Shown here in pieces: positions 1 through 64,000 of a stretch of 64,000 nucleotides of DNA. The position numbers and the translations under genes are program-made. Within the stretch, counting starts at the first letter, position 1; every line of letters begins with the position of its first letter. This stretch comes from Thermoanaerobaculia bacterium (lineage in GTDB: Bacteria; Acidobacteriota; Thermoanaerobaculia; Gp7-AA8): the NCBI GenBank assembly GCA_017883205.1, contig JADGNZ010000003.1, positions 124,001 through 188,000 on the forward strand, in the 5' to 3' direction. The notes beneath the pieces were generated by a model. It was not told where the DNA came from. It searched no databases and saw only the letters and a program-made list of their open reading frames with translations.

Positions 1-468
1 GAAATACATCTCGCCTTCGTCGTACCGAAGCCAGGTCTCGATCTTCTCCGCCTTCTCGACCGGGTTGCTGGTCGGATCGGAGAAACCGGCGAAGTCGTAG
101 ACCCGTTGAAAGTTCTTGTGCGAACCGTGCGCGCCCCGCAGCGCCTGTTCGATCGTCGGACGCAGCGTGGCCGGATGCCGGGAAAGCCGGCCCAGCTCCT
201 TCAGCACCTGAAGACGCAGCGGCCAGGCCTTCTTCTCGAGAAACGTGTCGGAGAGAAGCCCGAGGAGTGTATCGGATTGCGTGCGTTGCTCCGCCTTGCG
301 AAGCGATCTGGCGATGGCGATGAATGAGTCGACGTCGCTCGGATCTTTTTCGAGCTGCGACATCCAAAGGGATTCGAGCTCGTCGAATTTTTTCTGATCG
401 ATGGAACGCTGTGCATCTTCGCGGAACGGCAAAGTCGAAATCCCTCCGGGCGGAATAGAGCGGGCCAT
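1..468 (-). CDS. Gre-family transcription elongation factor-like protein, N-terminal part (partial)
   Basis: Only the first 156 codons lie in the window; the gene continues past base 1. The ATG is at 466-468. The readable part is helical and charged, with a tetratricopeptide-like look (DPSDVDSFIAIARSLRKAE), then GAHGSHKNFQRVYDFAG and WLRYDEGEMYF at the edge. From memory this resembles the N-terminal extension domain of long GreA/GreB-like factors in chlamydiae and spirochaetes, where a FDxG segment leads into the Gre core. Such factors rescue backtracked RNA polymerase. The catalytic coiled coil and C-terminal domain are outside the window, so the family is an inference. It is divergent from the next gene, with 30 bp between the starts. 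Confidence 0.5.
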   Translation of the reverse strand, partial: MARSIPPGGISTLPFREDAQRSIDQKKFDELESLWMSQLEKDPSDVDSFIAIARSLRKAEQRTQSDTLLGLLSDTFLEKKAWPLRLQVLKELGRLSRHPATLRPTIEQALRGAHGSHKNFQRVYDFAGFSDPTSNPVEKAEKIETWLRYDEGEMYF

Positions 469-498
469 TGTAGTGCAGCACACGCTAGAATCCCGCGC

Positions 499-2577
499 TT
501 GAGCAACACTCCTGAGTCCGGCGCAGGTACAACCGTCCGCGCGTTACGACTTGGACTGGCCACCTTCGCTATCCTCGCTCTCGAGCTGGCCATCATCCGC
601 TGGATGTCTCATCAGGTGCGGATCTTCGCGTACCTGAACAACGTGCTGCTCATGGCCAGCTTCCTCGGCATGGGCCTCGGCATCGCCATCGGCCGCCGCC
701 GGCCGCGCCTGATCGACCTGGCGCTGCCGTCTCTGGTGGTGCTTGCCGCAATCCTGACCTTCTCGTCTCAACTGCACCTGCTGCGAATCGCCTTTCCTGA
801 TCCAACGCTCTCAATCTGGGGTGCGGAGACGCTGCGCGGCAACGAGACGTTCATCACAAACCTGGCAAAGATCGTGGCGCTCTTCGCGCTGGTGGTCTGG
901 ATCTTCATCTGTGCCGGCAGCGCCGTCGGACCGCTGTTCGCCAGCCTTCGTCCATTGCAGGCCTATACCGCCGACCTGGCCGGGTCACTTCTCGGCGTGG
1001 TCGCCATGACCGCCGCAGCGGTGCTCGGAACGACACCGCCACTCTGGCTGGCGCTGGCCGTGATTCCCCTGGTCGTCTTGTCTCCGCGCATTCTCTCGAT
1101 CGTTAGCGCAGTCGCCGTGGTGGTCCTCGCGCAACTCTCGGTTCAGCATGCGTTGTTCTCGCCGTACAACCGGCTCGATATCGGCTATTCGACAGTCATT
1201 CCCGGCCACCCGCTTGCGCTTGCAGCCAACCGTGACGCCCATCAACTGATGCTCGACCTGAGCGAGTCGAATATTTCCAATCCGCGCTTCACACCAGACC
1301 AGCAGGGCTTCCTGGCGACGTACCGCTACATGTACGACCTGCCGTTCCGCGTGCCAACAGGGAGAGGCCGGGCTCTCGTGGTGGGGGCAGGAACGGGAAA
1401 CGACGTCGCGGCCGCGCTGCGAAACGGTTTCGGTCAGGTCGTCTCCGTCGACATCGATCCGACGATCATCGCGGTCGGCAGACGCTTACATCCCGAGCAC
1501 CCTTACAGCAATGCTCGTGCGGTGCCGGTCGTCAACGATGCCCGCGCCTACTTCGAGCAACATCCTGACGAACGTTTCGACATCGTCTGTTTCGGCCTGC
1601 TGGATTCGCACGCCATGTTTTCTTCGATGTCGTCGTTGCGCCTCGACAACTACGTTTACACCGTTGCGTCGCTGCGCTCGGCCTGGAGGCACGTAGCTCC
1701 CGGCGGAGCGTTGAGCGTCTCATTCTCCGTTTACGCAGGAGACTGGATCGCAGACCGGATCTTTGCGGTGATCACGGAGGCCACCGGCCAGCGTCCCCGC
1801 GTCTTCGCGTTTCCCATCGCCACGGCGAAGACGTTCATCATCACAAAGGGACCTTCGCGGATGCCGAACCGCCCCCTGGTTTTCGAGGTATCGCAGGTCA
1901 CCGACCTCGTAGCCACGCGCGTGACCACCGACGACTGGCCCTTTCTCTATCTGAGACCGGACAGCTTCCCCACTGGCTACGTGACGATGCTGGCGTGCAT
2001 TCTTGTCCTCGCCGCCGCGGGCGCGCGCGTGGCCTTTGGCAAGCGGATCTTCAGCAGCGGCTTCGATCCGGTGTTGTTTCTGATGGGAGCGGCGTTTCTG
2101 CTGATCGAAACGCGCGGCGTGACCGATCTTTCGCTCCTTTTCGGCTCGACGTGGATCGTCAACAGCTCCGTATTCGCAGGCGTGCTGGTGATGGCGTTAG
2201 GGGCGAATCTGGCGGTCGTGCGTTTCCGCCCGCTCAATCTGACTCCCTGGTTCGTGGCGTTGTTCGCCGCGCTCCTGGTCAGCTATCTCATCCGGCCGTC
2301 GCAGCTTCTGACGCTTTCTCTGCTGACGCGCGGGATCGCCGGCGGACTGCTGAACGCGCTGCCGGTCGCGTTCGCCGGCGTGATCTTCTCCACGCTCCTG
2401 GCACGCTCCGAAGATGCGACGTCGTCGCTCGGCTCAAACCTCATCGGAGCGATGGCGGGCGGATGCCTCGAGTACACATCGATCGTCACAGGACTGCGTT
2501 TTCTGACCGCGATTGCAATGGCGCTTTACGGCGCGGCATTCGTTCTCGTGGCACGGAGAAGGAGAGTCGATTCCTGA
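499..2577 (+). CDS. Multi-pass membrane protein with spermidine-synthase-like domain
   Basis: A 692-aa protein with a TTG start; the next in-frame ATG would cut into the first membrane helix. Residues about 15-225 form several hydrophobic helices. A Rossmann methyltransferase/spermidine-synthase-like domain follows at about 285-440, with the nucleotide loop VVGAGTGNDVAAAL, the acidic VDIDP strand end and NDARAYFE. About seven more membrane helices lie at 490-690. The family (spermine/spermidine synthase domain fused to membrane segments) is widespread and poorly characterised; the substrate cannot be read from sequence. It stands alone and is followed by an inverted GATCAGAGAT-type repeat. 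Confidence 0.8.
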   Translation: MSNTPESGAGTTVRALRLGLATFAILALELAIIRWMSHQVRIFAYLNNVLLMASFLGMGLGIAIGRRRPRLIDLALPSLVVLAAILTFSSQLHLLRIAFPDPTLSIWGAETLRGNETFITNLAKIVALFALVVWIFICAGSAVGPLFASLRPLQAYTADLAGSLLGVVAMTAAAVLGTTPPLWLALAVIPLVVLSPRILSIVSAVAVVVLAQLSVQHALFSPYNRLDIGYSTVIPGHPLALAANRDAHQLMLDLSESNISNPRFTPDQQGFLATYRYMYDLPFRVPTGRGRALVVGAGTGNDVAAALRNGFGQVVSVDIDPTIIAVGRRLHPEHPYSNARAVPVVNDARAYFEQHPDERFDIVCFGLLDSHAMFSSMSSLRLDNYVYTVASLRSAWRHVAPGGALSVSFSVYAGDWIADRIFAVITEATGQRPRVFAFPIATAKTFIITKGPSRMPNRPLVFEVSQVTDLVATRVTTDDWPFLYLRPDSFPTGYVTMLACILVLAAAGARVAFGKRIFSSGFDPVLFLMGAAFLLIETRGVTDLSLLFGSTWIVNSSVFAGVLVMALGANLAVVRFRPLNLTPWFVALFAALLVSYLIRPSQLLTLSLLTRGIAGGLLNALPVAFAGVIFSTLLARSEDATSSLGSNLIGAMAGGCLEYTSIVTGLRFLTAIAMALYGAAFVLVARRRRVDS

Positions 2578-2587
2578 TCGGGAGGTC

Positions 2588-2638
2588 GGGGGATCTGAGA
2601 TCAGAGATATTAGAGTCTCTGATCTCTAATCTCTGATC
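2588..2638. repeat. Inverted intergenic repeat, GAGATCAG type (copy 1)
   Basis: The stretch GATCTGAGATCAGAGAT is followed by its near reverse complement CTCTAATCTCTGATCC, giving a long imperfect hairpin just after the membrane protein gene. Similar modules occur near 10565, 24740 and 47960. No T-run follows, so it is not a classical terminator. Confidence 0.6.
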
Positions 2639-2663
2639 CACAAATCAAAGACGCCATCCCCGC

Positions 2664-2822
2664 TTATCGGCGCAGCTTGACGAGCGCCTTGAAGACGTCG
2701 AACGGCAACTCCTCGGAGTGAACGATGTGGCGAAGGTGGTGCAGCGTCGTCCGGCGTTGTTTCACGTCGTCGAGCGAGATGTTGTGCTTACGAAGAAGGT
2801 CGTGTGCTTTCTGGTCAGACAT
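2664..2822 (-). CDS. Small basic hypothetical protein (52 aa)
   Basis: A 52-aa frame starts with ATG at 2820-2822 and ends with TAA at 2664-2666. The protein starts MSDQKAHDLLRKHN and ends FKALVKLRR; it is rich in Lys, Arg and His and predicted helical, with GC-rich third positions like its neighbours. I do not recognise the family. It sits downstream of the quinone oxidoreductase on the same strand, 111 bp away. The even codon use and good start make it likely to be real, but the function is unknown. Confidence 0.55.
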   Translation of the reverse strand: MSDQKAHDLLRKHNISLDDVKQRRTTLHHLRHIVHSEELPFDVFKALVKLRR

Positions 2823-2933
2823 AGCTCTCCCCACAAAATGGTTGATTCGGAGCTCAGTCGAACAGGTCCGGTCCGAACGCTATTTCACTCGAAATCGACG
2901 CTTGAGACTCCGAGACCGCGACAGACCGCAGCC

Positions 2934-3905
2934 TCACACCTTCAGCACGATCTTCCCGAAGTGATCTTCCTTCAACGCGCGGTGCGCCGCAGCCGCCTCG
3001 GCGATCGGAAAGGCGCGATCGATCACCGGCCGGATCCGGCCCGCACGCAGGTCGTCTCCGAAACGCGCGACAAACGACGCCACGATCGCCGCTTTCTCCT
3101 CATTCGGCCGGGCGCGCAATGTCGATCCGATGATCTGCTGGCGTTTGCTGAGGAGCGATCCAACATTCAGGTCGATGTTGCCCGGACCGCCCATCGATCC
3201 GATGACGACGACGCGCCCACCGAGTGCGAGACATTCGAGATCGCGAGCGAGGTAGCGCGCGCCGATGTGATCGAGAATGACGTTCGCACCGCGCGCCCGC
3301 TCGACGAAGTCCTCCTCGTTGTAGTTGATGGCTTCGTCAGCCCCGTGCGCAAGACAGCGCTCGCACTTTTCGCGTGAGCCAGCGGTCACGATCACGCGTA
3401 TCCCCGCAAGTTTTGCAAGCGCCGTCGCGGCTGTGCCGACGCCGCTGCCGCCGCCGTGAACGAGGAGCGTCTCGCCTGCACGGGCGCGCGCGAGCTCGAA
3501 AACGTTTAGATAGGCGGTGAGGAAAACTTCCGGGATGGCGCCCGCTTCGTCGTCGGTCAAGAGACCCGGTACATGCATCGCCGATCCGTGATGCACGACC
3601 GCCTCCTCGGCGTACCCGCCGCCTGCCAGGAGTGCCATTGCGCATTCGCCGATCGACCAGCCTGGGACGTTCGAACCGATTTCAATCACCTCGCCCGCGC
3701 ATTCCAGGCCGAGGATGGGTGAGGCGCCGGGGGGAGGCGGATAGTGACCTTGGCGCTGCAGCAGATCGGCGCGATTCAGTCCGGCGGCGCGCACACGAAT
3801 GCGCAGTTCGTCCGCGCTGAGGGTTGGCGGATCAACCTCACTGAGATGAAGGACGGATTCATCGCCGAAGTGATCGAAAACGATTGCGCGCATTTCTTCC
3901 TCCAC
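2934..3905 (-). CDS. NAD(P)H:quinone oxidoreductase (zinc-free MDR family, PIG3-like)
   Basis: A 323-aa medium-chain dehydrogenase/reductase. An N-terminal GroES-like domain contains GLNRADLLQRQGHYPPPPG (residues about 42-60), typical of TP53I3/PIG3-type quinone reductases. The nucleotide-binding loop is LLVHGGGSGVGTAATALAKL (about 143-162). No structural or catalytic zinc cysteines are present, as expected for quinone oxidoreductases. It should be a cytosolic NADPH-dependent one-electron quinone reductase. ATG codons at residues 1 and 5 are both possible; the second matches the family start (MRAIVF). The gene upstream ends only 12 bp before it on the same strand. Confidence 0.85.
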   Translation of the reverse strand: MEEEMRAIVFDHFGDESVLHLSEVDPPTLSADELRIRVRAAGLNRADLLQRQGHYPPPPGASPILGLECAGEVIEIGSNVPGWSIGECAMALLAGGGYAEEAVVHHGSAMHVPGLLTDDEAGAIPEVFLTAYLNVFELARARAGETLLVHGGGSGVGTAATALAKLAGIRVIVTAGSREKCERCLAHGADEAINYNEEDFVERARGANVILDHIGARYLARDLECLALGGRVVVIGSMGGPGNIDLNVGSLLSKRQQIIGSTLRARPNEEKAAIVASFVARFGDDLRAGRIRPVIDRAFPIAEAAAAHRALKEDHFGKIVLKV

Positions 3906-3917
3906 GTCACAACGACA

Positions 3918-4394
3918 CTACGGGCTTGCAGCGGCTGGTCCATGACGTCTTTTCGCGCGACGATCGAAAACGACGAGAGCTCCTTCGAAGAGTGACAGCG
4001 CGAAGTAGCCGGCCAGTGAAGATGTAGCAAGCTCGTATCCTGCCGCCGGCTTGATTCCTCCGAGCGTAAAGAGCATCGCCACAAAAACCTCGAGCGTGAG
4101 CACCACCCACGCAACGACGGCAAGAACACATTCGACGATGAACGGCCAGATTGACGCGCGCACTCTTGCGCTCAACACGCGGGCCAGAAGAAAAGCAATC
4201 GGCCAGACGAAGCACAAGATCGTTCCGATGTTGTCGACGGACAGCTCGACGCGGTGCTCTTGAACCGATCGTCGCACCGCGCACGTCGTCATCGGCAGGG
4301 TCAGCGCGATCAGAAGAGCGATCGCAACGAGCGTTTTGCCAATGATGAAGAACACTGTCAAACGAGAGCTGTCGAGCGATCTTTGCATCTGCAC
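3918..4394 (-). CDS. Hypothetical integral membrane protein
   Basis: A 158-aa protein with about four hydrophobic segments (near residues 13-36, 57-76, 84-115 and 122-146) and a basic C-terminus (DRRAKRRHG), suggesting the C-terminus faces the cytoplasm. I recognise no domain. It lies 12 bp upstream of the quinone reductase on the same strand and is probably co-transcribed with it. It is divergent from the ABC transporter, with a 56-bp shared upstream region. Confidence 0.6.
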   Translation of the reverse strand: MQMQRSLDSSRLTVFFIIGKTLVAIALLIALTLPMTTCAVRRSVQEHRVELSVDNIGTILCFVWPIAFLLARVLSARVRASIWPFIVECVLAVVAWVVLTLEVFVAMLFTLGGIKPAAGYELATSSLAGYFALSLFEGALVVFDRRAKRRHGPAAASP

Positions 4395-4450
4395 ACCGCC
4401 ATTCTCTCCCGCGGCGGCTCGTCAAATCTTGTTGTATCGTTTCTCTCCGA

Positions 4451-5371
4451 ATGCCCGACGTCATCGCCTGCCGCAATCTGCGTAAGTACTACGCTGACGT
4501 CAAAGCGGTCGACGGTCTCGACCTCTCTGTCGCCAGCGGCGAATGCTTCGGCCTTCTCGGCCCGAACGGAGCGGGGAAGACGACGACGATCGAGATTCTC
4601 GAAGGCCTTACCGAGTCCGACTCCGGCGAGGTCGAGATCCTCGGGCTGACCTGGCGCAAGAACGAGCGCGAGCTGCGCGAGCGCATCGGTATCTCGCTGC
4701 AGGAAACGCAGCTCACCGAGAAGCTGACCGTGTTCGAGACGTTACGGCTCTTTCGATCCTTTTACCGCGTCGGAGCAGACCCCGAGGATTTGTTGCGCGA
4801 TCTCTCGCTCGATGAGAAACACGACGCGCGTGTCGGCAAGCTCTCCGGCGGTCAGAGGCAGCGTCTCGCGGTGGCCTGTGCGCTGGTCGGCAATCCCGAT
4901 GTTCTCTTTCTCGACGAGCCGACTACCGGTCTCGACCCGCAGAGCCGTCTGCAGTTGTGGGACATCGTGCAACGCTTCCGGCAGAAAGGCGGAACGGTTC
5001 TCCTGACGACGCACTACATGGAAGAGGCGCAACGTCTTTGCGACCGCGTCGCCATCGTCGATCACGGCCACCTGATCGCACTCGGCACGCCGGCCGAGCT
5101 GATCGCGAAGCTCCAGGCGCGCAACGTGATCGAGTTCACGAGCGAGCCGCGGCTCGAGCAGGCAGTCGTCGAGGCCATCGACGGCTGTGCCGGCGTTACG
5201 GCGCATCGCGAGGGCTGGCTACTGCGCGTTCATTCGCTTGCCGAGGCCGTGCCGCTGTTGATCAACACGGTCGAGAAACAGGGTGCGAAACTCGTGACAC
5301 TGTCGACGCATGAAGCGACGCTGGAAGATCTCTTTGTCTCGCTGACCGGAAGGGAGCTGCGCGATGCCTGA
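4451..5371 (+). CDS. ABC transporter ATP-binding protein (ABC-2 exporter type)
   Basis: A 306-aa nucleotide-binding subunit. Walker A is GPNGAGKTT (residues about 37-45), the signature is LSGGQRQRLAVA (about 129-140) and Walker B is VLFLDEPTTGLDP (about 150-162), followed by the switch His in LLTTHYMEEAQ. The C-terminal 80 residues form the accessory domain typical of DrrA/CcmA-like ATPases. The permease starts 8 bp before this gene's stop, so the two are translationally coupled. Such pairs export drugs, lipids or polysaccharides; the substrate here is unknown. Confidence 0.9.
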   Translation: MPDVIACRNLRKYYADVKAVDGLDLSVASGECFGLLGPNGAGKTTTIEILEGLTESDSGEVEILGLTWRKNERELRERIGISLQETQLTEKLTVFETLRLFRSFYRVGADPEDLLRDLSLDEKHDARVGKLSGGQRQRLAVACALVGNPDVLFLDEPTTGLDPQSRLQLWDIVQRFRQKGGTVLLTTHYMEEAQRLCDRVAIVDHGHLIALGTPAELIAKLQARNVIEFTSEPRLEQAVVEAIDGCAGVTAHREGWLLRVHSLAEAVPLLINTVEKQGAKLVTLSTHEATLEDLFVSLTGRELRDA

Positions 5372-6410
5372 GAAAACGCGCATCCGGCCGCCGATCGTCG
5401 AACTGGCACTGGCGCGCACCAAAGAGTTTCTGCGCGAGAAAGAGGCGATGTTCTGGGTCTTCGGTTTTCCGCTGATCCTGGCCCTCGCCCTCGGATTCGC
5501 TTTTCGCGAGAAACCGCCCGATCGCATCCCAGTCGGAGTCGTAGCGGGACCGAACGCACCGCAACGACTGGCAGCGTTGCAGAAGTCGAAAACGCTGCTG
5601 CCGCGCCTCATGAATGAGCAAGAGGCGCGGGATGCGCTGCGACGCGGGAAGGTCTCGCTCCTGATCGAAGGTTCCGACACTGTGGTCTATCGCTTCGACG
5701 CCACGCGTCCCGATGCTCTGAGCGCGCGTAACGAAGCGGATGATGTGCTTCAGGCTGCTGCCGGACGTCGCAACGTTCTGGCGCCACGCGAGGAGCGCGT
5801 CCACGAGCAGGGCGCCCGCTACATCGACTTTCTGATCCCCGGTCTCATCGGCATGAACCTCATGGGCACCGGGATGTGGAGCATGGGCTTCACGATTGCG
5901 AACGCGCGCATGAAGAAGCTGCTCAAGCGCCTCGTGGCCACCCCGATGCGAAAGACCGACTATCTGATCTCGATGTTCTTGTCGCGTTCCATCTGGCTTC
6001 TCATCGAGGTTTCGGTGCTGGTCGCTTTCGGCTGGATCGTCTTTGGCGTTCGGGTCAACGGCTCGATCCTCGTGCTGGCAATCCTCAGCATCGTTGGCGG
6101 CTACGCGTTTTCGGGCATCGGGCTGTTGACGGCATCGCGAGCGCAGACGATTGAAGCGGTGAGCGGCCTGATGAACCTGATCATGATGCCGATGTGGCTC
6201 TGCTCCGGCGTCTTCTTCTCGTACGAACGATTCCCCGATTCGGTCAAGCCATTCATTCGCGTCCTGCCGCTGACACTGTTGAACGATGCGCTGCGTGCGG
6301 TCGTCAACGATGCCGCGGGCCTGCCCCAAATTTCGCTCCAACTCGGATTGCTGGCCGTGTGGGGCATCGTCACCTTCATGATCGGGTTGAAGATCTTTCG
6401 ATGGCAATGA
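5364..6410 (+). CDS. ABC-2 type transporter permease
   Basis: A 348-aa permease with one N-terminal membrane helix (about residues 28-48), an extracytoplasmic domain up to about residue 150, then five or six helices with a GMNLMGTGMWSMGF segment and SGVFFSYERFPD near the C-terminus. This is the standard ABC-2 layout. The start overlaps the ATPase gene by 8 bp. Its TGA overlaps an ATG of the following lipoprotein gene (ATGA), so all three probably form one operon. Confidence 0.88.
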   Translation: MPEKTRIRPPIVELALARTKEFLREKEAMFWVFGFPLILALALGFAFREKPPDRIPVGVVAGPNAPQRLAALQKSKTLLPRLMNEQEARDALRRGKVSLLIEGSDTVVYRFDATRPDALSARNEADDVLQAAAGRRNVLAPREERVHEQGARYIDFLIPGLIGMNLMGTGMWSMGFTIANARMKKLLKRLVATPMRKTDYLISMFLSRSIWLLIEVSVLVAFGWIVFGVRVNGSILVLAILSIVGGYAFSGIGLLTASRAQTIEAVSGLMNLIMMPMWLCSGVFFSYERFPDSVKPFIRVLPLTLLNDALRAVVNDAAGLPQISLQLGLLAVWGIVTFMIGLKIFRWQ

Positions 6411-6835
6411 AACGACTCTCTACGATCGCCCTGCTGCTTCTGACCGCGTGCGCCACCTCGTCGTCAAACGAGCCGAACGCCGATGTTCTGTTGAAGGCCG
6501 ACCGCGAATTCGCCAAACAGTCGGCGGCCCGAGGCCATCTCGCCTGGTACGAGTTCATGGCGCCGGGTGCCTCCAAGCCGGCCAATGGTGGCCGCGTGCT
6601 GACCGGGCCTCAGGAAATCTCCGACAACATGCTCGCCGCATTCGGAAGCGGCTTCACTCTGTCGTGGGAGCCGGCCCGAGCGCAAATCTCCCGCGGTGGA
6701 AAGCTCGGCTACACGTGGGGCCGCTACCACTCGGTCTTCAAGGGCAAAGCGCGCGAAGGTACATACATGACCGTGTGGGAAAAACAGCCGGACGGTTCTT
6801 GGAAGGTGCTGTTCGATACGGGAGATCCTGATTAG
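6401..6835 (+). CDS. Lipoprotein with SnoaL/DUF4440-like domain
   Basis: The start is ATG 6401 or ATG 6407; the second overlaps the permease stop as ATGA and gives MKRLSTIALLLLTACATSS, a lipoprotein signal with lipobox LTAC. The mature 120 residues contain LKADREFAKQSAARG, a GPQEI segment and YMTVWEKQPDGSWKVLFDTG, the usual signature of the DUF4440/SnoaL-like NTF2-fold family. These are often small extracytoplasmic ligand-binding proteins of unknown role. Coupling to the ABC exporter suggests they are expressed together. Confidence 0.8.
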   Translation: MAMKRLSTIALLLLTACATSSSNEPNADVLLKADREFAKQSAARGHLAWYEFMAPGASKPANGGRVLTGPQEISDNMLAAFGSGFTLSWEPARAQISRGGKLGYTWGRYHSVFKGKAREGTYMTVWEKQPDGSWKVLFDTGDPD

Positions 6836-6929
6836 GGAGTGGGGAGTAGGGTGTGGAGGGTGGGAGCGAAACGAAAACGACCGCGGTTTATCGCTCCCAC
6901 ACCCCACCCCCAACTCCCCACTCCCTCCT
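6835..6929. repeat. Inverted intergenic repeat, GGGGAGTGG type (copy 1)
   Basis: A purine-rich arm (GGGAGTGGGGAGTAGGGTG) is followed about 40 bp later by a pyrimidine-rich arm (CCCCAACTCCCCACTCCC), able to fold into a long hairpin between two co-directional genes. Related modules lie near 23620-23790 and 45370-45485. Confidence 0.6.
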
Positions 6930-6937
6930 CAAACAAC

Positions 6938-7684
6938 ATGAAAGTCGCCACTTGGAACGTGAACGGAATCCGCGCCCGCCATACGCAACTGCTCGAGTGG
7001 GTTGAAAGCGCCCAGCCTGATGTGATCTGCCTTCAGGAGCTCAAGGCCTCGCCTGCGCAGATCCCCGAGTCGATCTGCAATCTCGACGGCTACTGGTGCT
7101 ACTGGCATGGCGCGGTTGCGTACTCCGGCGTCGCTTTGCACCTGCGGCGCGAGACGTTCCCCGACGAGCCAAAGTTCTCGCATCCGCACTTTGATCTCGA
7201 GACTCGCATCGTCGAGGCGCGCGCCGGCGACACGGTCTTCGCATCTGTTTACGTCCCGAACGGCGGCAAGGACTACGTCGCCAAGGTCGATTTCATGAAG
7301 GCCCTCATCGGCTATGCCCGCGCGCAAAAAGAACAAGGACTGAAGCTCGTCATCAGCGGCGATTACAACATCGCCCGCACCGACATGGACGTCCATCCCA
7401 AAGAGCGCAAACCGAACACTATCGGCCAGCGTCCCGAGGAGCGGGAGCTGCTCGAAGCGATGCTCGGCGAAGGCCTCGTCGACGTCGGAAGGAAGCTGTA
7501 TCCCGACGACGAAGAGTACTTTAGTTGGTGGGCACCCTGGCGCAATCTCCGTCAGCGCAACATTGGCTGGCGCCTCGATTACGTGCTGGCCAGTGAAGCG
7601 CTGGCCGAGCGTGCTGTGTCGTGCCCGTCGTACCGCGAGATCGGCACAAGCGATCACGCGCCGGTCGTGGCGACATTCGAGTAG
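6938..7684 (+). CDS. xth: Exodeoxyribonuclease III
   Basis: A 248-aa exonuclease III/AP endonuclease of the EEP superfamily. The start is ATG 6938 (MKVATWNVNGIRARH), which matches the family; an upstream in-frame ATG would add repeat-derived residues. Motifs are the QELK metal-binding Glu (about residue 34), ISGDYNIARTDMDVH (about 143-157), a WWAPWRNLRQRNIGWRLDYV block, and the terminal TSDHAPV with the catalytic Asp-His. It removes 3' blocks and cuts at abasic sites in base-excision repair. A second AP endonuclease (Nfo) is at 25860. Confidence 0.92.
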   Translation: MKVATWNVNGIRARHTQLLEWVESAQPDVICLQELKASPAQIPESICNLDGYWCYWHGAVAYSGVALHLRRETFPDEPKFSHPHFDLETRIVEARAGDTVFASVYVPNGGKDYVAKVDFMKALIGYARAQKEQGLKLVISGDYNIARTDMDVHPKERKPNTIGQRPEERELLEAMLGEGLVDVGRKLYPDDEEYFSWWAPWRNLRQRNIGWRLDYVLASEALAERAVSCPSYREIGTSDHAPVVATFE

Positions 7685-7700
7685 TTGTCGTCAAAAAAAA

Positions 7701-7720
7701 GGCGGACTCGAAAGTCCGCC
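7701..7720 (-). terminator. Rho-independent terminator of the OmpA-like gene
   Basis: A perfect 8-bp stem GGCGGACT/AGTCCGCC with loop CGAA. On the minus strand it is followed by eight T residues (the A-run at 7693-7700), placing it 25 bp after the OmpA-like gene. It separates two convergent genes and has only a weak T-stretch on the plus side. Confidence 0.85.
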
Positions 7721-7745
7721 TTGAGTTTCGCCTGCGAAATAGAAA

Positions 7746-8390
7746 TTACTCGAGCACGACGATGACGACGCGGCGGTTTTCGGCGCGGCCCTTCTTCGTC
7801 TTGTTCGATGACACTGGCAGCGAGTCGCCGTAGGAGATCGTCGACATGCGGTTCAGTGGCAACTGCTGCGACCGAGAAAGGTAGCGGCGCACTTCGTCGG
7901 CGCGGCGTTCGCCCAGCTCGTCGTTGAGCTTGCGTCGGCCGGTGTCGTCCGTGTGGCCCTGGATCTCGATGTAGTACTGCTCGCCGAGCGCCTTCACCTT
8001 ACCGGCGAAGTCATCGAGCGCTGCCTGGGCGTCCTTGTTCAGCTCATACGATCCGAGCTTGAACTTGATGCGGTCTTCCTTGAACGTCTGCTGGAAGATG
8101 ACCTTGCCCTTTGCCAGCACGCCGGCGTCCTGCGCGCGTTTGAGCGCGTCCTTCGCTTCCTGGCTCAACTCAGCGATGGCAGCATCGTTCTGCGTGAGGT
8201 GGGCGTCGGTAGCTTTCTGTTTGGTCTGAAGGTCCTCGACCTGACCTTCGACCGATTCGATTTTCTTGCCCGTCTGCGCCTGCGCCTCGGCGATCTTCTG
8301 ATCGACCGTTTTTGTGGTGGCGCATGCACCGAGCATGACGGCAAGCGCCGTCGTGGTGACAATGCGGAGTCCAATCTTCTGGTTCATCAA
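7746..8390 (-). CDS. OmpA-family peptidoglycan-associated lipoprotein
   Basis: A 214-aa protein. It has a signal peptide with lipobox (VMLGACATT), a coiled-coil stretch (about residues 30-95) and a C-terminal OmpA domain (about 100-214) with IEIQGHTDDTGRRKLNDELG and ERRADEVRRYL, which bind diaminopimelate of peptidoglycan. It should anchor the outer membrane to the wall. ATG at residue 1 or 2 is possible. The start overlaps the stop of the upstream VWFA gene (ATGA), so the two are coupled. It differs from true Pal in having a longer helical spacer. Confidence 0.88.
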   Translation of the reverse strand: MMNQKIGLRIVTTTALAVMLGACATTKTVDQKIAEAQAQTGKKIESVEGQVEDLQTKQKATDAHLTQNDAAIAELSQEAKDALKRAQDAGVLAKGKVIFQQTFKEDRIKFKLGSYELNKDAQAALDDFAGKVKALGEQYYIEIQGHTDDTGRRKLNDELGERRADEVRRYLSRSQQLPLNRMSTISYGDSLPVSSNKTKKGRAENRRVVIVVLE

Positions 8391-9385
8391 CTCTTCTTCC
8401 TTTCGTTGTTTTTGTTGCGGGATGCGACCTGGGGAGGTTCGGTACCGAGGTATCCGGCGCGGACGTGGACGGCGCGGGCGCGCCCCGTCAGCTTGAGCGA
8501 GATCGTCCGGTACTTTACCGCACCCTTCCCTGTGGGCGCGAACCCGATGAGGTACTGCGCGCGAAGATCGTCTTCAATGTGCGAGACGGCCTCCGCGATC
8601 TGCTGTGGCGTGGTTCCGAGATATAACTTTCCGCCCGTCAGCGTGGCGACTTCGTTCAGCAAGCCGATGTCCGAGAGATCTTCGCGCGGAACTTTGCGAT
8701 CGTCCGTCCTGACGCCGGAATCGCGAAGCCCGAGCGGATAGATCGGAACGGAGATTCCCTGGAGGCGCGAAGCCAGCGCGCCGCGTGTCATCGACGAGGC
8801 GTTGTCGATTCCATCGCTGAGCAGGATGATCGCCCGCGACGGATTCTTGCCGAGGCTGCTCCGCTCCGGCATCGTCACCAGCGCGTCGAAGAACGCTGTC
8901 TTGCCATACGGATCGATCTTCGCCAGACCGTTTGTGATCTCGGCGACGTTCTCCGTAAACGGCACGACTTCGATCGCTTTCGACGCGGCGAAGACGTACA
9001 ACGCGAAGTCGTCGCCAGGCCGGCGATGTCCGATGAGAGCGCCGATCGCCGCGCGCGCCGAGTCCATCTTTCCCGCCAGCGCCATCGAACCGGAACCGTC
9101 AAGCAGGATCGCGAATGAGACGGGCGCGTTCTCCGACTTCTCGAACATGTCGCTCCGCACCCGTTGTCCGTCGACCATGAGATCGACCTCGGCGTCGCGA
9201 AGATCTTTGAGCGGACGGCCGTGGTCGCCGAGCACGGTGAAGGGAATCATCACGTATCCGACCGACACCGATTCAGACATCACGCCGGGTGGCGCTGCGC
9301 TCTGCGCCTCGGGTGGGCTGGACTGCCCAGCAACGGGAATCGCAAGCAGCAGCAACGCCGCCGTGCGCATCAGGAGCCTGTTCAT
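8387..9385 (-). CDS. Secreted VWFA-domain protein (acidobacterial type)
   Basis: A 332-aa protein starting at ATG 9383-9385 (MNRLLMRTAALLLLAIPVAG, a signal peptide); a more upstream TTG is less likely. The domain begins with a short Ig-like strand region, then a von Willebrand A domain with the MIDAS motif DGSGSMALAGKM (about residues 97-108) and ILLSDGIDNAS. The overall layout matches the VWFA-related domain family expanded in Acidobacteria. It overlaps the OmpA-like gene by 4 bp. It probably binds a protein or metal in the periplasm; the partner is unknown. Confidence 0.85.
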   Translation of the reverse strand: MNRLLMRTAALLLLAIPVAGQSSPPEAQSAAPPGVMSESVSVGYVMIPFTVLGDHGRPLKDLRDAEVDLMVDGQRVRSDMFEKSENAPVSFAILLDGSGSMALAGKMDSARAAIGALIGHRRPGDDFALYVFAASKAIEVVPFTENVAEITNGLAKIDPYGKTAFFDALVTMPERSSLGKNPSRAIILLSDGIDNASSMTRGALASRLQGISVPIYPLGLRDSGVRTDDRKVPREDLSDIGLLNEVATLTGGKLYLGTTPQQIAEAVSHIEDDLRAQYLIGFAPTGKGAVKYRTISLKLTGRARAVHVRAGYLGTEPPQVASRNKNNERKKS

Positions 9386-9444
9386 TGGTTTTCTGAACAA
9401 ATAACTATCCAATCTTCATTTCGGAAAGCGTGGTGCAGAGCTCG

Positions 9445-9804
9445 TTATCCCTTTTTCAGCGGAATGAACTTCTCATCCTGCTGCTGCTCTCGCTCCCAAC
9501 TGAGAAAATCGTAGTAGCCGCACGTGGGGTACTCGGGGTACTCGTGGCACACGCCCGGCCGCGCGTTGTAGATGGTGCATCGGCGCGTTTTCGTATCAAG
9601 AAACATACAAACACTGCCGTAGATCTTGTCTTTCTGATGGCGAAGGACTACTTCCCCCTCACGCGTTTTCGTGAAGCGCTTCGCCGCAACCTCGGGATCG
9701 AGATCGAAGTGCTTCGCCAACTTCTTGACGTCTCGTTTGTTGACGATGATCCGTTCGTAGCTGCAGCAGTACGCCGGACACTTCGTGCAATCGTAAGTTC
9801 CCAT
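9445..9804 (-). CDS. YkgJ-family cysteine cluster protein
   Basis: A 119-aa protein from ATG 9802-9804 ([19 protein letters not shown]). It has the CxxCxxxCC motif at residues 5-14 and further cysteines ([23 protein letters not shown]), the pattern of YkgJ/UPF0153 proteins that probably coordinate zinc or an Fe-S cluster. The conserved block matches the family. Biochemical function is not established. An earlier GTG/ATG frame would add about 20 residues and is not supported by the family start. Confidence 0.85.
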
Positions 9805-9922
9805 GCGCGTTCGAGTGTACGGGAATGGACAGAGATCAGGAAGCGGAGATCGGGGATTAGTCATGCCTGCCGATTAGCTGCACAGCGGCGCGTCGGAGAA
9901 ATCGCCGATGCCTGAGGGTTGA

Positions 9923-10165
9923 CTATTTCTGCTGCTCTATCTCGCGGAGTATGTCCGAGGCTTCCGCGCCCAGGACCTTGGCGAGTAGGAAGACCGTGTC
10001 GAGGGTGGGCGAGTTCTCTCCCCGCTCGATGAAGCCAAGGTAGGTTGGGTTCATTGCCGCTTTGCGACCGAATTCCACGAGCGTCCACTGCCGCTCCGCA
10101 CGAAGGCGGCGGATGATGGCACCGAAGTTGACGGCGTATCTGCTGATTGTCCTGCGTCGCGGCAT
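9923..10165 (-). CDS. Xre-family HTH regulator (80 aa)
   Basis: A compact single-domain helix-turn-helix protein: FGAIIRRLRAERQWTLVEFG, NPTYLGFIERGENSPTLDTV and a final LLAKVLGAEASDILREIEQQK helix. The recognition helix holds NPTYLGFIERG. It has no extra domain, as in small phage- or TA-type repressors. It lies alone beside the 42-bp tandem array at 10209-10545 with no obvious partner gene. Confidence 0.85.
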   Translation of the reverse strand: MPRRRTISRYAVNFGAIIRRLRAERQWTLVEFGRKAAMNPTYLGFIERGENSPTLDTVFLLAKVLGAEASDILREIEQQK

Positions 10166-10208
10166 GAGAGAGAGAATACGACCGCAGAAGGACGCCGGGC
10201 AAGAGAAT

Positions 10209-10545
10209 ATGTGTCCATGGCCATTGCCCGAGACACGTCTGTCTCCTTACAAGTGTCGATGACTCAGTTGATTAGGAGGCGCGAGTCTCACTCAAGTGTC
10301 CATGGCTCATTTGACTTCGACGGCGAGTCGCTCTCAAGTGTCCATGGCTCATTTGACTTCGACGGCGAGTCGTTCTCAAGTGTCCATGGCTCGTTTAACT
10401 TCGACGGCGAGTCGTTCTCAAGTGTCCATGGCTGATTTCGCTATGACACGTGAGTCCTTCTCAATGGCAATGGCTCATTCGGACGACCCTCGTGTCCATC
10501 TCAAACGGCCACGGCTCGTTTGATTACGACCAGCGAGTCACTCGC
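10209..10545. repeat. 42-bp tandem repeat array
   Basis: About eight units. Those starting at 10293, 10335, 10377 and 10419 are nearly identical (core GTCCATGGCTCATTTGACTT, then CGACGGCGAGTCG); flanking units are increasingly degenerate on both sides. The exact period is 42 bp, twice the 21-bp period of the other arrays in this window. Open frames across it encode repeated peptides in more than one frame, and units decay without frame selection, so I read it as non-coding. The 500 bp between 10166 and 10666 contain only this and the next repeat. Confidence 0.85.
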
Positions 10546-10562
10546 ACGAGGGAAGTTCCCAG

Positions 10563-10643
10563 TTAGAGATCAGAGATCAGGCGCGATAACCAGATGTGTC
10601 TCCTCGGTCCCTGTCTCTGCTGTCTCTGATCTCTGATCTCCGC
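10563..10643. repeat. Inverted intergenic repeat, GAGATCAG type (copy 2)
   Basis: AGAGATCAGAGATCAG at 10565 pairs with CTGATCTCTGATCTC at 10627, about 45 bp apart. It is the same family as 2588, 24740 and 47955. It lies just upstream of the next gene. Confidence 0.6.
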
Positions 10644-10666
10644 TTCGCTTTCACTATGATGCACTC

Positions 10667-11359
10667 ATGGACCACGCAGTTGCTTTGGTGCAAGCATATC
10701 TGCAGCTCAACGGATACTTCACCTCCGCTGAATACCCGATCATCGCCGCTGCAGGGCGGAACGGATTCCGGACGCTGACGGACATCGATGTTCTTGCGTT
10801 TCGCTTTCCGTCCGGTCTTCCGTCGCCGGACGCATTTGCTTCGCGGAAGACACCGCGCGGGCTCGAGATGAACGACGTCGATCCCGGACTTGGTGTTCCT
10901 TCCGATTCGATCGACATGCTGATCGGCGAGGTGAAGGAAGGGCGGGTCGGGATCAACAGCGGCGCGCGCGATCCTCAGGTTTTGAAAGCCGTGATCAGCC
11001 GTCTCGGCGATTCGACGCTCGATCGCGATGGCATCGTCGCGGATCTGCTCGCGCACGGCTCGGCCACGCTCCCCTCCGGATTCGTGATTCGACTTGTCGC
11101 CTTTGGCTCGTTTCCTCCCGGAGCGGAGGTTCCTCCCTGCCGCATCATCAGCCTGGGGCACGTGCTCGACTTCCTGCAGCGCTACGTGCGAAAACATTGG
11201 AACGTGCTGCGGCATCTTCAATTCAAAGATCCTGCGTTCGGCTTCTTGATGACGCTGGAAAAGGCGAAGCGCGGCGGTGCGGGCCGCCGAGGGGAGGCCG
11301 GGGTGGAGATCGTCTCATCGACACCGCGGGCGACGGGGCCACGGCGGCCCGGGAGGTAG
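10667..11359 (+). CDS. PD-(D/E)XK nuclease-like protein
   Basis: A 230-aa protein. The N-terminal half has a restriction-endonuclease-like pattern: helix AVALVQAYLQLNGYF, then TDIDVLAFRFP with candidate catalytic Asp residues (about 38-41), and DMLIGEVKEGRVGIN giving E-x-K at about residues 89-91. A C-terminal part contains a helical segment (HVLDFLQRYVRKHWNVL) and a low-complexity tail. I know no characterised homologue; proteins of this type are usually annotated hypothetical. It immediately precedes moaE, whose start is 3 bp after its stop. A DNA-cleaving role is inference. Confidence 0.55.
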   Translation: MDHAVALVQAYLQLNGYFTSAEYPIIAAAGRNGFRTLTDIDVLAFRFPSGLPSPDAFASRKTPRGLEMNDVDPGLGVPSDSIDMLIGEVKEGRVGINSGARDPQVLKAVISRLGDSTLDRDGIVADLLAHGSATLPSGFVIRLVAFGSFPPGAEVPPCRIISLGHVLDFLQRYVRKHWNVLRHLQFKDPAFGFLMTLEKAKRGGAGRRGEAGVEIVSSTPRATGPRRPGR

Positions 11360-11362
11360 CCA

Positions 11363-11779
11363 CTGTCTTTTCTCACCGACGATCCGATCGACTCCGCGGC
11401 GCTCGTGCACAGCGTGATGCGTCCTTCCGATGGTGCGTACGTGCTGTTCGAAGGCGTCGTGCGCAATCACCACGAAGGAAAAGCGGTCGAGTCGATTTTC
11501 TACGATGCATATCGTCCGATGGCGGAGAAAGAGATTGCACGAATCGTCGACGAGGTGCAGCGGGCGAACGCGGACGTCGCGATCGCCGTCGTCCATCGCC
11601 TCGGTCATCTCCTCGTCGGCGATGTGTCGATCGCCATCGTGGCCGCGTCGCCGCACCGGGCCGAGGCGTTTGCGGCCTGCCGCACGATCATCGACCGCAT
11701 CAAAGAAACCGTTCCGATCTGGAAAAAGGAGCGCGGTCCCGGCGGCGAGGAGTGGGTGGGATGGCAGGGCAAGTGCTGA
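11363..11779 (+). CDS. moaE: Molybdopterin synthase catalytic subunit MoaE (apparent CTG start)
   Basis: Recognised from VLFEGVVRNHHEGKAVESIFYDAY, AIVAASPHRAEAFAACR and VPIWKKE, the MoaE core with the catalytic Lys in PIWKKE. MoaE transfers sulfur to precursor Z with MoaD. A GTG at 11405 would remove the usual N-terminal strand. Extending to CTG 11363 gives LSFLTDDPIDSAALVHSVM, which matches family N-termini, with GGGAGG at 11351-11356 six bases upstream. An in-frame TAG at 11357 blocks further extension. I therefore prefer the CTG start (138 aa). No moaD is nearby. Confidence 0.85.
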   Translation: MSFLTDDPIDSAALVHSVMRPSDGAYVLFEGVVRNHHEGKAVESIFYDAYRPMAEKEIARIVDEVQRANADVAIAVVHRLGHLLVGDVSIAIVAASPHRAEAFAACRTIIDRIKETVPIWKKERGPGGEEWVGWQGKC

Positions 11780-11789
11780 AGGAATCGAC

Positions 11790-12497
11790 GTGACGTCTCA
11801 CGAAGTATCGAACGATCAACTTCCGCGCGGTGCCGGCGATTCGCCCGAAGTCACGCCGGTTCCGGCAGCGAGCGTGATCCTTCTGCGAGATTCGCCGCTT
11901 GAAGTGCTGATGATGCGGCGCCACGCGAAGGCGTCGTTCGTACCCGATGCCTGGGTCTTCCCCGGCGGCATGGTCGAGGCGAGCGACCGCGAGCTTGGCG
12001 ATGGAACCGAAATCGGCACGATGCGCGTCGCCGCAATTCGCGAGCTCTTCGAGGAGAGCGGCGTCTGGCTCGGCGCGCCGCTCGACGACGTCAATGGAAA
12101 ACGGCAGGCTCTGTTGAAGGGCGAGACGACATTTTCCTCACTGGCCCGCGAGGCTCCGCTCGATCTCGACGCGCTCGTGCTGACCTCACGATGGATCACG
12201 CCGGTCGGGGTTCCGAAGCGTTTCGACACCTGTTTCTTTCTCGCCATTGCCGCAGGCGACGCAGTTCCTTCCGTCGACAACGGTGAGGATGGCGAAGCGG
12301 TCGAGGTCCGCTGGATCACGCCCTCCGCTGCGATCGAGACGCTGCCGATCGTTTTCCCTACGTTGAAGAACCTCGAAGCGCTCGCCAGATTCGAGACCGC
12401 CAAACAACTGCTCGACTCACGGCGCGGAATCGATGTCCCCACGACGCGGCCGGTGCTCGTCATCGAGAACGGGAAGAAGAAGATCATCCTGCCGTGA
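11790..12497 (+). CDS. NUDIX hydrolase
   Basis: A 235-aa protein from GTG 11790 (family-like start VTSHEVSNDQ), 10 bp after moaE. The Nudix box is degenerate: GGMVEASD near residue 58, then AAIRELFEESGVWL near residue 83 (REx2EE intact), with an insertion between them. This spacing is like the ADPRibase/NUDT19-type (RP2p) subfamily that acts on CoA derivatives, which also has the RWITPVGVPKRFDTCFFLA segment seen here. It probably hydrolyses a nucleotide-diphosphate or CoA substrate. Its end overlaps the next start by 4 bp. Confidence 0.8.
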   Translation: MTSHEVSNDQLPRGAGDSPEVTPVPAASVILLRDSPLEVLMMRRHAKASFVPDAWVFPGGMVEASDRELGDGTEIGTMRVAAIRELFEESGVWLGAPLDDVNGKRQALLKGETTFSSLAREAPLDLDALVLTSRWITPVGVPKRFDTCFFLAIAAGDAVPSVDNGEDGEAVEVRWITPSAAIETLPIVFPTLKNLEALARFETAKQLLDSRRGIDVPTTRPVLVIENGKKKIILP

Positions 12498-13261
12498 TTA
12501 TTCGCGACATCACCGCGCCGAACCCAGGGCCGTTTACGCTGAGCGGCACGCGCACGTACCTGCTCGGCGAATCAACCGTGATCGATCCCGGCCCGGCGAT
12601 CGACTCGCACATCGAGGCGATTCGCGCGGCAATGCCGGCTTTGCGCACGATCCTGCTCACCCATCGTCACGAAGATCACGCGCCCGCTGCGGTGGCGCTC
12701 AAACACGCCACCGGCGCACGAATCCTCGCTCCGCTCGGCGTGCTCGATGACGCAACGGTCGATCAGCGGATCGCTGGCGGCGAGAGTCTCCTCATCGAAG
12801 GTGAAGCGCTACAGGTCATCGCCACACCCGGCCACACGAGCGAGCACGTCTGCTTTCTCACCTCGGCCGGCGACCTCTTCACCGGCGACACGGTACTCGG
12901 CGTAGGAACGACCACGATCTTTCCGCCCGACGGATCGATGCGCGACTACATCGATTCACTCCGCGTGCTGCTCACACACCAACCCACACGCATCTTTCCC
13001 GGCCACGGTCCGACCCGCGGCGACGCCCACGCCGTAATCGAGCAGTACATCGCCCATCGCCTCGAGCGCGAGCAGCAAGTACTCGACAGCCTCGCCGCCG
13101 GCGCAACCTCGGCAGCCGCAATTCGGGAGCGAATCTATCCCCATCTCGATCCCCGCCTCCGCGGCGCTGCAGAGATTCAGATCGACGCACATCTGGACAA
13201 GCTGAGGAACGAAGGGTGCGTCGTTGAGCACGGCGGCGAATACAGAGTGATTCGCAAATGA
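12494..13261 (+). CDS. Metallo-beta-lactamase-fold hydrolase (LACTB2-like)
   Basis: A 255-aa protein with a GTG start overlapping the Nudix stop (GTGA). The MBL core has HRHEDH (HxHxDH, about residues 57-62), the next metal ligand in TPGHTSEH (about 117), FTGDTVLG (Asp about 136) and FPGHGP (about 176). The C-terminal 70 residues form a winged helix like that of LACTB2-type proteins. Human LACTB2 is an RNase; many bacterial relatives are of unknown substrate. With moaE and the Nudix gene it forms a tight three-gene operon. Confidence 0.85.
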   Translation: MIIRDITAPNPGPFTLSGTRTYLLGESTVIDPGPAIDSHIEAIRAAMPALRTILLTHRHEDHAPAAVALKHATGARILAPLGVLDDATVDQRIAGGESLLIEGEALQVIATPGHTSEHVCFLTSAGDLFTGDTVLGVGTTTIFPPDGSMRDYIDSLRVLLTHQPTRIFPGHGPTRGDAHAVIEQYIAHRLEREQQVLDSLAAGATSAAAIRERIYPHLDPRLRGAAEIQIDAHLDKLRNEGCVVEHGGEYRVIRK

Positions 13262-13336
13262 GCACGGACACCGACAAGGGTGCAAGGCGTCGACACTACT
13301 CCATCTGAAAAACGTCGAGCAGCGCCACGATTCCTT

Positions 13337-13651
13337 CCGGGAACTGCAGTGTTTGAACCGTCGGGCCGTATTTCCCACCCGCCCAAGCTGTGTCTCACAC
13401 CATCGATGACTGTCTCTAACCCTCGAGGCCGTTGTTTTGAACCATCGACGGCGGGCGTCGAGCCATCGACCGTGACTTTTGATCCGCCGACGGTGCTTTT
13501 TGATCCATCGACGGTACGTTTCGATCCATCGATGGTTCGTTTTGATCCAACGACGGTTCGTTTTGAGCCAACGATGGTTCGTTTTGAGCCAACGACGGTT
13601 CGTTTTGATCCATCGATGGTTCGTTTTGATCCGTCTCGGCCTCAGCTTAGG
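13337..13651. repeat. 21-bp tandem repeat array A
   Basis: About 15 consecutive units of exactly 21 bp, each beginning CCATCG, CCAACG, CCGTCG or similar and ending TTTTGAT/TTTTGAG; the best conserved begin at 13505, 13526, 13547, 13568, 13589 and 13610 (CGATGGTTCGTTTTG core). Units decay leftward. Frames are open on both strands because 21 is a multiple of three, but the leftmost units are too degenerate for protein-level selection. It fills most of the 650-bp gap 13262-13912. Confidence 0.85.
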
Positions 13652-13802
13652 CGAGATCGATAGCTTCATCAGCGGCAGTGTCGGGGCAGCGGTGACAGCA
13701 CGGCTTCAACTCGCGCCGCCTGCGGCGGTGGATGAACTGGCGAAGGCGTTGGGGCGCGAAGGTAGAGTCGGGCTGCTCATCGGCCTGATGCTCAACTCCT
13801 GA
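13650..13802 (+). pseudogene. Possible C-terminal gene remnant after array A
   Basis: The frame that leaves the 21-bp array encodes GEIDSFISGSVGAAVTAR and ends REGRVGLLIGLMLNS before TGA at 13800-13802. Codon use is GC-rich at third positions, like the real genes here, so this looks like the end of a former gene whose 5' part is replaced by repeats. There is no start codon outside the array. I do not recognise the family. Confidence 0.3.
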
Positions 13803-13809
13803 TTACCGA

Positions 13810-13898
13810 CTAACGCTTCTTCGTGGTCGGCGGCTTTTCTTTCGTCGCCTGCTGCACCATGCGGAACGCAGCCTGGTTGAAAAAGTCTAGGTTCGCCG
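13810..13898 (-). pseudogene. Fragment of a small KGG-type protein
   Basis: The minus strand encodes LDFFNQAAFRMVQQATKEK followed by PPTTKKR and a stop. This resembles the N-terminal part of short proteins common in soil acidobacteria (FNxxAFxxVQxAT, then a GG-rich basic tail). No usable start codon precedes it and the basic tail is missing, so it is probably a remnant. A likely intact relative is at 20734-21012. Confidence 0.35.
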
Positions 13899-13912
13899 CT
13901 GGCGCAACAGGG

Positions 13913-14149
13913 TTAGCGCTTCCGCTCGATCTCCTCGATCAACTCGCCCAACGAAACGCCCAACGCCCGCGCTAACCCAGCCAACACCAGCAGACCGGGA
14001 TTCCGAACGCCGCGCTCGATATCGCTGATGTAATTCCGCGACAGTCCGCATGCCTCGGCCAATTCTTCCTGACTGAGTCCGCGTTGCTTCCGAAGACTGC
14101 GGACTGATCGCCCGAAGGTCTTCAGCAACTTTGCGGCGGCGACTTGCAT
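13913..14149 (-). CDS. Xre-family HTH regulator (78 aa)
   Basis: A single HTH_3 domain: FGRSVRSLRKQRGLSQEELA, CGLSRNYISDIERGVRNPGL and LARALGVSLGELIEEIERKR. It is divergent from the ribbon-helix-helix gene, with an inverted repeat between them (14166-14195) that is a likely operator. The protein resembles the other small repressors at 21031 and 9923, suggesting one expanding family in accessory regions. Confidence 0.88.
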   Translation of the reverse strand: MQVAAAKLLKTFGRSVRSLRKQRGLSQEELAEACGLSRNYISDIERGVRNPGLLVLAGLARALGVSLGELIEEIERKR

Positions 14150-14165
14150 GCGAGAGACTTTCCTA

Positions 14166-14195
14166 CTATCGTTGGCATCGGGCTATCAACGATGG
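14166..14195. promoter_or_regulatory. Inverted-repeat operator candidate between divergent regulators
   Basis: CTATCGTTG (14166-14174) is followed by CAACGATGG (14187-14195), reverse complements at eight of nine positions and 21 bp apart centre to centre. The right arm contains the ATG (14192) of the ribbon-helix-helix gene. This suggests autoregulation by either divergent regulator. Confidence 0.5.
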
Positions 14196-14476
14196 TTGAC
14201 AAAACAAGGCACGCGGATAGGCAGGATGCGGAAACGAGCGATCGGAATTCGACGCACTCCGTCTTTTCAGTCACCCTTCCGCCGTTCATCGTCCGCGTTC
14301 TGGAGCGCCGCGCGGAGGAACGGAACCTAACGATGTCCGCCCTGATTGAGGAGTCAATTCTCGACGGCATCATGCTCGACGAAGTGCAGCGCATGGCGGA
14401 GCAGTCGCCACACTTCGCACGAATCGCGAAAGTGTGGATACGGTCGGAGAGAACGAAGGAGCAAGGGACGGGATGA
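14192..14476 (+). CDS. Ribbon-helix-helix (CopG/Arc-like) protein
   Basis: A 94-aa protein from ATG 14192 (MVDKTRHADRQDAE). The central segment HSVFSVTLPPFIVRVLERRA, followed by NLTMSALIEESILDGI, matches a beta strand plus two helices of a ribbon-helix-helix DNA-binding domain. An earlier ATG at 14144 overlaps the divergent gene's start and is less likely. The stop overlaps the next start (ATGA). Together with the next gene it resembles the antitoxin half of a toxin-antitoxin locus. Confidence 0.65.
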   Translation: MVDKTRHADRQDAETSDRNSTHSVFSVTLPPFIVRVLERRAEERNLTMSALIEESILDGIMLDEVQRMAEQSPHFARIAKVWIRSERTKEQGTG

Positions 14477-14721
14477 TGTTTGACGATGATGCGCAGAGGG
14501 CAGTTCTGACTGCGGTCTTCCTTGATGATGACGACGGAGGAGTCACCGGATTCATCGAGGAATTCTGGGGCGTCACTGTCCACGGGAAGAACCTGAAGGA
14601 CGCGCGCAAGCAACTCACCGAAGCGGCGCAGACGTTCCTTGATGAGAACCGCGAAGACATCCTCCGGCGGATGGACTCAGACGGTCAGGTGACGCGAGAG
14701 AAGATGCTGCTGGAGATATAG
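14473..14721 (+). CDS. HicB-like small protein
   Basis: An 82-aa protein (ATG 14473 or 14476). GGVTGFIEEFWGVTVHGKNL, then KDARKQLTEAAQTFLDENRE, matches the partially degraded RNase-H fold of HicB antitoxins. No HicA-like toxin is adjacent, so it is an orphan or its partner is unrecognised. It is coupled to the ribbon-helix-helix gene by a 4-bp overlap. The same frame stays open after the TAG at 14719-14721 for another 43 codons. Confidence 0.6.
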   Translation: MMFDDDAQRAVLTAVFLDDDDGGVTGFIEEFWGVTVHGKNLKDARKQLTEAAQTFLDENREDILRRMDSDGQVTREKMLLEI

Positions 14722-14724
14722 CGA

Positions 14725-14853
14725 CTGGACACGACGGTCCAGCCAATCCCGCTCTCGTTCGACGACGCAATTAGAGCTTTTCTCGGGACTCCGCCGCCCC
14801 CGCGGAAGTCGAAAACGACGAAGATAACCGGGGGCGCACGGGCAAAAAAATAG
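14725..14853 (+). CDS. Possible 42-aa peptide, CTG start or read-through extension
   Basis: Directly after the TAG of the HicB-like gene and in the same frame, CTG 14725 opens a frame encoding LDTTVQPIPLSFDDAIRAFL and then PPPPRKSKTT with a basic end, stopping at TAG 14851-14853. Its composition (SFDDAIRAFLGTPPPP) resembles C-terminal tails or tiny proteins I have seen near such loci. There is no ATG, GTG or TTG. It could be a CTG-started peptide, a read-through extension, or a decayed 3' end. Confidence 0.3.
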   Translation: MDTTVQPIPLSFDDAIRAFLGTPPPPRKSKTTKITGGARAKK

Positions 14854-14874
14854 CGTCCTGGTGGACGCTATTTT
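14844..14874. terminator. Bidirectional Rho-independent terminator
   Basis: Stem ATAGCGTCC/GGACGCTAT (14850-14858 and 14863-14871), loop TGGT, with seven A before and TTTT at the end. It closes the HicB-like transcript. The 240 bp from 14875 to 15116 show nothing else I can name. Confidence 0.75.
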
Positions 14875-15116
14875 GGTCATGTAGCCGATGATGTGGCTAT
14901 CCCATCTGAATCATCATCGCGGTTCTCCTTCGCTGGAAACACCCACGTCTCCCCATGCAACTAGTAATAGACGGGTTGACTAATATAGGGTTCCGTAGCT
15001 CTCAAAGTCAAGTAAACTTTCATGGTCTGGATCGACTGCAACTGGTCTGCCGCATTCTGGATTTCCCCATCGCTGGGCTGATGTTTATTTAGACGGACCA
15101 CCTCCGTTTTAGTTTC

Positions 15117-16148
15117 TCAACCCGTCTCGCCGAGCCCAGCAGCAGACTCACCACCGCCCCCTGAACCATCAGGATTCCCCGGCAAGACCACGATTTCCTC
15201 GATCGTTCTGGCCGGCAGGGGGGTTGGTCGCTTTCGCCACTCCACCATCGTCACGGCGCGACCAGGGAAGGCGCGATCGAGTTTCCAAGTTGTTGGTCGG
15301 TGAGTCGGAACAGCATGAGCCTGCCGAAACAGGCGGTGACCGAACTGGACGTACACAGCCATGCCGTCGGGGTATACGGCGCGAACGGTTTGGCCGATCG
15401 TAGGATGCATGGAGATAAAGGCGTCCTGGTACTCCATCGGTAGAATCTGATGCGTCGTACTCCAGACATGTGTCCGGATACCGGACGCAATTGGCGGCAC
15501 CCATACCTGTTTTTGCCACACCCGAACGCGAGCGGTGTCCTCGCTCTCGAAGGCCAGATCGACGCCCAAGTCCCCGGAAGGTGTCGCCCGCTCCTCGAAA
15601 CGCGAGGCGTTACCTTGTTCATCCAGGACGCCGCTGCAACCGACATACTCAATCTGAATGAAGCTCGCTGATGGTTGATACGGCTTCGTAACGCTCACCC
15701 ACAGCGGAACCTCTTTCGCAGAATCAGACAGATTCTCAATTTCGTACTGCACGTTTGTCGTGAGCACCAAGAACTCCGGCTGCCCCGGCACTTCAGCAAA
15801 GATGAAGTCAATTTGCAGATCACGACGTATGACCTCGGTCACACACAGAGCATGAACTTCCTCGCGGAGGACCTTCGGAAGTTCGGCGCCCATCAGATGA
15901 GGCGAGACGTTCCTGATGACCTCTTCGGTGACCTCTTTTGTAAGATGCGCCTTCAGGTACGAATCGACCGAAAGCGCCAGTATTCCAGCGATCACTAGGG
16001 CCTCCCCTGCCCCAGAAATGATGTGCTGCGAGTAAAAGTCACCAAGCACCAGTGCGACTACTCCTCCGACCAGTGATCCCACCACGGTGAACCAGAATCT
16101 AGTCTTTTCGGGAACTACTTCTACGGTCATCGACCCTACCTCTACCAA
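15117..16148 (-). CDS. Two-TM membrane protein with soluble C-terminal domain, unknown
   Basis: A 343-aa protein; start at residue 1 or at ATG residue 7. Two adjacent hydrophobic helices lie at about residues 18-38 and 44-63 (FWFTVVGSLVGGVVALVLG; GEALVIAGILALSVDSYL), then a helical linker and a beta-rich soluble domain of about 200 residues (FLVLTTNVQYEIENLSD; VWVSVTKPY-like strands), ending in a Gly-rich tail. I recognise no family. The layout resembles membrane-tethered effectors, but no catalytic motif is visible. It sits in accessory DNA between a HicB-like group and a lipoprotein, with lower-GC codons than core genes. Confidence 0.65.
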   Translation of the reverse strand: MVEVGSMTVEVVPEKTRFWFTVVGSLVGGVVALVLGDFYSQHIISGAGEALVIAGILALSVDSYLKAHLTKEVTEEVIRNVSPHLMGAELPKVLREEVHALCVTEVIRRDLQIDFIFAEVPGQPEFLVLTTNVQYEIENLSDSAKEVPLWVSVTKPYQPSASFIQIEYVGCSGVLDEQGNASRFEERATPSGDLGVDLAFESEDTARVRVWQKQVWVPPIASGIRTHVWSTTHQILPMEYQDAFISMHPTIGQTVRAVYPDGMAVYVQFGHRLFRQAHAVPTHRPTTWKLDRAFPGRAVTMVEWRKRPTPLPARTIEEIVVLPGNPDGSGGGGESAAGLGETG

Positions 16149-16399
16149 AGGGGTGACTGGCGCGACAGTTTCCCTACCCTGCTCTGGCCGTTACCATCCA
16201 TCCCATGACCGCGACCGCCGCCATCCTCGCAAGCCTAGACGGTCCGATGGGATTGGGGTGGTTCACCTGGCGGTTCACTCCGGCTTCCGGCGTACGTGCG
16301 TACCCGCTTCCCGGGGTCGGGAGGAGTGAATTAAAGCATGCGCTGCGTCGCTTCGGGGAGTACCATGCGACCTCATCCACTCAGAACCGGGAGGAAGCG

Positions 16400-16846
16400 A
16401 TGGAGCAACCCGCGCAACGCGTGTCACGCCTGACGCGAAGCAGTGCGTTTACGATTCTCAGCCTTGCTGCCGCTGTCCTTTCCTCGTGCGCCGGAGCGAT
16501 GCCGTACAAGGTGGCCCACGTCGCGCCGTCGGCCACGCCGGAGGCGACCTATCTGTGCGCTCTCGGCTTCGCGACATCGGCAGGTTATACCGTCGAACAG
16601 GCGAACAAAGACTCTGGTTTTTTCAAGGCCATCCGCAGCGAACGAAAGGGAGCGAGTAGCATTTATTGGGGAGCAACGATCAACGAGGAGCTGTCAGTCC
16701 TAGTGCTGGCCATTCCGAATCAAGCCCCTCAGCTCCAAGTCACCGCAGCCGCAAACTCCAGCACAGGAAGGAACGCCCGGCTTCTCGATCCGACTCCGGC
16801 AGCAAAGGCCGATGCGGACAAGATCCTAGCTGCCTGCGCCAAGTAA
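16400..16846 (+). CDS. Small lipoprotein, unknown function
   Basis: A 148-aa protein from ATG 16400, with GGGAGGAAG eight bases upstream. Signal sequence SSAFTILSLAAAVLSSCAG has a lipobox ending in Cys at about residue 30. The mature part contains YLCALGFATSAGYTVEQANK and a C-terminal KADADKILAACAK; two cysteines could form a disulphide. The pattern resembles small periplasmic lipoproteins of unknown role. The 250 bp upstream (16149-16399) show no feature. Confidence 0.7.
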   Translation: MEQPAQRVSRLTRSSAFTILSLAAAVLSSCAGAMPYKVAHVAPSATPEATYLCALGFATSAGYTVEQANKDSGFFKAIRSERKGASSIYWGATINEELSVLVLAIPNQAPQLQVTAAANSSTGRNARLLDPTPAAKADADKILAACAK

Positions 16847-16939
16847 GTTCGATGAGCGAAGCGTAAGCCTAGCCCGCCCGATGGACTTTACGGGCAGACA
16901 TTAGACTTCTCGGGCAGGACGGAGATGGCGGGCAAAGCC

Positions 16940-17122
16940 CCATCGACGGTGCTTTTTGATCCAACGATGGTTCGTTTTGATCCAACGATGGTGCTTTTTG
17001 AACCATCAACGGTTCTTTTCGGCCATCGATGGTTCTTTTTGATCCGTCGATGGTTCTTTTCGGCCGTCCATGGTTCTTTTCGGCCATCGATGGTTCTTTT
17101 CGGCCATCGACGGTGCTTTTTG
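16940..17122. repeat. 20/21-bp tandem repeat array B, left part
   Basis: Nine units starting at 16940, 16961, 16982, 17003, 17023, 17044, 17064, 17084 and 17104, each beginning CCATCG, CCAACG or CCGTC and ending CTTTTTGAT or CTTTTCGG. The unit family is the same as array A. The last unit is cut at 17122 by the mobile element; its continuation is at 21957. Confidence 0.85.
17115..17122. repeat. Target-site duplication, left copy
   Basis: GCTTTTTG lies immediately outside the left inverted repeat and is repeated exactly at 21949-21956 outside the right one. Eight base pairs agrees with the 8-9 bp duplications made by IS1-family transposases. Confidence 0.85.
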
Positions 17123-17156
17123 GGTAGTGGTCTAGTTTGAAGTGCAAGTTGTAACA
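17123..17156 (+). repeat. Left terminal inverted repeat (IRL)
   Basis: Outer 18 bp GGTAGTGGTCTAGTTTGA are identical to the right end; the middle 8 bp differ; the inner 8 bp TTGTAACA match again. The conserved-variable-conserved layout fits separate cleavage and binding parts of a transposase end. Confidence 0.88.
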
Positions 17157-17212
17157 GGGAGGGTAGGGAAAACAGCTCGGTTGTCACTCCTAAAGGTAGG
17201 GGGCACCGAACG

Positions 17213-18088
17213 ATGTTTCGAGACGCCTGCCGGAAGGCGCGTGGATTCACTCGGCCAATATTCTCGGTTTGGCGTTACATCGACGGTCGCCTCGCGCATT
17301 CCGCCGCCAGTCTGGTAGTTGTAAACGCTGACGGGTGGTTCGTCACGGCCGCCCATGTATTCCACCCGTTAACGAAAGCGATGGCGGACGAGGCAGCGAT
17401 TCAAGAGCACGCACGGCAAAAGGGCGAGATAGAGGCGCGACCGACACTCGATGGGAAGCACAAACGCAAGTTGATCGCGAAGCTGTCGTTCGACAAAGAT
17501 TGGATCACTGCGGCGCAATACTTTTGGATGAATGGGCCGATAGCGCCGCTCGCGATGAAGGTGCTACACGCGTCCGGGCCGCATGACCTCGCGGCTGGCC
17601 AGATCGCCAACTTTGATCCTTCGTCAATACCTGAGTATCCAGTTTTCAGGCGTAGCGATGACAACGTCGAACCCGGCGCGTCTCTCTGTCGCATGGGCTT
17701 CCCGTTCGCCAAAACCGATCTGACGCTGGACGTAGACGGAAGCGCCAATTTCAACGTCGCTGAGATTACATACTTCCCCAACGAGGCGATGTTTACGCGC
17801 CACGTTGGGCTAGACGCGGCTGACGCATCTGGCGAACCGGTGCCCCGTTTCATCGAAACATCGACGCCAGGATTACGAGGCCAAAGCGGTGGCCCGGTAT
17901 TTGACCAGCTGGGGGTAGTGTGGGGCATCCAGAGTCACACAAACCACGTGCCGCTGGGCTTCGATCCACCGGACCCCAATAAACCGAGCCAGACCATCCA
18001 CCAGTTCTTGAATGTTGGAAACGCTGTTCATCCAGCCATCGTCCGGTGGCTTCTGACGAAGCATGGTGTAGAATTTGAATCTACCTAA
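17213..18088 (+). CDS. Trypsin-like serine protease (element cargo)
   Basis: A 291-aa protein with a chymotrypsin-fold pattern: strand ASLVVVNADGWFVTAAHVF gives catalytic His48, PHDLAAGQI a likely Asp125, and LRGQSGGPVFDQLGVVWGI the nucleophile Ser225 in GQSGGP. No signal peptide is visible, so a cytoplasmic protease is likely. A segment at residues 56-110 between His and Asp is longer and more helical than in secreted trypsins. It starts 57 bp inside IRL. The next small gene begins 13 bp after its stop with its own ribosome-binding site. Cytoplasmic trypsin-like proteases with small partners occur in effector-type systems; that role here is inference. Confidence 0.8.
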   Translation: MFRDACRKARGFTRPIFSVWRYIDGRLAHSAASLVVVNADGWFVTAAHVFHPLTKAMADEAAIQEHARQKGEIEARPTLDGKHKRKLIAKLSFDKDWITAAQYFWMNGPIAPLAMKVLHASGPHDLAAGQIANFDPSSIPEYPVFRRSDDNVEPGASLCRMGFPFAKTDLTLDVDGSANFNVAEITYFPNEAMFTRHVGLDAADASGEPVPRFIETSTPGLRGQSGGPVFDQLGVVWGIQSHTNHVPLGFDPPDPNKPSQTIHQFLNVGNAVHPAIVRWLLTKHGVEFEST

Positions 18089-18101
18089 TGGAGAGTTCAC
18101 C

Positions 18102-18308
18102 ATGACGACATGCACGCTTACATCAGCCGAAGACACGATCGCCACGGCAAAGGCTTACGAGCAAATCAAAGCAGTGGAAGATGCCGTAACGGCAAGCGGT
18201 CAAAACGCTAAGCCGTTTGAAATCAGGAACTTCTCCGGGTCGTATTCCTCGACTGTTCATGTTGCAAAAAAGCCGTCCGCGAGATCGAAGCGCACGGGTC
18301 GTAGCTGA
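18102..18308 (+). CDS. 68-aa partner of the serine protease, unknown
   Basis: Starts at ATG 18102 (MTTCTLTSAEDTIATAKAYE) with GGAGAG at 18090-18095. The first half is acidic and helical, the second basic and Ser/Thr-rich (STVHVAKKPSARSKRTG). No family recognised. It ends 2 bp before the convergent transposase gene. It could be a substrate, inhibitor or activator of the protease. Confidence 0.55.
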   Translation: MTTCTLTSAEDTIATAKAYEQIKAVEDAVTASGQNAKPFEIRNFSGSYSSTVHVAKKPSARSKRTGRS

Positions 18309-18309
18309 T

Positions 18310-19191
18310 TCACGCCGCTTCCGCCGCGCTCCACATCTCCAGCGAGAGAAGATCGGCAGCCGTCCAACGGTAGTCGGTCAGGCCAGCAGCCATCGCCGGA
18401 GTCTGGCCTTTCAGCGATTGATGCTTCCGGCAGAAGTTGTAGTAGACCATCGTCATCGCGAGCATGTGGCAGTGGTTCTCAAACTTCTTTGAGAAGCCGT
18501 TCGTGAGCCGGGTGAAGCGCCGGTTCTGCATGCGGAGCGTGAGGTTCCAACGCTCCATGAACGAGGTCGAAACGTGCTTCATGTCGGGCTCGCCGATCGC
18601 CGCCGTTTTCTCGATCGAGAGCAGCCGTCCCGGAGAATACCTACTTGCCGCGCTGTTCGGGTTCATCCCCGGCTGCGGACTACTGGTGCCGTAGGTTTTC
18701 ACGACTTGGCCGAGAGTCGCATCGCCGGGAGGGAAGTTCTTCGCAACACCATCGATGTAGTACGCCAGACCATCCGAGGAGATTTGGATTTCATTCGATG
18801 CCGACGTGCGCGACCGGAGGTCACTCAGGAGCGCGTTCGCGGCATCCGCACTACGGTTACTCGCGAGCCACGAAATCATCAGCTTGGAGTCCGCATCAAG
18901 TGCCGTCCAAGTCCAGATTGAACCGATGCCGATCGTCTCTTGCAACTCAGCAGGGACGTTCTTCTGCTTCATCGCGCAGAACGACCATACTTCGTCGGCC
19001 TGCACGCGTTCGACGGCGAGGTCGCGCACAACCGCGTCATGGAACGCGGCGCATGCGGTGCCGACTTCGCGGATGAGACTCAGCACCGTCATCTTTGCCG
19101 CGCCGGTCATCCGGCAGGTTGACGCGATCGAGTTGCCTTCGATCAGGGCCGAGATGATGCGGGCGCGGGAGTCACTTGATAGCTTGTTCAT
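18310..19191 (-). CDS. IS1-family transposase
   Basis: A 293-aa single-frame transposase. An N-terminal helix-turn-helix (residues 1-45, GNSIASTCRMTGAAKMTVLS) precedes the DDE core: Asp66 in QADEVWSF, Asp140 in ISSDG and Glu213 in FMERWNLTLR, followed by the RFTRLTNGFSKKFENHCHM block and a YYNFCRKHQSL helix typical of IS1-type enzymes that do not use frameshifting. All three acidic residues and the HHEK-like region are present, so it may be active. It lies in the middle of the element, opposite to most cargo. A consensus-like promoter (19199-19227) ends only a few bases before the ATG. Confidence 0.92.
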   Translation of the reverse strand: MNKLSSDSRARIISALIEGNSIASTCRMTGAAKMTVLSLIREVGTACAAFHDAVVRDLAVERVQADEVWSFCAMKQKNVPAELQETIGIGSIWTWTALDADSKLMISWLASNRSADAANALLSDLRSRTSASNEIQISSDGLAYYIDGVAKNFPPGDATLGQVVKTYGTSSPQPGMNPNSAASRYSPGRLLSIEKTAAIGEPDMKHVSTSFMERWNLTLRMQNRRFTRLTNGFSKKFENHCHMLAMTMVYYNFCRKHQSLKGQTPAMAAGLTDYRWTAADLLSLEMWSAAEAA

Positions 19192-19198
19192 GCACAGT

Positions 19199-19227
19199 AA
19201 TATATGCTTGAGGGGTCAGGATGTCAA
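19199..19227 (-). promoter_or_regulatory. Transposase promoter, leaderless layout
   Basis: On the minus strand TTGACA (19222-19227) and TATATT (19199-19204) are separated by exactly 17 bp. The expected start point is about base 19192, next to the ATG at 19189-19191, and no Shine-Dalgarno sequence lies between. Two 15-bp direct repeats (ATGCTTGAGGGGTCA at 19204-19218 and 19227-19241, 23 bp apart) cover the spacer and the upstream flank, suggesting a repressor or transposase site. Confidence 0.6.
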
Positions 19228-19295
19228 TGCTTGAGGGGTCACGAATCGAAACTGTAACATGCCGGGTTCCCGACTTCGGCGGTAGAATGGATAGT

Positions 19296-19369
19296 GCCTC
19301 GGGTGGGATTCAAACCCACGACCGACAGATTAGTAATCTGCCGCTCTGTTCTGGCTGAGCTACCGAGGC
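19296..19369 (-). tRNA. Atypical tRNA-like gene, anticodon ACU, no CCA
   Basis: The minus strand folds as a 74-nt class I tRNA: acceptor GCCTCGG/CCGAGGC, D stem GCTC/GAGC after TA, anticodon stem GCAGA/TCTGT with loop TTACTAA, T stem GTGGG/CCCAC. The anticodon (19332-19334) reads ACU, nominally serine AGU, yet there is no long variable arm as in tRNA-Ser. The D loop (AGCCAGAACA) lacks the GG pair and the T loop is TTTGAAT instead of TTCGAAT, so the G19-C56 contact is lost. The 3' CCA is not encoded. It is either a specialised element-borne tRNA or a decaying one. Confidence 0.6.
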
Positions 19370-19375
19370 GAACAG

Positions 19376-19404
19376 AACCCGCTCTCGCAGCGGGTTTTTG
19401 TTTT
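19376..19404 (+). terminator. Rho-independent terminator
   Basis: Stem AACCCGCT/AGCGGGTT with loop CTCGC, followed by TTTGTTTT. It points rightward although the tRNA-like gene points left, so it may stop a plus-strand transcript coming from the protease side before it enters the toxin-antitoxin operon. Confidence 0.7.
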
Positions 19405-19461
19405 ATACTTCCGCCCACTACCCCACGCTTTCAGGGCCGAGGCAACAAGTCTAGCGTGAGT

Positions 19462-19508
19462 ATGCAAAATTGCATTGCTCCTGTCAACCCTGCTATGCAA
19501 TATTGCAT
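19462..19508. promoter_or_regulatory. Twin palindromic operators of the toxin-antitoxin operon
   Basis: Two perfect 14-bp palindromes, ATGCAAAATTGCAT (19462-19475) and ATGCAATATTGCAT (19495-19508), 33 bp apart (about three helical turns), end 21 bp before the toxin start. This is the expected layout for cooperative binding of the HigA-like antitoxin. Confidence 0.75.
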
Positions 19509-19529
19509 TCCAGCCACGGTTGTGAGACA

Positions 19530-19940
19530 ATGACTCCGTGGCGCATCCTTGAGTATGTAACTGCGGACGGCATCAGCCCTGTTCAGGACTGGTACGAAGC
19601 TCAGGAGGATGGTGTTCGGGCGGCGTTCGATAACGTTATCCTTTTGCTAAGGGCGGTCGAGGATTGGCTCAATCCGGAGCGTGTCGAATTCGCGAACTTA
19701 AAGAGGGAGCATGTCGGGCTTAGCGAAGTACGGTTTTGGTTCAAACCTCGGTTTTTGGCTAAGCACAGAAAGTTCCGAGTTGCCGGGCTGTATCGACCGG
19801 ACGAGCGCGAATTCGTTCTTCTCGTGGGTTGCGAAAAACGCCTGCGTTCTCTCTATATCCCTCGCGACCCTTTTGATCTAGCGATGACGTACAAGCAGCA
19901 CCTTGAGGTTGGCGAGGGAGGTCTACGTGAGCACGTTTAG
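19530..19940 (+). CDS. HigB/RelE-type toxin (phage Gp49-like)
   Basis: A 136-aa protein from ATG 19530 (MTPWRILEYVTADGISPVQD). The Gp49-like fold is seen in VQDWYEAQEDGVRAAFDNVI, EVRFWFKPRFLAKHRKFRVA and the C-terminal ERELVLLVGCEKRLRSL-like strand. It is longer than average HigB (about 100 aa). Such toxins cleave mRNA on ribosomes; catalysis here is inferred from family. Antitoxin overlaps its 3' end by 14 bp. Toxin-first order is typical of HigBA. Confidence 0.75.
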   Translation: MTPWRILEYVTADGISPVQDWYEAQEDGVRAAFDNVILLLRAVEDWLNPERVEFANLKREHVGLSEVRFWFKPRFLAKHRKFRVAGLYRPDEREFVLLVGCEKRLRSLYIPRDPFDLAMTYKQHLEVGEGGLREHV

Positions 19941-20472
19941 TGAGCTGTGGCCGAAGTTCAAACGGAGCAAACGCTACCGCGAGCAGTTCGTAGCGCAGCA
20001 TGCGAAGCAAGCGATCCCATTCCAGATTCGCGAACTGCTCAAGCGGTCGAAGCTCACTCAAAAGGACTTCGCTAAACGCGCCGGTATGACGCAGGGAGCC
20101 GTTTCGCGCGCAGCCGATCCGTCATACGGCAACCTGACGATCAACACCCTAGTCCGCATCGCGGCTGGCTTCGACGTGGCTTTTGTTGGTCGCTTCGTGC
20201 CGTTCAGTGAGCTTCCGAAGTGGTTTGATCGCCTGCACTCGGAGCCGTTCACTGTCGCCACTTTTCACCAGGAGGACGCAGAACTTACGGCTCAGAACCT
20301 GAGCGCAACTACCACCGCCGTCCCAACCGTCACCGCTCTCGATTCTCTTCCGAGCAACGTTGTTCTGCTGTTTCGCCGAAAGGGTCCAAAGCGGAGCGAG
20401 CCGCGAAGCCAGCCTCGAAACCAGACAAAGCCGAGCGGCTTCCAGCCGTCTCCGCTAGAGGGGACAAACTAA
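19927..20472 (+). CDS. HigA-type HTH antitoxin
   Basis: A 181-aa protein from GTG 19927, with AGGGAGG seven bases upstream; it overlaps the toxin. The N-terminal STFSELWPKFKRSKRYREQF helix is followed by an Xre domain (SKLTQKDFAKRAGMTQGAVS, then a SYGNLTINTLVRIAAGFDV helix) and the VGRFVPFSELPKWFDRL segment typical of antitoxins paired with Gp49-like toxins. The Ser/Thr/Arg-rich C-terminus (residues 120-181) is disordered. Its TAA overlaps the next ATG (TAATG). Confidence 0.82.
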   Translation: MSTFSELWPKFKRSKRYREQFVAQHAKQAIPFQIRELLKRSKLTQKDFAKRAGMTQGAVSRAADPSYGNLTINTLVRIAAGFDVAFVGRFVPFSELPKWFDRLHSEPFTVATFHQEDAELTAQNLSATTTAVPTVTALDSLPSNVVLLFRRKGPKRSEPRSQPRNQTKPSGFQPSPLEGTN

Positions 20473-20777
20473 TGTCGGACGATAAGGAACAGGCGACTCC
20501 CGTCTTCGAATATGTCGAGGTCTCGTTCCCTACTTATTACACAAACAGCGTTAAATTTTCTGGTGGGCTGGGCGAAATTCACATGCTCCTTATGGAGAGG
20601 CTGGACGATAGAAACATCACCGTGCGAGCACGCATCGTGACCAGCCCACACCACGCCAAGTTAATGGCGATCGCGCTAGCGCAACAGATTGACAAGTACG
20701 AGAGGCGATTTGGCGAAATACAGCTATCGGCCCTTAACTCCGATGAGCCTTCCAGCGAGCCCGAGCCGCAGCCTTAG
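20472..20777 (+). CDS. DUF3467 protein coupled to the toxin-antitoxin pair
   Basis: A 101-aa protein starting by a TAATG overlap. It reads FEYVEVSFPTYYTNSVKFSG and RARIVTSPHHAKLMAIALAQ, then IDKYERRFGEIQ, the DUF3467 signature. Function is unknown; the family is often found beside Xre regulators in mobile DNA. Tight coupling makes it a third component of this operon. Its 3' end overlaps the convergent gene by 44 bp. Confidence 0.75.
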   Translation: MSDDKEQATPVFEYVEVSFPTYYTNSVKFSGGLGEIHMLLMERLDDRNITVRARIVTSPHHAKLMAIALAQQIDKYERRFGEIQLSALNSDEPSSEPEPQP

Positions 20778-21012
20778 CAATCTCTGACCGTTTCTTCGGA
20801 CTCAGGCTCGCGGCTCGCGCGGGTCCACCTATCTTCCCGCCCATGCGCCCGAAGGCGGCGGCAGCGGCGCGCATCGCGTCCGTGATCTCAACCGGTGCTC
20901 CAGCGTCCGGCGCGTCCGCCTCCGACCTCGCGGCGATCGTCTCCATGACCCGGACGGCAGCCTGCGCTTCATCCTCGCGCTTCATCGGGTGCTTGCTTGA
21001 CCCCTTTGGCAT
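20734..21012 (-). CDS. Small basic KGG-type protein
   Basis: A 92-aa protein. It has an acidic/Ala-rich first half and a basic C-terminus (GRMGGKIGGPARAASLSPKK, then RSEIAKAAARARWKAHRS) that resembles the repeated GGKxGG and SPEER-xAARARW motif of stress-type KGG proteins and DNA-binding tails. It overlaps the DUF3467 gene tail-to-tail. It lies 18 bp downstream of the Xre gene at 21031 on the same strand, so they form an operon. Confidence 0.65.
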   Translation of the reverse strand: MPKGSSKHPMKREDEAQAAVRVMETIAARSEADAPDAGAPVEITDAMRAAAAAFGRMGGKIGGPARAASLSPKKRSEIAKAAARARWKAHRS

Positions 21013-21030
21013 GGGGTCAGTATCGGTTCG

Positions 21031-21258
21031 CTACTTCCGTTTGTCAAATGGCCGGAAGAGTTCCGATGGCGACACGTTCAATCCCTCGGCGAGCTTGACG
21101 ATGTTATCGAAGCACGGATTCCGGCGACCGCGTTCTACGTCGCCGACGTAGTTCGGATTCAACCCGGCCAGCTCCGCGAGCTTCTTCTGCGAGAGTCCGC
21201 GTTTCTCGCGCAACTCCAGAAGATGCGCCGCAAACTTCTCGATCGGGCGGACTGCCAT
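21031..21258 (-). CDS. Xre-family HTH regulator (75 aa, element cargo)
   Basis: A single Xre domain: FAAHLLELREKRGLSQKKLA, LNPNYVGDVERGRRNPCFDN and IVKLAEGLNVSPSELFRPF. It is divergent from the HTH gene at 21315; its ATG lies inside the first of three 15-bp direct repeats (21256-21270). It is probably the repressor that reads those repeats. Confidence 0.88.
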   Translation of the reverse strand: MAVRPIEKFAAHLLELREKRGLSQKKLAELAGLNPNYVGDVERGRRNPCFDNIVKLAEGLNVSPSELFRPFDKRK

Positions 21259-21323
21259 GCTTTGAGTGTGCAGCCATGTTCCTGTTGCCCACCATGCTAT
21301 GAGTGTGACATGCTATGAGTGTG
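21256..21323. promoter_or_regulatory. Three 15-bp direct repeats at divergent start codons
   Basis: CATGCTTTGAGTGTG (21256-21270), CATGCTATGAGTGTG (21293-21307) and CATGCTATGAGTGTG (21309-21323). The first covers the start of the leftward Xre gene and the third covers the ATG (21315) of the rightward gene, so bound protein would block both starts. Confidence 0.7.
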
Positions 21324-21620
21324 CGAAGGAAAATGATGAGGGAGCGTCGAAGGGAACGCCGCTCAACCCGGCTGGACGTGTTCCTGCGGGAGTGGGGAGT
21401 CATGGTTGCCGTATTCGCCCGGCGCGCGGGAGTCAGTCCTTCGCAGCTCCGACGGCTTCGCTGGGGTCAGTCAGAACCGAGCCGCCGCCTCATGGTTGCG
21501 CTGACAGAAGCCGCCTCCGCAATGCTCTCCCGGCCCGTCTACATGGTGGAGCTGTTCGAGCTGTCGCGCGCTGACGAAGCGATCTACACCGCCTTACTGG
21601 AGAGTAGGCCGCCGACGTGA
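21315..21620 (+). CDS. HTH protein (101 aa, element cargo)
   Basis: A basic N-terminus (MSVRRKMMRERRRERRSTRL) precedes a helix-turn-helix-like region VFARRAGVSPSQLRRLRWGQ and SEPSRRLMVALTEAASAM. No metal or catalytic motif is visible. The ATG lies in the third direct repeat; there is no clear ribosome-binding site. It overlaps the next gene by 4 bp (GTGA). Confidence 0.65.
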   Translation: MSVRRKMMRERRRERRSTRLDVFLREWGVMVAVFARRAGVSPSQLRRLRWGQSEPSRRLMVALTEAASAMLSRPVYMVELFELSRADEAIYTALLESRPPT

Positions 21621-21904
21621 GCGACTGGCGGGGCCGACTCCGCGCAGCGGTCATCCGATCGGGCAAGAAGCGCTACCTGATCGCCGAGGACGCCGGAATC
21701 ACCGCCACAACTCTGAGCCGCATCCTAACCGGCGGGCATGTGCAGCCGCGATTCGAGACCATCCTGAGAATCGCCCACGCGATCGATGAGAACGTGGGAT
21801 GGATTTGCGGCGAGCAAGGATTCAGCCTGACGCGGGAACAGAGGGCGAAGGTTCAAACCGCCGCCGTGATTCTGATCGATCTGACCCGCAGTAACCCGCC
21901 ATGA
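21617..21904 (+). CDS. Xre-family HTH regulator (95 aa, element cargo)
   Basis: A GTG start overlaps the previous stop. The HTH is LIAEDAGITATTLSRILTGG with a long recognition helix, then HVQPRFETILRIAHAIDENV and a C-terminal helix. It ends 10 bp before IRR. With the preceding gene it forms a two-gene operon of paired regulators. Confidence 0.78.
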   Translation: MSDWRGRLRAAVIRSGKKRYLIAEDAGITATTLSRILTGGHVQPRFETILRIAHAIDENVGWICGEQGFSLTREQRAKVQTAAVILIDLTRSNPP

Positions 21905-21914
21905 CCCGCAAAGA

Positions 21915-21948
21915 TGTTACAAACCTACGGTCAAACTAGACCACTACC
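21915..21948 (-). repeat. Right terminal inverted repeat (IRR)
   Basis: Reverse complement of IRL in its outer 18 bp (TCAAACTAGACCACTACC on the plus strand) and inner 8 bp (TGTTACAA at 21915-21922). Confidence 0.88.
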
Positions 21949-21956
21949 GCTTTTTG
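21949..21956. repeat. Target-site duplication, right copy
   Basis: GCTTTTTG, identical to 17115-17122. Confidence 0.85.
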
Positions 21957-21990
21957 ATCCATCGGCGGTGCTTCTTAATCCTCTGTGCCC
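21957..21990. repeat. Array B, right part after the element
   Basis: Continues the interrupted unit (AT, then CCATCGGCGGTGCTTCTTAA) and fades out. Joining it to base 17122 recreates the 21-bp register. Confidence 0.75.
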
Positions 21991-22015
21991 GTCCAGCCGC
22001 TGGTAGAGTTTCTCC

Positions 22016-23632
22016 ATGCGACTGATGTTGCGAATCGTCCTTCTTTTCATCAGCGGGGTTGCTATGGCCTCCGAGTTGCCGAAGACAGTTGCCGAGACGA
22101 CGGACTACAAATCGACGTCGCGGTATGACGACGTCATCTCCTTCGTCCACGCGATCCAATCGATCGATCCCGGAATCCGCGTCGAGACGTTTGCGACGAC
22201 GAACGAGGGACGGGCGCTGCCGCTCGTCATCGTGGGACCTGCTGGAGTAGTCGATCCGCGCACGGCGCACGCCAGCGGACTGCCGGTCGTCTTCATCATG
22301 GCTAACATCCACGCGGGTGAGGTGGAAGGGAAAGAGGCGGCGCAGATGCTGTTGCGCGACCTCGTTTCCTCGAAGCGAAAACTGCGAGAGAAGCTCGTCA
22401 TCCTGATCGCGCCGATCTACAACGCCGACGGAAACGAGAAGATCTCCACGGATCATCGCAAGGAACAGGTTGGACCGGTGAACGGCGTCGGTGTGCGCGA
22501 GAACGGGCAAGGGCTCGACCTCAATCGCGACTACATGAAGCTCGAGTCACCCGAGGCGCGCGGACTCGTTCACAACGTGCTCGATCGCTGGGATCCGCTC
22601 GTCACCGTCGATCTGCACACCACCGACGGCTCGTATCACGGCTATCAACTCACGTACGCGCCAATGCTGACGCCGGACGCCGACTCAGCCCTCATCGAGT
22701 TCGAGCGCGAGACGCTCCTTCCCGGAATTCGTGCGCGGATGAAAACGCGCTACGGGAAGGAGACCTACTATTACGGCAATTTTATCGACCAGCTCAAACC
22801 GGAGAAGGGTTGGTACACGTTCGATAACCGGCCGCGCTTCGGCAACAATTACGCAGGACTGCGCAACCGCTTCGCGATTCTTTCCGAGGCGTACAGCTAC
22901 ATCGACTTTCGGGCGCGCGTCGAGGTGACGCAGCAATTCCTGGACGAGATCCTCGCCGCGGTTTCGCTGCATGGCCAGACGATGACGAAGATCGCCGCGC
23001 GCGCCGATGAGCGCGCCGGCAGCGCCAAGTTGAAAAAGCTTGGAGCTCGCTTCGAGATCAAACCGTGGCGCAAGAGCACGACGATCCTATGGGAACGCTC
23101 AACGCCGGCCAAGGCGGGAGAGGGAATCCAGAATCCGGAGACAGGGAGCGGCCCGCGGATCGTGCGCACCGGCGAGATCGTTCCGATGAAGATCACCGAC
23201 TACGGCATCTTCGCGCCAACGGAAAAATCCGAGGTGCCCTTCGCCTACCTGATCGATGCGCGAGCAAAACGCGTCATCGAAAACCTCCGGACGCACGGCA
23301 TCATCGTCGAGCGGCTGAACGCACCGTCGAAGCTGGGCGTCGAGCAATTCGTCATCACGAAAACAGAACACGTTGCACGCGAGTTCCAAAAGCACCGCGA
23401 GCTGACGCTCACGGGCGAATGGAAGAGCAACGACGTCTCATTCGACGCTGGCACGTACGTCGTCCGCATGAACCAGCCGCTGGCCCGCCTCGCGTTCTAC
23501 CTGCTAGAGCCGCGCAGCGACGACGGCCTGTTTGACTGGAACTTCTTCGATGAAATCCTGGGCGATGTCGCGCCGGTGTCTCGGTTGATGACGGTGACGC
23601 CGTTGAATGCGGGAGTGGGGGATGGGGAGTAG
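22016..23632 (+). CDS. Secreted M14-family metallocarboxypeptidase
   Basis: A 538-aa protein with a signal peptide (MRLMLRIVLLFISGVAMAS). The zinc site is HAGEVEGKEA (HxxE, about residues 97-100) and DLHTTDGSYHGY (second His about 200), with NADGNE and the specificity-type Arg in LNRDYMKLE. The C-terminal 150 residues hold a further beta-rich domain. It should remove C-terminal amino acids from peptides in the periplasm, but the catalytic Glu region (LSEAYSYIDF) is only partly conserved with classical carboxypeptidase A. It stands alone beside array B. Confidence 0.85.
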   Translation: MRLMLRIVLLFISGVAMASELPKTVAETTDYKSTSRYDDVISFVHAIQSIDPGIRVETFATTNEGRALPLVIVGPAGVVDPRTAHASGLPVVFIMANIHAGEVEGKEAAQMLLRDLVSSKRKLREKLVILIAPIYNADGNEKISTDHRKEQVGPVNGVGVRENGQGLDLNRDYMKLESPEARGLVHNVLDRWDPLVTVDLHTTDGSYHGYQLTYAPMLTPDADSALIEFERETLLPGIRARMKTRYGKETYYYGNFIDQLKPEKGWYTFDNRPRFGNNYAGLRNRFAILSEAYSYIDFRARVEVTQQFLDEILAAVSLHGQTMTKIAARADERAGSAKLKKLGARFEIKPWRKSTTILWERSTPAKAGEGIQNPETGSGPRIVRTGEIVPMKITDYGIFAPTEKSEVPFAYLIDARAKRVIENLRTHGIIVERLNAPSKLGVEQFVITKTEHVAREFQKHRELTLTGEWKSNDVSFDAGTYVVRMNQPLARLAFYLLEPRSDDGLFDWNFFDEILGDVAPVSRLMTVTPLNAGVGDGE

Positions 23633-23795
23633 GGTGTGGGAGCGAATCCGGTTGACGGTTCGCTCCTCGGAGTCGGGCGAGATTCCGGCTAATCATCGAG
23701 GCGATTCAAGAGTTACCCCAACTCCCGACAAATGAATCCAGTCCGAGTAAGCTCCATCTCCCACTCCCCACAATCCACTCCCCGCATACAATCCC
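23610..23795. repeat. Inverted intergenic repeat, GGGGAGTGG type (copy 2)
   Basis: The purine arm (GTGGGGGATGGGGAGTAGGG) near 23615 overlaps the end of the peptidase gene; the pyrimidine arm (CTCCCACTCCCCACAATCC) is near 23757. The 110-bp loop contains no gene. Confidence 0.5.
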
Positions 23796-23801
23796 CATTC
23801 C

Positions 23802-24722
23802 ATGAACCACAAAGACTTCATCGAGATCCATGACTACAGCGCGGCCGAGGTTCGGGAGATCTTCGACGTTGCGCGGGACATGAAGGCCAATCCGGCCACG
23901 TACCACGACGCGCTGAAGGGCCAGACGCTGGCGATGATCTTCGAGAAATCGTCGACGCGAACGCGCGTCTCCTTCGAAGTTGGCATGTTCCAGCTCGGCG
24001 GGCATGCGCTCTTTCTTTCGTCGCGCGACATTCAGATCGGACGCGGTGAGCCGATCTACGACACGGCCAAAGTTCTCTCGCGTTTCGTCAGCGGCATCAT
24101 GGCGCGGACGTTCGCGCACAAGACCGTGACCGAGCTGGCTGAGTATTCGAGCGTTCCGGTCATCAACGGTCTCACCGATCTCTCCCACCCCTGCCAGGCG
24201 ATGACGGATTACTTCACGGCCTGGGAGCACCTCGGCGATCTCAAGGGCCGCAAGATTGCGTACATCGGAGACGGCAACAACATGGCGCACTCGCTCATGT
24301 TCGGCGCGTCGAAAGTCGGGATGAACATCGCTGTGGCTACGCCCGGCGGCTACGCACCCGACCCGATGATCGTCGCACAGGCACAAGGCGATGCCGACAA
24401 CGCCGGCACCAAAGTCATCGTCACCAACTCGATCGAGGAAGCCGTGCGCGATGCCGACGTCGTCACCACCGACGTCTGGGCGTCGATGGGGCAGGAGGCG
24501 GAGGCCGCCAAGCGCCAGCGCGACTTCGAAGGCTGGCAAGTCAACAACCGCGTGATGTCGTTCGCGAAGAAGGAGGCAATCTTCATGCACTGCCTTCCTG
24601 CGCACCGCGGCGAAGAGGTTGCATCCGAGGTGATCGACTCGGAGCGGTCGGTGATTTATGACGAAGCCGAGAACCGGCTGCACGTGCAGAAAGCGATCAT
24701 GTTTGTGTTGATGAAGAAGTGA
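23802..24722 (+). CDS. argF: Ornithine carbamoyltransferase
   Basis: A 306-aa enzyme of arginine synthesis that joins carbamoyl phosphate and ornithine. Diagnostic motifs are SSTRTRVSFEVGMFQLGG (carbamoyl-phosphate loop, about residues 50-67), HPCQAMTDY (about 129-137), the ornithine-binding DVWASMGQEAE (about 223-233; SMG loop) and MHCLPAHRGEEV (about 263-274). Length fits the family. No other arg gene is adjacent. Confidence 0.94.
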   Translation: MNHKDFIEIHDYSAAEVREIFDVARDMKANPATYHDALKGQTLAMIFEKSSTRTRVSFEVGMFQLGGHALFLSSRDIQIGRGEPIYDTAKVLSRFVSGIMARTFAHKTVTELAEYSSVPVINGLTDLSHPCQAMTDYFTAWEHLGDLKGRKIAYIGDGNNMAHSLMFGASKVGMNIAVATPGGYAPDPMIVAQAQGDADNAGTKVIVTNSIEEAVRDADVVTTDVWASMGQEAEAAKRQRDFEGWQVNNRVMSFAKKEAIFMHCLPAHRGEEVASEVIDSERSVIYDEAENRLHVQKAIMFVLMKK

Positions 24723-24737
24723 GTGAGGCAGAGACAA

Positions 24738-24813
24738 GCGACAAGAGATCAGAGATCAGGGTTGCTCCTGCAAAATTGCCCTGATCTCTGATTTCTGATC
24801 TTCCTGATCTCTG
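24738..24813. repeat. Inverted intergenic repeat, GAGATCAG type (copy 3)
   Basis: GAGATCAGAGATCAGGG is followed 20 bp later by CCCTGATCTCTGATTTC and further GATCT repeats, forming a hairpin between argF and the next gene. Confidence 0.6.
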
Positions 24814-24818
24814 CTCTT

Positions 24819-25826
24819 ATGCCTGACTCCCAAACCCGTCACACGCGCGGCCTTACGGTCGTCATCATCCTCGGCGTGATCTTCTTCGCGCTGCTGGCGC
24901 TGCTCATCGTGCGCAGCGGCAAGCGTCCTGAGGCGCCGGCGGTGGCTTCGGAGACGCTGTCGGTGCTGTCGCTGCGGGCACGCCTTCGCACGCAGCCGAC
25001 TGCGAGTGCGCCGGTGGTCGCGACGGCGGCGAACGGCGAGAAGCTCATCGTTCTCGAAGACCGCGGCGCGTGGGTTCGCGTGCAGGACGATGACGGCATG
25101 ACCGGCTGGGCCGAGCGCAATTCGCTCGAGCGCACATCGGAACGCGCCCGCCGGCTAGCGCGATACGAAACCATCCGCAAACTGCCGGCGCTCAACGCGA
25201 TTGTCAGCGGACGAACGCCGCTCTATGCCGGCCCCGGAATCTTCTACCCGATCATCGGGGAGCTGCCCGCTGACACGCAGGTGAAGGTCTACACGCGCGA
25301 CCACGACTTCTACGCCATCGATCACGACAACCAGATCGCATACGCCGACGTCGACGCGATTGACGTCAGCTCCGCCGGAACGCGGCAAGTGGACGTGCAC
25401 ACCGACACGACGGCCACCGATACTGCGGCCGCGACGGCCACCTCCGAACCTGCTGTCGGTACCGCGGTGCCGCAGCCTGTTGAGCCGCCGGTCCAAAGCG
25501 CGCCGCAAGTTCCTGTGACCGCCGACAACACAGGCGTTTACACCGCGGTGCCCGCCGGCGGAACGCAGCCGGAAGAGACCGACCGCGTCGTGCCGCGCTT
25601 CCCGATGATGGCCCGCCGCGCCGGAATTCAGGGACCGGTCGTCGTGCGCGGCATCGTCCGCAAAGATGGGACGATCGATAACGTCGAGGTGATCAAAGAT
25701 CTCCCGATGGGACTCGGCGAAGCGGCGCGCGAAGCGGTCAGCCAATGGCATTTCCGGCCGGCCACCTATCGAGGCGACCCCATCGACGTCTACTACACGG
25801 TGACAGTGAATTTCCGCCTGCAGTGA
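24819..25826 (+). CDS. Membrane-anchored SH3-domain / TonB-C protein
   Basis: A 335-aa protein with one N-terminal helix (residues 12-32), two bacterial SH3-like domains (about 45-105 and 120-180; LRARLRTQPTASAPVV and SGRTPLYAGPGIFYPIIGEL), a Thr/Pro/Ala-rich linker, and a TonB C-terminal domain (about 255-335; FPMMARRAGIQGPVVVRGIV, then VSQWHFRPATYRG). It spans the periplasm from the inner membrane and likely contacts peptidoglycan or an outer-membrane receptor. No ExbB/ExbD is adjacent. Confidence 0.82.
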   Translation: MPDSQTRHTRGLTVVIILGVIFFALLALLIVRSGKRPEAPAVASETLSVLSLRARLRTQPTASAPVVATAANGEKLIVLEDRGAWVRVQDDDGMTGWAERNSLERTSERARRLARYETIRKLPALNAIVSGRTPLYAGPGIFYPIIGELPADTQVKVYTRDHDFYAIDHDNQIAYADVDAIDVSSAGTRQVDVHTDTTATDTAAATATSEPAVGTAVPQPVEPPVQSAPQVPVTADNTGVYTAVPAGGTQPEETDRVVPRFPMMARRAGIQGPVVVRGIVRKDGTIDNVEVIKDLPMGLGEAAREAVSQWHFRPATYRGDPIDVYYTVTVNFRLQ

Positions 25827-25859
25827 CGCGTTCTGCGGCGCGTCTACCCTCCAGGCTCA

Positions 25860-26732
25860 ATGTCCCGCTTCGCATTCCCTGACACTCACGGCGATCTACT
25901 CGGCGCTCACATTTCGACGAAAGGCGGTCTGCACACCGTCTTCGAGCGCGCAGGCGAGATCAAGGCCTCCGCGATCGCACTCTTCGCGAAGAACTCAAAT
26001 CAATGGAAAGGAAAGGCGTTGTCGGATGACGGCGTCGCGCTCTTCGCGGACAAACGCAACCTGCGCCCGATCCTCACGCACGCTTCGTATCTCATCAATC
26101 TGGCCACCACGAACGCGGAGTTTCATCGCAAGTCGATCGACGCCATGATCGACGAGCTCGATCGCGCTGAGCGGCTCGACATCCACGCCGTCGTTCTCCA
26201 CCCGGGTGCGCACCTCGGCGCCGGCGCGGATGCGGGAGTCGAACAGATCGCGCGGTCGCTCGATCAGATTCACGCCGCAATCCCGAACCATAAGGTCGTC
26301 ACGCTGCTCGAGACCGCGGCTGGACAGGGCTCCTGCGTCGGCTGCACGTTTGAAGAGCTCGGGCAAATTCGCGCGCGCGTCGATGACAAGACCCGTGTCG
26401 GCATCTGTTTCGACACCTGCCACGTCTTCGCGTCGGGATACGAGTTGCGCACCCGAGATGACTACGAGCGAACCATCGACGCTCTCGACGAGCACGCCGG
26501 AATCGACAACGTCGGCGCATTTCATCTGAACGACTCGAAAAAGGCGCTCGGCTCGCGCGTCGACCGGCACGAGAACATTGGTGACGGTCAGATCGGCGTC
26601 GATGCCTTCACCTTCCTGCTCAACGATGCGCGTTTTCGCGGCATCCCGAAAGTCATCGAGACCCCGAAAACGGTGGAACATGAGTCCGACCGAAAGAACT
26701 TGACGCTGCTTCGATCGCTGCTGTCGCGATAG
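25860..26732 (+). CDS. nfo: Endonuclease IV (AP endonuclease)
   Basis: A 290-aa TIM-barrel AP endonuclease. LGAHISTKGGL (about 14-24), FAKNSNQWKG, the zinc ligands in VVLHPGAHLGAG, LLETAAGQG, GICFDTCHVFASGYE, AFHLNDSKKALGSRVDRHEN and VIETP-type Glu are all present. It cuts abasic DNA without a divalent metal cofactor in solution. Together with exonuclease III (6938) the cell has both AP endonuclease types. The stop lies 12 bp before icd. Confidence 0.93.
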   Translation: MSRFAFPDTHGDLLGAHISTKGGLHTVFERAGEIKASAIALFAKNSNQWKGKALSDDGVALFADKRNLRPILTHASYLINLATTNAEFHRKSIDAMIDELDRAERLDIHAVVLHPGAHLGAGADAGVEQIARSLDQIHAAIPNHKVVTLLETAAGQGSCVGCTFEELGQIRARVDDKTRVGICFDTCHVFASGYELRTRDDYERTIDALDEHAGIDNVGAFHLNDSKKALGSRVDRHENIGDGQIGVDAFTFLLNDARFRGIPKVIETPKTVEHESDRKNLTLLRSLLSR

Positions 26733-26744
26733 ACTCTTCACTCT

Positions 26745-27977
26745 ATGGCAGACCGCATTCCCAAGCCGCAATCCGGCACGCGCATCGACTACAAAGACGG
26801 CAAGTTGATCGTCCCCGACGATCCGATCGTTCCATTCATCGAAGGAGACGGAACCGGCGCGGATATCTGGCGTGCCACTCGCTACGTGCTCGACGGCGCC
26901 GTCGAGAAGGTTTACGGCGGAAAGAAGAAGTTCCACTGGCACGAGGTGTTCGCCGGCGACAAGGCCAGCACGCAGTTTGGCGAGTACCTGCCGCAGGAAA
27001 CGCTCGACGCGATCGCGCACTACCGTGTGTCGATCAAAGGTCCGCTCTCCACGCCGGTTGGTGGCGGTATCCGTTCTCTCAACGTGACGTTGCGCCAAGT
27101 GCTCGATCTTTATGCCTGCGTGCGGCCGGTGCGTTACTTCGAAGGCGTCCCTTCTCCCGTGAAAGAGCCCGGCAAAGTGGACATGGTCATCTTCCGCGAG
27201 AACACCGAAGATGTTTACGCGGGCATCGAATGGCCGGCGGAATCCGAGGGGGCGCGAAGCATCATCGGATTCGTCAACGCGATCGAGCGGCGCGGCGGTG
27301 CCAAGATCCGCGAGGGCTCGGCCATCGGCATCAAGCCGGTTTCGGAGTTTGGCTCGAAGCGGCTCATCCGCAAAGCGATCGAATACGCAATCGCTGCGAA
27401 ACGCGGTTCCGTCACGATCGTCCACAAAGGCAACATCATGAAGTTCACCGAAGGCGCGTTCAAAGACTGGGGGTACCAGCTTGCGCGCGAAGAGTTCGGC
27501 GAGGTCACGATTCCTGAGTCGGAAGTGGGAGCGGACGCGGGCGGCAAGATCGTCATCAAGGATCGGATCGCCGATTCGATGTTCCAGCAGGTGTTGCTCC
27601 GTCCGAGCGAATACTCGGTTATCGCCACGACGAACCTGAACGGCGACTATCTTTCCGATGCCCTCGCCGCGCAGGTGGGCGGCCTCGGCATGGCTCCGGG
27701 CTCGAACGAGTCTGATGAAGTGGCGATCTTCGAGGCAACGCACGGCACGGCTCCGAAGTACGCCGGCAAGGACATGATTAACCCGGGCTCGCTGATCCTT
27801 TCCGGCGTGATGATGCTTCGTCATATGAAGTGGTGGGACGCAGCCAACGCCATCGAGCGCGCGATCGCGGCAACCATCGCTCAGAAGAAAGTCACATACG
27901 ATCTGGAGCGCCAGATGACCGGCGCAACGAGAGTCTCGACGAGTGAGTTCGGAAGAGTAATCGTAGACAACATCTAG
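26745..27977 (+). CDS. icd: Isocitrate dehydrogenase, NADP-dependent
   Basis: A 410-aa enzyme of the TCA cycle converting isocitrate to 2-oxoglutarate. [14 protein letters not shown]-like start of the fold, [13 protein letters not shown] (substrate Ser and Arg; the Ser that IDH kinase phosphorylates in E. coli), [40 protein letters not shown], and [11 protein letters not shown] with the Lys-Tyr pair associated with NADP specificity. No aceK is nearby. Confidence 0.94.
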
Positions 27978-27993
27978 CTCCGGGAGGCTGGTC

Positions 27994-29640
27994 ATGAAAC
28001 GTCTGCTGCTGGCTGCGGTTATTGCGGCATTTCCTCTCATGGCGGCTGCGCAAAGCGGCGCTCCCGATTTGATCATCCATCACGGAAAGGTCTTCACCGC
28101 TGATCCGGCGCACCGCTGGGCCGAGGCCGTGGCGATCCGCGGAAACCGGATCGTCGCGGTCGGAACGAATGCCGAGATCACGGCGTTGGCGCAGGATTCG
28201 ACGAAACGCGTCGACGCCGGCGGCCGCGTCGTCGTCCCCGGCTTCAACGATGCGCACACGCATCAGGGGCCGAAGCCGGACGGTTTCGGCCTGTCGCTGG
28301 AGAGCGATCCCACATGGGCATTGACGAGCGCTGGTCTCGTGAACAGCGCCGAGGAGACCGCAGGCGATCTGTGGGTCTTCGGAACGATCGGCCCCAAACT
28401 TCTCGCTGATCCATCGGTGACGGCGCAGGCGCTCGACAAGGCTGCAGGCGGGCGGAAAGTAGTGCTGTCATCGTGGACGGGTCACGGCCTGATCTTCAGC
28501 ACCGCCGCGATGGATGCATTGCGGATCCGCGACACGGCGGCCGATCCTCCGGGCGGCTGGTTCGAGCGCGATGCCAAACAGCACATCACTGGAAAGATGT
28601 TCGAGTACGCCGGCTGGAACGCAGAACGGCGTCTCGCAGACTCCGTCTCCGACAACGATGCGATCGAACAATTGAAGACGTTCTCGGATCAGTCGCTGCT
28701 CTTCGGCATCACGTCGGTTCAGAACATGTCGATGCTGCCTTTGGCGCGCTACGAAAAGATCGAGCGCCACGGCCCCGCGGCCATCCGCATCCGGATGATC
28801 CGTTTCCCGATGACGGAAAACGGCCGTGTGACGGAAGGGACCAACCTGTCGGCCACAGACAGGGAGCGGCCGCTCTCGGTCATCAGCGGAACGAAGTGGA
28901 TCCTCGACGGCACGCCAGTTGAGAAGGGGGCTGCGATTCGCCGGCCGTATCCGGGCGGCGGCGAAGCCGTGGGGAAGCTCGACTTTCCGCCTGATGAGAT
29001 CAAAGCCATCCTGAAAGAGGCATTTGAATCAAACGAACAGACGTTGCTTCATGTAGCCGGGGATCGCACCGCAGCGGCGGTGTTCGATGCTATGCGCGCT
29101 GTTGGACCTGCCGAGGAGTGGCGCAAGAAGAGACTGCGCTTCGAGCATGGCGATGGACTGGAGCCGGATCTCATCCCGCTGGCGAAGGAATTCGGCATCG
29201 TCGTCGTCCTCAATCCTGCGCATATCGTTGCGCATTCGCTTTATCCGGCTGGTGGATACATGCCGTTCAAGTCGCTGCTGAAGGCCGGAATCCCGATCGC
29301 AATCGGCTCCGACGGCCCTGCAAATCCGGGCCTCAACATCATGCTTGCCACGACGCTTCCGGGCAATCCTGCCGAGGCGCTCACCCGCGAGGAAGCGGTC
29401 GAGGCGTACACTCGTGGCTCCGCGTACGCCGAGATGATGGAAAATGACAAAGGCACGCTCGCCCCAGGGAAGCTCGCCGATCTGGCGATCCTCTCGCAGG
29501 ACATCTTTCGCGCTTCCGCGGACAGGCTGCCGGCCACTGTGAGCGTTATGACGATCATCGACGGAAGAGTCGCCCTCGACGACGGAACGCTCAAGCGCGA
29601 AGGCTTTCCCATGGCTCCGCGATTCAGAGGTAATCAGTAG
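27994..29640 (+). CDS. Secreted amidohydrolase (amidohydrolase family 3, YtcJ-like)
   Basis: A 548-aa protein with a signal peptide (MKRLLLAAVIAAFPLMAAA) and a good ribosome-binding site (GGGAGG). Metal ligands: GFNDAHTHQGPKP replaces the usual HxH with H-T-H; later His in HVAGDRTAAAVFD, RFEHGDGLEPDL and the Asp in AIGSDGPANPG. The C-terminal composite beta domain follows. The next gene begins at the next base. Substrate unknown; family members hydrolyse N-acyl or cyclic amide bonds. Confidence 0.82.
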   Translation: MKRLLLAAVIAAFPLMAAAQSGAPDLIIHHGKVFTADPAHRWAEAVAIRGNRIVAVGTNAEITALAQDSTKRVDAGGRVVVPGFNDAHTHQGPKPDGFGLSLESDPTWALTSAGLVNSAEETAGDLWVFGTIGPKLLADPSVTAQALDKAAGGRKVVLSSWTGHGLIFSTAAMDALRIRDTAADPPGGWFERDAKQHITGKMFEYAGWNAERRLADSVSDNDAIEQLKTFSDQSLLFGITSVQNMSMLPLARYEKIERHGPAAIRIRMIRFPMTENGRVTEGTNLSATDRERPLSVISGTKWILDGTPVEKGAAIRRPYPGGGEAVGKLDFPPDEIKAILKEAFESNEQTLLHVAGDRTAAAVFDAMRAVGPAEEWRKKRLRFEHGDGLEPDLIPLAKEFGIVVVLNPAHIVAHSLYPAGGYMPFKSLLKAGIPIAIGSDGPANPGLNIMLATTLPGNPAEALTREEAVEAYTRGSAYAEMMENDKGTLAPGKLADLAILSQDIFRASADRLPATVSVMTIIDGRVALDDGTLKREGFPMAPRFRGNQ

Positions 29641-30978
29641 ATGTTTGGCCGTTCCGTGCGCCGGATTCTTATCGCTTCCGCTTTCGGGCTTGCTCTCATC
29701 GCGGCGCGGCAGCGTGCCGTGCTGCATCCGGCTCCGCCGCAAATCACGAACGGGCCGACGTTCAGCAACGAAGTCGTGCGCGTCTTTCAGAACCGCTGCC
29801 AGAGCTGCCATCACCCCGGCGACATCGCTCCGTTTTCGCTGATGACCTACGCGGACGCCGCTGCTCACGCCGACGCCATCAAATACATGACGCAGACGCG
29901 GCAGATGCCGCCATGGAAGCCGACTCCGGCCTGCGGCGACTTCGCCGATGCTCGCGTCCTGGGGCAGGATGAGATCGACCTCCTCGCGAAATGGGCCGAC
30001 AACGGCGCGCCCGAAGGCAACGTGGCCGATCTTCCGCCGGCGAAAAACTTCGACGGGGGCTGGGCTCTCGGTCAACCCGACCTCGTGCTCTCCTACGCCG
30101 AACCGTACACTCCGCCGCTCACCGGCGACGTGTATCGCTGCTTCCCGATGCCGACAAACCTGCCTGCGGATAGCTACGTTTCGGCCATCGACATCAAGCC
30201 CGGCGACCGGCAGACCGTGCATCACGTGATTGCCTACATCGACACCAACGGCGACTCGCAGAAGCTCGACGAGGCCGATCCCGGTCCTGGCTACACGTCA
30301 TTTGGCGGCCCCGGCTTCTCACTCAACAGCCTTTCTTCGACCCTCGGCGGTTGGGCGCCGGGCGCGAGGCCGGCTGTTCTTCCCGACGATGTAGCCATGT
30401 CGCTTCCGGCGAATTCGCGCATCGTGCTACAGGTCCACTATCACCCGCACGGCGTCGCGGTCGTGCCCGACCAGACGCAGATCGGCATCTACTTCGCCAA
30501 AAAGAAGCCGAACAAAATCGTCTACATGCTGCCGCTGATCAATCAGAATTTCACGATCCCGCCGAACAATCCGAACTATCTCGTGTCCGCTAGCTACAAC
30601 GTTGCGCTGCCCGTTCATCTCTACCTCGTCTTCCCGCACATGCATCTCCTCGGACGCAAGATGCACGTCACCGCGACACCATTCGGCGGCAACGAGCAAT
30701 GCCTCATTAACATCGATGACTGGGATTTCAACTGGCAGGGGCAGTACAAATTCAGTCAGCCCATCGCCGTTACAGCCGGGACGCGGCTGTCGCTCGATGC
30801 CTACTACGACAATTCGACCGACAACTGGCGCAACCCGAACAACCCGCCCAAGCCGGTCTCGTGGGGTGAGCAGACAACCGATGAGATGTGCATCTCGTTT
30901 TTCGGTTTCACGATCGACAGCCTCTTCGCAACAGACCAGCCGCCCTCGGCGACGCAGATATTTCGCGCGGTCCAGTAG
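29641..30978 (+). CDS. Cytochrome c / PHM-like copper monooxygenase fusion
   Basis: A 445-aa exported protein. After a signal peptide comes a c-type heme motif CQSCH (about residues 57-61) with a downstream Met in TRQMPPW, then a domain resembling the two-copper core of peptidylglycine alpha-hydroxylating monooxygenase: HH in QTVHHVIAY, His in QVHYHPHG, HxH in FPHMHLLGRK, and Met in TDEMCISFF. The copper ligand set appears complete. It starts at the base after the amidohydrolase stop, so the two are one operon. The substrate is unknown; the heme may deliver electrons in place of ascorbate (inference). Confidence 0.75.
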   Translation: MFGRSVRRILIASAFGLALIAARQRAVLHPAPPQITNGPTFSNEVVRVFQNRCQSCHHPGDIAPFSLMTYADAAAHADAIKYMTQTRQMPPWKPTPACGDFADARVLGQDEIDLLAKWADNGAPEGNVADLPPAKNFDGGWALGQPDLVLSYAEPYTPPLTGDVYRCFPMPTNLPADSYVSAIDIKPGDRQTVHHVIAYIDTNGDSQKLDEADPGPGYTSFGGPGFSLNSLSSTLGGWAPGARPAVLPDDVAMSLPANSRIVLQVHYHPHGVAVVPDQTQIGIYFAKKKPNKIVYMLPLINQNFTIPPNNPNYLVSASYNVALPVHLYLVFPHMHLLGRKMHVTATPFGGNEQCLINIDDWDFNWQGQYKFSQPIAVTAGTRLSLDAYYDNSTDNWRNPNNPPKPVSWGEQTTDEMCISFFGFTIDSLFATDQPPSATQIFRAVQ

Positions 30979-31032
30979 TCGGACCGACACCCATACGATG
31001 CGCAACCTGGAGAGCGCAGCCAACTTTCCGGC

Positions 31033-33222
31033 GTGCGCACCATATCTCCGGGCGTACACTTTCCCATCCCCATGACGTCCGATCGCGAGAGCGTGCTTCG
31101 TTTCGATCTCGCAGTGCAGAAGAGCCATCCGCTCGTCTACACCGCGGCGTTCTTTACTGCTCTGGCCGCGCACGCACTCGGCGTCTTCGTCCTGAACATT
31201 CCCGTCGCTGTCGCGATCCTGTTGACCGAGCTCGTGGTCACAGCGGCGCTGTATGCGTTGTTACGCCGCGGCGGCGACCGGCGCATCATCAATCCGATCT
31301 GGATCGCGGCCGACATCCTTCTCGTCACGCTCGGCGTGTACGCAAGCGGTGGCATTGCCAGCCCCTGGTTCATCTGGTACCTCGCCACCGCCGCGTCAAC
31401 CGCGTTCGCAGTGGGCAAGAAAGGGTCGTACCTCGTCAGTCTCGCGAACGCGGTTGCATACATTGCCGTGCTGCTCGTCATGGGGCAGGCGACGTTCGTG
31501 AACTCCGTGCTGATCCTTGCAGTCGTCCGGATGCTCTTCCTCTTCGGCGCTTCCTTCTTCTTTCTCGCCGGGATTGCCAACCTGCTGCAGAAGCGACTTC
31601 AGATTCGCGAGCTGGAGGCCGAGCAGGCCCGTGAAGTCGCCGAGCTCACGCGGCTTACGCAGGAGCTCCAACGGCGCAGCGCCGAACTGGAGGATGCCAG
31701 TCTGCGTGTGCAGGAGACAGATCGTCTCAAGAGCCAGTTCCTGGCAAACATGAGCCACGAGCTGCGTACCCCGATGAACTCGATCATCGGCTTCTCGGAA
31801 ATCCTGATCGAGCGGCTCGGTGACAAGATCGAAGAGAAGCACCTCAGCTTCCTGCGTCATATTCTGACGTCCGGCCAGCACCTTCTCGGCATCATCAACG
31901 ACATCCTCGACCTCTCCAAAATCGAGGCCGGACGAATGGAGATCTACGCGGAGAAATTCGACGTACGTCCGGTCATCGAAAGCGTCTGCGCCGTGATCCG
32001 GGGAATGAGCCGCACGAGAGTGCCGGTGTTCACCATCGACATCGATCCGCGGCTGCCGCTCATCGAAACCGATCTGACTAAATTCAAGCAGATCCTTTTC
32101 AACCTGCTGTCGAATGCGGTGAAGTTTTCGCCCGGCCACGCGCCGATCGCCATCTCCGCGCTTCACTCCGGCAACAGCCATGACGAGGGGACGATCACCG
32201 TGTCCGTGCGGGACGAAGGAGTCGGCATCGATCCGAAGAATCACGAGGTGATCTTCGACGAGTTCCGGCAGATCGACGGAAGCGAGCGGCGCGAGTTCGG
32301 CGGCACGGGATTGGGACTGGCGCTCGTCAAGAAATTCGTGCAGCTCCAGGGCGGCTGGGTGCGCGTCGAAAGCTCGCCGGGTAAAGGAAGCACGTTCTCG
32401 TTCACGCTTCCCGTCCGCTCGCGCGCCGCCGTCGTCAGCGGGACGCAGGAGCTCGCATCTGCTGAGTCGCGCACCGAGCCGCGCGCGGAACGAGTGCTGG
32501 TGGTCGAGGACGATGCGCAGGCCTACGCGCTCATTTCGTCCGCGCTCGGCTCGGCCGGCTATCTGTCGATTCGCGCCCGCCACGGTGAGGAGGCTTTGCA
32601 CCTCGCGCGTGAAATGCGCCCGGTCGCCGTAACGCTCGATCTGGTCCTTCCCGGTCTCGACGGCTGGGATGTGCTGAAAACCCTGAAGAGCGATGCCGCA
32701 ACGTGCGACATCCCAGTCGTCATCATCTCCCGCGTCGACGAACGCGATCTCGGCGTCGCCCTCGGCGCCAACGACTATTTCGTCAAACCAGTCGATCGCG
32801 ACCGCCTCCTCGATCGCGTCCGCCAACTCACCGGCTCCAGCCAATCGAAAGCGCGCCTGCTCCTGATCGACGACGACGTCTCCCTACACGAGCTCCTCGA
32901 AGAAGAGCTGACCACCCTCGGCTACACAATCGAAAGCGCATTCACCGGCGAGACCGGCTTCGCCGCCGCAAAAGCCAACACCCCCGACGTCATCATCCTC
33001 GACCTCATGATGCCCGGCATGAGCGGCTTCGAAGTCGCCGGCCTCCTCAAAGACGACCCCTCTACCGCCCGAATCCCCATCCTCGTCCTGACCTCAAAAG
33101 AAATCTCCGCCGACGACCGGCGCGACCTGCAGACGAAGGTCGCTGCGTATGTGCAAAAGGGAGGGAGCGCGAGGGATCACCTCGTGGCGGAGATACGACG
33201 GTTGCAAAGGGGGAGTGCGTAA
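31033..33222 (+). CDS. Hybrid sensor histidine kinase with two receiver domains
   Basis: A 729-aa protein; start at 31033 or ATG 31072. Five or six membrane helices (about residues 32-190) form an N-terminal sensor without a periplasmic domain, then a coiled coil, HisKA (ANMSHELRTPMNSIIGF, His about 242), a HATPase domain (NLLSNAVKFSPG, DEGVGIDP, FGGTGLGLALVKKFV), and two REC domains: VLVVEDDAQAY with phospho-Asp in LDLVLPGLDG (about 536) and LLLIDDDVSLHE with LDLMMPGMSG (about 657). There is no DNA-binding output, and the partner is unknown. Confidence 0.9.
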   Translation: MRTISPGVHFPIPMTSDRESVLRFDLAVQKSHPLVYTAAFFTALAAHALGVFVLNIPVAVAILLTELVVTAALYALLRRGGDRRIINPIWIAADILLVTLGVYASGGIASPWFIWYLATAASTAFAVGKKGSYLVSLANAVAYIAVLLVMGQATFVNSVLILAVVRMLFLFGASFFFLAGIANLLQKRLQIRELEAEQAREVAELTRLTQELQRRSAELEDASLRVQETDRLKSQFLANMSHELRTPMNSIIGFSEILIERLGDKIEEKHLSFLRHILTSGQHLLGIINDILDLSKIEAGRMEIYAEKFDVRPVIESVCAVIRGMSRTRVPVFTIDIDPRLPLIETDLTKFKQILFNLLSNAVKFSPGHAPIAISALHSGNSHDEGTITVSVRDEGVGIDPKNHEVIFDEFRQIDGSERREFGGTGLGLALVKKFVQLQGGWVRVESSPGKGSTFSFTLPVRSRAAVVSGTQELASAESRTEPRAERVLVVEDDAQAYALISSALGSAGYLSIRARHGEEALHLAREMRPVAVTLDLVLPGLDGWDVLKTLKSDAATCDIPVVIISRVDERDLGVALGANDYFVKPVDRDRLLDRVRQLTGSSQSKARLLLIDDDVSLHELLEEELTTLGYTIESAFTGETGFAAAKANTPDVIILDLMMPGMSGFEVAGLLKDDPSTARIPILVLTSKEISADDRRDLQTKVAAYVQKGGSARDHLVAEIRRLQRGSA

Positions 33223-33267
33223 TAATGGGTTAGCCCGCTGGTCCCGACTCGCTAGCCACAACGACAG

Positions 33268-34104
33268 ATGCCTGACCAAATCGCACACGAATTCATCAAC
33301 ACACTGAATCGCCACGGTCACGCGTTTCAGTTCGCGGTGTTGGAGCGGGTAGCCCAACTCTTTTCATCAGGTGGGTCGCCGTTTAGCTTCGAGGTTTCGG
33401 AATTTCCTGTACAGGTTCGAGGCACGCCGACACGTATCGACTTCCTTCTAAAGAAACGTAACGGACAACTCCTTCTCGTCTGCGAGTGCAAGCGCGCGAA
33501 TCCGGCGCTCTCAAACTGGTGCTTCGTACGTGCGCCATATGTTCAGCACAATCGAACCGTTGAACGTCCCGCCTTGGATCGCCTCCGTCGGGACCGCGGA
33601 AATGTGTTCTATGTTGAACAGAAAACCGCGGCGCTAACCGACCGCGCATACCACCTCGGGTTTGAAGTGAAATCGCAGGCGAAAGGTGATTCTGGCGGGC
33701 CACGGTCAACTATCGAAGAGGCTGCAACGCAAGTCACGCGCGGCCTGAACGGGCTGATCGAGTTCTACTTACGAGACGTCGAGCTCCTGAAAGGCATCGA
33801 CGAAATCTGGCTTCTGCCTGTGGTCTTCACAACGGCACGGCTTCTTGTCAGCAACGCAGACTTAGCTCAGACTGATCTCGCATCGGGCGAACTTCCTGTT
33901 TCGGAGGCAAACCTCACAGAAACTGACTGGCTTCTTTACCAGTACCACATTTCTCCCGGCGTGAAGCACGAGACTCGGTATAAGCCGACGTCGGCGGATC
34001 TGGGTGAAGCGCTGGACCGCGAATTCGTCAGAACGATCGCCGTAGTATCGGCAGGTGGCGTCGAGACATTTCTACAATGGGCCTCTTCGCTCTGGGTGGG
34101 CTAA
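33268..34104 (+). CDS. PD-(D/E)XK nuclease-like protein of a two-gene cassette
   Basis: A 278-aa protein. The core reads FEVSEFPVQVRGTPTRIDFL, then GQLLLVCECKRANPAL: an Asp (about residue 53) plus E-C-K (about 66-68), the PD-(D/E)XK pattern. A helical C-terminal part (EEAATQVTRGLNGLIEFYL) follows. The composition is less GC-biased than the kinase upstream. The next small gene starts 20 bp after its stop on the same strand. Defence- or repair-type nuclease is an inference; I know no named family. Confidence 0.55.
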   Translation: MPDQIAHEFINTLNRHGHAFQFAVLERVAQLFSSGGSPFSFEVSEFPVQVRGTPTRIDFLLKKRNGQLLLVCECKRANPALSNWCFVRAPYVQHNRTVERPALDRLRRDRGNVFYVEQKTAALTDRAYHLGFEVKSQAKGDSGGPRSTIEEAATQVTRGLNGLIEFYLRDVELLKGIDEIWLLPVVFTTARLLVSNADLAQTDLASGELPVSEANLTETDWLLYQYHISPGVKHETRYKPTSADLGEALDREFVRTIAVVSAGGVETFLQWASSLWVG

Positions 34105-34124
34105 CCTTCGCCTTCGGGAACGCT

Positions 34125-34496
34125 ATGAACGGATTGGTTGAGAAGGTAAGTCTCGTTGAGAGGGACATCGCGAAGGAAAGAGGATCGTTAAACCTCTTTG
34201 CCTTGTTTGAACGTGAAGACCTCCACGATCGTTGGGATCTTGTGATCTCGGCTTCCTGGGCCAAGATGGACCTGGAAACGTTGCGGTATGTCGCTGACAC
34301 CATCAAACGTCATCTGGCGCCGGAAGACATGACACGTTTGGCGCGGATCGTTATCCTCCCCGCCGATGAAGACCCGGTGCGGTCAATCAACAAACGATAT
34401 GACGTTGAGCACGGGGAAGTTGAGTTGAACGACCCGGCCCAGTTCGGTTTGCCCGTCAGGTACGGCTACATCATTACCTCGCGCGCTGCTGCCTGA
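34125..34496 (+). CDS. Conserved small protein next to the nuclease-like gene
   Basis: A 123-aa protein from ATG 34125 (MNGLVEKVSLVERDIAKERG). It reads LNLFALFEREDLHDRWDLVI and a C-terminal FGLPVRYGYIITS, a pattern I recall from uncharacterised proteins of about 120 aa found beside nuclease-like or transporter genes. An earlier in-frame ATG at 34077 overlaps the preceding gene. Its function is unknown; the pairing suggests a regulator, immunity or adaptor protein. Confidence 0.55.
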   Translation: MNGLVEKVSLVERDIAKERGSLNLFALFEREDLHDRWDLVISASWAKMDLETLRYVADTIKRHLAPEDMTRLARIVILPADEDPVRSINKRYDVEHGEVELNDPAQFGLPVRYGYIITSRAAA

Positions 34497-34519
34497 CTCT
34501 CGTCCGAGGTGGCTAGGCT

Positions 34520-35638
34520 TTACGGCGAACGAAACGCCCTTTCGTATCCCGTCATCTCGACGTATCCCTGACCGTTGATGGCCACATTGCCGAACGAGCC
34601 GGCGACGTCGACGGCGCCCTCCCAGTAGGTGACTTGCGTTGAGCTCCGCGTGACCAACTCCTGATCCTTCATCAATGGCTGAAGCACGAGCGCGATGCCG
34701 AACGACGGAATAGCGACACGCCAACCCATCGGATACGTTGCTCCCGATTTCTTCGAATGCCATGACCCGAGGGGCGTGATGAGCATTTGGTCGCGGCGCA
34801 GGTGGATGACGTTGCCCTCACTGCTGATGAGCGAGCCGGACGATGGCGCGTCGGGCGTCCCGTCCTTGCGCCGGATCTGGTAGAGCATCAACTCCGCGTC
34901 GTTGTCGAGCTGGACGGAGAACCAGTCCCAGCCCTGCTGGCTCTCGCGAAGTTGGGAGCTGCCAAATTCGTGATCCATCCATGCCAGACCGTGGCAGTTC
35001 GCGCCGTTCACGCGGCCGCGAACCTCCAGTCGCGACATCGAGTAGTAGTGCGACGCGTACCCCACGCCCTCGGCCTTGATGCTGATGCCGTTCTCGCCAT
35101 GGATCGCCGGCGCTTTGCGCGAGGTCATGACGAGATCGATGGCGTCCTTGCCGCCGTACGCGGCGATCCGCCACGAGCCGTCCGCAAGCGTCGTCGCCCG
35201 CCATCCTTCATTGAAGACATCGAGCACGCCGGCAGAAGCTCCGGCAGTGAATGGCGATGAGCGATTGAGCTTCTCGAAGTACCGAAACTCGCTGGCGCCG
35301 ACATCGCTGATCGCGAAGTGGGCCATCGACAGATTGCGCAGATCCCACTGCGTCGTCGTCGGATTGCCGGGAGGAACGATCCCGACGCGAAAGAACGTCA
35401 GCTCGAATCCGTAGCGCTTTCCGGCATCGGTCTCGAGATGGCCGGTGTAGTACCACCACTCCGTCTTGTACTCGTCATGCGCGCCGTGATCGCGCGGAAA
35501 GGAGAAGTCGTAGCCGGGCAGCGCGGGGAGGAATGCGTTCTCCGCCGCAGTCGCAGGAGTGAGAATCCCGAAGATGGGCAGCAAGAGCAGGAGGGCTGCC
35601 CGGCACACCCTTCCAACGGAACGTGCAACATTCGGCAT
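34520..35638 (-). CDS. Secreted AttH/CrtC-type lipocalin-like hydrolase
   Basis: A 372-aa protein from ATG 35636-35638 (MPNVARSVGRVCRAALLLLL, then PATAAENA, a signal peptide). An upstream start would run into the divergent gene. The YKTEWWYYTGHLETDAGKRY motif, MAHFAISDVG, HGLAWMDHEFGSSQL (conserved acidic residues) and WDWFSVQLDNDAELMLYQ match the lipocalin-like AttH/carotenoid 1,2-hydratase N-terminal family. Likely periplasmic, hydrophobic ligand; the reaction is unknown. Divergent from the cNMP-binding protein gene with 25 bp between starts. Confidence 0.82.
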   Translation of the reverse strand: MPNVARSVGRVCRAALLLLLPIFGILTPATAAENAFLPALPGYDFSFPRDHGAHDEYKTEWWYYTGHLETDAGKRYGFELTFFRVGIVPPGNPTTTQWDLRNLSMAHFAISDVGASEFRYFEKLNRSSPFTAGASAGVLDVFNEGWRATTLADGSWRIAAYGGKDAIDLVMTSRKAPAIHGENGISIKAEGVGYASHYYSMSRLEVRGRVNGANCHGLAWMDHEFGSSQLRESQQGWDWFSVQLDNDAELMLYQIRRKDGTPDAPSSGSLISSEGNVIHLRRDQMLITPLGSWHSKKSGATYPMGWRVAIPSFGIALVLQPLMKDQELVTRSSTQVTYWEGAVDVAGSFGNVAINGQGYVEMTGYERAFRSP

Positions 35639-35663
35639 CCGAAGCTCATAATATGCGCTCGCC

Positions 35664-37475
35664 ATGGCGGAACAGCCGGTCACGATGCCTCCTCGCGCGC
35701 GCTTCCGGACGCTCGCGGCGGAGACGAGCATTCCCATCAGCGTCGATGAGCTGATCGCGCTGGCGCGGCGCTACGCCGACCAGGGGATGTACGACGAGGC
35801 CATCCATCTGTACGAAATGGCCGAGAAGCTGAAGCCGGGCTCGGTGGCCGTTCGCATCAACCTGGCGCGCACACGTGATCAAAAAGAGAAGGCCGAGGCG
35901 TCACGTTATGAGGTCGTACGACACGACGTCGATTCGCAGCGCGCCCGCGATGAAATCGACGCCTCGCAGTACGTTGGTCTGGCCCAGTACTACATGGCCA
36001 AAGATCAGACTTCGAAAGCGATCGAGCTCCTCGAGATCGCCAAGCTGAAGACCCCGAACAACTACCGTCCCTACGAAATCCTCGGACGCCTTCACTACTC
36101 CCAGGGCGAGTGGGATTCCGCGCACGAGGAGATCGTCAAAGCTCGCAAGCTCAATCCGTTCGACCGCGGACTGGCTGAGATCTCCGGGCGCGTCGAGTTC
36201 GAGAAGCGCAACTACGAGCGTGCACTCGAAGACTTCATCGACGCCTTTCTTCTCTCCACCGATCAGAAAGGCGAAAGCACGGAGCCGGTCCGCCGGATGA
36301 TCAACACGCTCAAGCGCATCGAGACCATCGAGACGAAAGATCTGAACGCCCGCATCAAGCAGCGCGTGGAACAACTTCAGAACTGCACCGAGCGGCTGGA
36401 GCTGCGCAAGGACAACCTTTTCAAGCTGGAGTCGAAGAAGAGCCTTCGCGAAATCGTCGACAAAATCTCGCGCGACGCCGAAACGCGCGACAACCTCATC
36501 ACGATGGCGGCCGATCTCCGCAGTCTGGCCGTCTTCCAGCACATCAAGGACGAGCATCTGATCCGCCTATCGAAATTCGCGCGCGTCGAGCATCTCGCCG
36601 AGGGTGGGCAGGTGTTCAAGGAAGACGACCGGTCGATGGATTTCTATGTCGTCAGGGACGGCCGTATCGAGATCCGCAAGGACACGCCGTTCGGGCCGCA
36701 AATCCTAGGGTCGCTCACCGCCGGCGTGATCTTCGGCGAGATGAACTTCATCGACCGCACGCACCGCTCCAGCGACGCCGTGGCTGTCGTTCCGTCGAGC
36801 TGCTACACATTCTCCTTCAGCGCACTCGATCAGTTGATGGATGAGGACAAACAGCTCGCCGTCGGCCTGCACTGGGCGTTCTGGCGCTCGCTCACGGAAA
36901 AGGTTCGCGACGCCAACGAGCAGCTCAAACTCTTTTTCCAGGAGGACGCGAAGAAGGGCCAGGGCCGCAAACGCGCCATCGAGGGAAAGCGCGAAATACA
37001 GCAGATCACCGTCAAGTCGGAAGACAAGGTCGACCTCTTCAAGGAGCGCGGCCTCTCCGCGGGTGAAATGAAGTTGCTGGCGACGTTCTCCAGCGAAGAG
37101 CGGATCCGCGACGGATCGATGGTTTTCCGCGAAGGCGAGTCGGGCGATAAGCTTTACATCGTCCTCGATGGCCGCGTGCGTATCTCAAAGTTCATCCCGG
37201 GCGTCGGCGAGGAAGCGCTGGCCGTGCTCGACCGCGGCGACTTCTTCGGCGAGATGGCGCTGATCGACGACAAGGTTCGCTCCGCCGATGCCAAAGCACA
37301 CGACGGCGACGCTACCGTCCTTTCAATCGACCGCGCCACGTTGAACGAGATCCTATCGATGGATCCGCACGCATCCCTCCAGTTCCTCAACCTTCTCTGC
37401 CGGATGATCAGCCGCCGCCTGCGCGAGATCAACGAGAAGATCGTGCAGTGGAAGTACATGAGCGGCGGATTCTGA
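35664..37475 (+). CDS. TPR protein with two cyclic-nucleotide-binding domains
   Basis: A 603-aa cytoplasmic protein. Tetratricopeptide repeats lie at about residues 25-235 (ALARRYADQGMYDEAIHLYE; AQYYMAKDQTSKAIELLEIA), a coiled-coil region at about 225-280, a first cNMP-binding domain at about 290-400 (GQVFKEDDRSMDFYVVRDGR; FGEMNFIDRTHRSSD) and a second at about 465-585 (MVFREGESGDKLYIVLDGRV; FFGEMALIDDKVRSAD). No DNA-binding or catalytic domain follows. It could scaffold a complex in response to cAMP or cGMP. The second domain has the fuller phosphate-binding cassette (GEMALIDDKVRSA). Confidence 0.85.
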   Translation: MAEQPVTMPPRARFRTLAAETSIPISVDELIALARRYADQGMYDEAIHLYEMAEKLKPGSVAVRINLARTRDQKEKAEASRYEVVRHDVDSQRARDEIDASQYVGLAQYYMAKDQTSKAIELLEIAKLKTPNNYRPYEILGRLHYSQGEWDSAHEEIVKARKLNPFDRGLAEISGRVEFEKRNYERALEDFIDAFLLSTDQKGESTEPVRRMINTLKRIETIETKDLNARIKQRVEQLQNCTERLELRKDNLFKLESKKSLREIVDKISRDAETRDNLITMAADLRSLAVFQHIKDEHLIRLSKFARVEHLAEGGQVFKEDDRSMDFYVVRDGRIEIRKDTPFGPQILGSLTAGVIFGEMNFIDRTHRSSDAVAVVPSSCYTFSFSALDQLMDEDKQLAVGLHWAFWRSLTEKVRDANEQLKLFFQEDAKKGQGRKRAIEGKREIQQITVKSEDKVDLFKERGLSAGEMKLLATFSSEERIRDGSMVFREGESGDKLYIVLDGRVRISKFIPGVGEEALAVLDRGDFFGEMALIDDKVRSADAKAHDGDATVLSIDRATLNEILSMDPHASLQFLNLLCRMISRRLREINEKIVQWKYMSGGF

Positions 37476-37483
37476 GCTGGGAA

Positions 37484-37547
37484 GCACAGACAAAAGTGTC
37501 TGTGCCACAAGAACCGGCTCCATGTGTCACAGACACTCTTGTCTGTG
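37484..37547. repeat. Twin CACAGACA hairpins
   Basis: Stem GCACAGACA/TGTCTGTGC with loop AAAG (37484-37505), then CACAGACA/TGTCTGTG with loop CTCT (37528-37547). The two hairpins share their stem and differ in the loop. They occupy the 128-bp gap before purD. No T-run follows, so they are probably a repetitive intergenic element rather than terminators. Confidence 0.7.
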
Positions 37548-37603
37548 CTCCTCGACCGCAAGTGACAAACTTCAACGAACCCCCTAGAATCCAAGAACAC
37601 CTC

Positions 37604-38878
37604 ATGCGCGTTCTGATCGTCGGTCAAGGGGCACGCGAACATGCTCTCGCGTGGAAACTCCGCCAGTCTCCTCTTGTCAGGGAGATCTATGCGGCCCCGG
37701 GCAACGCCGGGATCGCTGAGATCGCCGACTGCGTGAACATCGGCGTGGCCGACATCATCGAGCTGGCTGATTTCGCCGAGAAGCTCAAGATGGATCTCAC
37801 CATCGTCGGTCCCGAGCTGCCCCTTACCCTCGGCATCGTCGACGAGTTCCAGAAGCGCGGTATGGCCATCTTCGGCCCGACGCGTCTGGCCGCGGAGCTG
37901 GAGGGCTCGAAGGCATTCTCCAAAGAGTTCATGCGCAAGTACGGGATTCCGACCGCCGAGGCGCGCGTCTGTTCGTCGGCGGATGAGGCGAAAGCGGCGC
38001 TCAAGGAGTTTCGCTATCCGGCAGTGCTCAAGGTCGACGGCCTGGCGTCCGGCAAAGGCGTCGTCATCGTCAACTCGAAAGCCGAGGGCGAGGAGTATCT
38101 CAAGCTCGTCTTCGAGGAGAAGAAGTTCGGCAACGCCGCCAACCGGATCCTCGTCGAAGAGTTCCTCACTGGGGAAGAGGTCTCGTTCATGGCGTTGACG
38201 GACGGGAAAAAGTTCGTCTCGCTCGCTCCAGCCAAGGACTACAAGAAAGCCTTCGACGGCGAGACCGGCCCGAATACCGGCGGCATGGGCGCACACTCAC
38301 CCGCGGTCGTCCTGAACGGCGAAGCGGCCGCCGAGATCGTGAAGACGATCATCATGCCGACGATTCAGGGCATGGCCGCAGAGGGACGTCCCTACACGGG
38401 ATGCCTCTACGCCGGCGTGATGCTGACGCCGAACGGTCCGAAGGTGCTCGAGTACAACTGCCGCTTCGGCGATCCCGAAACGCAGGTGCAGATGCTCCGC
38501 CTCGAAGACGACCTGGCCGATCTCTGCCTGAAAGTCGCCCAGGGCGACCTCGGCGACACCAAACTGACCTGGAAAAAAGAGGCCGCCGCCTGCGTCGTCA
38601 TCGCCGTCGACGGCTACCCTGACGATTTCCCCAAAGGCCAGGAAGTATCGATCGATCCCATCGACGACCCGAACGTCACGATCTTCCACGCCGGCACCAT
38701 CCCCCGCAACGGCAAGATGATCAACGTAGCCGGCCGCGTCGCCAGCGTCTGCGCGAACGCACCCACGCTCTCCGAGGCCCTGGCGAAGGCCTACGAAGCC
38801 GCGCCCAAAGTGCGGTTCGAAGGGGCAAGGTTCCGGAAGGATATCGGGTACCGGGCGCTGGAGCAGAGGAAGGGGTAG
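37604..38878 (+). CDS. purD: Phosphoribosylamine-glycine ligase
   Basis: A 424-aa GAR synthetase from ATG 37604 (MRVLIVGQGAREHALAWKL), the family start. ATP-grasp motifs: GPELPLTLGIVDEF, AVLKVDGLASGKGVVIV, LVEEFLTGEEVSFMAL, GPNTGGMGAHSP, and NCRFGDPETQVQM. It makes glycinamide ribonucleotide in purine synthesis. No other pur genes are adjacent. Length fits. Confidence 0.94.
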   Translation: MRVLIVGQGAREHALAWKLRQSPLVREIYAAPGNAGIAEIADCVNIGVADIIELADFAEKLKMDLTIVGPELPLTLGIVDEFQKRGMAIFGPTRLAAELEGSKAFSKEFMRKYGIPTAEARVCSSADEAKAALKEFRYPAVLKVDGLASGKGVVIVNSKAEGEEYLKLVFEEKKFGNAANRILVEEFLTGEEVSFMALTDGKKFVSLAPAKDYKKAFDGETGPNTGGMGAHSPAVVLNGEAAAEIVKTIIMPTIQGMAAEGRPYTGCLYAGVMLTPNGPKVLEYNCRFGDPETQVQMLRLEDDLADLCLKVAQGDLGDTKLTWKKEAAACVVIAVDGYPDDFPKGQEVSIDPIDDPNVTIFHAGTIPRNGKMINVAGRVASVCANAPTLSEALAKAYEAAPKVRFEGARFRKDIGYRALEQRKG

Positions 38879-38910
38879 GAAGTCGTCGGCGTCCAAGTGA
38901 AGCGATCTGG

Positions 38911-40830
38911 TTGCAGTCAGCGCTCAGCTTGGCAGTTCCTGATACACTCACGTCTCATCCTTCAGGAGAGAAGTCACTGTGGGAGACGGCGAAGACGGCA
39001 TTCACAGCTCTTAAGGACATCCCGTGGGCCGAGGTGGGAACTTTTGCAAAGTTTCTGGCACGGCGACAGCCGCTTGCTCTTGCGATGGCTGCACTACTGT
39101 TTATTTCATCACTCGCCTTGGCCGCGATCTACTGGCAGCGCTCGACCACCTACGAAGAAATTGTAAAGGGGACTCTTGAAGTCCGGTCTGTGCCTACACC
39201 TCAGCAGTACAAGGGTATTGATGCATTTGTCATGTCAAACGTGCCGCAGGAACTCGACACGAAGCTTCGAACGGAGGCTCTCAACCAAAGCTTCGTTGCC
39301 AGATTCGCTTCGCTCCAGGCACGCATCGCCGAGTTTGCGACCGGAAACCGCCCCGCAACCGTGACGCTCCGAGTGATCAAGGATCAACAAGGCCGAGAGG
39401 TCATTACGAATGGTACGGCAACCGACGGCTTCCTATTTCTGCCGTCTCAACTTCTGCATTTACCTCCAGACTCGGGACCAGCCGCCACATCAAGTCAGGA
39501 CCCCTTGGTCCGGGTGAATGCAGACCCAGAGATTGAACGCGACATTCAGTTTGTCGAGTATATCGCCCCTCAGCTTAGGTCGTTGCTAGGCAAGAGCATT
39601 GTAACTGACACGCCATCAGACAATCCAGATGACGTAAAGAGTTACTTGGGACTAACGGCAAGTCAGGTTTACGTAATTACGAAGAGCGGCGTCCTCAAGA
39701 TATTTAATAGCGTCGATCACCCCAGTATCTATGAATATCAGTTCCTAGCAACAACGTTCTTTCCAAGCCGGCCTTACTTTTGGTCAACGTTTAACGAACT
39801 GCGTGCGACAACTAACCTTGCGACACCGTTGGCTAACGGCAATGTTGGTTCTCTCTTCGCGGTCTCAAAACCATACATGGATCTAGGTGGTAACGGTATC
39901 GTGATGACCCTATCCCGTGGTTTTGACTCGCCACGGATTCCTTTGGCGGTCGTCTGTTTCGACCTTGCCTTTCTTCCGAATAGGAGCCTCACGAAAACAC
40001 TTCAAGACAGAGTCGGCCAACTAGACGGGGACACAGTACCCGTAAGGTGTGAGATCCCTAGGTCCGGTACGGTGAAGTGCAGCCCCGAACAGTTGAAAGG
40101 AAGTGCGGCGGCGCAATCAACTCAGTATTCCCTGTCCGACCAAATGCAACGTTTTGTGCAGCAAAAGGTCGAGCATGATGAACGGTCCGATGTGTTCGGC
40201 AGTATTCAGCGAATCAACACCGGTGAGGGAGCTTTGCATGTTTCGGTTCCAATCGAAGAAAGTGCATTAGGTGACACTCAAGTTGGAAGGTTCTTGGTGT
40301 TTAGCCTTAATGTGACCGCGTACCGCCGATTGACAGCGCTGCTGGCTTTCACAGCAAGTACGACCTTTGGAATAATGACCTTGTTGTTGGCTTACCTCTG
40401 GGGATCGCTCGCACGGCGGCAGAGTGAATACGAAGAAGCATTTAGGCGTGTCGCCGAGGTTATGGTCTATTCGCCAACTCCCTATGCGCGGTTGGGGTCT
40501 GACGACAAGATTTTGGACGTCAATGCAGCGTTTTCGAACTTGGTCGGCTACGACGCTGATGTTCTACGAGGTAGCACGTTCGCATCGTATGTGGCTGCCG
40601 AAAGCAAGGTCAAGTACGGCGAAGTGCAAAGCCTTCGTGAGGCGGGAAAGCACGTTGACCCTTATTCGATAACTCTGCTGGACGCCAACGGCAGTTTGGT
40701 CCAAGTGACAACGGTTAGCGCAGCCGTGCCAGCTGGAGCGCCCGGCGAGTTGCCGCAGACATTCGGAATACTATTAAAAGATAAACCGCAATATGGCCTG
40801 AAGGTATCAATGGTTCCATCCAAGCGCTAA
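38911..40830 (+). CDS. Orphan membrane sensor with C-terminal PAS domain
   Basis: A 639-aa protein. TTG 38911 is the earliest start (MQSALSLAVPDTLTSHPSGE if used); no ATG precedes the first helix. One membrane helix lies at residues about 54-74, a large extracytoplasmic region of about 390 residues follows, a second helix is near 470-493 (LTALLAFTASTTFGIMTLLL), then a PAS domain (about 505-625: MVYSPTPYARLGSDDKILDV, AAFSNLVGYDADVLRGSTFA). No kinase, GGDEF, EAL or HTH follows. Codons are noticeably less GC-rich at third positions than in the flanking purD and maeB, suggesting transfer. Confidence 0.7.
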   Translation: MQSALSLAVPDTLTSHPSGEKSLWETAKTAFTALKDIPWAEVGTFAKFLARRQPLALAMAALLFISSLALAAIYWQRSTTYEEIVKGTLEVRSVPTPQQYKGIDAFVMSNVPQELDTKLRTEALNQSFVARFASLQARIAEFATGNRPATVTLRVIKDQQGREVITNGTATDGFLFLPSQLLHLPPDSGPAATSSQDPLVRVNADPEIERDIQFVEYIAPQLRSLLGKSIVTDTPSDNPDDVKSYLGLTASQVYVITKSGVLKIFNSVDHPSIYEYQFLATTFFPSRPYFWSTFNELRATTNLATPLANGNVGSLFAVSKPYMDLGGNGIVMTLSRGFDSPRIPLAVVCFDLAFLPNRSLTKTLQDRVGQLDGDTVPVRCEIPRSGTVKCSPEQLKGSAAAQSTQYSLSDQMQRFVQQKVEHDERSDVFGSIQRINTGEGALHVSVPIEESALGDTQVGRFLVFSLNVTAYRRLTALLAFTASTTFGIMTLLLAYLWGSLARRQSEYEEAFRRVAEVMVYSPTPYARLGSDDKILDVNAAFSNLVGYDADVLRGSTFASYVAAESKVKYGEVQSLREAGKHVDPYSITLLDANGSLVQVTTVSAAVPAGAPGELPQTFGILLKDKPQYGLKVSMVPSKR

Positions 40831-40884
40831 GACTTCACGCCTCAGCCGTCATTCGTACTTTCCAGCGCAGCAAATGGACCGCCC

Positions 40885-43146
40885 CTACCCCTTCTCCTGC
40901 GCGTCCACTACCGCGATGGCGGCCATATTCACGATGTCGCTCACATCGACGCCGCGCTGTAGCACGTGGACCGGTTTGGCCATGCCTTGCAGAATCGGAC
41001 CGATCACTTCGGCGCCGCCGAGGCGCCATAGGAGCTTGTAGGCGGCGTTGGCGGAGTCGAGGTTGGGGAAGATCAGGACGTTCGCGTCGCCCTGGATTTT
41101 GCTCCAGGGGTAGTCGGCGCTGGCGATGTGTGGCTCGACGGCGGCGTCGGCCTGCATTTCGCCTTCGATGATCAGCTCGGGCCGCAGGCGTTTCACGATC
41201 GCCACCGCCTCGGCAACCTTCTCGGCATTCGGATGTTTCGTCGAGCCGAAGTTCGAGAAGGAGATCATGGCAATGCGCGGCTCAAGGTTGAAGCGCCGCG
41301 CCGTCTCGGCGGTGAGGATCGCGATCTCGGCGAGCTGCTCCGCGGTCGGCTCGATGATCACCGTCGTGTCGGCGAGGATGATCATCTTCCCCTTGAACAT
41401 CAGCAGATACGCGCCAGAAACGTTCTTCACGCCGGGCCGCGTCTTGATGATCTGCAGCGCCGGCTTGATCGTGGCCGGGTAGTAGGCGCGCAGGCCGGCG
41501 ATCACACCGTCGGCATCGCCCGCTTCGACCATCATCATGGCGAAGTAGTTGCGGCCGTTCAGCACGCGTTGCGCATCGGCCACGGTGATGCCCTGACGCA
41601 TGCGCAGCTCCGCGAAACGCCGCACGTACTGCTCGCGTTGCGCGCAGGTCTCAATGTCGATGATCGTCACCTTCGATTCATCGACGTGATGCTTCTGCAG
41701 CAACGGCGCGACGACCTCGCGGCGGACCAGCAGGATGGGATGGGCGAGCCCTTCCTCGATCAATATCTTCGCCGCGCGGATGATCTTCTCCTGATCGCCC
41801 TCGGGGAAGACGATGCGTTTCGGATCGCTCTTGGCGCGGTCGTAGACGCCATGCATCATGCCGCGGGCGCGTCCCAGCAGTCCCTCGAGGCGGCGCCGAT
41901 AGGCGTCGTAGTCGGTGATTGGTTCCTGAGCCACTCCGGTTTCTGCCGCCGCGCGCGCCACCGCGACCGGCACGTTGAGCAACACGCGCGAATCGAACGG
42001 CTTCGGGATCAAATAGTGGCGACCAAACGTGAACTTCTCGTTGCCGTACGCGCGCAGCACGGCATCGGGAACTTCTTCCTTCGCCAGCGCAGCCAGCGCC
42101 AGCGACGCGGCGAGCTTCATCTCGTCGTTGATCGTCGTGGCGCGGCAGTCGAGCGCGCCGCGGAAGATGAAGGGAAACCCGAGGACGTTGTTGACCTGGT
42201 TCGGGTAATCGGAACGGCCGGTGGCCATGATCACGTCGGGCCGCGCGGCGACGGCATCGTCGTACGGGATCTCCGGATCGGGGTTGGCCATTGCGAAGAC
42301 GATCGGATCTTTGGCCATGGAACGAACCATGTCCGCCTTGACAATACCTCCAGCGGAAAGGCCGACAAAAACGTCAGCGCCGACAAAAGCGTCGGTCAGA
42401 GTGCGCCTTGTCGTCTCGGCAGCAAACTCCTCTTTGTACGGCGTCATGTCGTTCGCGCGACCCTTATAGATCACGCCTTTGCTGTCCACCAGGATCACGT
42501 TCTCTTTGCGCAATCCCATCTTGATGTAGAGGCGCAGGCAGGCAATCGCCGCCGCTCCGGCGCCGGAGATGACGATCTTCACATCGCCGAACTTCTTGCC
42601 GGCCACTTCCAGTGCGTTTTTCAGCGCGGCGGCGGAGATGATGGCCGTACCGTGCTGGTCGTCGTGGAAGACCGGGATCTTCATCACGGCCTTGAGCCGC
42701 TCTTCGATCACGAAGCATTCGGGAGCAGCAATGTCTTCGAGATTGATCCCGCCGAACGTCGGCTCCATGATCCGAACCGCGTTGATGAACTCTTCGGTAT
42801 CGTGTGTGTCGAGCTCGAGATCGAAGACGTCGATGTCGGCAAAACGCTTGAAGAGAACGGCCTTCCCCTCCATCACCGGCTTGCCCGCAGCCGCGCCAAT
42901 GTTGCCGAGCCCGAGGACGGCGGTGCCGTTGGAGATGACCGCGACGAGGTTTCCCTTGTTGGTGTACTTGTAAACATCGCCCGGCTCCCGTGCGATCTCG
43001 AGGCAGGGTTTGGCAACGCCCGGCGTGTAGGCAAGCGCGAGGTCGCGCTGCGTCGCAGTCGGCTTGGTCGGAACGACTTCAGTTTTCCCAGGACGCCCCC
43101 CCGAGTGGTACTCCAGAGCGTCATCGCGGTCGTTGTCTTCTGCCAT
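40885..43146 (-). CDS. maeB: NADP-dependent malic enzyme with phosphotransacetylase domain
   Basis: A 753-aa protein from ATG 43144-43146 ([20 protein letters not shown]); a longer frame upstream is antisense noise. Malic-enzyme domain (residues 1-420): [51 protein letters not shown], and the Rossmann [17 protein letters not shown]. The C-terminal part (about 430-753) is the PTA_PTB domain, which in MaeB regulates rather than catalyses. It decarboxylates malate to pyruvate with NADP. Confidence 0.93.
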
Positions 43147-43331
43147 CGGTCTCGTCTCTCCCGTCGAAACCGGGGAGTCTATCAAGTTGTGGGGGCGGTC
43201 CCAGCCGTACTCGATCACTTGGTGATGTGATCTCGAACTTAGCTGTCCGATTCCGAACACAAACTGTCGTAACCGGACGCGGAACCCATCGCAAAGTTCC
43301 GCTAACCCCAGTGTTTTCAACAACACGTCCA

Positions 43332-43347
43332 TGGCACCGCGCTTGGT
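43332..43347 (+). promoter_or_regulatory. Sigma-54-type promoter candidate for the export operon
   Basis: TGGCACCGCGCTTGGT matches the -24/-12 consensus TGGCAC-N5-TTGC except that the -12 C is G (TTGG). It lies 15 bp before the adaptor start. A sigma-54-type activator is encoded at the end of the same cluster. The leader would be very short. Confidence 0.45.
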
Positions 43348-43362
43348 ATGTAGCGGTCGCAC

Positions 43363-44607
43363 ATGGATCGCGAAATCGCACAGGAAGTTCGGACGCGGCG
43401 CACCACGAAGCGCGTCGTCGTAGCCGTCGTCGCCGTCGCGGCGGTGGTGTTCTGCGTGGCGGCGACCGTCAGTTGGTTGCGGCCTTCGGTCCGGCGATCC
43501 GATTTGCAGATTGCTCGCGTGGAGCGCGGGTCGGTTGATGCGACGTTGCAGGCTACCGGGACTGTCGTGCCGGAGATTGAGACGGTCATCTCCAGCCCGG
43601 TGGAGGCGCGGGTGTTGCGGATTCAGCATCGGGCGGGGGACCGGCTTCACGCTGGTGACCCAATCCTCACGCTCGATACCTCGGCCACCAAACTCGATCT
43701 CGACAAGTTGAACGATGCCGTGGCACAGAAGGAGAGCGCGTTGATGCAGGCGCGGCTCAAGGGGGAGGAGGACAACGCGGCGGCGCATGCGGCGCTGGAG
43801 CAGAAGCAGCTCGACGCGGACATCCTGAAGCTCAAGTCCGAAGAGAACACGCGCATGCATGCCGAGGGGTTGGTGTCGTCGCAGGACGAGCTGGTGGCGG
43901 TGACGGCGAAGAAGAAGAACGATATCGAGATCACTCAGTTGCGTGACGCGCTGGAACGCGTGCGCCGCTCAACGACGGCGCAGATCGCGGCGGCGCAGCT
44001 CGATTTGAGAACTGCCCAGCGCGAGCGGGATCAGTCGGCGCGGCAGCTCAACCTGGCCATGGCGCGCAGCGATCAGGACGGCGTGCTCACGTGGGTGTTA
44101 CCCGAGGTGGGGGCGACGATCAGGAAGGGAGACGTGATTGCGCGAGTGGCCGACCTTTCGGCGTATCGCGTCGTCGCCACGATCGCCGACGTGCACGCGG
44201 CGAAGCTTTCGGCCGGCATGCGGGCGCACGTCAAGCTGGAAGACACGACGTCGATCGACGGCACGATCTCGAGCATCGATCCGCGCATCGAGAGCGGCAT
44301 CGCCAAGTTCTACGTCACGCTCGATCAACGCGCGCATCCAGGGCTTCGCAACAACCTCCGCGTCGATGTTTTCCCCATCCTCGGCAGCCGCAACAATGTT
44401 CTTCGTGTTCGGCGTGGGGCGCTGGGGCAGAGCGACCGCGAGGACGTGTTCGTCGTCAGAGACGGGATGCTCGTGCGCACGTCCGTGCACTGGGGCCTCG
44501 CCGGAGAAGAAGTGATCCAGCCGATCGAGGGGCTGCGCGAAGGCGCCAACGTCGTGATCTCGAACATGAAGGACTACGAGGGGATTCGCGAATTGAGGAT
44601 GAAGTGA
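43363..44607 (+). CDS. HlyD/RND-type periplasmic adaptor of the export operon
   Basis: A 414-aa membrane-fusion protein. One N-terminal helix (about residues 20-42), a lipoyl/biotinyl half ([20 protein letters not shown]), a long coiled-coil hairpin (about 110-230; [20 protein letters not shown]), the second lipoyl half ([20 protein letters not shown]) and a beta-barrel. It links an inner-membrane pump to an outer-membrane channel (MacA-like). The ATPase gene follows after 95 bp. Confidence 0.87.
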
Positions 44608-44702
44608 AGTGGCGGCGGCCAGTGGTTAGCGACCAGAAAAAAGACCTGACGGCTAACCACTGACCACTAATCAGAACGCACCAAACAACAAGGAGACACA
44701 CC

Positions 44703-45368
44703 ATGATCACACTCAACAACATCGACAAGGTCTATCGCACGGAGCGCGTCGAGACGCTTGCGTTGCAGAACATCAATCTCGACATCGCCGACGGCGAGTT
44801 CGTCTCGATCATGGGGCCGTCGGGCTGCGGCAAATCGACGCTGCTCAATCTGATCGGGCTGCTCGACAAGCCCACCAACGGCAAGCTGTCGATCGACGGC
44901 CAGCACATCAACGGCGCTAAGGATGGATCGCTGGCAAAGATGCGCAACGAGAAGCTCGGATTCGTTTTCCAGAGCTTTCATCTCGTGCCGGATCTGACGG
45001 TCCTCGACAACGTCGAGATCCCGCTCCTGTATCGGAAGATGGCGGCCTCGGAGCGCAAGTCGCGCGCGCTTGCGGCGCTCGACCGTGTCGGCCTCTCGTC
45101 GCGCGTCCATCACTTTCCGACGCAGCTCTCCGGCGGGCAGCAGCAGCGTGTCGCCATCGCGCGGGCAATCGTCGGGCGTCCAACCATCGTCCTGGCCGAC
45201 GAGCCGACCGGCAATCTCGACTCGGCCATGGGCGACGAGATCATGGGCATCCTCGAGGAGCTGAACGAGAAGGACGGCACGACCGTCGTGATGGTCACGC
45301 ACGACGACCGATTCGCGGAGCGGACGGTGCGGACCATCCGCTTGTTCGATGGACGGCAAGTGGCGTGA
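44703..45368 (+). CDS. MacB/LolD-type ABC ATPase
   Basis: A 221-aa nucleotide-binding protein, ribosome-binding site AAGGAG. Walker A GPSGCGKST (about residues 38-46), signature LSGGQQQRVAIARA (about 143-156), Walker B IVLADEPTGNLD (about 162-173), and the H-loop in VMVTHDDRF. It powers the FtsX-like permeases that follow. Confidence 0.92.
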   Translation: MITLNNIDKVYRTERVETLALQNINLDIADGEFVSIMGPSGCGKSTLLNLIGLLDKPTNGKLSIDGQHINGAKDGSLAKMRNEKLGFVFQSFHLVPDLTVLDNVEIPLLYRKMAASERKSRALAALDRVGLSSRVHHFPTQLSGGQQQRVAIARAIVGRPTIVLADEPTGNLDSAMGDEIMGILEELNEKDGTTVVMVTHDDRFAERTVRTIRLFDGRQVA

Positions 45369-45486
45369 TTGGGTGTGGGGAGTAGGGAGTGGGGAGTGGG
45401 AGGCCGGAGCACGGTCTACGACTCCTGGTCTCAGTCCCCACACCCCACACCCGACTCCCCACTCCCCACTCCCCACTCCCCACAGG
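45369..45486. repeat. Inverted intergenic repeat, GGGGAGTGG type (copy 3)
   Basis: Arms GTGGGGAGTAGGGAGTGGGG (45375) and CCCACTCCCCACTCCCC (about 45458-45482) around a 50-bp loop, inside the operon between ATPase and permease genes. Confidence 0.6.
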
Positions 45487-45497
45487 AGAACAACACA

Positions 45498-46735
45498 ATG
45501 CTGAAAAGCTCACTGAAACTCGCAATCAAAGTGCTGGCGCGGCGCAAGGTCTTTACGGCCATTTCGCTCGTCGGCATCGCCATGACGCTGGCGGTGCTGA
45601 TGATCGCGACGGCTGTCCTCGACAACATCCTTGCGCCGCGTGCGCCGCAATCGAACCTCGATCGCATCGTCTCCGTCGACCGCGTTCGTAAACATGGACC
45701 GCACTCGACGGAGCAAAGCAATCCGGGTCACGGCTTTCTCGATCCGACCATACCGAATCTGCCGGGTACGGAGCGCGTGACGTACTACAAAGAGATCCAG
45801 ACAGTGGTCGTGTACGACGGGCAGCGGCGTCTCGAGCTGCCGTACCGCCGCGCCGATGCGGAGTATTGGAAGGTCCTCGATTTTCACTTCCTCGAGGGCG
45901 GTCCGTACGGCGCGGCGGATGAAGCGGCGACCGTCAGGTCGTCGTCATCACCGAGGACGTGCGGCAGAAGCTGTTCGGAGAGATGGCGGCCGTCGGGAAG
46001 ATGGTCAACATCGGCGGCGAGCCCCATCGCGTCATCGGTGTCGTTCCCACCGTGCCGTTCACACAACAGATTGCCTACAGCACGCTGTGGGTGCCGCTCG
46101 GTCCGCCTAGCGATCAGGAGAGGAAAGAGTTCCTGGGCAACTTCGAGGTCTCGGTCCTGGCGAAGAGCACCGCCGACGTCCCGAAGATGCAGCGGGAGTT
46201 TCAGACGCGGGTTTCGCATCTGCCGATCGATGATCCCAAGACCTACACCGAAATTACTTCCGGGCTCGACACGCCGTTCGAGGCGATCGCGCGCGAACTG
46301 ACGGGCAATGAGCTCGGCGCACGCGGGCCGATGGTCCTGCGGCTGGTGTTCCTGGCGCTGGCGCTTCTCTTCATGACGTTGCCGGCGCTCAACCTCATCA
46401 CGCTGAATCTCAGCCGCATTCTCGAGCGCGCCTCGGAAGTTGGAGTCCGCAAGGCCTTCGGCGCGCCCCGGCGCATGCTCATCGGACAGTTCATCCTCGA
46501 GAATATCGTGCTAACGGTGATCGGCGGTGGAGCGGCCTTTGTGCTCGCATTTTTCATGCTTCAGGCATTCGCTTCGGTCGAGCTCATCCCTGGCGCGCAC
46601 TTCGATCTCAACCTGCGCGTCTTCGGCTGGGGAATGCTGATCGCTGCGTTCTTCGGCGTCTTCTCCGGGCTTTATCCCGCCTGGAAGATGTCCCGCTTCG
46701 ATCCCGTCACTGCTCTGCGCGGAGGTGCAATGTGA
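45498..46735 (+). pseudogene. FtsX/MacB-type permease 1, interrupted by a frameshift
   Basis: Starts at ATG 45498 (MLKSSLKLAIKVLARRKVFT) with CAGGAGAA before it. The frame is normal to residue about 142 (VLDFHFLEGGPYGAADEA), then leaves frame near 45926 (GAAGCGGCGACC). The correct continuation QVVVITEDVRQKLFGEMAAV starts in the next frame and runs to the stop at 46733-46735, including the MacB periplasmic domain, three C-terminal helices (FtsX domain) and KAFGAPRRMLIGQF. One extra G would restore the frame (DEAGDRQVVV). The gene is otherwise intact, so an assembly error or recent lesion is likely. It overlaps the next gene by 4 bp. Confidence 0.82.
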
Positions 46736-47925
46736 TTCGTCATCTATTGAAACTGGTATGGCGGCGGAAACGCGCCAATGGGCTGCTGATCGCCGAAATT
46801 CTCTTTTCCTTCTTCGTCGTCTTCGCGGTCATCACGATGGCGACCTCAATGATCATTCGCTGGAACAAGCCGCTCGGCTTCGATTACCAGAACGTCTGGC
46901 GGGCCAGCATCAGTTTCCCGCCCGAAACCGAGGAGCAGACCAACGACTCACGGCGACCAACGATGGCAGCGATGGTGCGTGAGCTTCAGTCCCAGCCGCA
47001 GGTCGAGGCTGTCGCTGCCACGGGCGGCCCGCCGTACAGCACCTCGACGTGGACCACCGATATGACCGTCAACGGCCACACGATTGACGTCAACGTCGAC
47101 AGCGTGAGCGATGGCTTTGCGAAGGTGCTTCACGTACCGATACTCCGCGGCCGCTGGTTCACAACGGACGACGATGCAGCCGGGAACGAACACGTGATCA
47201 TCGACGCGGACATCGCGAATTCCCTTTTCGGGACGCTCGATGTCATCGGCAAGACCCTGCAGCCCGACAAGGATACGTCGTACCAGATCGTGGGCGTGAT
47301 CGCGCCGTTCCGCAAACATGGCGAGCTGTCACAGGACCACGAGAACATGATGTTTCATCGCATCTCTCTGACGCAGAAACAGGGGCGTGTCGGGCGCGAC
47401 CTCATCTTCCGCGTCCGCCCCGGAACGCCGGCAGATTTCGAAGAGACGATCATCAAACGGCTGCACGGGATCGCGCCTGACTATCCCGTGCGCATTCAGC
47501 ACATGGATCAAATGCGTGAGCTCTTGAATAAGGTGTACATCGCTCCGGCAGTCATCGGCGGCATCATCGCCTCGTTCCTCATCACCATGGTGGCGCTCGG
47601 ACTCTCCGGCGTGCTCTGGCAAACCGTCACCCGCCGCACGCGCGAGATCGGCCTGCGCCGCGCCCTCGGCGCAACCGGAGGAGAGGTCAACGGACAGATT
47701 CTCATCGAGGTTGCGCTGCTCTCGACTCTTGCGGTGGTCGTAGGCCTGATCGTCGTCGCACAACTCCCGCTTCTCGGCATCTTCCGCTTTGTCAGCGTGC
47801 CTGCGTTCAGCATCGGCCTGGCCGGCGCGCTTGCGACGATTTATGGCCTCACGCTACTGTGCGGCGTATATCCAAGCTGGCTCGCGGGCCGCGTCCAACC
47901 CGCGCAGGCGTTGCATTACGAGTGA
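46732..47925 (+). CDS. FtsX/MacB-type permease 2
   Basis: A 397-aa protein with a GTG start overlapping the previous TGA. One N-terminal helix (about residues 18-40), a MacB-like periplasmic domain (LHVPILRGRWFTTDDDAAGN, then VIIDADIANSLFGTLDVIGK), and three C-terminal helices with RRTREIGLRRALGATGGEVN. Two adjacent permease genes imply a heterodimer or tandem pump. Confidence 0.88.
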   Translation: MIRHLLKLVWRRKRANGLLIAEILFSFFVVFAVITMATSMIIRWNKPLGFDYQNVWRASISFPPETEEQTNDSRRPTMAAMVRELQSQPQVEAVAATGGPPYSTSTWTTDMTVNGHTIDVNVDSVSDGFAKVLHVPILRGRWFTTDDDAAGNEHVIIDADIANSLFGTLDVIGKTLQPDKDTSYQIVGVIAPFRKHGELSQDHENMMFHRISLTQKQGRVGRDLIFRVRPGTPADFEETIIKRLHGIAPDYPVRIQHMDQMRELLNKVYIAPAVIGGIIASFLITMVALGLSGVLWQTVTRRTREIGLRRALGATGGEVNGQILIEVALLSTLAVVVGLIVVAQLPLLGIFRFVSVPAFSIGLAGALATIYGLTLLCGVYPSWLAGRVQPAQALHYE

Positions 47926-47934
47926 GGGTGTCGG

Positions 47935-48075
47935 TTTTCGGGGGTCGGGGGTCGGAGATAGAGATCAGAGCACCTTAGACAAGAGGTCAGGAAGCCGATG
48001 CCGAGAGCTCTCTCCTGATCTCTAATCTCTGATCTCTGGTCTCTCACCTCCCTCTCCGACCCCCGACTCCCGACA
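47935..48075. repeat. Inverted intergenic repeat, GAGATCAG type (copy 4)
   Basis: GGGGGTCGGAGATAGAGATC (47940) has its complement in CTCTGATCTCTGGTCTC and CTCTCCGACCCCCGACTCC (about 48025-48072). This is the longest copy and separates the permease from the response regulator. Confidence 0.6.
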
Positions 48076-48091
48076 CGCGACACCCCCGAAC

Positions 48092-49459
48092 ATGATCCTC
48101 ATCGTTGACGACGATCCTTCGATCACGGCATCGCTCGCGCTGCTTCTGAAGCAGCACGGGTATCGGTCGGTGTCTGCGAATAGCGGCGAGGAAGCGCTTG
48201 CGCGAATCCGGTCCGAGCGGCCGTCACTCGTCATTCAGGATATGAACTTCTCGCGCCGGACGACTGGCGAGGAAGGGCTCGAGCTTCTTTCTGCGATCCG
48301 CGCCGAACATCCGGAGTTGCCGGTGATTCTGATGACGGCGTGGGGATCGATCGGTCTGGCCGTCGAAGGGATGAAGCGCGGCGCGGCCGACTTCATCACC
48401 AAGCCGTGGTCGAACGCGCTGGTTTTGCAGTCGGTTGAGACCGCGCTCAAGCTGGCCGAGACGCCGGAGGCCGCGAGCGAGGCACCGAGTCGCGCGGAGC
48501 TCGATGCGCGCTTCGACTTCGCCAACATCATCGGCAGCGATCCGAAGATGTTGCGGGTGCTCGAGCTCATCGCCCGCGTCGCGCCGACAGAGGCGTCGGT
48601 GCTGATCATGGGGGAAAGCGGGACGGGGAAGGAATTGGTGGCTGAGGCGATCCACGGCAACAGCCGCCGCCGCGGCCGCCCTTTCGTCAAAGTCAACCTC
48701 GGCGGCATCTCGTCCACACTTTTCGAGAGCGAGATGTTCGGCCATGTCCGAGGCGCGTTCACTGACGCGCGGCAGGATCGGAAAGGACGGTTCGAAGTCG
48801 CCGACGGCGGGACGATTTTTCTCGACGAGATCGGCGAGATCGATCCGGCCTCGCAGGTGAAACTGTTGCGCGTCCTGCAGGACCGGACCTACGAGGTGCT
48901 GGGATCGAGCCGCACGCGATCGGTCGATCTGCGCGTCGTTTCCGCCACGAACCGGCCGCTGCACGAGCTCGTCGCCAGCGGCGAGTTCCGCGAGGATCTG
49001 CTCTATCGCTTGAACCTCATCACGATTTCGCTTCCGCCGCTACGCGACCGCCGCGCCGATGTTCCTCGCTTGGCATCGCATTTCCTCCGTCTGGCATCGG
49101 AGATCTACGAGCGCAGGGTCGATGGCATCGCGCCGCGGGCGATGGAATGGCTGAAGACACAGAACTGGCCGGGCAACATCCGCCAACTGCGGCAGACGAT
49201 CGAGCGCGCCGTCGTCATGAGCAATGGCGGCGAGCTGACACTCGACGACTTCGTTGCCGTGCGCGATCTCGAATCGCGCCAGCGCCGCGACGCCTCGCTT
49301 CCGGATGCCGGAACGATGACGCTCGACGAGATCGAGCGCGGCATGATCGTAAAGTGCCTGAAGCACTACGAGGGCAATCTCTCGCGTGTCGCCGATGCCC
49401 TGGGCCTTTGCCGCGCGGCGCTGTATCGAAGGCTGGAAAAGTACGGAATCGCCGTTTGA
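48092..49459 (+). CDS. Sigma-54-dependent response regulator (NtrC type, GAFTDA variant)
   Basis: A 455-aa protein. REC domain (LIVDDDPSITASLALLLKQ; Asp about 50 in VIQDMNF), then AAA+ domain: Walker A GESGTGKELVAEAIHG (about 172-187), GAFTDA loop instead of GAFTGA (about 219-224), Walker B GGTIFLDEIGEI, R-finger region EDLLYRLNLI; C-terminal FIS-type HTH (about 410-455, LSRVADALGLCRAALYRRLE). It should activate sigma-54 promoters upon phosphorylation by the kinase at 49541. The Gly to Asp change in the sigma-54-contacting loop could change promoter use. Confidence 0.9.
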   Translation: MILIVDDDPSITASLALLLKQHGYRSVSANSGEEALARIRSERPSLVIQDMNFSRRTTGEEGLELLSAIRAEHPELPVILMTAWGSIGLAVEGMKRGAADFITKPWSNALVLQSVETALKLAETPEAASEAPSRAELDARFDFANIIGSDPKMLRVLELIARVAPTEASVLIMGESGTGKELVAEAIHGNSRRRGRPFVKVNLGGISSTLFESEMFGHVRGAFTDARQDRKGRFEVADGGTIFLDEIGEIDPASQVKLLRVLQDRTYEVLGSSRTRSVDLRVVSATNRPLHELVASGEFREDLLYRLNLITISLPPLRDRRADVPRLASHFLRLASEIYERRVDGIAPRAMEWLKTQNWPGNIRQLRQTIERAVVMSNGGELTLDDFVAVRDLESRQRRDASLPDAGTMTLDEIERGMIVKCLKHYEGNLSRVADALGLCRAALYRRLEKYGIAV

Positions 49460-49472
49460 TCACAAAACAAGC

Positions 49473-49530
49473 ACCACAGAGACTCAGAGGACACAGAGAA
49501 AAATCTCTGTGATCTCTGTGTCTCTGTGGT
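49473..49530. repeat. CCACAGAGA-type hairpin
   Basis: ACCACAGAGACTCAGAGG at 49473 pairs with TGTGTCTCTGTGGT at 49517, with a loop of A-rich sequence. This resembles a widespread intergenic repeat of environmental bacteria. It lies between regulator and kinase genes. Confidence 0.65.
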
Positions 49531-49540
49531 TCAAAAAGAA

Positions 49541-50794
49541 ATGACATTAAGAACCAAACTGCTCCTCTGGTTCATCGTCCTGCATCTCGCATTGGCGGCG
49601 GGGGCGGTACTCATTCTGATGGAGCATCAGGAGTGGCTGTTCGCGGTCGAGCTTGGGTTCGTCGTCTCCATCGTCGTCAGCTACCGAATGGTCAACGCGT
49701 TGTTCGTGCCGCTGGAGTTGATTCGCACCGGCGCGGAGCTGATCAACGAGCGCGATTTCACATCGCGCTTCGTGCCGATCGGACAACCGGAGATGGACCG
49801 GCTGATCGGGATCTACAACCTGATGATCGACCGGTTGCGCGAAGAGCGACTGGCGGCGGAGGAGCAGCAACATCTCTTGCAGAAGATCGTCGAAGCATCT
49901 CCCTCGGGCATCGTGATCTGCAATTTTGAAGGTGCGGTCCAGCAGGCCAACCCCGCCGCCGAGCGTTTGCTGCGCGAGCCTGCCGTCGCGGCATCGCTGC
50001 CGTCGCTCGAAGCCGGCCAGTCGCGGCTCATGACGCTCGCCGGCGCGCGGCGGCTGAAGATCTCGCGCACCGAGTTCCGCGATCGCGGCTTCCCCAAGAC
50101 GTTCTATCTGCTCGAAGAGTTGACCGAGGAGCTGCGGCTCACCGAGAAGACCGCGTACGAGAAACTGATCCGCATGATGTCGCACGAGGTCAACAATTCC
50201 GTCGGCGCGGTGCGGTCGCTGCTCGAGTCCGTGCTCCATTACGCCGAACAGGTTGGGCCCGAGGACCGCGACGACTTCACGAGCGCTCTAACCATCGCCG
50301 CGGCGCGCATCGAATCGCTGAATCGCTTCATGACCGGCTTCGCCGACGTCGTCCGCCTTCCTCCTCCGCATCCGCGAGACGTCGACCTCGGCCCGATCGT
50401 CGATGACATCGGCAGGCTTCTGCGTCCGGAGCTGGAGAATCACGCGATCGTGTTGAAGACCGACATTCCTGCCGGAACGCGAGTGCGCGTCGACCAGAGC
50501 CAGTTCGAGCAGGTCATCATCAATGTGATCCGCAACGCAGTCGAATCGATCGGCGAGTGCGGCGAGATCGAGGTGCGCTGGCGCGATGGCGTGCTTTCGA
50601 TTGCGGACAGCGGCCACGGCATCGATGCCTCGGCGACCGAAGAGATGTTCACGCCGTTCTTCACCACAAAACGTGAAGGCCGCGGCCTCGGCCTCACCAT
50701 CGTCTCCGAGATCCTGACGAACCATCACCTCCCCTTCTCGCTTACGAACCGCGAAGAAGGGGGCGCAGAGTTTCGGGTGACATTTGGTTCGTAG
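49541..50794 (+). CDS. Membrane histidine kinase of the export cluster
   Basis: A 417-aa protein from ATG 49541 (MTLRTKLLLWFIVLHLALAA); an ATG at 49526 is possible. Two helices (about residues 5-25 and 33-50), HAMP-like linker, a PAS-like segment (about 110-165), a phosphoacceptor box KLIRMMSHEVNNSVGAVRSL with His about 212, and HATPase motifs (NVIRNAVESIG, DSGHGID, TTKREGRGLGLTIVSEIL). HEVNN instead of HELRTP is common in NtrB-like kinases. A second, decayed copy of its 3' end lies at 52251. Confidence 0.88.
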   Translation: MTLRTKLLLWFIVLHLALAAGAVLILMEHQEWLFAVELGFVVSIVVSYRMVNALFVPLELIRTGAELINERDFTSRFVPIGQPEMDRLIGIYNLMIDRLREERLAAEEQQHLLQKIVEASPSGIVICNFEGAVQQANPAAERLLREPAVAASLPSLEAGQSRLMTLAGARRLKISRTEFRDRGFPKTFYLLEELTEELRLTEKTAYEKLIRMMSHEVNNSVGAVRSLLESVLHYAEQVGPEDRDDFTSALTIAAARIESLNRFMTGFADVVRLPPPHPRDVDLGPIVDDIGRLLRPELENHAIVLKTDIPAGTRVRVDQSQFEQVIINVIRNAVESIGECGEIEVRWRDGVLSIADSGHGIDASATEEMFTPFFTTKREGRGLGLTIVSEILTNHHLPFSLTNREEGGAEFRVTFGS

Positions 50795-50800
50795 CTGGCG

Positions 50801-52030
50801 TCACTTCACATCTGCGAGCCGGTAGGTGCTGTCGGAGGTTCGGCCGTCAATGACGGAACTGTAGATGAACGCGGTACCTGGATTGGCGATGCTGATCTGG
50901 ATCCGCCCACCTGCTGGAAGCGTCGATAAGCCTGTGAACGTGGCGAACGAATCCTGCTGGAAGTAATTCGCCGGATACGTTGCCGTCCGTGATCCGAGAA
51001 GCCCCCCGTTTGCATCGCGCACGGCGATGCTGAGCGTTGCCCCGGCGTCAAGCGTTCGCACGCCGATATTTATGCGGAAGTTCACAGGGTCGTCCGGAGT
51101 GAACAGAATGCCGCGGCGGAATGTATTGATTGCCTCGGCCGGCAAGAGGCCTTCCTCGGAGAAGCCGGAGGTTCCTGTAACACCTCCGTCGCTGAAGACG
51201 CGTGCGGTGACGATCGGATCTGCCGCGCCATTCGTGACGACGTCAAGCGATCCCAGACCGCTGGTTCCCATCGTTGTGATCACGTCGGGATAGGAAAACA
51301 CTTGGCCGGGTGCGAGAGTGAACGCGAGCGATGGGTCGCCGGCGGCGGCTGACTGTCCCTGCTTGTGAAAGACAAGATTTCCACTGATCGATGAGAGGGA
51401 GGGATTGTAGAGCTGTAACGCGGTGCGAAAGAAAGCGCCCGAGCCCTGAACGGCTCCGGCCGCAGGAAGGATCCGCACGAGGACCGGATCGCTGTTGTAT
51501 GCCACCGCGCTGATGCGGTAGCCGGGTCCGACGCTCGACGACGACCCGAGTGTGCCGGAATTGCTGATGTCGGTGACCGTGATCAAGCTGTATCCATTGT
51601 TACCTGGATACTGCATCATGCGAACGGTGCCACACGTGTTGAACGGTTGCAGTTGGACGATTCCGATGAGGTCACCCGTGAGGACGGAGACTGGCGGCGT
51701 CAGTGTCACGTCGTTCCGCCCTGCGATCGCATTGAAAGGTCCGCGCGTCGCCACAACGGTAAGGGTGAAAGACGAGTTGGTCGAGAACCCGTAACGCAGA
51801 AAAACGACTTTGAACGCGTTCGAGCAGGCAACGCTCCAGTCAACGCTTGCTTTGTTCAGCGTCCCGGCGGCCGGCGCGTAGTCCGCCAGATTGATGTAGC
51901 TGACCGGTGCGTCGGAAAAGCTGAGGGTGCTCGTGGAGGTCGGGTCGGCAACGTGGACGCCGACGGTGAGTGGCTGTGCTGCGATTGACGATGCAAGAAG
52001 AGACACAAGGATGACGATGACATTTCGCAC
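50801..52030 (-). CDS. Secreted beta-rich protein, unknown
   Basis: A 409-aa protein with a signal peptide (MRNVIVILVSLLASSIAAQP). The mature part is Gly/Ser/Thr-rich and beta-predicted, with about three immunoglobulin-like stretches (LSFSDAPVSYINLADYAP; AFFRTALQLYNPSLSSISGN; GATLSIAVRDANGGLLGSRT). Such proteins are frequent in acidobacterial genomes and lack known catalytic motifs. It is convergent with the kinase gene (6 bp gap). Confidence 0.65.
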   Translation of the reverse strand: MRNVIVILVSLLASSIAAQPLTVGVHVADPTSTSTLSFSDAPVSYINLADYAPAAGTLNKASVDWSVACSNAFKVVFLRYGFSTNSSFTLTVVATRGPFNAIAGRNDVTLTPPVSVLTGDLIGIVQLQPFNTCGTVRMMQYPGNNGYSLITVTDISNSGTLGSSSSVGPGYRISAVAYNSDPVLVRILPAAGAVQGSGAFFRTALQLYNPSLSSISGNLVFHKQGQSAAAGDPSLAFTLAPGQVFSYPDVITTMGTSGLGSLDVVTNGAADPIVTARVFSDGGVTGTSGFSEEGLLPAEAINTFRRGILFTPDDPVNFRINIGVRTLDAGATLSIAVRDANGGLLGSRTATYPANYFQQDSFATFTGLSTLPAGGRIQISIANPGTAFIYSSVIDGRTSDSTYRLADVK

Positions 52031-52250
52031 AGAAGCTCCCTTTATCGTGCTGCCGATTCCTTCGGAACGCAGGAGCCGCGCCTTCTGGCGTTTCCCTGGC
52101 TCGTTCAGAGAGACTCAACTATCCATCGACGAGCGGCCATGATCCTGATCATGTCTCGAGGTGACGCCCCGCGCGGCCGCATGCGACACTCTTGGAGAAA
52201 GAGAGGACTGCTGACGTAATTCACTCACACGGCACGACAGGAACTGCCGG

Positions 52251-52400
52251 TGTTTACACCTTTTTTTCACCACGAACCGAGAAGGCCGCGGCCTGGGCCT
52301 CACCATCGTCTCCGAGATCCTGACGAACCATCTCCTCCCTTTCTCGCTGACGAACCGCTAGGAAGGAGGCGCGGAGTTTCGGGTGAGGTTTGATTCCTAA
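52251..52400 (+). pseudogene. Decayed copy of the kinase 3' end
   Basis: About 150 bp match 50648-50794, the last ATPase segment of the histidine kinase, including GAAGGCCGCGGCCTGGGCCT and GTCTCCGAGATCCTGACGAA. An in-frame TAG (CGCTAGGAA) replaces CGCGAAGAA. It is a partial duplication displaced by about 1.6 kb, ending just before the polysaccharide exporter. The remaining gap 52031-52250 has only a 16-bp palindrome at 52138-52153 (CATGATCCTGATCATG). Confidence 0.85.
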
Positions 52401-52456
52401 ATTCGGGGAGTCGTGGAGCGCTCTCAAAAACACTCTCGGGATAAACTCGACTCACT

Positions 52457-53248
52457 CTGGACTCGCTTCGCACTCTCTACCGATACCGCCAACTCATCGC
52501 TGCGCTCACGGCGCGCGATCTGAAGGCGCGTTACCGCGGCTCGATCCTCGGTTTCTTCTGGTCGCTGGCCAATCCGCTTCTGCTGCTCGCTGTCTACACG
52601 ATCGTCTTCACATTCTTCTTCCCGTCGAATCTCATCCATCCGTATCCGTTGTTTCTCTTCGCCGGGATCTTGCCGTGGACCTTTTTCTCCGCCGCAGTTC
52701 TCGAGTCGACGTCGTCGATCTCCTCGAACGCGGGGCTGATCAAGAAGGTGATGTTCCCCGCCGAAGCGCTGCCGCTGGTGACGGTGGCATCGCATCTCGT
52801 GCATTTCATACTTGCCATGCCCGTCCTGCTTCTCGCCACCCTCGGCTTCGCGCTTCACGGCGACATCACCATCACCATGACGATCCTGCTCGTGCCCGTC
52901 CTGATGATCCTGCAGACGCTCTTCGTCGCCGGCATCGCCATGACCGTCTCGTCCGCGTCGGTGCTCTTCCGCGATTTGCGCGACATCCTGACGAACCTGA
53001 TGCAGCTAGGCTTCTTCGTCACGCCGATCCTCTACCTGGTCGACCGCGTCCAATCACGTCCGCTACGCGCGCTGCTGCGGCTGAATCCGATGACGCCATT
53101 CGTCGTCTCGTACCAGGACGTGCTGTTCTTCGGTCACCTCCCAGGGATCTGGGACGCGCTTCTGATGCTTGCGTATGCGCTCGCCTCGATGGCGATGGGC
53201 GTGATTGTGTTCGGAAGACTCCGGGATACGCTGGCGGAGGCGATATGA
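52457..53248 (+). CDS. Polysaccharide ABC exporter permease (Wzm/TagG-like), start unclear
   Basis: The frame encodes DSLRTLYRYRQLIAALTARD, LKARYRGSILGFFWSLANP and six membrane helices ending FGRLRDTLAEAI, typical of ABC-2 polysaccharide/O-antigen permeases (263 aa from CTG 52457). No ATG, GTG or TTG lies between the in-frame TAA at 52442 and TTG 52649, which would cut off the family N-terminus and first helix. CTG is therefore the likely start, or the true start was lost with the duplication just upstream. The stop overlaps the ATPase ATG. Confidence 0.72.
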   Translation: MDSLRTLYRYRQLIAALTARDLKARYRGSILGFFWSLANPLLLLAVYTIVFTFFFPSNLIHPYPLFLFAGILPWTFFSAAVLESTSSISSNAGLIKKVMFPAEALPLVTVASHLVHFILAMPVLLLATLGFALHGDITITMTILLVPVLMILQTLFVAGIAMTVSSASVLFRDLRDILTNLMQLGFFVTPILYLVDRVQSRPLRALLRLNPMTPFVVSYQDVLFFGHLPGIWDALLMLAYALASMAMGVIVFGRLRDTLAEAI

Positions 53249-54594
53249 GCGACTACGCCATCGCCCTGACCAACGTCTCCAAGTCCTACCGACTCTGGGG
53301 ACGCGGATCGCAATTCGCCACGCTCAAGAGTGCGCTGCTGAAACGCGATCTGGCGCTCACGCCGGAAACAAGCGTGGAGGCGGTGCGCGATGTCTCGTTT
53401 GCAGTCGATCGCGGCGAGGCCTTCGGCATCATCGGCCGCAACGGTTCCGGCAAGTCGACGCTGCTCAAGCTCATCTCCGGAATCCTGAAGCCGACCAGCG
53501 GGAGCGTGCGCGTCAATGGTCGCGTCGCCGCGCTGATCGAGCTCGGCGCGGGCTTCCATCCCGAGATCACCGGCCGCGAGAACATCTACATCAACGGCAT
53601 CATGCTCGGCCTCTCGCGCCGCGAGATCGAGGCGCGCTTCGATCAGATCGTCGCGTTCTCCGGTATCCCCGAGTTCATCGATCAACCGGTCAAAACCTAC
53701 TCCTCGGGGATGTACGTCCGCCTCGGGTTCGCCGTCGCCGTTCACGTCGATCCCGACGTGCTGTTGATCGACGAGGTGCTCTCCGTCGGCGACGAAGAGT
53801 TCTCCGCCAAGTGCGTGGCCAAGATCCAGGAGATGAAGTACCGCGGCGTGACGCTCGTCTTCGTCACGCACCAGCTCGATCAGGTGCGCAATCTCTGCGA
53901 CCGCGCGCTCTGGATCGATCACGGCGAACCGGAGACGATCGGCGATCCCGTTCGCGTTGTCGACGCCTACCTACAAGCCGTTTCGTCGACCCAAACGGCG
54001 CCGGCGCGCGTCTCCACTGACGACGTGAAGACTCCAATCGCCGACACGCCGCGCGACGATGCCGGCGAAGAAGAGCGCTGGGGATCCGGCGAGGTCGTCC
54101 TCTCGCGCGTCGTCCTCGTCGACAGCCGCGGCGACGAGCTCGTGGCCCTCGGCCCCGGCACACCCGTCTCGATCGAGATGGACGTCACCGTGCGCGTGCC
54201 GCAGGACGATTTCGTCTTCGGCGTCGGCATCTACCACGCCGACGGGACATGTGTGTACGGGACGAACACCGACCTGGAAGGCTTGATGCCGGAGCGCATC
54301 GAAACGAATGGGCGCGTCCGCTTCGTCATGCCCGCACTCGATCTCGTCGCCGGAACCTACCGCATCGACGCCGCCGTCCACACCCGCAACGGCCGCGCCT
54401 TCGACTACCGCCGCGGTGTCATCCGCTTCGTCGCCGGCTCACGAGTACACGATATCGGCGTCTATCGTCCCAAGCATCACTGGAAGTTCGAAGGCGGCAT
54501 CGCCTTCCGCGAGATCGACCTGGAGCAGCGCAACGTGCCGGTGGAAGTGGCGGAGGCGATGCGGGAGGCGCGGAAGCCGAGGGGGAAGGTCTAG
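53245..54594 (+). CDS. Polysaccharide ABC exporter ATPase with substrate-binding C-terminus (Wzt-like)
   Basis: A 449-aa protein from ATG 53245 (overlap ATGA). NBD: Walker A IIGRNGSGKSTLLKLISGIL (about 64-83), ENIYINGIMLGLSRREIEA, signature KTYSSGMYVRLGFAVAVHVD, Walker B DVLLIDEVLSVGD. Residues about 290-440 form a beta-sandwich like Wzt C-terminal domains (VFGVGIYHADGTCVYGTNTD), which recognise the glycan's end. With the permease it exports an O-antigen-like polysaccharide. The longer frame that begins at 52390 is an artefact. Confidence 0.87.
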   Translation: MSDYAIALTNVSKSYRLWGRGSQFATLKSALLKRDLALTPETSVEAVRDVSFAVDRGEAFGIIGRNGSGKSTLLKLISGILKPTSGSVRVNGRVAALIELGAGFHPEITGRENIYINGIMLGLSRREIEARFDQIVAFSGIPEFIDQPVKTYSSGMYVRLGFAVAVHVDPDVLLIDEVLSVGDEEFSAKCVAKIQEMKYRGVTLVFVTHQLDQVRNLCDRALWIDHGEPETIGDPVRVVDAYLQAVSSTQTAPARVSTDDVKTPIADTPRDDAGEEERWGSGEVVLSRVVLVDSRGDELVALGPGTPVSIEMDVTVRVPQDDFVFGVGIYHADGTCVYGTNTDLEGLMPERIETNGRVRFVMPALDLVAGTYRIDAAVHTRNGRAFDYRRGVIRFVAGSRVHDIGVYRPKHHWKFEGGIAFREIDLEQRNVPVEVAEAMREARKPRGKV

Positions 54595-54599
54595 TAGTG

Positions 54600-55130
54600 C
54601 GGACTCGAGGGTTTACCGTGCGGACCTGAGGGTTTACCGTGCGAACCCGAGGGTTTACCGTGCGGACCCGAAGGTTTACCGTGCGAACCCGAGGGTTTTC
54701 CATGCGAACCCTTGGGTATTCTGTGCGGACCCGGAGGGTTTACCGTGCGGACCTGAGGGTTTTCCATGTGGACCCTTGGGTATTCTGTGCAGACCCGGAG
54801 GGTTTACCGTGCGGACCTGAGGGTTTACCGTGCGAACCCGAGGGTTTACCGTGCGGACCCGAAGGTTTACCGTGCGAACCCGAAGGTTTACCGTGCGAAC
54901 CCGAGGGTTTACCGTGCGAACCCGAGGGTTTACCGTGCGAACCCGAAGGTTTACCGTGCGAACTCGAGGGTTTACCGTGCGAACCCGAGGGTTTACCGCG
55001 CGAACCCGAGGGTTTACCGTGCGAACCCGAGGGTTTACCGTGCAAACCCGAGGGTTTACCGTGCAAACCCGAGGGTTTTCCATGCGAACCCTTGGGTATT
55101 CTGTGCGGACCGGAGGTCTCACCGCGCGGA
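54600..55130. repeat. 21-bp tandem repeat array C
   Basis: About 24 units of 21 bp with core GAGGGTTTACCGTGCGAACC, differing mainly in GAGGG/GAAGG and GAACCC/GGACCT. Three variant blocks read TTTTCCATGCGAACCCTTGG or TTTTCCATGTGGACC and then GTATTCTGTGC (near 54690, 54758 and 55072), giving a higher-order structure of unit blocks closed by the variant. Frames are open on both strands. It fills the 750-bp gap between the exporter and the glycosyltransferase genes. Confidence 0.88.
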
Positions 55131-55340
55131 CTGGACGATTCTCCACCACATGTGCCGGTTCACCGGGTGATCACTCGATCTCGCCGCTGTCGAGCATCGC
55201 CGTGGCCGCCAGGCACGTTCGAACGATTAGCCTGCATTTCTCTCGTTCTTATCGCAGACCTCATTTCAATCGAGACTTCCAGGGAAAATGAAAGAGCTAC
55301 AACAAGGGTGTGTTCGAGATTGTAGCCCGACGACAACCGC

Positions 55341-56177
55341 CTACCCCTTCACCCACGGCAACTCCCACCGCCCTTCACCTTCATCGAGTTTCGGCAACGG
55401 GACCGGCTTGCCCATGCGCTTGAGCTGCGTCAGTTCCCACAGCTTCGCGTACTTCCAGAACGTGTAATAGACGTGCATGCCGACGGAGATCAGGCCGCGG
55501 GTGCCGTCGAGGAAGCCGAGGTTGAGGATGAAGTCGCGGACGAACTTGGCGATGGGATGGCCGAGGATGCCGAGCAGATTCGTCGACTTGCCGTCGATGA
55601 ACATTTGTGCGGCGCCCCAGTTCGCGTAGCGTGTCATCTTGGCGATCATGTGATCGAAGGTGCGGATGTAGTAATGGTCCATCTTCTGCGTCAGCCGGCC
55701 GGTAGTTCCGTCGACGACGAGGTCTGCGTGGACGCGTTTGTTCGGGTAGCGGGCGTGACCGCGATGAAAGAGACGCGTTACGCGGTCGCGCTGCAGGCCG
55801 GAGTATCGAACTGGCTTGCCGAACATGAAGTTGAGACGGCCGACCGAATACGCCCATTTGTCGAGCGGGCCGTTAAGCGTGCGCAGGATCTCGTCGCGAA
55901 GTTTCGGAGTCACCCGCTCGTCGGCATCAATCACGAAGATCCAGTCGTGCGCGGCGCGATCGATAGCGTAGTTCTTCGCTGATGCGGCGCCGAGGTATTC
56001 GCGCTGCTCGATGCGAACCGCAGGAAAGCGCTCGCGAACGAGCTCCACGGTGCCATCGGTCGAAAAGGAATCGAGCAGGTAGATCTCGTCAGCCCACGAC
56101 ACCGAGCGGAGGCAATCCTCGATGAAGGCGGTTTCATCGAGGGTGTGGATGATGACGGTGACGGGCGCGCGCGGCAT
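55341..56177 (-). CDS. Glycosyltransferase family 2 (WaaE/KdtX-like)
   Basis: A 278-aa protein from ATG 56175-56177 (MPRAPVTVIIHTLDETAFIE). GT-A motifs: TVIIHTLDE, EIYLLDSFSTDGTVEL and the DxD-type VIDADERVTPKL (about 94-105), plus KNYAIDRAAHDWIF. The C-terminus contains two hydrophobic segments that may associate with the membrane. It resembles lipopolysaccharide core glucosyltransferases of the WaaE/KdtX type. Convergent to the exporter genes, with which it is likely to share a glycan pathway. Confidence 0.85.
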   Translation of the reverse strand: MPRAPVTVIIHTLDETAFIEDCLRSVSWADEIYLLDSFSTDGTVELVRERFPAVRIEQREYLGAASAKNYAIDRAAHDWIFVIDADERVTPKLRDEILRTLNGPLDKWAYSVGRLNFMFGKPVRYSGLQRDRVTRLFHRGHARYPNKRVHADLVVDGTTGRLTQKMDHYYIRTFDHMIAKMTRYANWGAAQMFIDGKSTNLLGILGHPIAKFVRDFILNLGFLDGTRGLISVGMHVYYTFWKYAKLWELTQLKRMGKPVPLPKLDEGEGRWELPWVKG

Positions 56178-56201
56178 GCGGCGAGATCGTACACTTTGCG
56201 G

Positions 56202-58172
56202 ATGCGAATCCGCCTCCTCGCTCTCGCCGCCGCCACGTTGACCGCATGCGCTCACACGACGACTCCGCCACCGGCCGCCACGCATGCAACGCAGACGCGC
56301 GCCTTCATCATGGGCGGGCGGCGGGCCGGGACGGAGACGGTTGACGTCGACGGCGCGACGCGCACGGTCGACTTCGAGTTCAACGACCGAGGACGCGGTC
56401 CGAAAACGCATACGGTGCTGACGAGCGGCGGTGGCGCGATTACGGCGTCATTGCGTACCAGCGGCAATGACTATTTCAAAGTGCCGGTCGATGAAACGTA
56501 CGCGAACGGCGCATGGTCGAACGGCGCGGAAAAAGGAAGCACTCCCACAAACGCACCGGCGTTCTTCGTCTCGATGTACGGCCCACCTGAGGAGACCGCG
56601 GTGCTTGCCCGCGCGTTGCTGGCCGCGCCGGAGCATCGCCTGTCGCTGCTACCGGCGGGCGAGGCATCGATCCGCAAGGTCGGCGAGCTCACGGTGTCAG
56701 CGGCTGGACATTCACAACACACCCGTTGCTACGAGATCAGCGGACTTGGCTTCACGCCATCGCCAGTCTGGCTCGACGACCACAACGAACTGTTTGCCTC
56801 GGCATCGTCCTGGTCATCCGTAATCGCCGATGGTTGGGACAGCGTCGTGCCGCAATTGTTGAAAGCGCAGGATGCCTGGCGGGATGAGGCGGTCGCGCGC
56901 GAGGCCGCGCGCCTCATGCGTGCCCCCGCAGGAGGCGGCATCGTCATCACGAATGCGCGCCTTTTCGACCCGGTCACACTGCAGACGACGCCCGGAACGA
57001 CGATCGTGATCCGCGGCAACCGCATCGAAGCCGCAGGAACCGGCATCGCCACTCCGAATGGTCTCGATCACATCGATGCTGCCGGCCGCACAGTCATCCC
57101 CGGCCTGTGGGACATGCACACCCACAACTCCGCCGACGACGGCCTTCTCAACATCTCCAACGGCATCACCTCGGTTCGCGATCTCGCCAACGACACCGAC
57201 TTCCTGCTCGACCTGCGAAAGAAGATCGACAGCGGCGCCGCGATCGGGCCGCGCATCGTCCTCGCAGGCATCATCGACGGTCCGGGCAAATACGCAGGCC
57301 CGACGAAAGTGCTCGTCGATACCGAAGCGCAGGCACGCGAGGCGGTCGAGAATTACGCGAAGCTCGGATACGAACAGATCAAGATCTACAGCTCGGTGCG
57401 GCCGGAGCTCGTGCCCTTCATCGCCCGCCTCGCGCATGAGCGTGGAATGCGCGTGAGCGGTCATGTGCCGGCGTTCATGCGCGCAGAAGATGCCGTTCGC
57501 GCCGGCTACGACGAGATCCAGCACGTCAACTTCCTCTTTCTCAATTTCTGGCCCGACATTCAGGACACACGCACGCCGGTGCGGTTCACGGCGGTGGCGG
57601 AGCGGGCGGCGACGCTCGATCTGAATTCGACCGAGGTCAGGGCGTTCATCGATCTTCTGCGCGAGCACCACACCGTGATCGATCCGACGGTGTCGGTGTT
57701 CGAGGGGATGTTCGTCTCGCGCAAGGGGACGATGTCGCCGAGTTACGCGGCAGTCGCGGATCGGCTTCCGCCGCAGGTGCGCCGCGGATTTCTCACCGGC
57801 GGCCTGCCGGTACCCGACGGCATGGACCAGCGTTATCGCGATTCGTTCCGCAATCTTCTGGCCATGGTGAAGGCGCTCCACGACGCGCACGTGCCGATCG
57901 TTGCAGGCACCGACGCCATGGCCGGCTATTCGCTTGCTCGCGAGCTCGAGCTGTACGTCCAAGCCGGGATTCCGCCTGCCGAAGTGTTGCGCATCGCCAC
58001 ACTGGGAGCAGCTCACGTGATGAAGCACGACGACCAGCTCGGCTCGATCGCGCCTGGCAAACTCGCGGATCTCGACATCATCGACGGCGATCCGGCGACG
58101 ACCATCAGTGATGTGCGAAAGGTCGTCACCGTCATCAAGGATGGGAAAGTGTTCGATCCGAAGGGGCGTTAA
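56202..58172 (+). CDS. Amidohydrolase lipoprotein
   Basis: A 656-aa protein from ATG 56202 (MRIRLLALAAATLTACAHTT, lipobox TAC). An N-terminal domain of about 230 residues (DUF-like, TVDFEFNDRGRGPKTHTVLT) precedes an amidohydrolase barrel: VIPGLWDMHTHNSADDGLL (HxH), carboxylated-Lys region YEQIKIYSSV, HVPAFM, IQHVNFLFL, and GTDAMAGYSLAREL (Asp). The C-terminus is the composite beta-domain (ITNARLFDP, LGSIAPGKLADLDIIDGDP). A periplasmic-facing hydrolase of unknown substrate, similar in type to 27994. Confidence 0.83.
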   Translation: MRIRLLALAAATLTACAHTTTPPPAATHATQTRAFIMGGRRAGTETVDVDGATRTVDFEFNDRGRGPKTHTVLTSGGGAITASLRTSGNDYFKVPVDETYANGAWSNGAEKGSTPTNAPAFFVSMYGPPEETAVLARALLAAPEHRLSLLPAGEASIRKVGELTVSAAGHSQHTRCYEISGLGFTPSPVWLDDHNELFASASSWSSVIADGWDSVVPQLLKAQDAWRDEAVAREAARLMRAPAGGGIVITNARLFDPVTLQTTPGTTIVIRGNRIEAAGTGIATPNGLDHIDAAGRTVIPGLWDMHTHNSADDGLLNISNGITSVRDLANDTDFLLDLRKKIDSGAAIGPRIVLAGIIDGPGKYAGPTKVLVDTEAQAREAVENYAKLGYEQIKIYSSVRPELVPFIARLAHERGMRVSGHVPAFMRAEDAVRAGYDEIQHVNFLFLNFWPDIQDTRTPVRFTAVAERAATLDLNSTEVRAFIDLLREHHTVIDPTVSVFEGMFVSRKGTMSPSYAAVADRLPPQVRRGFLTGGLPVPDGMDQRYRDSFRNLLAMVKALHDAHVPIVAGTDAMAGYSLARELELYVQAGIPPAEVLRIATLGAAHVMKHDDQLGSIAPGKLADLDIIDGDPATTISDVRKVVTVIKDGKVFDPKGR

Positions 58173-58213
58173 GGCACTTACGCCCTTTACGCCTACATTA
58201 CGCTAACTTCCGC

Positions 58214-58242
58214 TTGACTTTCGCGTTGTTACCGCCTATCGT
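58214..58242 (+). promoter_or_regulatory. lexA promoter
   Basis: TTGACT (58214-58219) and TATCGT (58237-58242) are separated by 17 bp, 20 bp before the ATG. A GAGGCGGA ribosome-binding site lies at 58253-58260. I see no clear SOS box. Confidence 0.5.
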
Positions 58243-58261
58243 GTCCTTTCACGAGGCGGAA

Positions 58262-58882
58262 ATGACTTATCTGACCGAGCGACAACGCGACATTCTGCAG
58301 TTCATCCGGGATTGCCAGCGGGAGCGCGGGGTGGCGCCAACGCACCGTGAGATCTGCGACCATTTCGGGTTTTCATCCTACGGAACCGTCTACAAGCATC
58401 TCTCCCTGCTTCAGAAAAAAGGGCTGATCCGGCGCGACTGGAACCAGAAGCGGGGCGTCGAGCTGGTCGAGAACGATGACAAGCCGGCTTCGGCGACGGC
58501 CTCGGGAGTGCTCGAGCTGCCGTTGTTCGGCTACATCGCCGCCGGCCGTCCGCTCGACGTCGAGATCTCCAACGAGACCATCACCGTACCCGAGCGCCTT
58601 ACCAGCCGTGGCGAAAACTACGTGCTCAAGGTGAAGGGCGACTCGATGATCGACGACGGCATCATGGATGGCGATTACGTCATCATCGCCCGCCGCGAGC
58701 GAGCCGAGAACGGCGAGATGGTCGTCGCCAACGTCAGCGGCGAAGTCACCCTCAAACGCTTTTACCACGAGGGCGAAAAGGTCCGTCTGCAGCCTGCCAA
58801 CTCAATGATGCATCCGATTTACGCCTCCGCCCGCGACGTCGCGGTGCAGGGAGTGGTCGTCGGTCTGATGCGCCGTTTCTGA
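58262..58882 (+). CDS. lexA: LexA repressor
   Basis: A 206-aa protein from ATG 58262 (MTYLTERQRDILQFIRDCQR). Winged HTH (about 1-65; THREICDHFGFSSYGTVYKH), cleavage region GYIAAGRPLDVEI with the Ala-Gly bond, and serine-protease dyad Ser in LKVKGDSMIDDGIMDGD and Lys in VTLKRFYHEG. It represses SOS genes and self-cleaves with RecA. The HTH differs from E. coli LexA in the GFSSYGTV recognition helix. Confidence 0.92.
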   Translation: MTYLTERQRDILQFIRDCQRERGVAPTHREICDHFGFSSYGTVYKHLSLLQKKGLIRRDWNQKRGVELVENDDKPASATASGVLELPLFGYIAAGRPLDVEISNETITVPERLTSRGENYVLKVKGDSMIDDGIMDGDYVIIARRERAENGEMVVANVSGEVTLKRFYHEGEKVRLQPANSMMHPIYASARDVAVQGVVVGLMRRF

Positions 58883-58903
58883 TCGCGAAAGTGAGGAAGA
58901 ACC

Positions 58904-59326
58904 ATGGATCTCGTACTCAAACTTCGTGAAGTCCGCCGCCTCAAGGGTCTCAGCCAGAAGGACGTAGCGCGCCTTTCCGGTGTCGGCGAAAAGACTATCA
59001 GCTCGTTCGAGACAGGCGAGCGCGTCGGGTCGATGAAACTCGCACAGCTCAAACGGCTGCTCGCGGTCTACGACATGACGGAGGCCGACTTTTTTGGTGG
59101 CGGGGTGGAGAAGAAGATCGCGCCGTGGGAGCTCGATCAGGACCAGTTCGCCACCGTGCGCATGCTCGAGGAGCTTCAGTCGCTACCGAAGCCATCGCAA
59201 CGCAACCTCCTGGCGAAGTTCCAGCTCATGATCGAAACGATCTCCGAGGTTCACGAACCACGGCACAGACGTCCTCGCTACCTTCGCGACGATCCCGACT
59301 GGCAGATGATGGCTTCGCGGAACTGA
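58904..59326 (+). CDS. Xre-family regulator downstream of lexA
   Basis: A 140-aa protein with an N-terminal Xre domain (LREVRRLKGLSQKDVARLSG, EKTISSFETGERVGSMKLAQ) and a helical C-terminal tail (LPKPSQRNLLAKFQLMIETI). It starts 21 bp after lexA with ribosome-binding site GAGGAAG, so both are probably one transcript. The tail has no known domain; I do not know its targets. Confidence 0.8.
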   Translation: MDLVLKLREVRRLKGLSQKDVARLSGVGEKTISSFETGERVGSMKLAQLKRLLAVYDMTEADFFGGGVEKKIAPWELDQDQFATVRMLEELQSLPKPSQRNLLAKFQLMIETISEVHEPRHRRPRYLRDDPDWQMMASRN

Positions 59327-59378
59327 GGTGGCGACTACAGATGGAGCCGGCCATCTTCAGATGACTGCGGCGAACGGT

Positions 59379-60231
59379 TTAATGCGCCATCGCCGCGCCC
59401 TGCATGGCCACATCCCACAGCTCGACGCGGTTGCGGCCGCGGTGCTTGGCGGAGTAGAGCGCGCGGTCGGCGCGGTCGATGAGGATTGAGGGGCTGACGA
59501 TTCCTTCGCCTTCCATCGAATCGATTCCGGCAATGCCGATCGATGCCGTTACGACGACGGAATCGCCACCCACGTTGAAGGAGCTCGACTCCATTCGTTC
59601 ACGAATTCGCTCGGCCACGACGGTCGTGTTGCCGGTCTTGGTTTCCGGAAGAACGACACAGAACTCCTCGCCGCCGTAACGGCCCGGAACGTCGTACACG
59701 CGGCAGCTATCGCGCAGAACCTGGGCAACGGCGCGCAGCACACCGTCGCCCGCGGCGTGGCCGAACGCATCGTTCACGCGCTTGAAGTGATCGATGTCGA
59801 GCATGAGGACCGAGACCGGACATCCGTGACGCAGCGACCGGTTCATCTCGCTGTCGATCTTCTCCATCACGTACCAGCGGTTATAAAGGCCTGTCAGCGA
59901 GTCGCGCGCCGAGATCTCGGCGAGAGTGCGGTTCTTCATGACCAGATCGAGATTGTCGCTCTCCATTTCGGCCAGACGCCGCTCCAACTCGCGAACGCGT
60001 CCATCGCGCTCGCCTGGCGAAGCGCACGACCGAAGCCACTTCGCGAACGAGGTCTCGTCCGGAGGCGCTGAATGCGTCGTCGTCTCGCACCGCCAGCGTC
60101 GGTGTCAGCACGAACGACTGCGCCCCATCCTCGGACGCGGGATCAACCAGGGAAACTTCCTTGTGGAGTAACGCAGACAGCGACCGCACGATGCGGCCCG
60201 CCGCGTCTTCGGCGAAGCTCATCTCACACAC
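59379..60231 (-). pseudogene. Diguanylate cyclase with a frameshift
   Basis: The upstream part (60231 leftward: MCEMSFAEDAAGRIVRSLSA) encodes a GAF-like or other N-terminal segment to about residue 70 (VVRFAR), then the frame shifts near 60014. The downstream frame gives ERDGRVRELERRLAEMESDN, a coiled coil, and a full GGDEF domain: DSLTGLYNRWYV, DIDHFKRVNDAFGHAAGD, active site GGEEF (RYGGEEFCVVLPE). One base fewer in AGGCGAG would restore FARERDGR. Start codon 60229-60231 or the ATG at 60222. The catalytic domain is intact. A lesion or assembly error is likely. Confidence 0.78.
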
Positions 60232-60314
60232 TCCCTTGTTTGGGTCGCGCGGAGTATGCGTAGGGAGCGCGACTTGGTCAAGCTCCGATAATGGTGACGA
60301 CGGAACGACGGAAG

Positions 60315-61253
60315 TTACCGATGCTCGATGCGAAAGCGGTTGATACCGGCGCGGATCTCATCGCCGCTCTGGACCTTCGTGTCGTGCGCCGGCAACGTGT
60401 TCAGGAAGGTGCCGTTACGGCTGCCGAGGTCGCGGACGCGGATCGAGCCATCGGCGTCGGGACCGACCTCGAAGTGCCGCCGGGAAAGGAACTCGTCAGG
60501 CACACGGACGTGACCTTCGCGGCCAACGACGAGCCCCGACGCTGGAATTTCGAACTCCTGACCGTTCAGCGCTCCATCGATGCAGATCAGAACGGGACGC
60601 GTCGCCGGTGCTGCCGCCGGCGTTCGCTGCGTGATCTTGTGCGCGAGCTCCGCCTCTTCGAGCGGTGCTTCCGCATCCCCGCGAATCGGTTCCACCAGAG
60701 CGCCCGGCTCGCCGGTTGGCTCGATACTGACGAGCGCGGAGCCCACACGCAGCAAATGTGTTCCGTCGCTGATCGAGGTCTCGCTGATCCGCTGCCCGTC
60801 CAGAAATGTCCCCATGTGCGAATCAGCGTCGCGCACGATCAGGTCATCCCCCTGAAGCGAAATCGAGCAATGACGGAGCGACAGGTCCGACTCAGCCAGC
60901 TCGACGTGACAACCTTTCCGGCCGATCCAGAGAGGGTAATTCCCGATCGTGAAGACCTTGTTGACCGCCTCCCTGGCGCCGCGGGCGATGATGCGGATCG
61001 ATCGTGGCCGTCCGGGCGGCTTTGGAGTCGCGACAGGCGCAGCAGGAGTGTCGCCGGACCGCTCCACTTTGTATGGCTCAAGGTCGATTTCCTTGATCTC
61101 GCCCGGATTCATCAGGCGCGCCAGCAGCGCCGCCTTGCTGCCAGAAATCCACTCGCCGCAATGGCACGTGGCGATGGAATTCGGGAGGCGAACGGCGATC
61201 ACGCCCGGGACGTCGTAGGCCTGTCCGCATTTCGCGCAGCGGATTAGAGGCAT
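60315..61253 (-). CDS. FHA-domain protein with N-terminal zinc ribbon
   Basis: A 312-aa protein from ATG 61251-61253 ([20 protein letters not shown]). CxxC (about residues 6-9) and CHC (about 30-32) form a zinc ribbon. First FHA domain about 85-180 ([20 protein letters not shown]); second about 220-312 ([29 protein letters not shown]). Both have Gly-Arg, Ser and Arg-His phospho-threonine contacts. It probably relays Ser/Thr kinase signalling. Divergent from the methyl-accepting protein. Confidence 0.83.
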
Positions 61254-61300
61254 GCGAGGATGATAGCGCAGCGCCATACGCTACACTTCCGCTCATTCGC

Positions 61301-63355
61301 ATGCTCTCCGGCACCCCCACAGAGACTCCCGCTCGCCGCCTCGGTCTTCGGCCAAAATTCATTATCGCGTTCGCGTTGCAGACGCTCGTCAGCGCGATGC
61401 TCATCGTCGGTCTCGAGCAATGGCGCGTGCACACGGTCGTCCGCGATGAGTTGATTTCGCACGCGGACGCGCTCTCTCGCACGGTGGCTTTGGCCGCGGC
61501 GAGCAGCTTGAAAACGTCGCGCACCGACGAGCTCCGGGCGATCACCAGTGACCTCAGATCGAGGTCCTGGATCGACTATGCCGACTTCGTCACCGCGGAT
61601 GGGAAGGTTCTCGCGGCGCAAGGTACGGCGCCCGAGACCCTTTCCCTCACGCCGGGCCGGTCGCAACTTCTGAACAAAGACGGTGAGACGCTTCACACCT
61701 TCGTCGTCCCGATCGCCGGCGCCACCGCCTTCTTCCGGCTCGTTGCCAACGAGCGGGATGCGCTCTCCGTTGCGCAACGACTACGCTGGTCGAACTTCGG
61801 CGTTGTAATCCTCGCTCTTCTAATTGCCATCGGTCTCGCGCTGCTCTCCTCCCGCTTCATCATTCGTCCCGTTCTCGATCTCGCCGATCACGCCCGCGGC
61901 CTTGCGAAGGGAGATCTCACGCAGCGCGCCACCGTTCAATCCAGCGATGAGATCGGCGACCTTGCCGAGGCATTCAACGCCATGGCGGGCAGCCTGGAGA
62001 GGACGATCACGAAGCTCGTTCGCTCGCAGTCCCAACTTAAGTCCGTCGTTGAGAACGTCGGCACACAATCGCGCAATGTCGCGGAGCGCGTAAGTGAACA
62101 GCGCGCGATGATCGACAACAACTACCACTCGATCGATCAGCTCAACAACGGCGTTCGCAAGATCACCGACAACGTTGAGGCGCTTTCTGCGTCCTCCGAA
62201 GAGACGTCGTCTTCCATGCTGGAGATGGTGGCTTCGATTGAAGAAGTCAGCCGCCACACCGACACGCTTTTCAACTCGGTCGAGGAGACCGCCTCCGCCA
62301 CCAGCGAGATGGTGAGCTCGATCAGCGAGGTCGATCAGAACGTCGACTACCTCGCCAACTTCGTGACCGACACGTCCTCGTCGATGGTGGAGATGAGCGC
62401 ATCCATCGCGCAGGTCGAGGCGAACGCCGCGCGGTCGTACGACCTTGCTCTCGCGGTCGCCGACGCCGCCGAATCGGGGATGAAGGCGGTGCGCGAGACG
62501 ATCGACGGGATGGAACAGATTCGCCGCTCTGTCGCCGAGTCCAACGCCGTCATCACTCGGCTGGGAGATCGGTCGATTGCCATCGGCAAGATTCTCAACG
62601 TCATCGAGGACATCGCCGAGCAGACGAATCTTCTCGCGCTGAACGCAGCGATCCTCGCGGCATCGGCCGGAGAGCACGGCAAGGGCTTCTCCGTCGTAGC
62701 CGCCGAGATTCGCGACCTTTCGGAGCGCACCGCATCCTCCACGCGCGAGATCGCCAATCTCATCCGCTCCGTGCAGGAGGAGGTTAGCAACGCGCTCCGC
62801 TCGATGTCGTCCGGCACCAAGCTCGTAGAAGACGGCGTGTCGCTTTCGCACGAGGCGGGAAAGGCGTTGAACAATATTCTCGATTCATCGACCAAGGCGT
62901 CGGGCATGGGGAAGGAGATCGCCGCCGGAACACGAGAGCAGACGGCCGGAAGCGAGAACATCACCCGCTCCATCGACCGGTTGCAGGAGCTTCTCAGCCA
63001 GATCAACGGCGCCACGACCCAACAGGCGCAGGGCTCCGACCACATCATGAACGCCGTCGAGTCGATGCGCGAGGTGACGAAGTACGTGCGCCAGGCCATG
63101 ACCGAACAGCGCTCCGGCTCCTCGATGATCTCCGCCTCGGCCGAGAAGATGATCGACATGATTCACGAGATCTTCCAGGTGGCCACCAATCAGGCTGCCG
63201 AGAGCGAGAAGATCGTAGCCACGATGGAACAGGTGCGCGCTCTCGCCGAAGGCAGCGGGAGCTATGCCGCCGAGATGGGCGAATCGCTCACGCTTCTCTC
63301 CGACGCCATACGCGGATTGGACGAAGAGATCCGCCGCTTCCGCGTGCGCGCTTGA
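61301..63355 (+). CDS. Methyl-accepting chemotaxis-type transducer
   Basis: A 684-aa protein. Helices at about residues 19-38 and 167-188 enclose a small periplasmic sensor of about 125 residues. HAMP follows ([20 protein letters not shown]) and then a very long signalling coiled coil with the tip [20 protein letters not shown] and [20 protein letters not shown]. The tip is recognisable, although the flanking GAF-like repeats ([20 protein letters not shown]) are longer than in E. coli MCPs. No che genes are nearby, so a chemotaxis or type IV-pilus role is open. Confidence 0.87.
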
Positions 63356-63394
63356 TGCTCCAACAACGCTGAAGGCGTCGTCGGAAGGAGTCTC

Positions 63395-64000
63395 TTACCG
63401 CGCTTCCACCGCCTCGCGCAGTTTCTCCGCCTGGAAGTGGCCGAGAAGCGGCTCGAGGAGGACGTCGAGATTGCCGTTCATGATGTCGGGGAGGTTGTGG
63501 ACGGTGAGACCGATGCGGTGATCGGTGACGCGGTCTTGCGGGAAATTGTAGGTGCGGATCTTCTCCGACCGGTCGCCGCTGCCAATCAGCCCTTTGCGTG
63601 TCGCCGATAGCTCGGTCTCACGCTTCTGACGCTCGATGTCGTAAAGGCGCGCCTTCATGACCTTGAGCGCCTTCTGCCGGTTCTTGATCTGCGATTTCTC
63701 GTCCTGACACGACACCACCACGCCGGTGGGCAGGTGCGTCATGCGGACCGCAGAGTAGGTCGTGTTTACCGACTGGCCGCCGGGACCGGACGAACAGAAA
63801 GTATCGATGCGCAGGTCCTTTTCGTTGACCTGGATGTCGATGTCCTCGACCTCGGGGAGAACTGCCACGGTGATAGCCGACGTGTGAATGCGCCCTTGCG
63901 TCTCGGTCTGGGGAACGCGCTGGACCCGATGCACGCCTGACTCGAATTTCAGTCTCGAATAGACCTTGTTACCTTCGATGAGCAGGGTGGCGTCTTTGAT
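63395..64000 (-). CDS. prfA: Peptide chain release factor 1, C-terminal part (partial)
   Basis: The stop is at 63395; the gene runs off the window's right edge (202 codons visible, including the stop). [18 protein letters not shown], then [20 protein letters not shown] with the universal GGQ motif, and [20 protein letters not shown] identify class I release factors; the [10 protein letters not shown] version fits RF1. GGQ triggers peptidyl-tRNA hydrolysis. The codon-reading PxT motif is outside the visible part, so RF1 versus RF2 rests on similarity. Confidence 0.92.

Follow-up and report, generated by a model that had tools for sequence, protein, structure and literature searches.

A 21-bp tandem array between wzt and glycosyltransferase genes is one of many arrays with a two-helical-turn period in a Thermoanaerobaculia genome

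The tandem array named array C, found in the window (the whole stretch of 64,000 nucleotides analysed here), is one copy of a species-specific family lying inside a large class of "21-bp phased arrays." Judged from their sequences, the arrays of this class probably serve small DNA-binding proteins as rows of binding sites, placed on the same face of the DNA two helical turns apart, and we extend this reading by analogy to array C. The period, the restriction to a lineage, the dispersal of array C together with the tail, the linkage to genes, the phase of the motif in the XRE family, and the dyad constraint in many families are established. Two-turn phasing of sites is mostly examined in single operators or single plasmid origins; in this bacterial lineage, it extends over the whole genome, with more than 30 motif families.

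The analysis by TRF gave array C a period of 21 bp, 24.7 copies, 85% matches, 0% indels, and a score of 700, in agreement with the roughly 24 units counted in a sequence-only reading of this DNA. That reading had placed the array at 54600-55130; the array is real, its limits were corrected to 54597-55116, and the homologous element to which it belongs reaches ~55312 because it includes a unique tail (Table 1). The parse into unit types was AAAABCABCAAAAAAAAAAAAABCA, where A is GAGGGTTTACCGTGCGRACCC, B is the TTTTCCATG unit (21 bp), and C is the GTATTCTGTGC unit (22 bp), with steps of 21 or 22 bp throughout. The closing variant that had been noticed three times is a block made of two units, the B-C dimer. 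A chance origin is excluded, since a third-order Markov null of 1.2 Mb yielded 0 windows at the same threshold. The array starts 2 bp past the stop codon of wzt and ends 225 bp short of the end of the convergent GT2 gene, filling the gap between these two genes. Its unit showed no significant dyad, no symmetric conservation profile, and no significant folding relative to shuffled units, and reading frames are open through it. No match to the array was found among plasmids or phages, and an origin from either was rejected. CRISPR arrays are defined by unique spacers between repeats; array C has no spacers and consists of contiguous 21-bp units.

Table 1. Coordinates of the features in the window
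Feature	Position	Strand	Description	Evidence
Array C	54597-55116	+	24.7 units of 21 bp, core GAGGGTTTACCGTGCGRACCC	TRF, unit parse
Array C, first B-C dimer	54691-54733	+	21 + 22 bp	Unit parse
Array C, second B-C dimer	54755-54797	+		Unit parse
Array C, third B-C dimer	55071-55112	+		Unit parse
Element common to the array C locus (C31) and contig C2	54595-55312	+	Array C and unique tail	blastn, 85% over 742 alignment columns
Unique tail of the array C element	55117-55312	+	~200 bp	
Wzt-type O-antigen ABC transporter ATPase	53245-54594	+	Upstream neighbour of array C	Pfam ABC_tran + Wzt_C
Family 2 glycosyltransferase (GT2)	55341-56177	-	Convergent neighbour of array C	Pfam
F3 array	10250-10479	+	42/84-bp period	TRF, motif search
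80-aa XRE/HTH_3 protein gene	9926-10165	-	F3 array 85 bp upstream	
Array A	13434-13632	+	Family F2 (TTTTGATCCATCGATGGTTCG)	TRF
Array B	16940-17122	+	Family F2	TRF

The unit of array C defines family F1, found at the array C locus (contig C31) and on contigs C2, C23, C44, C68, and C16, i.e., at five or six loci in all (C68 and C16 have contig breaks at arrays); it was absent from all 60 relatives, which include two members of the same genus. At the four F1 loci containing B, every B unit (15 of 15) is succeeded by C, so the F1 copies derive from one ancestral array of several units. The copies on C31 and C2 are homologous over ~718 bp with sharp boundaries (TAGTGCGGACTCGA ... CAACAAGGGTGTG), and their unique tails are 92% identical. 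Elsewhere in the genome, the tail has one near-complete copy, that on C2, and a 63-bp piece on C103; F1 copies other than those on C31 and C2 lack it. It contains no family gene and no Rfam match, and its being a remnant of a gene of the 190-aa family described below, or of the 5' region of such a gene, was rejected, since there was no similarity. In relatives with the same wzt and GT2 neighbours, the gap between these genes is 27 to 82 bp. The nearest relative at this locus (G001, identical to locus L115 over 3.8 kb) has unrelated sequence there and no array, and the orthologous site of G002 has no array either. A 3.8-kb stretch of G001 is identical to JAFAOU01 (isolate CP_BM_ER_20).

The sharp ends of the 718-bp element on C31 and C2 and the absence of the array from the relatives' site fit non-autonomous mobile elements, in which array and tail would have been transposed and a transposase, or else the 190-aa protein, would recognise the array as an end. 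One-sided tails are common within families F1, F3, F4, and F10 (flank comparison), and the 190-aa gene has at least 49 copies, some of them broken. We regard such elements as unlikely, however, because the C31 copy has no target-site duplication, the other F1 copies lack the tail, and no known transposase family or fold was found for the 190-aa protein. Nor did Y1/REP transposase counts show a clear correlation with the arrays in the four genomes counted (15 in G000, 9 in G002, and 1 in G009, all three array-rich, and 8 in the array-poor G001), which makes a link between the two doubtful.

The period of array C recurs across the genome. The density was sampled over 1.2 Mb (19%) of the 6.37-Mb genome of the soil bacterium itself (G000), where 69 of the 96 arrays of at least 60 bp had periods of 21 bp or multiples. 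Repeats at lags 16 to 26 in intergenic DNA (274 kb, predicted from gene calls by a home-made Markov scorer) fell at 21 in 87.6% of the cases, at 22 in 8.9%, and at 20 in 2.9%; none was at 18, 19, 23, or 25. The sequence-only reading, which was to fall if other arrays mostly had different periods, holds on this point. Repeats at these lags numbered zero in Escherichia coli (150 kb), in Paenibacillus (83 kb), and in the 1.2-Mb Markov null. About 60 of the 63 merged arrays of the sample were intergenic, and extrapolation gives ~300 arrays for the whole genome. No description of 21-bp arrays in the class Thermoanaerobaculia was found in the literature. The genome is placed in this class, of the Acidobacteriota, through its named relatives. 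All the genomes compared are metagenome-assembled or likely so; among them, G002 (same genus) and G009 (another genus) have array densities similar to that of G000, while in 310 kb of G001 (same genus) TRF detected 0 arrays, and a single weak island was seen. The counts of G010 and G018 are low and confounded by 7-bp repeats. Copy numbers also vary within one family, as F5 has 2 or 3 arrays in G000, ~12 in G002, and 2 in G009.

A period of 21 bp keeps the reading frame, so that the arrays could be coding repeats specifying heptapeptides, and many frames are open through arrays, that of array C included. This is hardly conceivable as an explanation, since periods of 18 and 24 are nearly absent while 22 and 43 occur, no frame is open through 8 of 46 arrays, and consensuses with open frames are just slightly above shuffled units. 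The positions of the arrays bear on a different account, that of neutral or selfish minisatellites, in which a slippage or copying process favouring two helical turns would make the repeats, flanks would carry them passively, and no protein would be bound. Arrays are present in convergent, divergent, and tandem gaps in proportion to length, with no preference among them, which led us to reject a bias of gene orientation indicating a terminator or promoter role. Regular chromosomal spacing, as in a topological-domain idea, was rejected too (CV of 0.78 versus 0.88 to 0.90 for random gaps; P = 0.17 to 0.21), as was a common function of the large genes nearest to the arrays, none being found. The proportionality to gap length, the irregular spacing, the lack of a linked gene at most arrays (array C included), and the duplication with tails and higher-order B-C blocks, which fit recombination, all agree with minisatellites. 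We still hold them to be rather improbable, for three reasons developed below: the conservation is concentrated on symmetric positions, the phase of the TGTCCATGG motif is kept where the intervening DNA has diverged, and the 190-aa gene family co-occurs with arrays and lies downstream of them.

The more than 30 array families are mostly unrelated: apart from a few related pairs (F1 and F22, 16/21 identities; F9 and F28, 18/21), most consensuses resemble each other no more than shuffled sequences do. The sequence-only reading had found array C unrelated to arrays A and B, which holds at the detectable level in the consensus comparison, and had preferred a shared cause to common ancestry. This preference is only partly right: A and B form one family, C has distant relatives in the genome (F22), copies within a family clearly share ancestry, and a unit of 21 bases is too short to rule out an older common origin. 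As for the cause, helical phasing or a common expansion process had been proposed. Phasing is upheld for one family, F3, and a purely mutational expansion is insufficient because it leaves the conserved motif phase and the linked genes unexplained.

The phase is best seen in F3. Its core, TGTCCATGG, occurs in the window at 10297, 10339, 10381, and 10423, and also at 10212; the 1.2-Mb sample has 24 copies, all within four clusters, and the whole genome has 66, distributed over seven clusters and scattered singles, whereas the reversed control gave 16. Measured from centre to centre, the motif spacings in six arrays from two genomes were 21, 42, 43, 63, 84, 85, 86, 106, 148, and 170 bp, with a vector strength R of 0.985 at 21.25 bp. 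This lattice of ~21.2 bp is kept even where the DNA between motifs has diverged, as predicted by a row of protein sites on the same face. The array lies upstream of the 80-aa XRE gene in the window, and the same layout is found for the C3 paralogue and the C8 homologue of G002. The C5 paralogue, 51% identical, has an otherwise different upstream array, yet it carries a TGTCCATGG cluster. The 80-aa XRE proteins of the window, C3, and G002 C8 are under purifying selection (dN/dS of 0.16 to 0.23). F3 arrays hold five to eight exact motif copies over several hundred base pairs, and there are distant stand-alone arrays. The TGTCCATGG cluster on C2 (L049) is too diverged for TRF, and on C88 a lone TGTCCATGG precedes another XRE homologue by ~30 bp. 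The densest TGTCCATGGACA cluster of G000, at C11:87738-88255, has 15 strand matches with spacings of 63/64 and 84/85 bp; no XRE homologue was found beside it. Two more XRE-type HTH open reading frames (ORFs) are present in the window, at 13916-14119 and 21034-21234 (minus strand), ~31 to 34% identical to the F3 one; array A lies ~280 bp downstream of the former.

Many units are palindromic (e.g., TAGTTC-N7-GAACTA and AGATC-N2-GATCT), with conserved arms and variable loops. Dyad-symmetric sites were found in families F2, F7, F10, F12, F14, and G2h, and not in array C. The conservation profile was symmetric about the palindrome axis in 19 families (combined P = 6e-5 after base-type control) and in the 8 strong-dyad families (P = 2e-4), P values that are not fully independent across families. 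About a third of the unit consensuses folded better than shuffled units, as would be expected of structured RNA, in which transcripts of the arrays would act as rows of RNA hairpins. The excess was the same on both strands, however, the folding of array C was not significant, no Rfam match exceeded the threshold, and within-family covariation was absent except weakly in F10, so that compensatory changes in the dyads were rejected; we therefore find structured RNA very unlikely. Symmetric conservation, the lack of covariation, and the equality of strands fit a DNA operator for dimeric proteins better than an RNA hairpin.

The shared tails of two families contain genes, encoding the 80-aa XRE/HTH_3 protein in one case and a protein of ~190 aa in the other. 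Copies of the 190-aa family number at least 49 in G000, at least 49 in G002, 29 in G009, 9 in G001, and 2 in G016, with one marginal match and 0 in 55 others, and the copy number tracks array density. An array was found within 600 bp upstream of 8 of the 11 members sampled, compared with 5% of all genes, a proportion that is partly circular, as five seeds were found by looking beside arrays. Among the members found regardless of arrays (n = 8, two in G002), the count was 5 of 8 (P ~ 1.5e-5 from the 5% background). The nearest array was on the upstream side in 11/11 sampled members. The family had no significant match in Pfam, NCBIfam, PHROGs, or PDB sequences, nor in plasmids or phages. Its predicted structure is a helical bundle with a disordered, proline-rich linker (pLDDT of ~90 over residues 1 to 135), for which fold searches gave no credible match (Foldseek best E of 3.1; VIA Z of at most 5.6 over 51 residues). 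Its dN/dS is 0.18 to 0.56. Three tandem 190-aa paralogues lie downstream of one array (L046 18193-19998 and L047 1314-2012, corresponding to C2:38235-42009).

Taken as rows of binding sites, putative sites two helical turns apart would put the bound molecules on one face of the helix and allow cooperative binding, and arrays just upstream of the gene of their own protein may serve autoregulation. Many arrays, array C included, would be stand-alone copies, spread by duplication of the array with flanking DNA and reshuffled by unequal recombination, and could be further sites or leftovers. A broader and more tentative possibility is a chromosomal system, previously undescribed, of dozens of paralogous small proteins (the 190-aa helical family, with at least 49 copies, and XRE), each paired with a separate, diverging family of arrays phased at two turns. 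A genome would hold hundreds of such arrays, and the system would evolve fast within one genus and perhaps organise or mark the chromosome through cooperative same-face nucleoprotein arrays.

Array C may be read as a binding-site array by its class only. Phased operator arrays have a motif at multiples of the helical repeat, an adjacent regulator gene, and a dyad-symmetric site in the unit. F3 shows the first two, the regulator being XRE, and array C has steps of 21/22 bp. By analogy, array C may work like the phased operator arrays of an adjacent DNA-binding protein; it is not classed as one because its neighbours are wzt and GT2 and no regulator gene is adjacent. Against a binding-site reading of array C stand the lack of a dyad in its own unit and of an adjoining DNA-binding gene, as well as the arrays' lack of preference for promoter gaps and of a common function among neighbours. 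Likewise, no DNA-binding gene adjoins the C2 or C23 copies. An ORF for an 84-aa RHH (VapB-like) protein is found 240 bp downstream of the C44 copy (L011 10790-11041, plus strand), an orphan antitoxin ORF without obvious VapC, and it is the sole nearby candidate for a partner protein of array C.

Plasmid iterons (P1, F, pSC101, R6K, and RK2) are direct repeats of ~20 to 22 bp, two helical turns apart, bound by a protein encoded nearby. The arrays described here resemble them in repeat length and two-turn spacing. A replicon, however, has a single iteron array and a gene for its replication initiator, whereas here there are ~300 chromosomal arrays with more than 30 sequences. An iteron origin is defined by an adjacent Rep initiator gene and a replication origin, and array C has no initiator beside it, being flanked by wzt and GT2. 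In partition centromeres (ParR/parC and omega2/parS of pSM19035), a small DNA-binding protein assembles cooperatively on tandem sites that precede its gene; the likeness is in the tandem sites upstream of a small-protein gene, but no ParA/ParM-type motor gene was seen beside arrays, and each genome has many motif families. XRE/Cro-CI autoregulators share with F3 a small HTH protein and palindromic sites upstream of its own gene and have several operators, while F3 differs by its phased exact motif copies and its distant stand-alone arrays. REP/BIME palindromes with RAYT transposases are also dispersed, intergenic, and clustered; the arrays here differ in period, in their many motif families, and in the lack of a clear correlation with the number of Y1 transposases. 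The repeats of Borg archaeal elements are perfect, A-rich units of variable length, about half of them in ORFs, with only 14 to 38% of the intergenic unit lengths divisible by three (PMC9879509). Pervasive tandem repeats at many loci, independent sequences, and assembly breaks at arrays are common to both (PMC9879509), whereas the units here match one another at ~85%, keep to 21 bp, and lie in intergenic DNA of the chromosome, unlike the perfect units of variable length that define the Borg type (PMC9879509).

The scarcity of arrays and of 190-aa copies in G001, of the same genus, makes the cause of the phasing testable by comparison. The 190-aa family has no counterpart in curated libraries, numbers dozens of copies, and is linked by position to the DNA that it probably targets; ready-made sets of this sort, in which the co-divergence of binding proteins and their sites can be studied, are rare.

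Other repeats were observed in these genomes. Several arrays have close to them, on one side or the other, a dispersed element of 43 to 66 bp with 92 to 97% identity (flanks of L010 9154 and L051 19117, and right flank of L040 15761). Runs of 7-bp repeats (TCCCCAC, CAGAGAT, CCCCGAC, AGTGAAG, and GGATGAA), which resemble cyanobacterial STRR heptamers, occur in the window (45435-45483), at L052 4205-4264 and L027 12349-12430, and in L118, L119, and L124; in relatives, they often stand between convergent genes as inverted pairs, which would fold into long hairpins. Coding repeats of 147 bp at L016 10607-12198, whose translation has FG-GAP-like DFNGDGK motifs, are a multiple of 21 bp and genic, and they were left out of the array counts. 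Finally, L086 8878-17789 (G002) carries tandem repeats of 100 to 131 bp with a palindrome of the CCTGACGG...CGTCAGGA type, unrelated to the 21-bp arrays.
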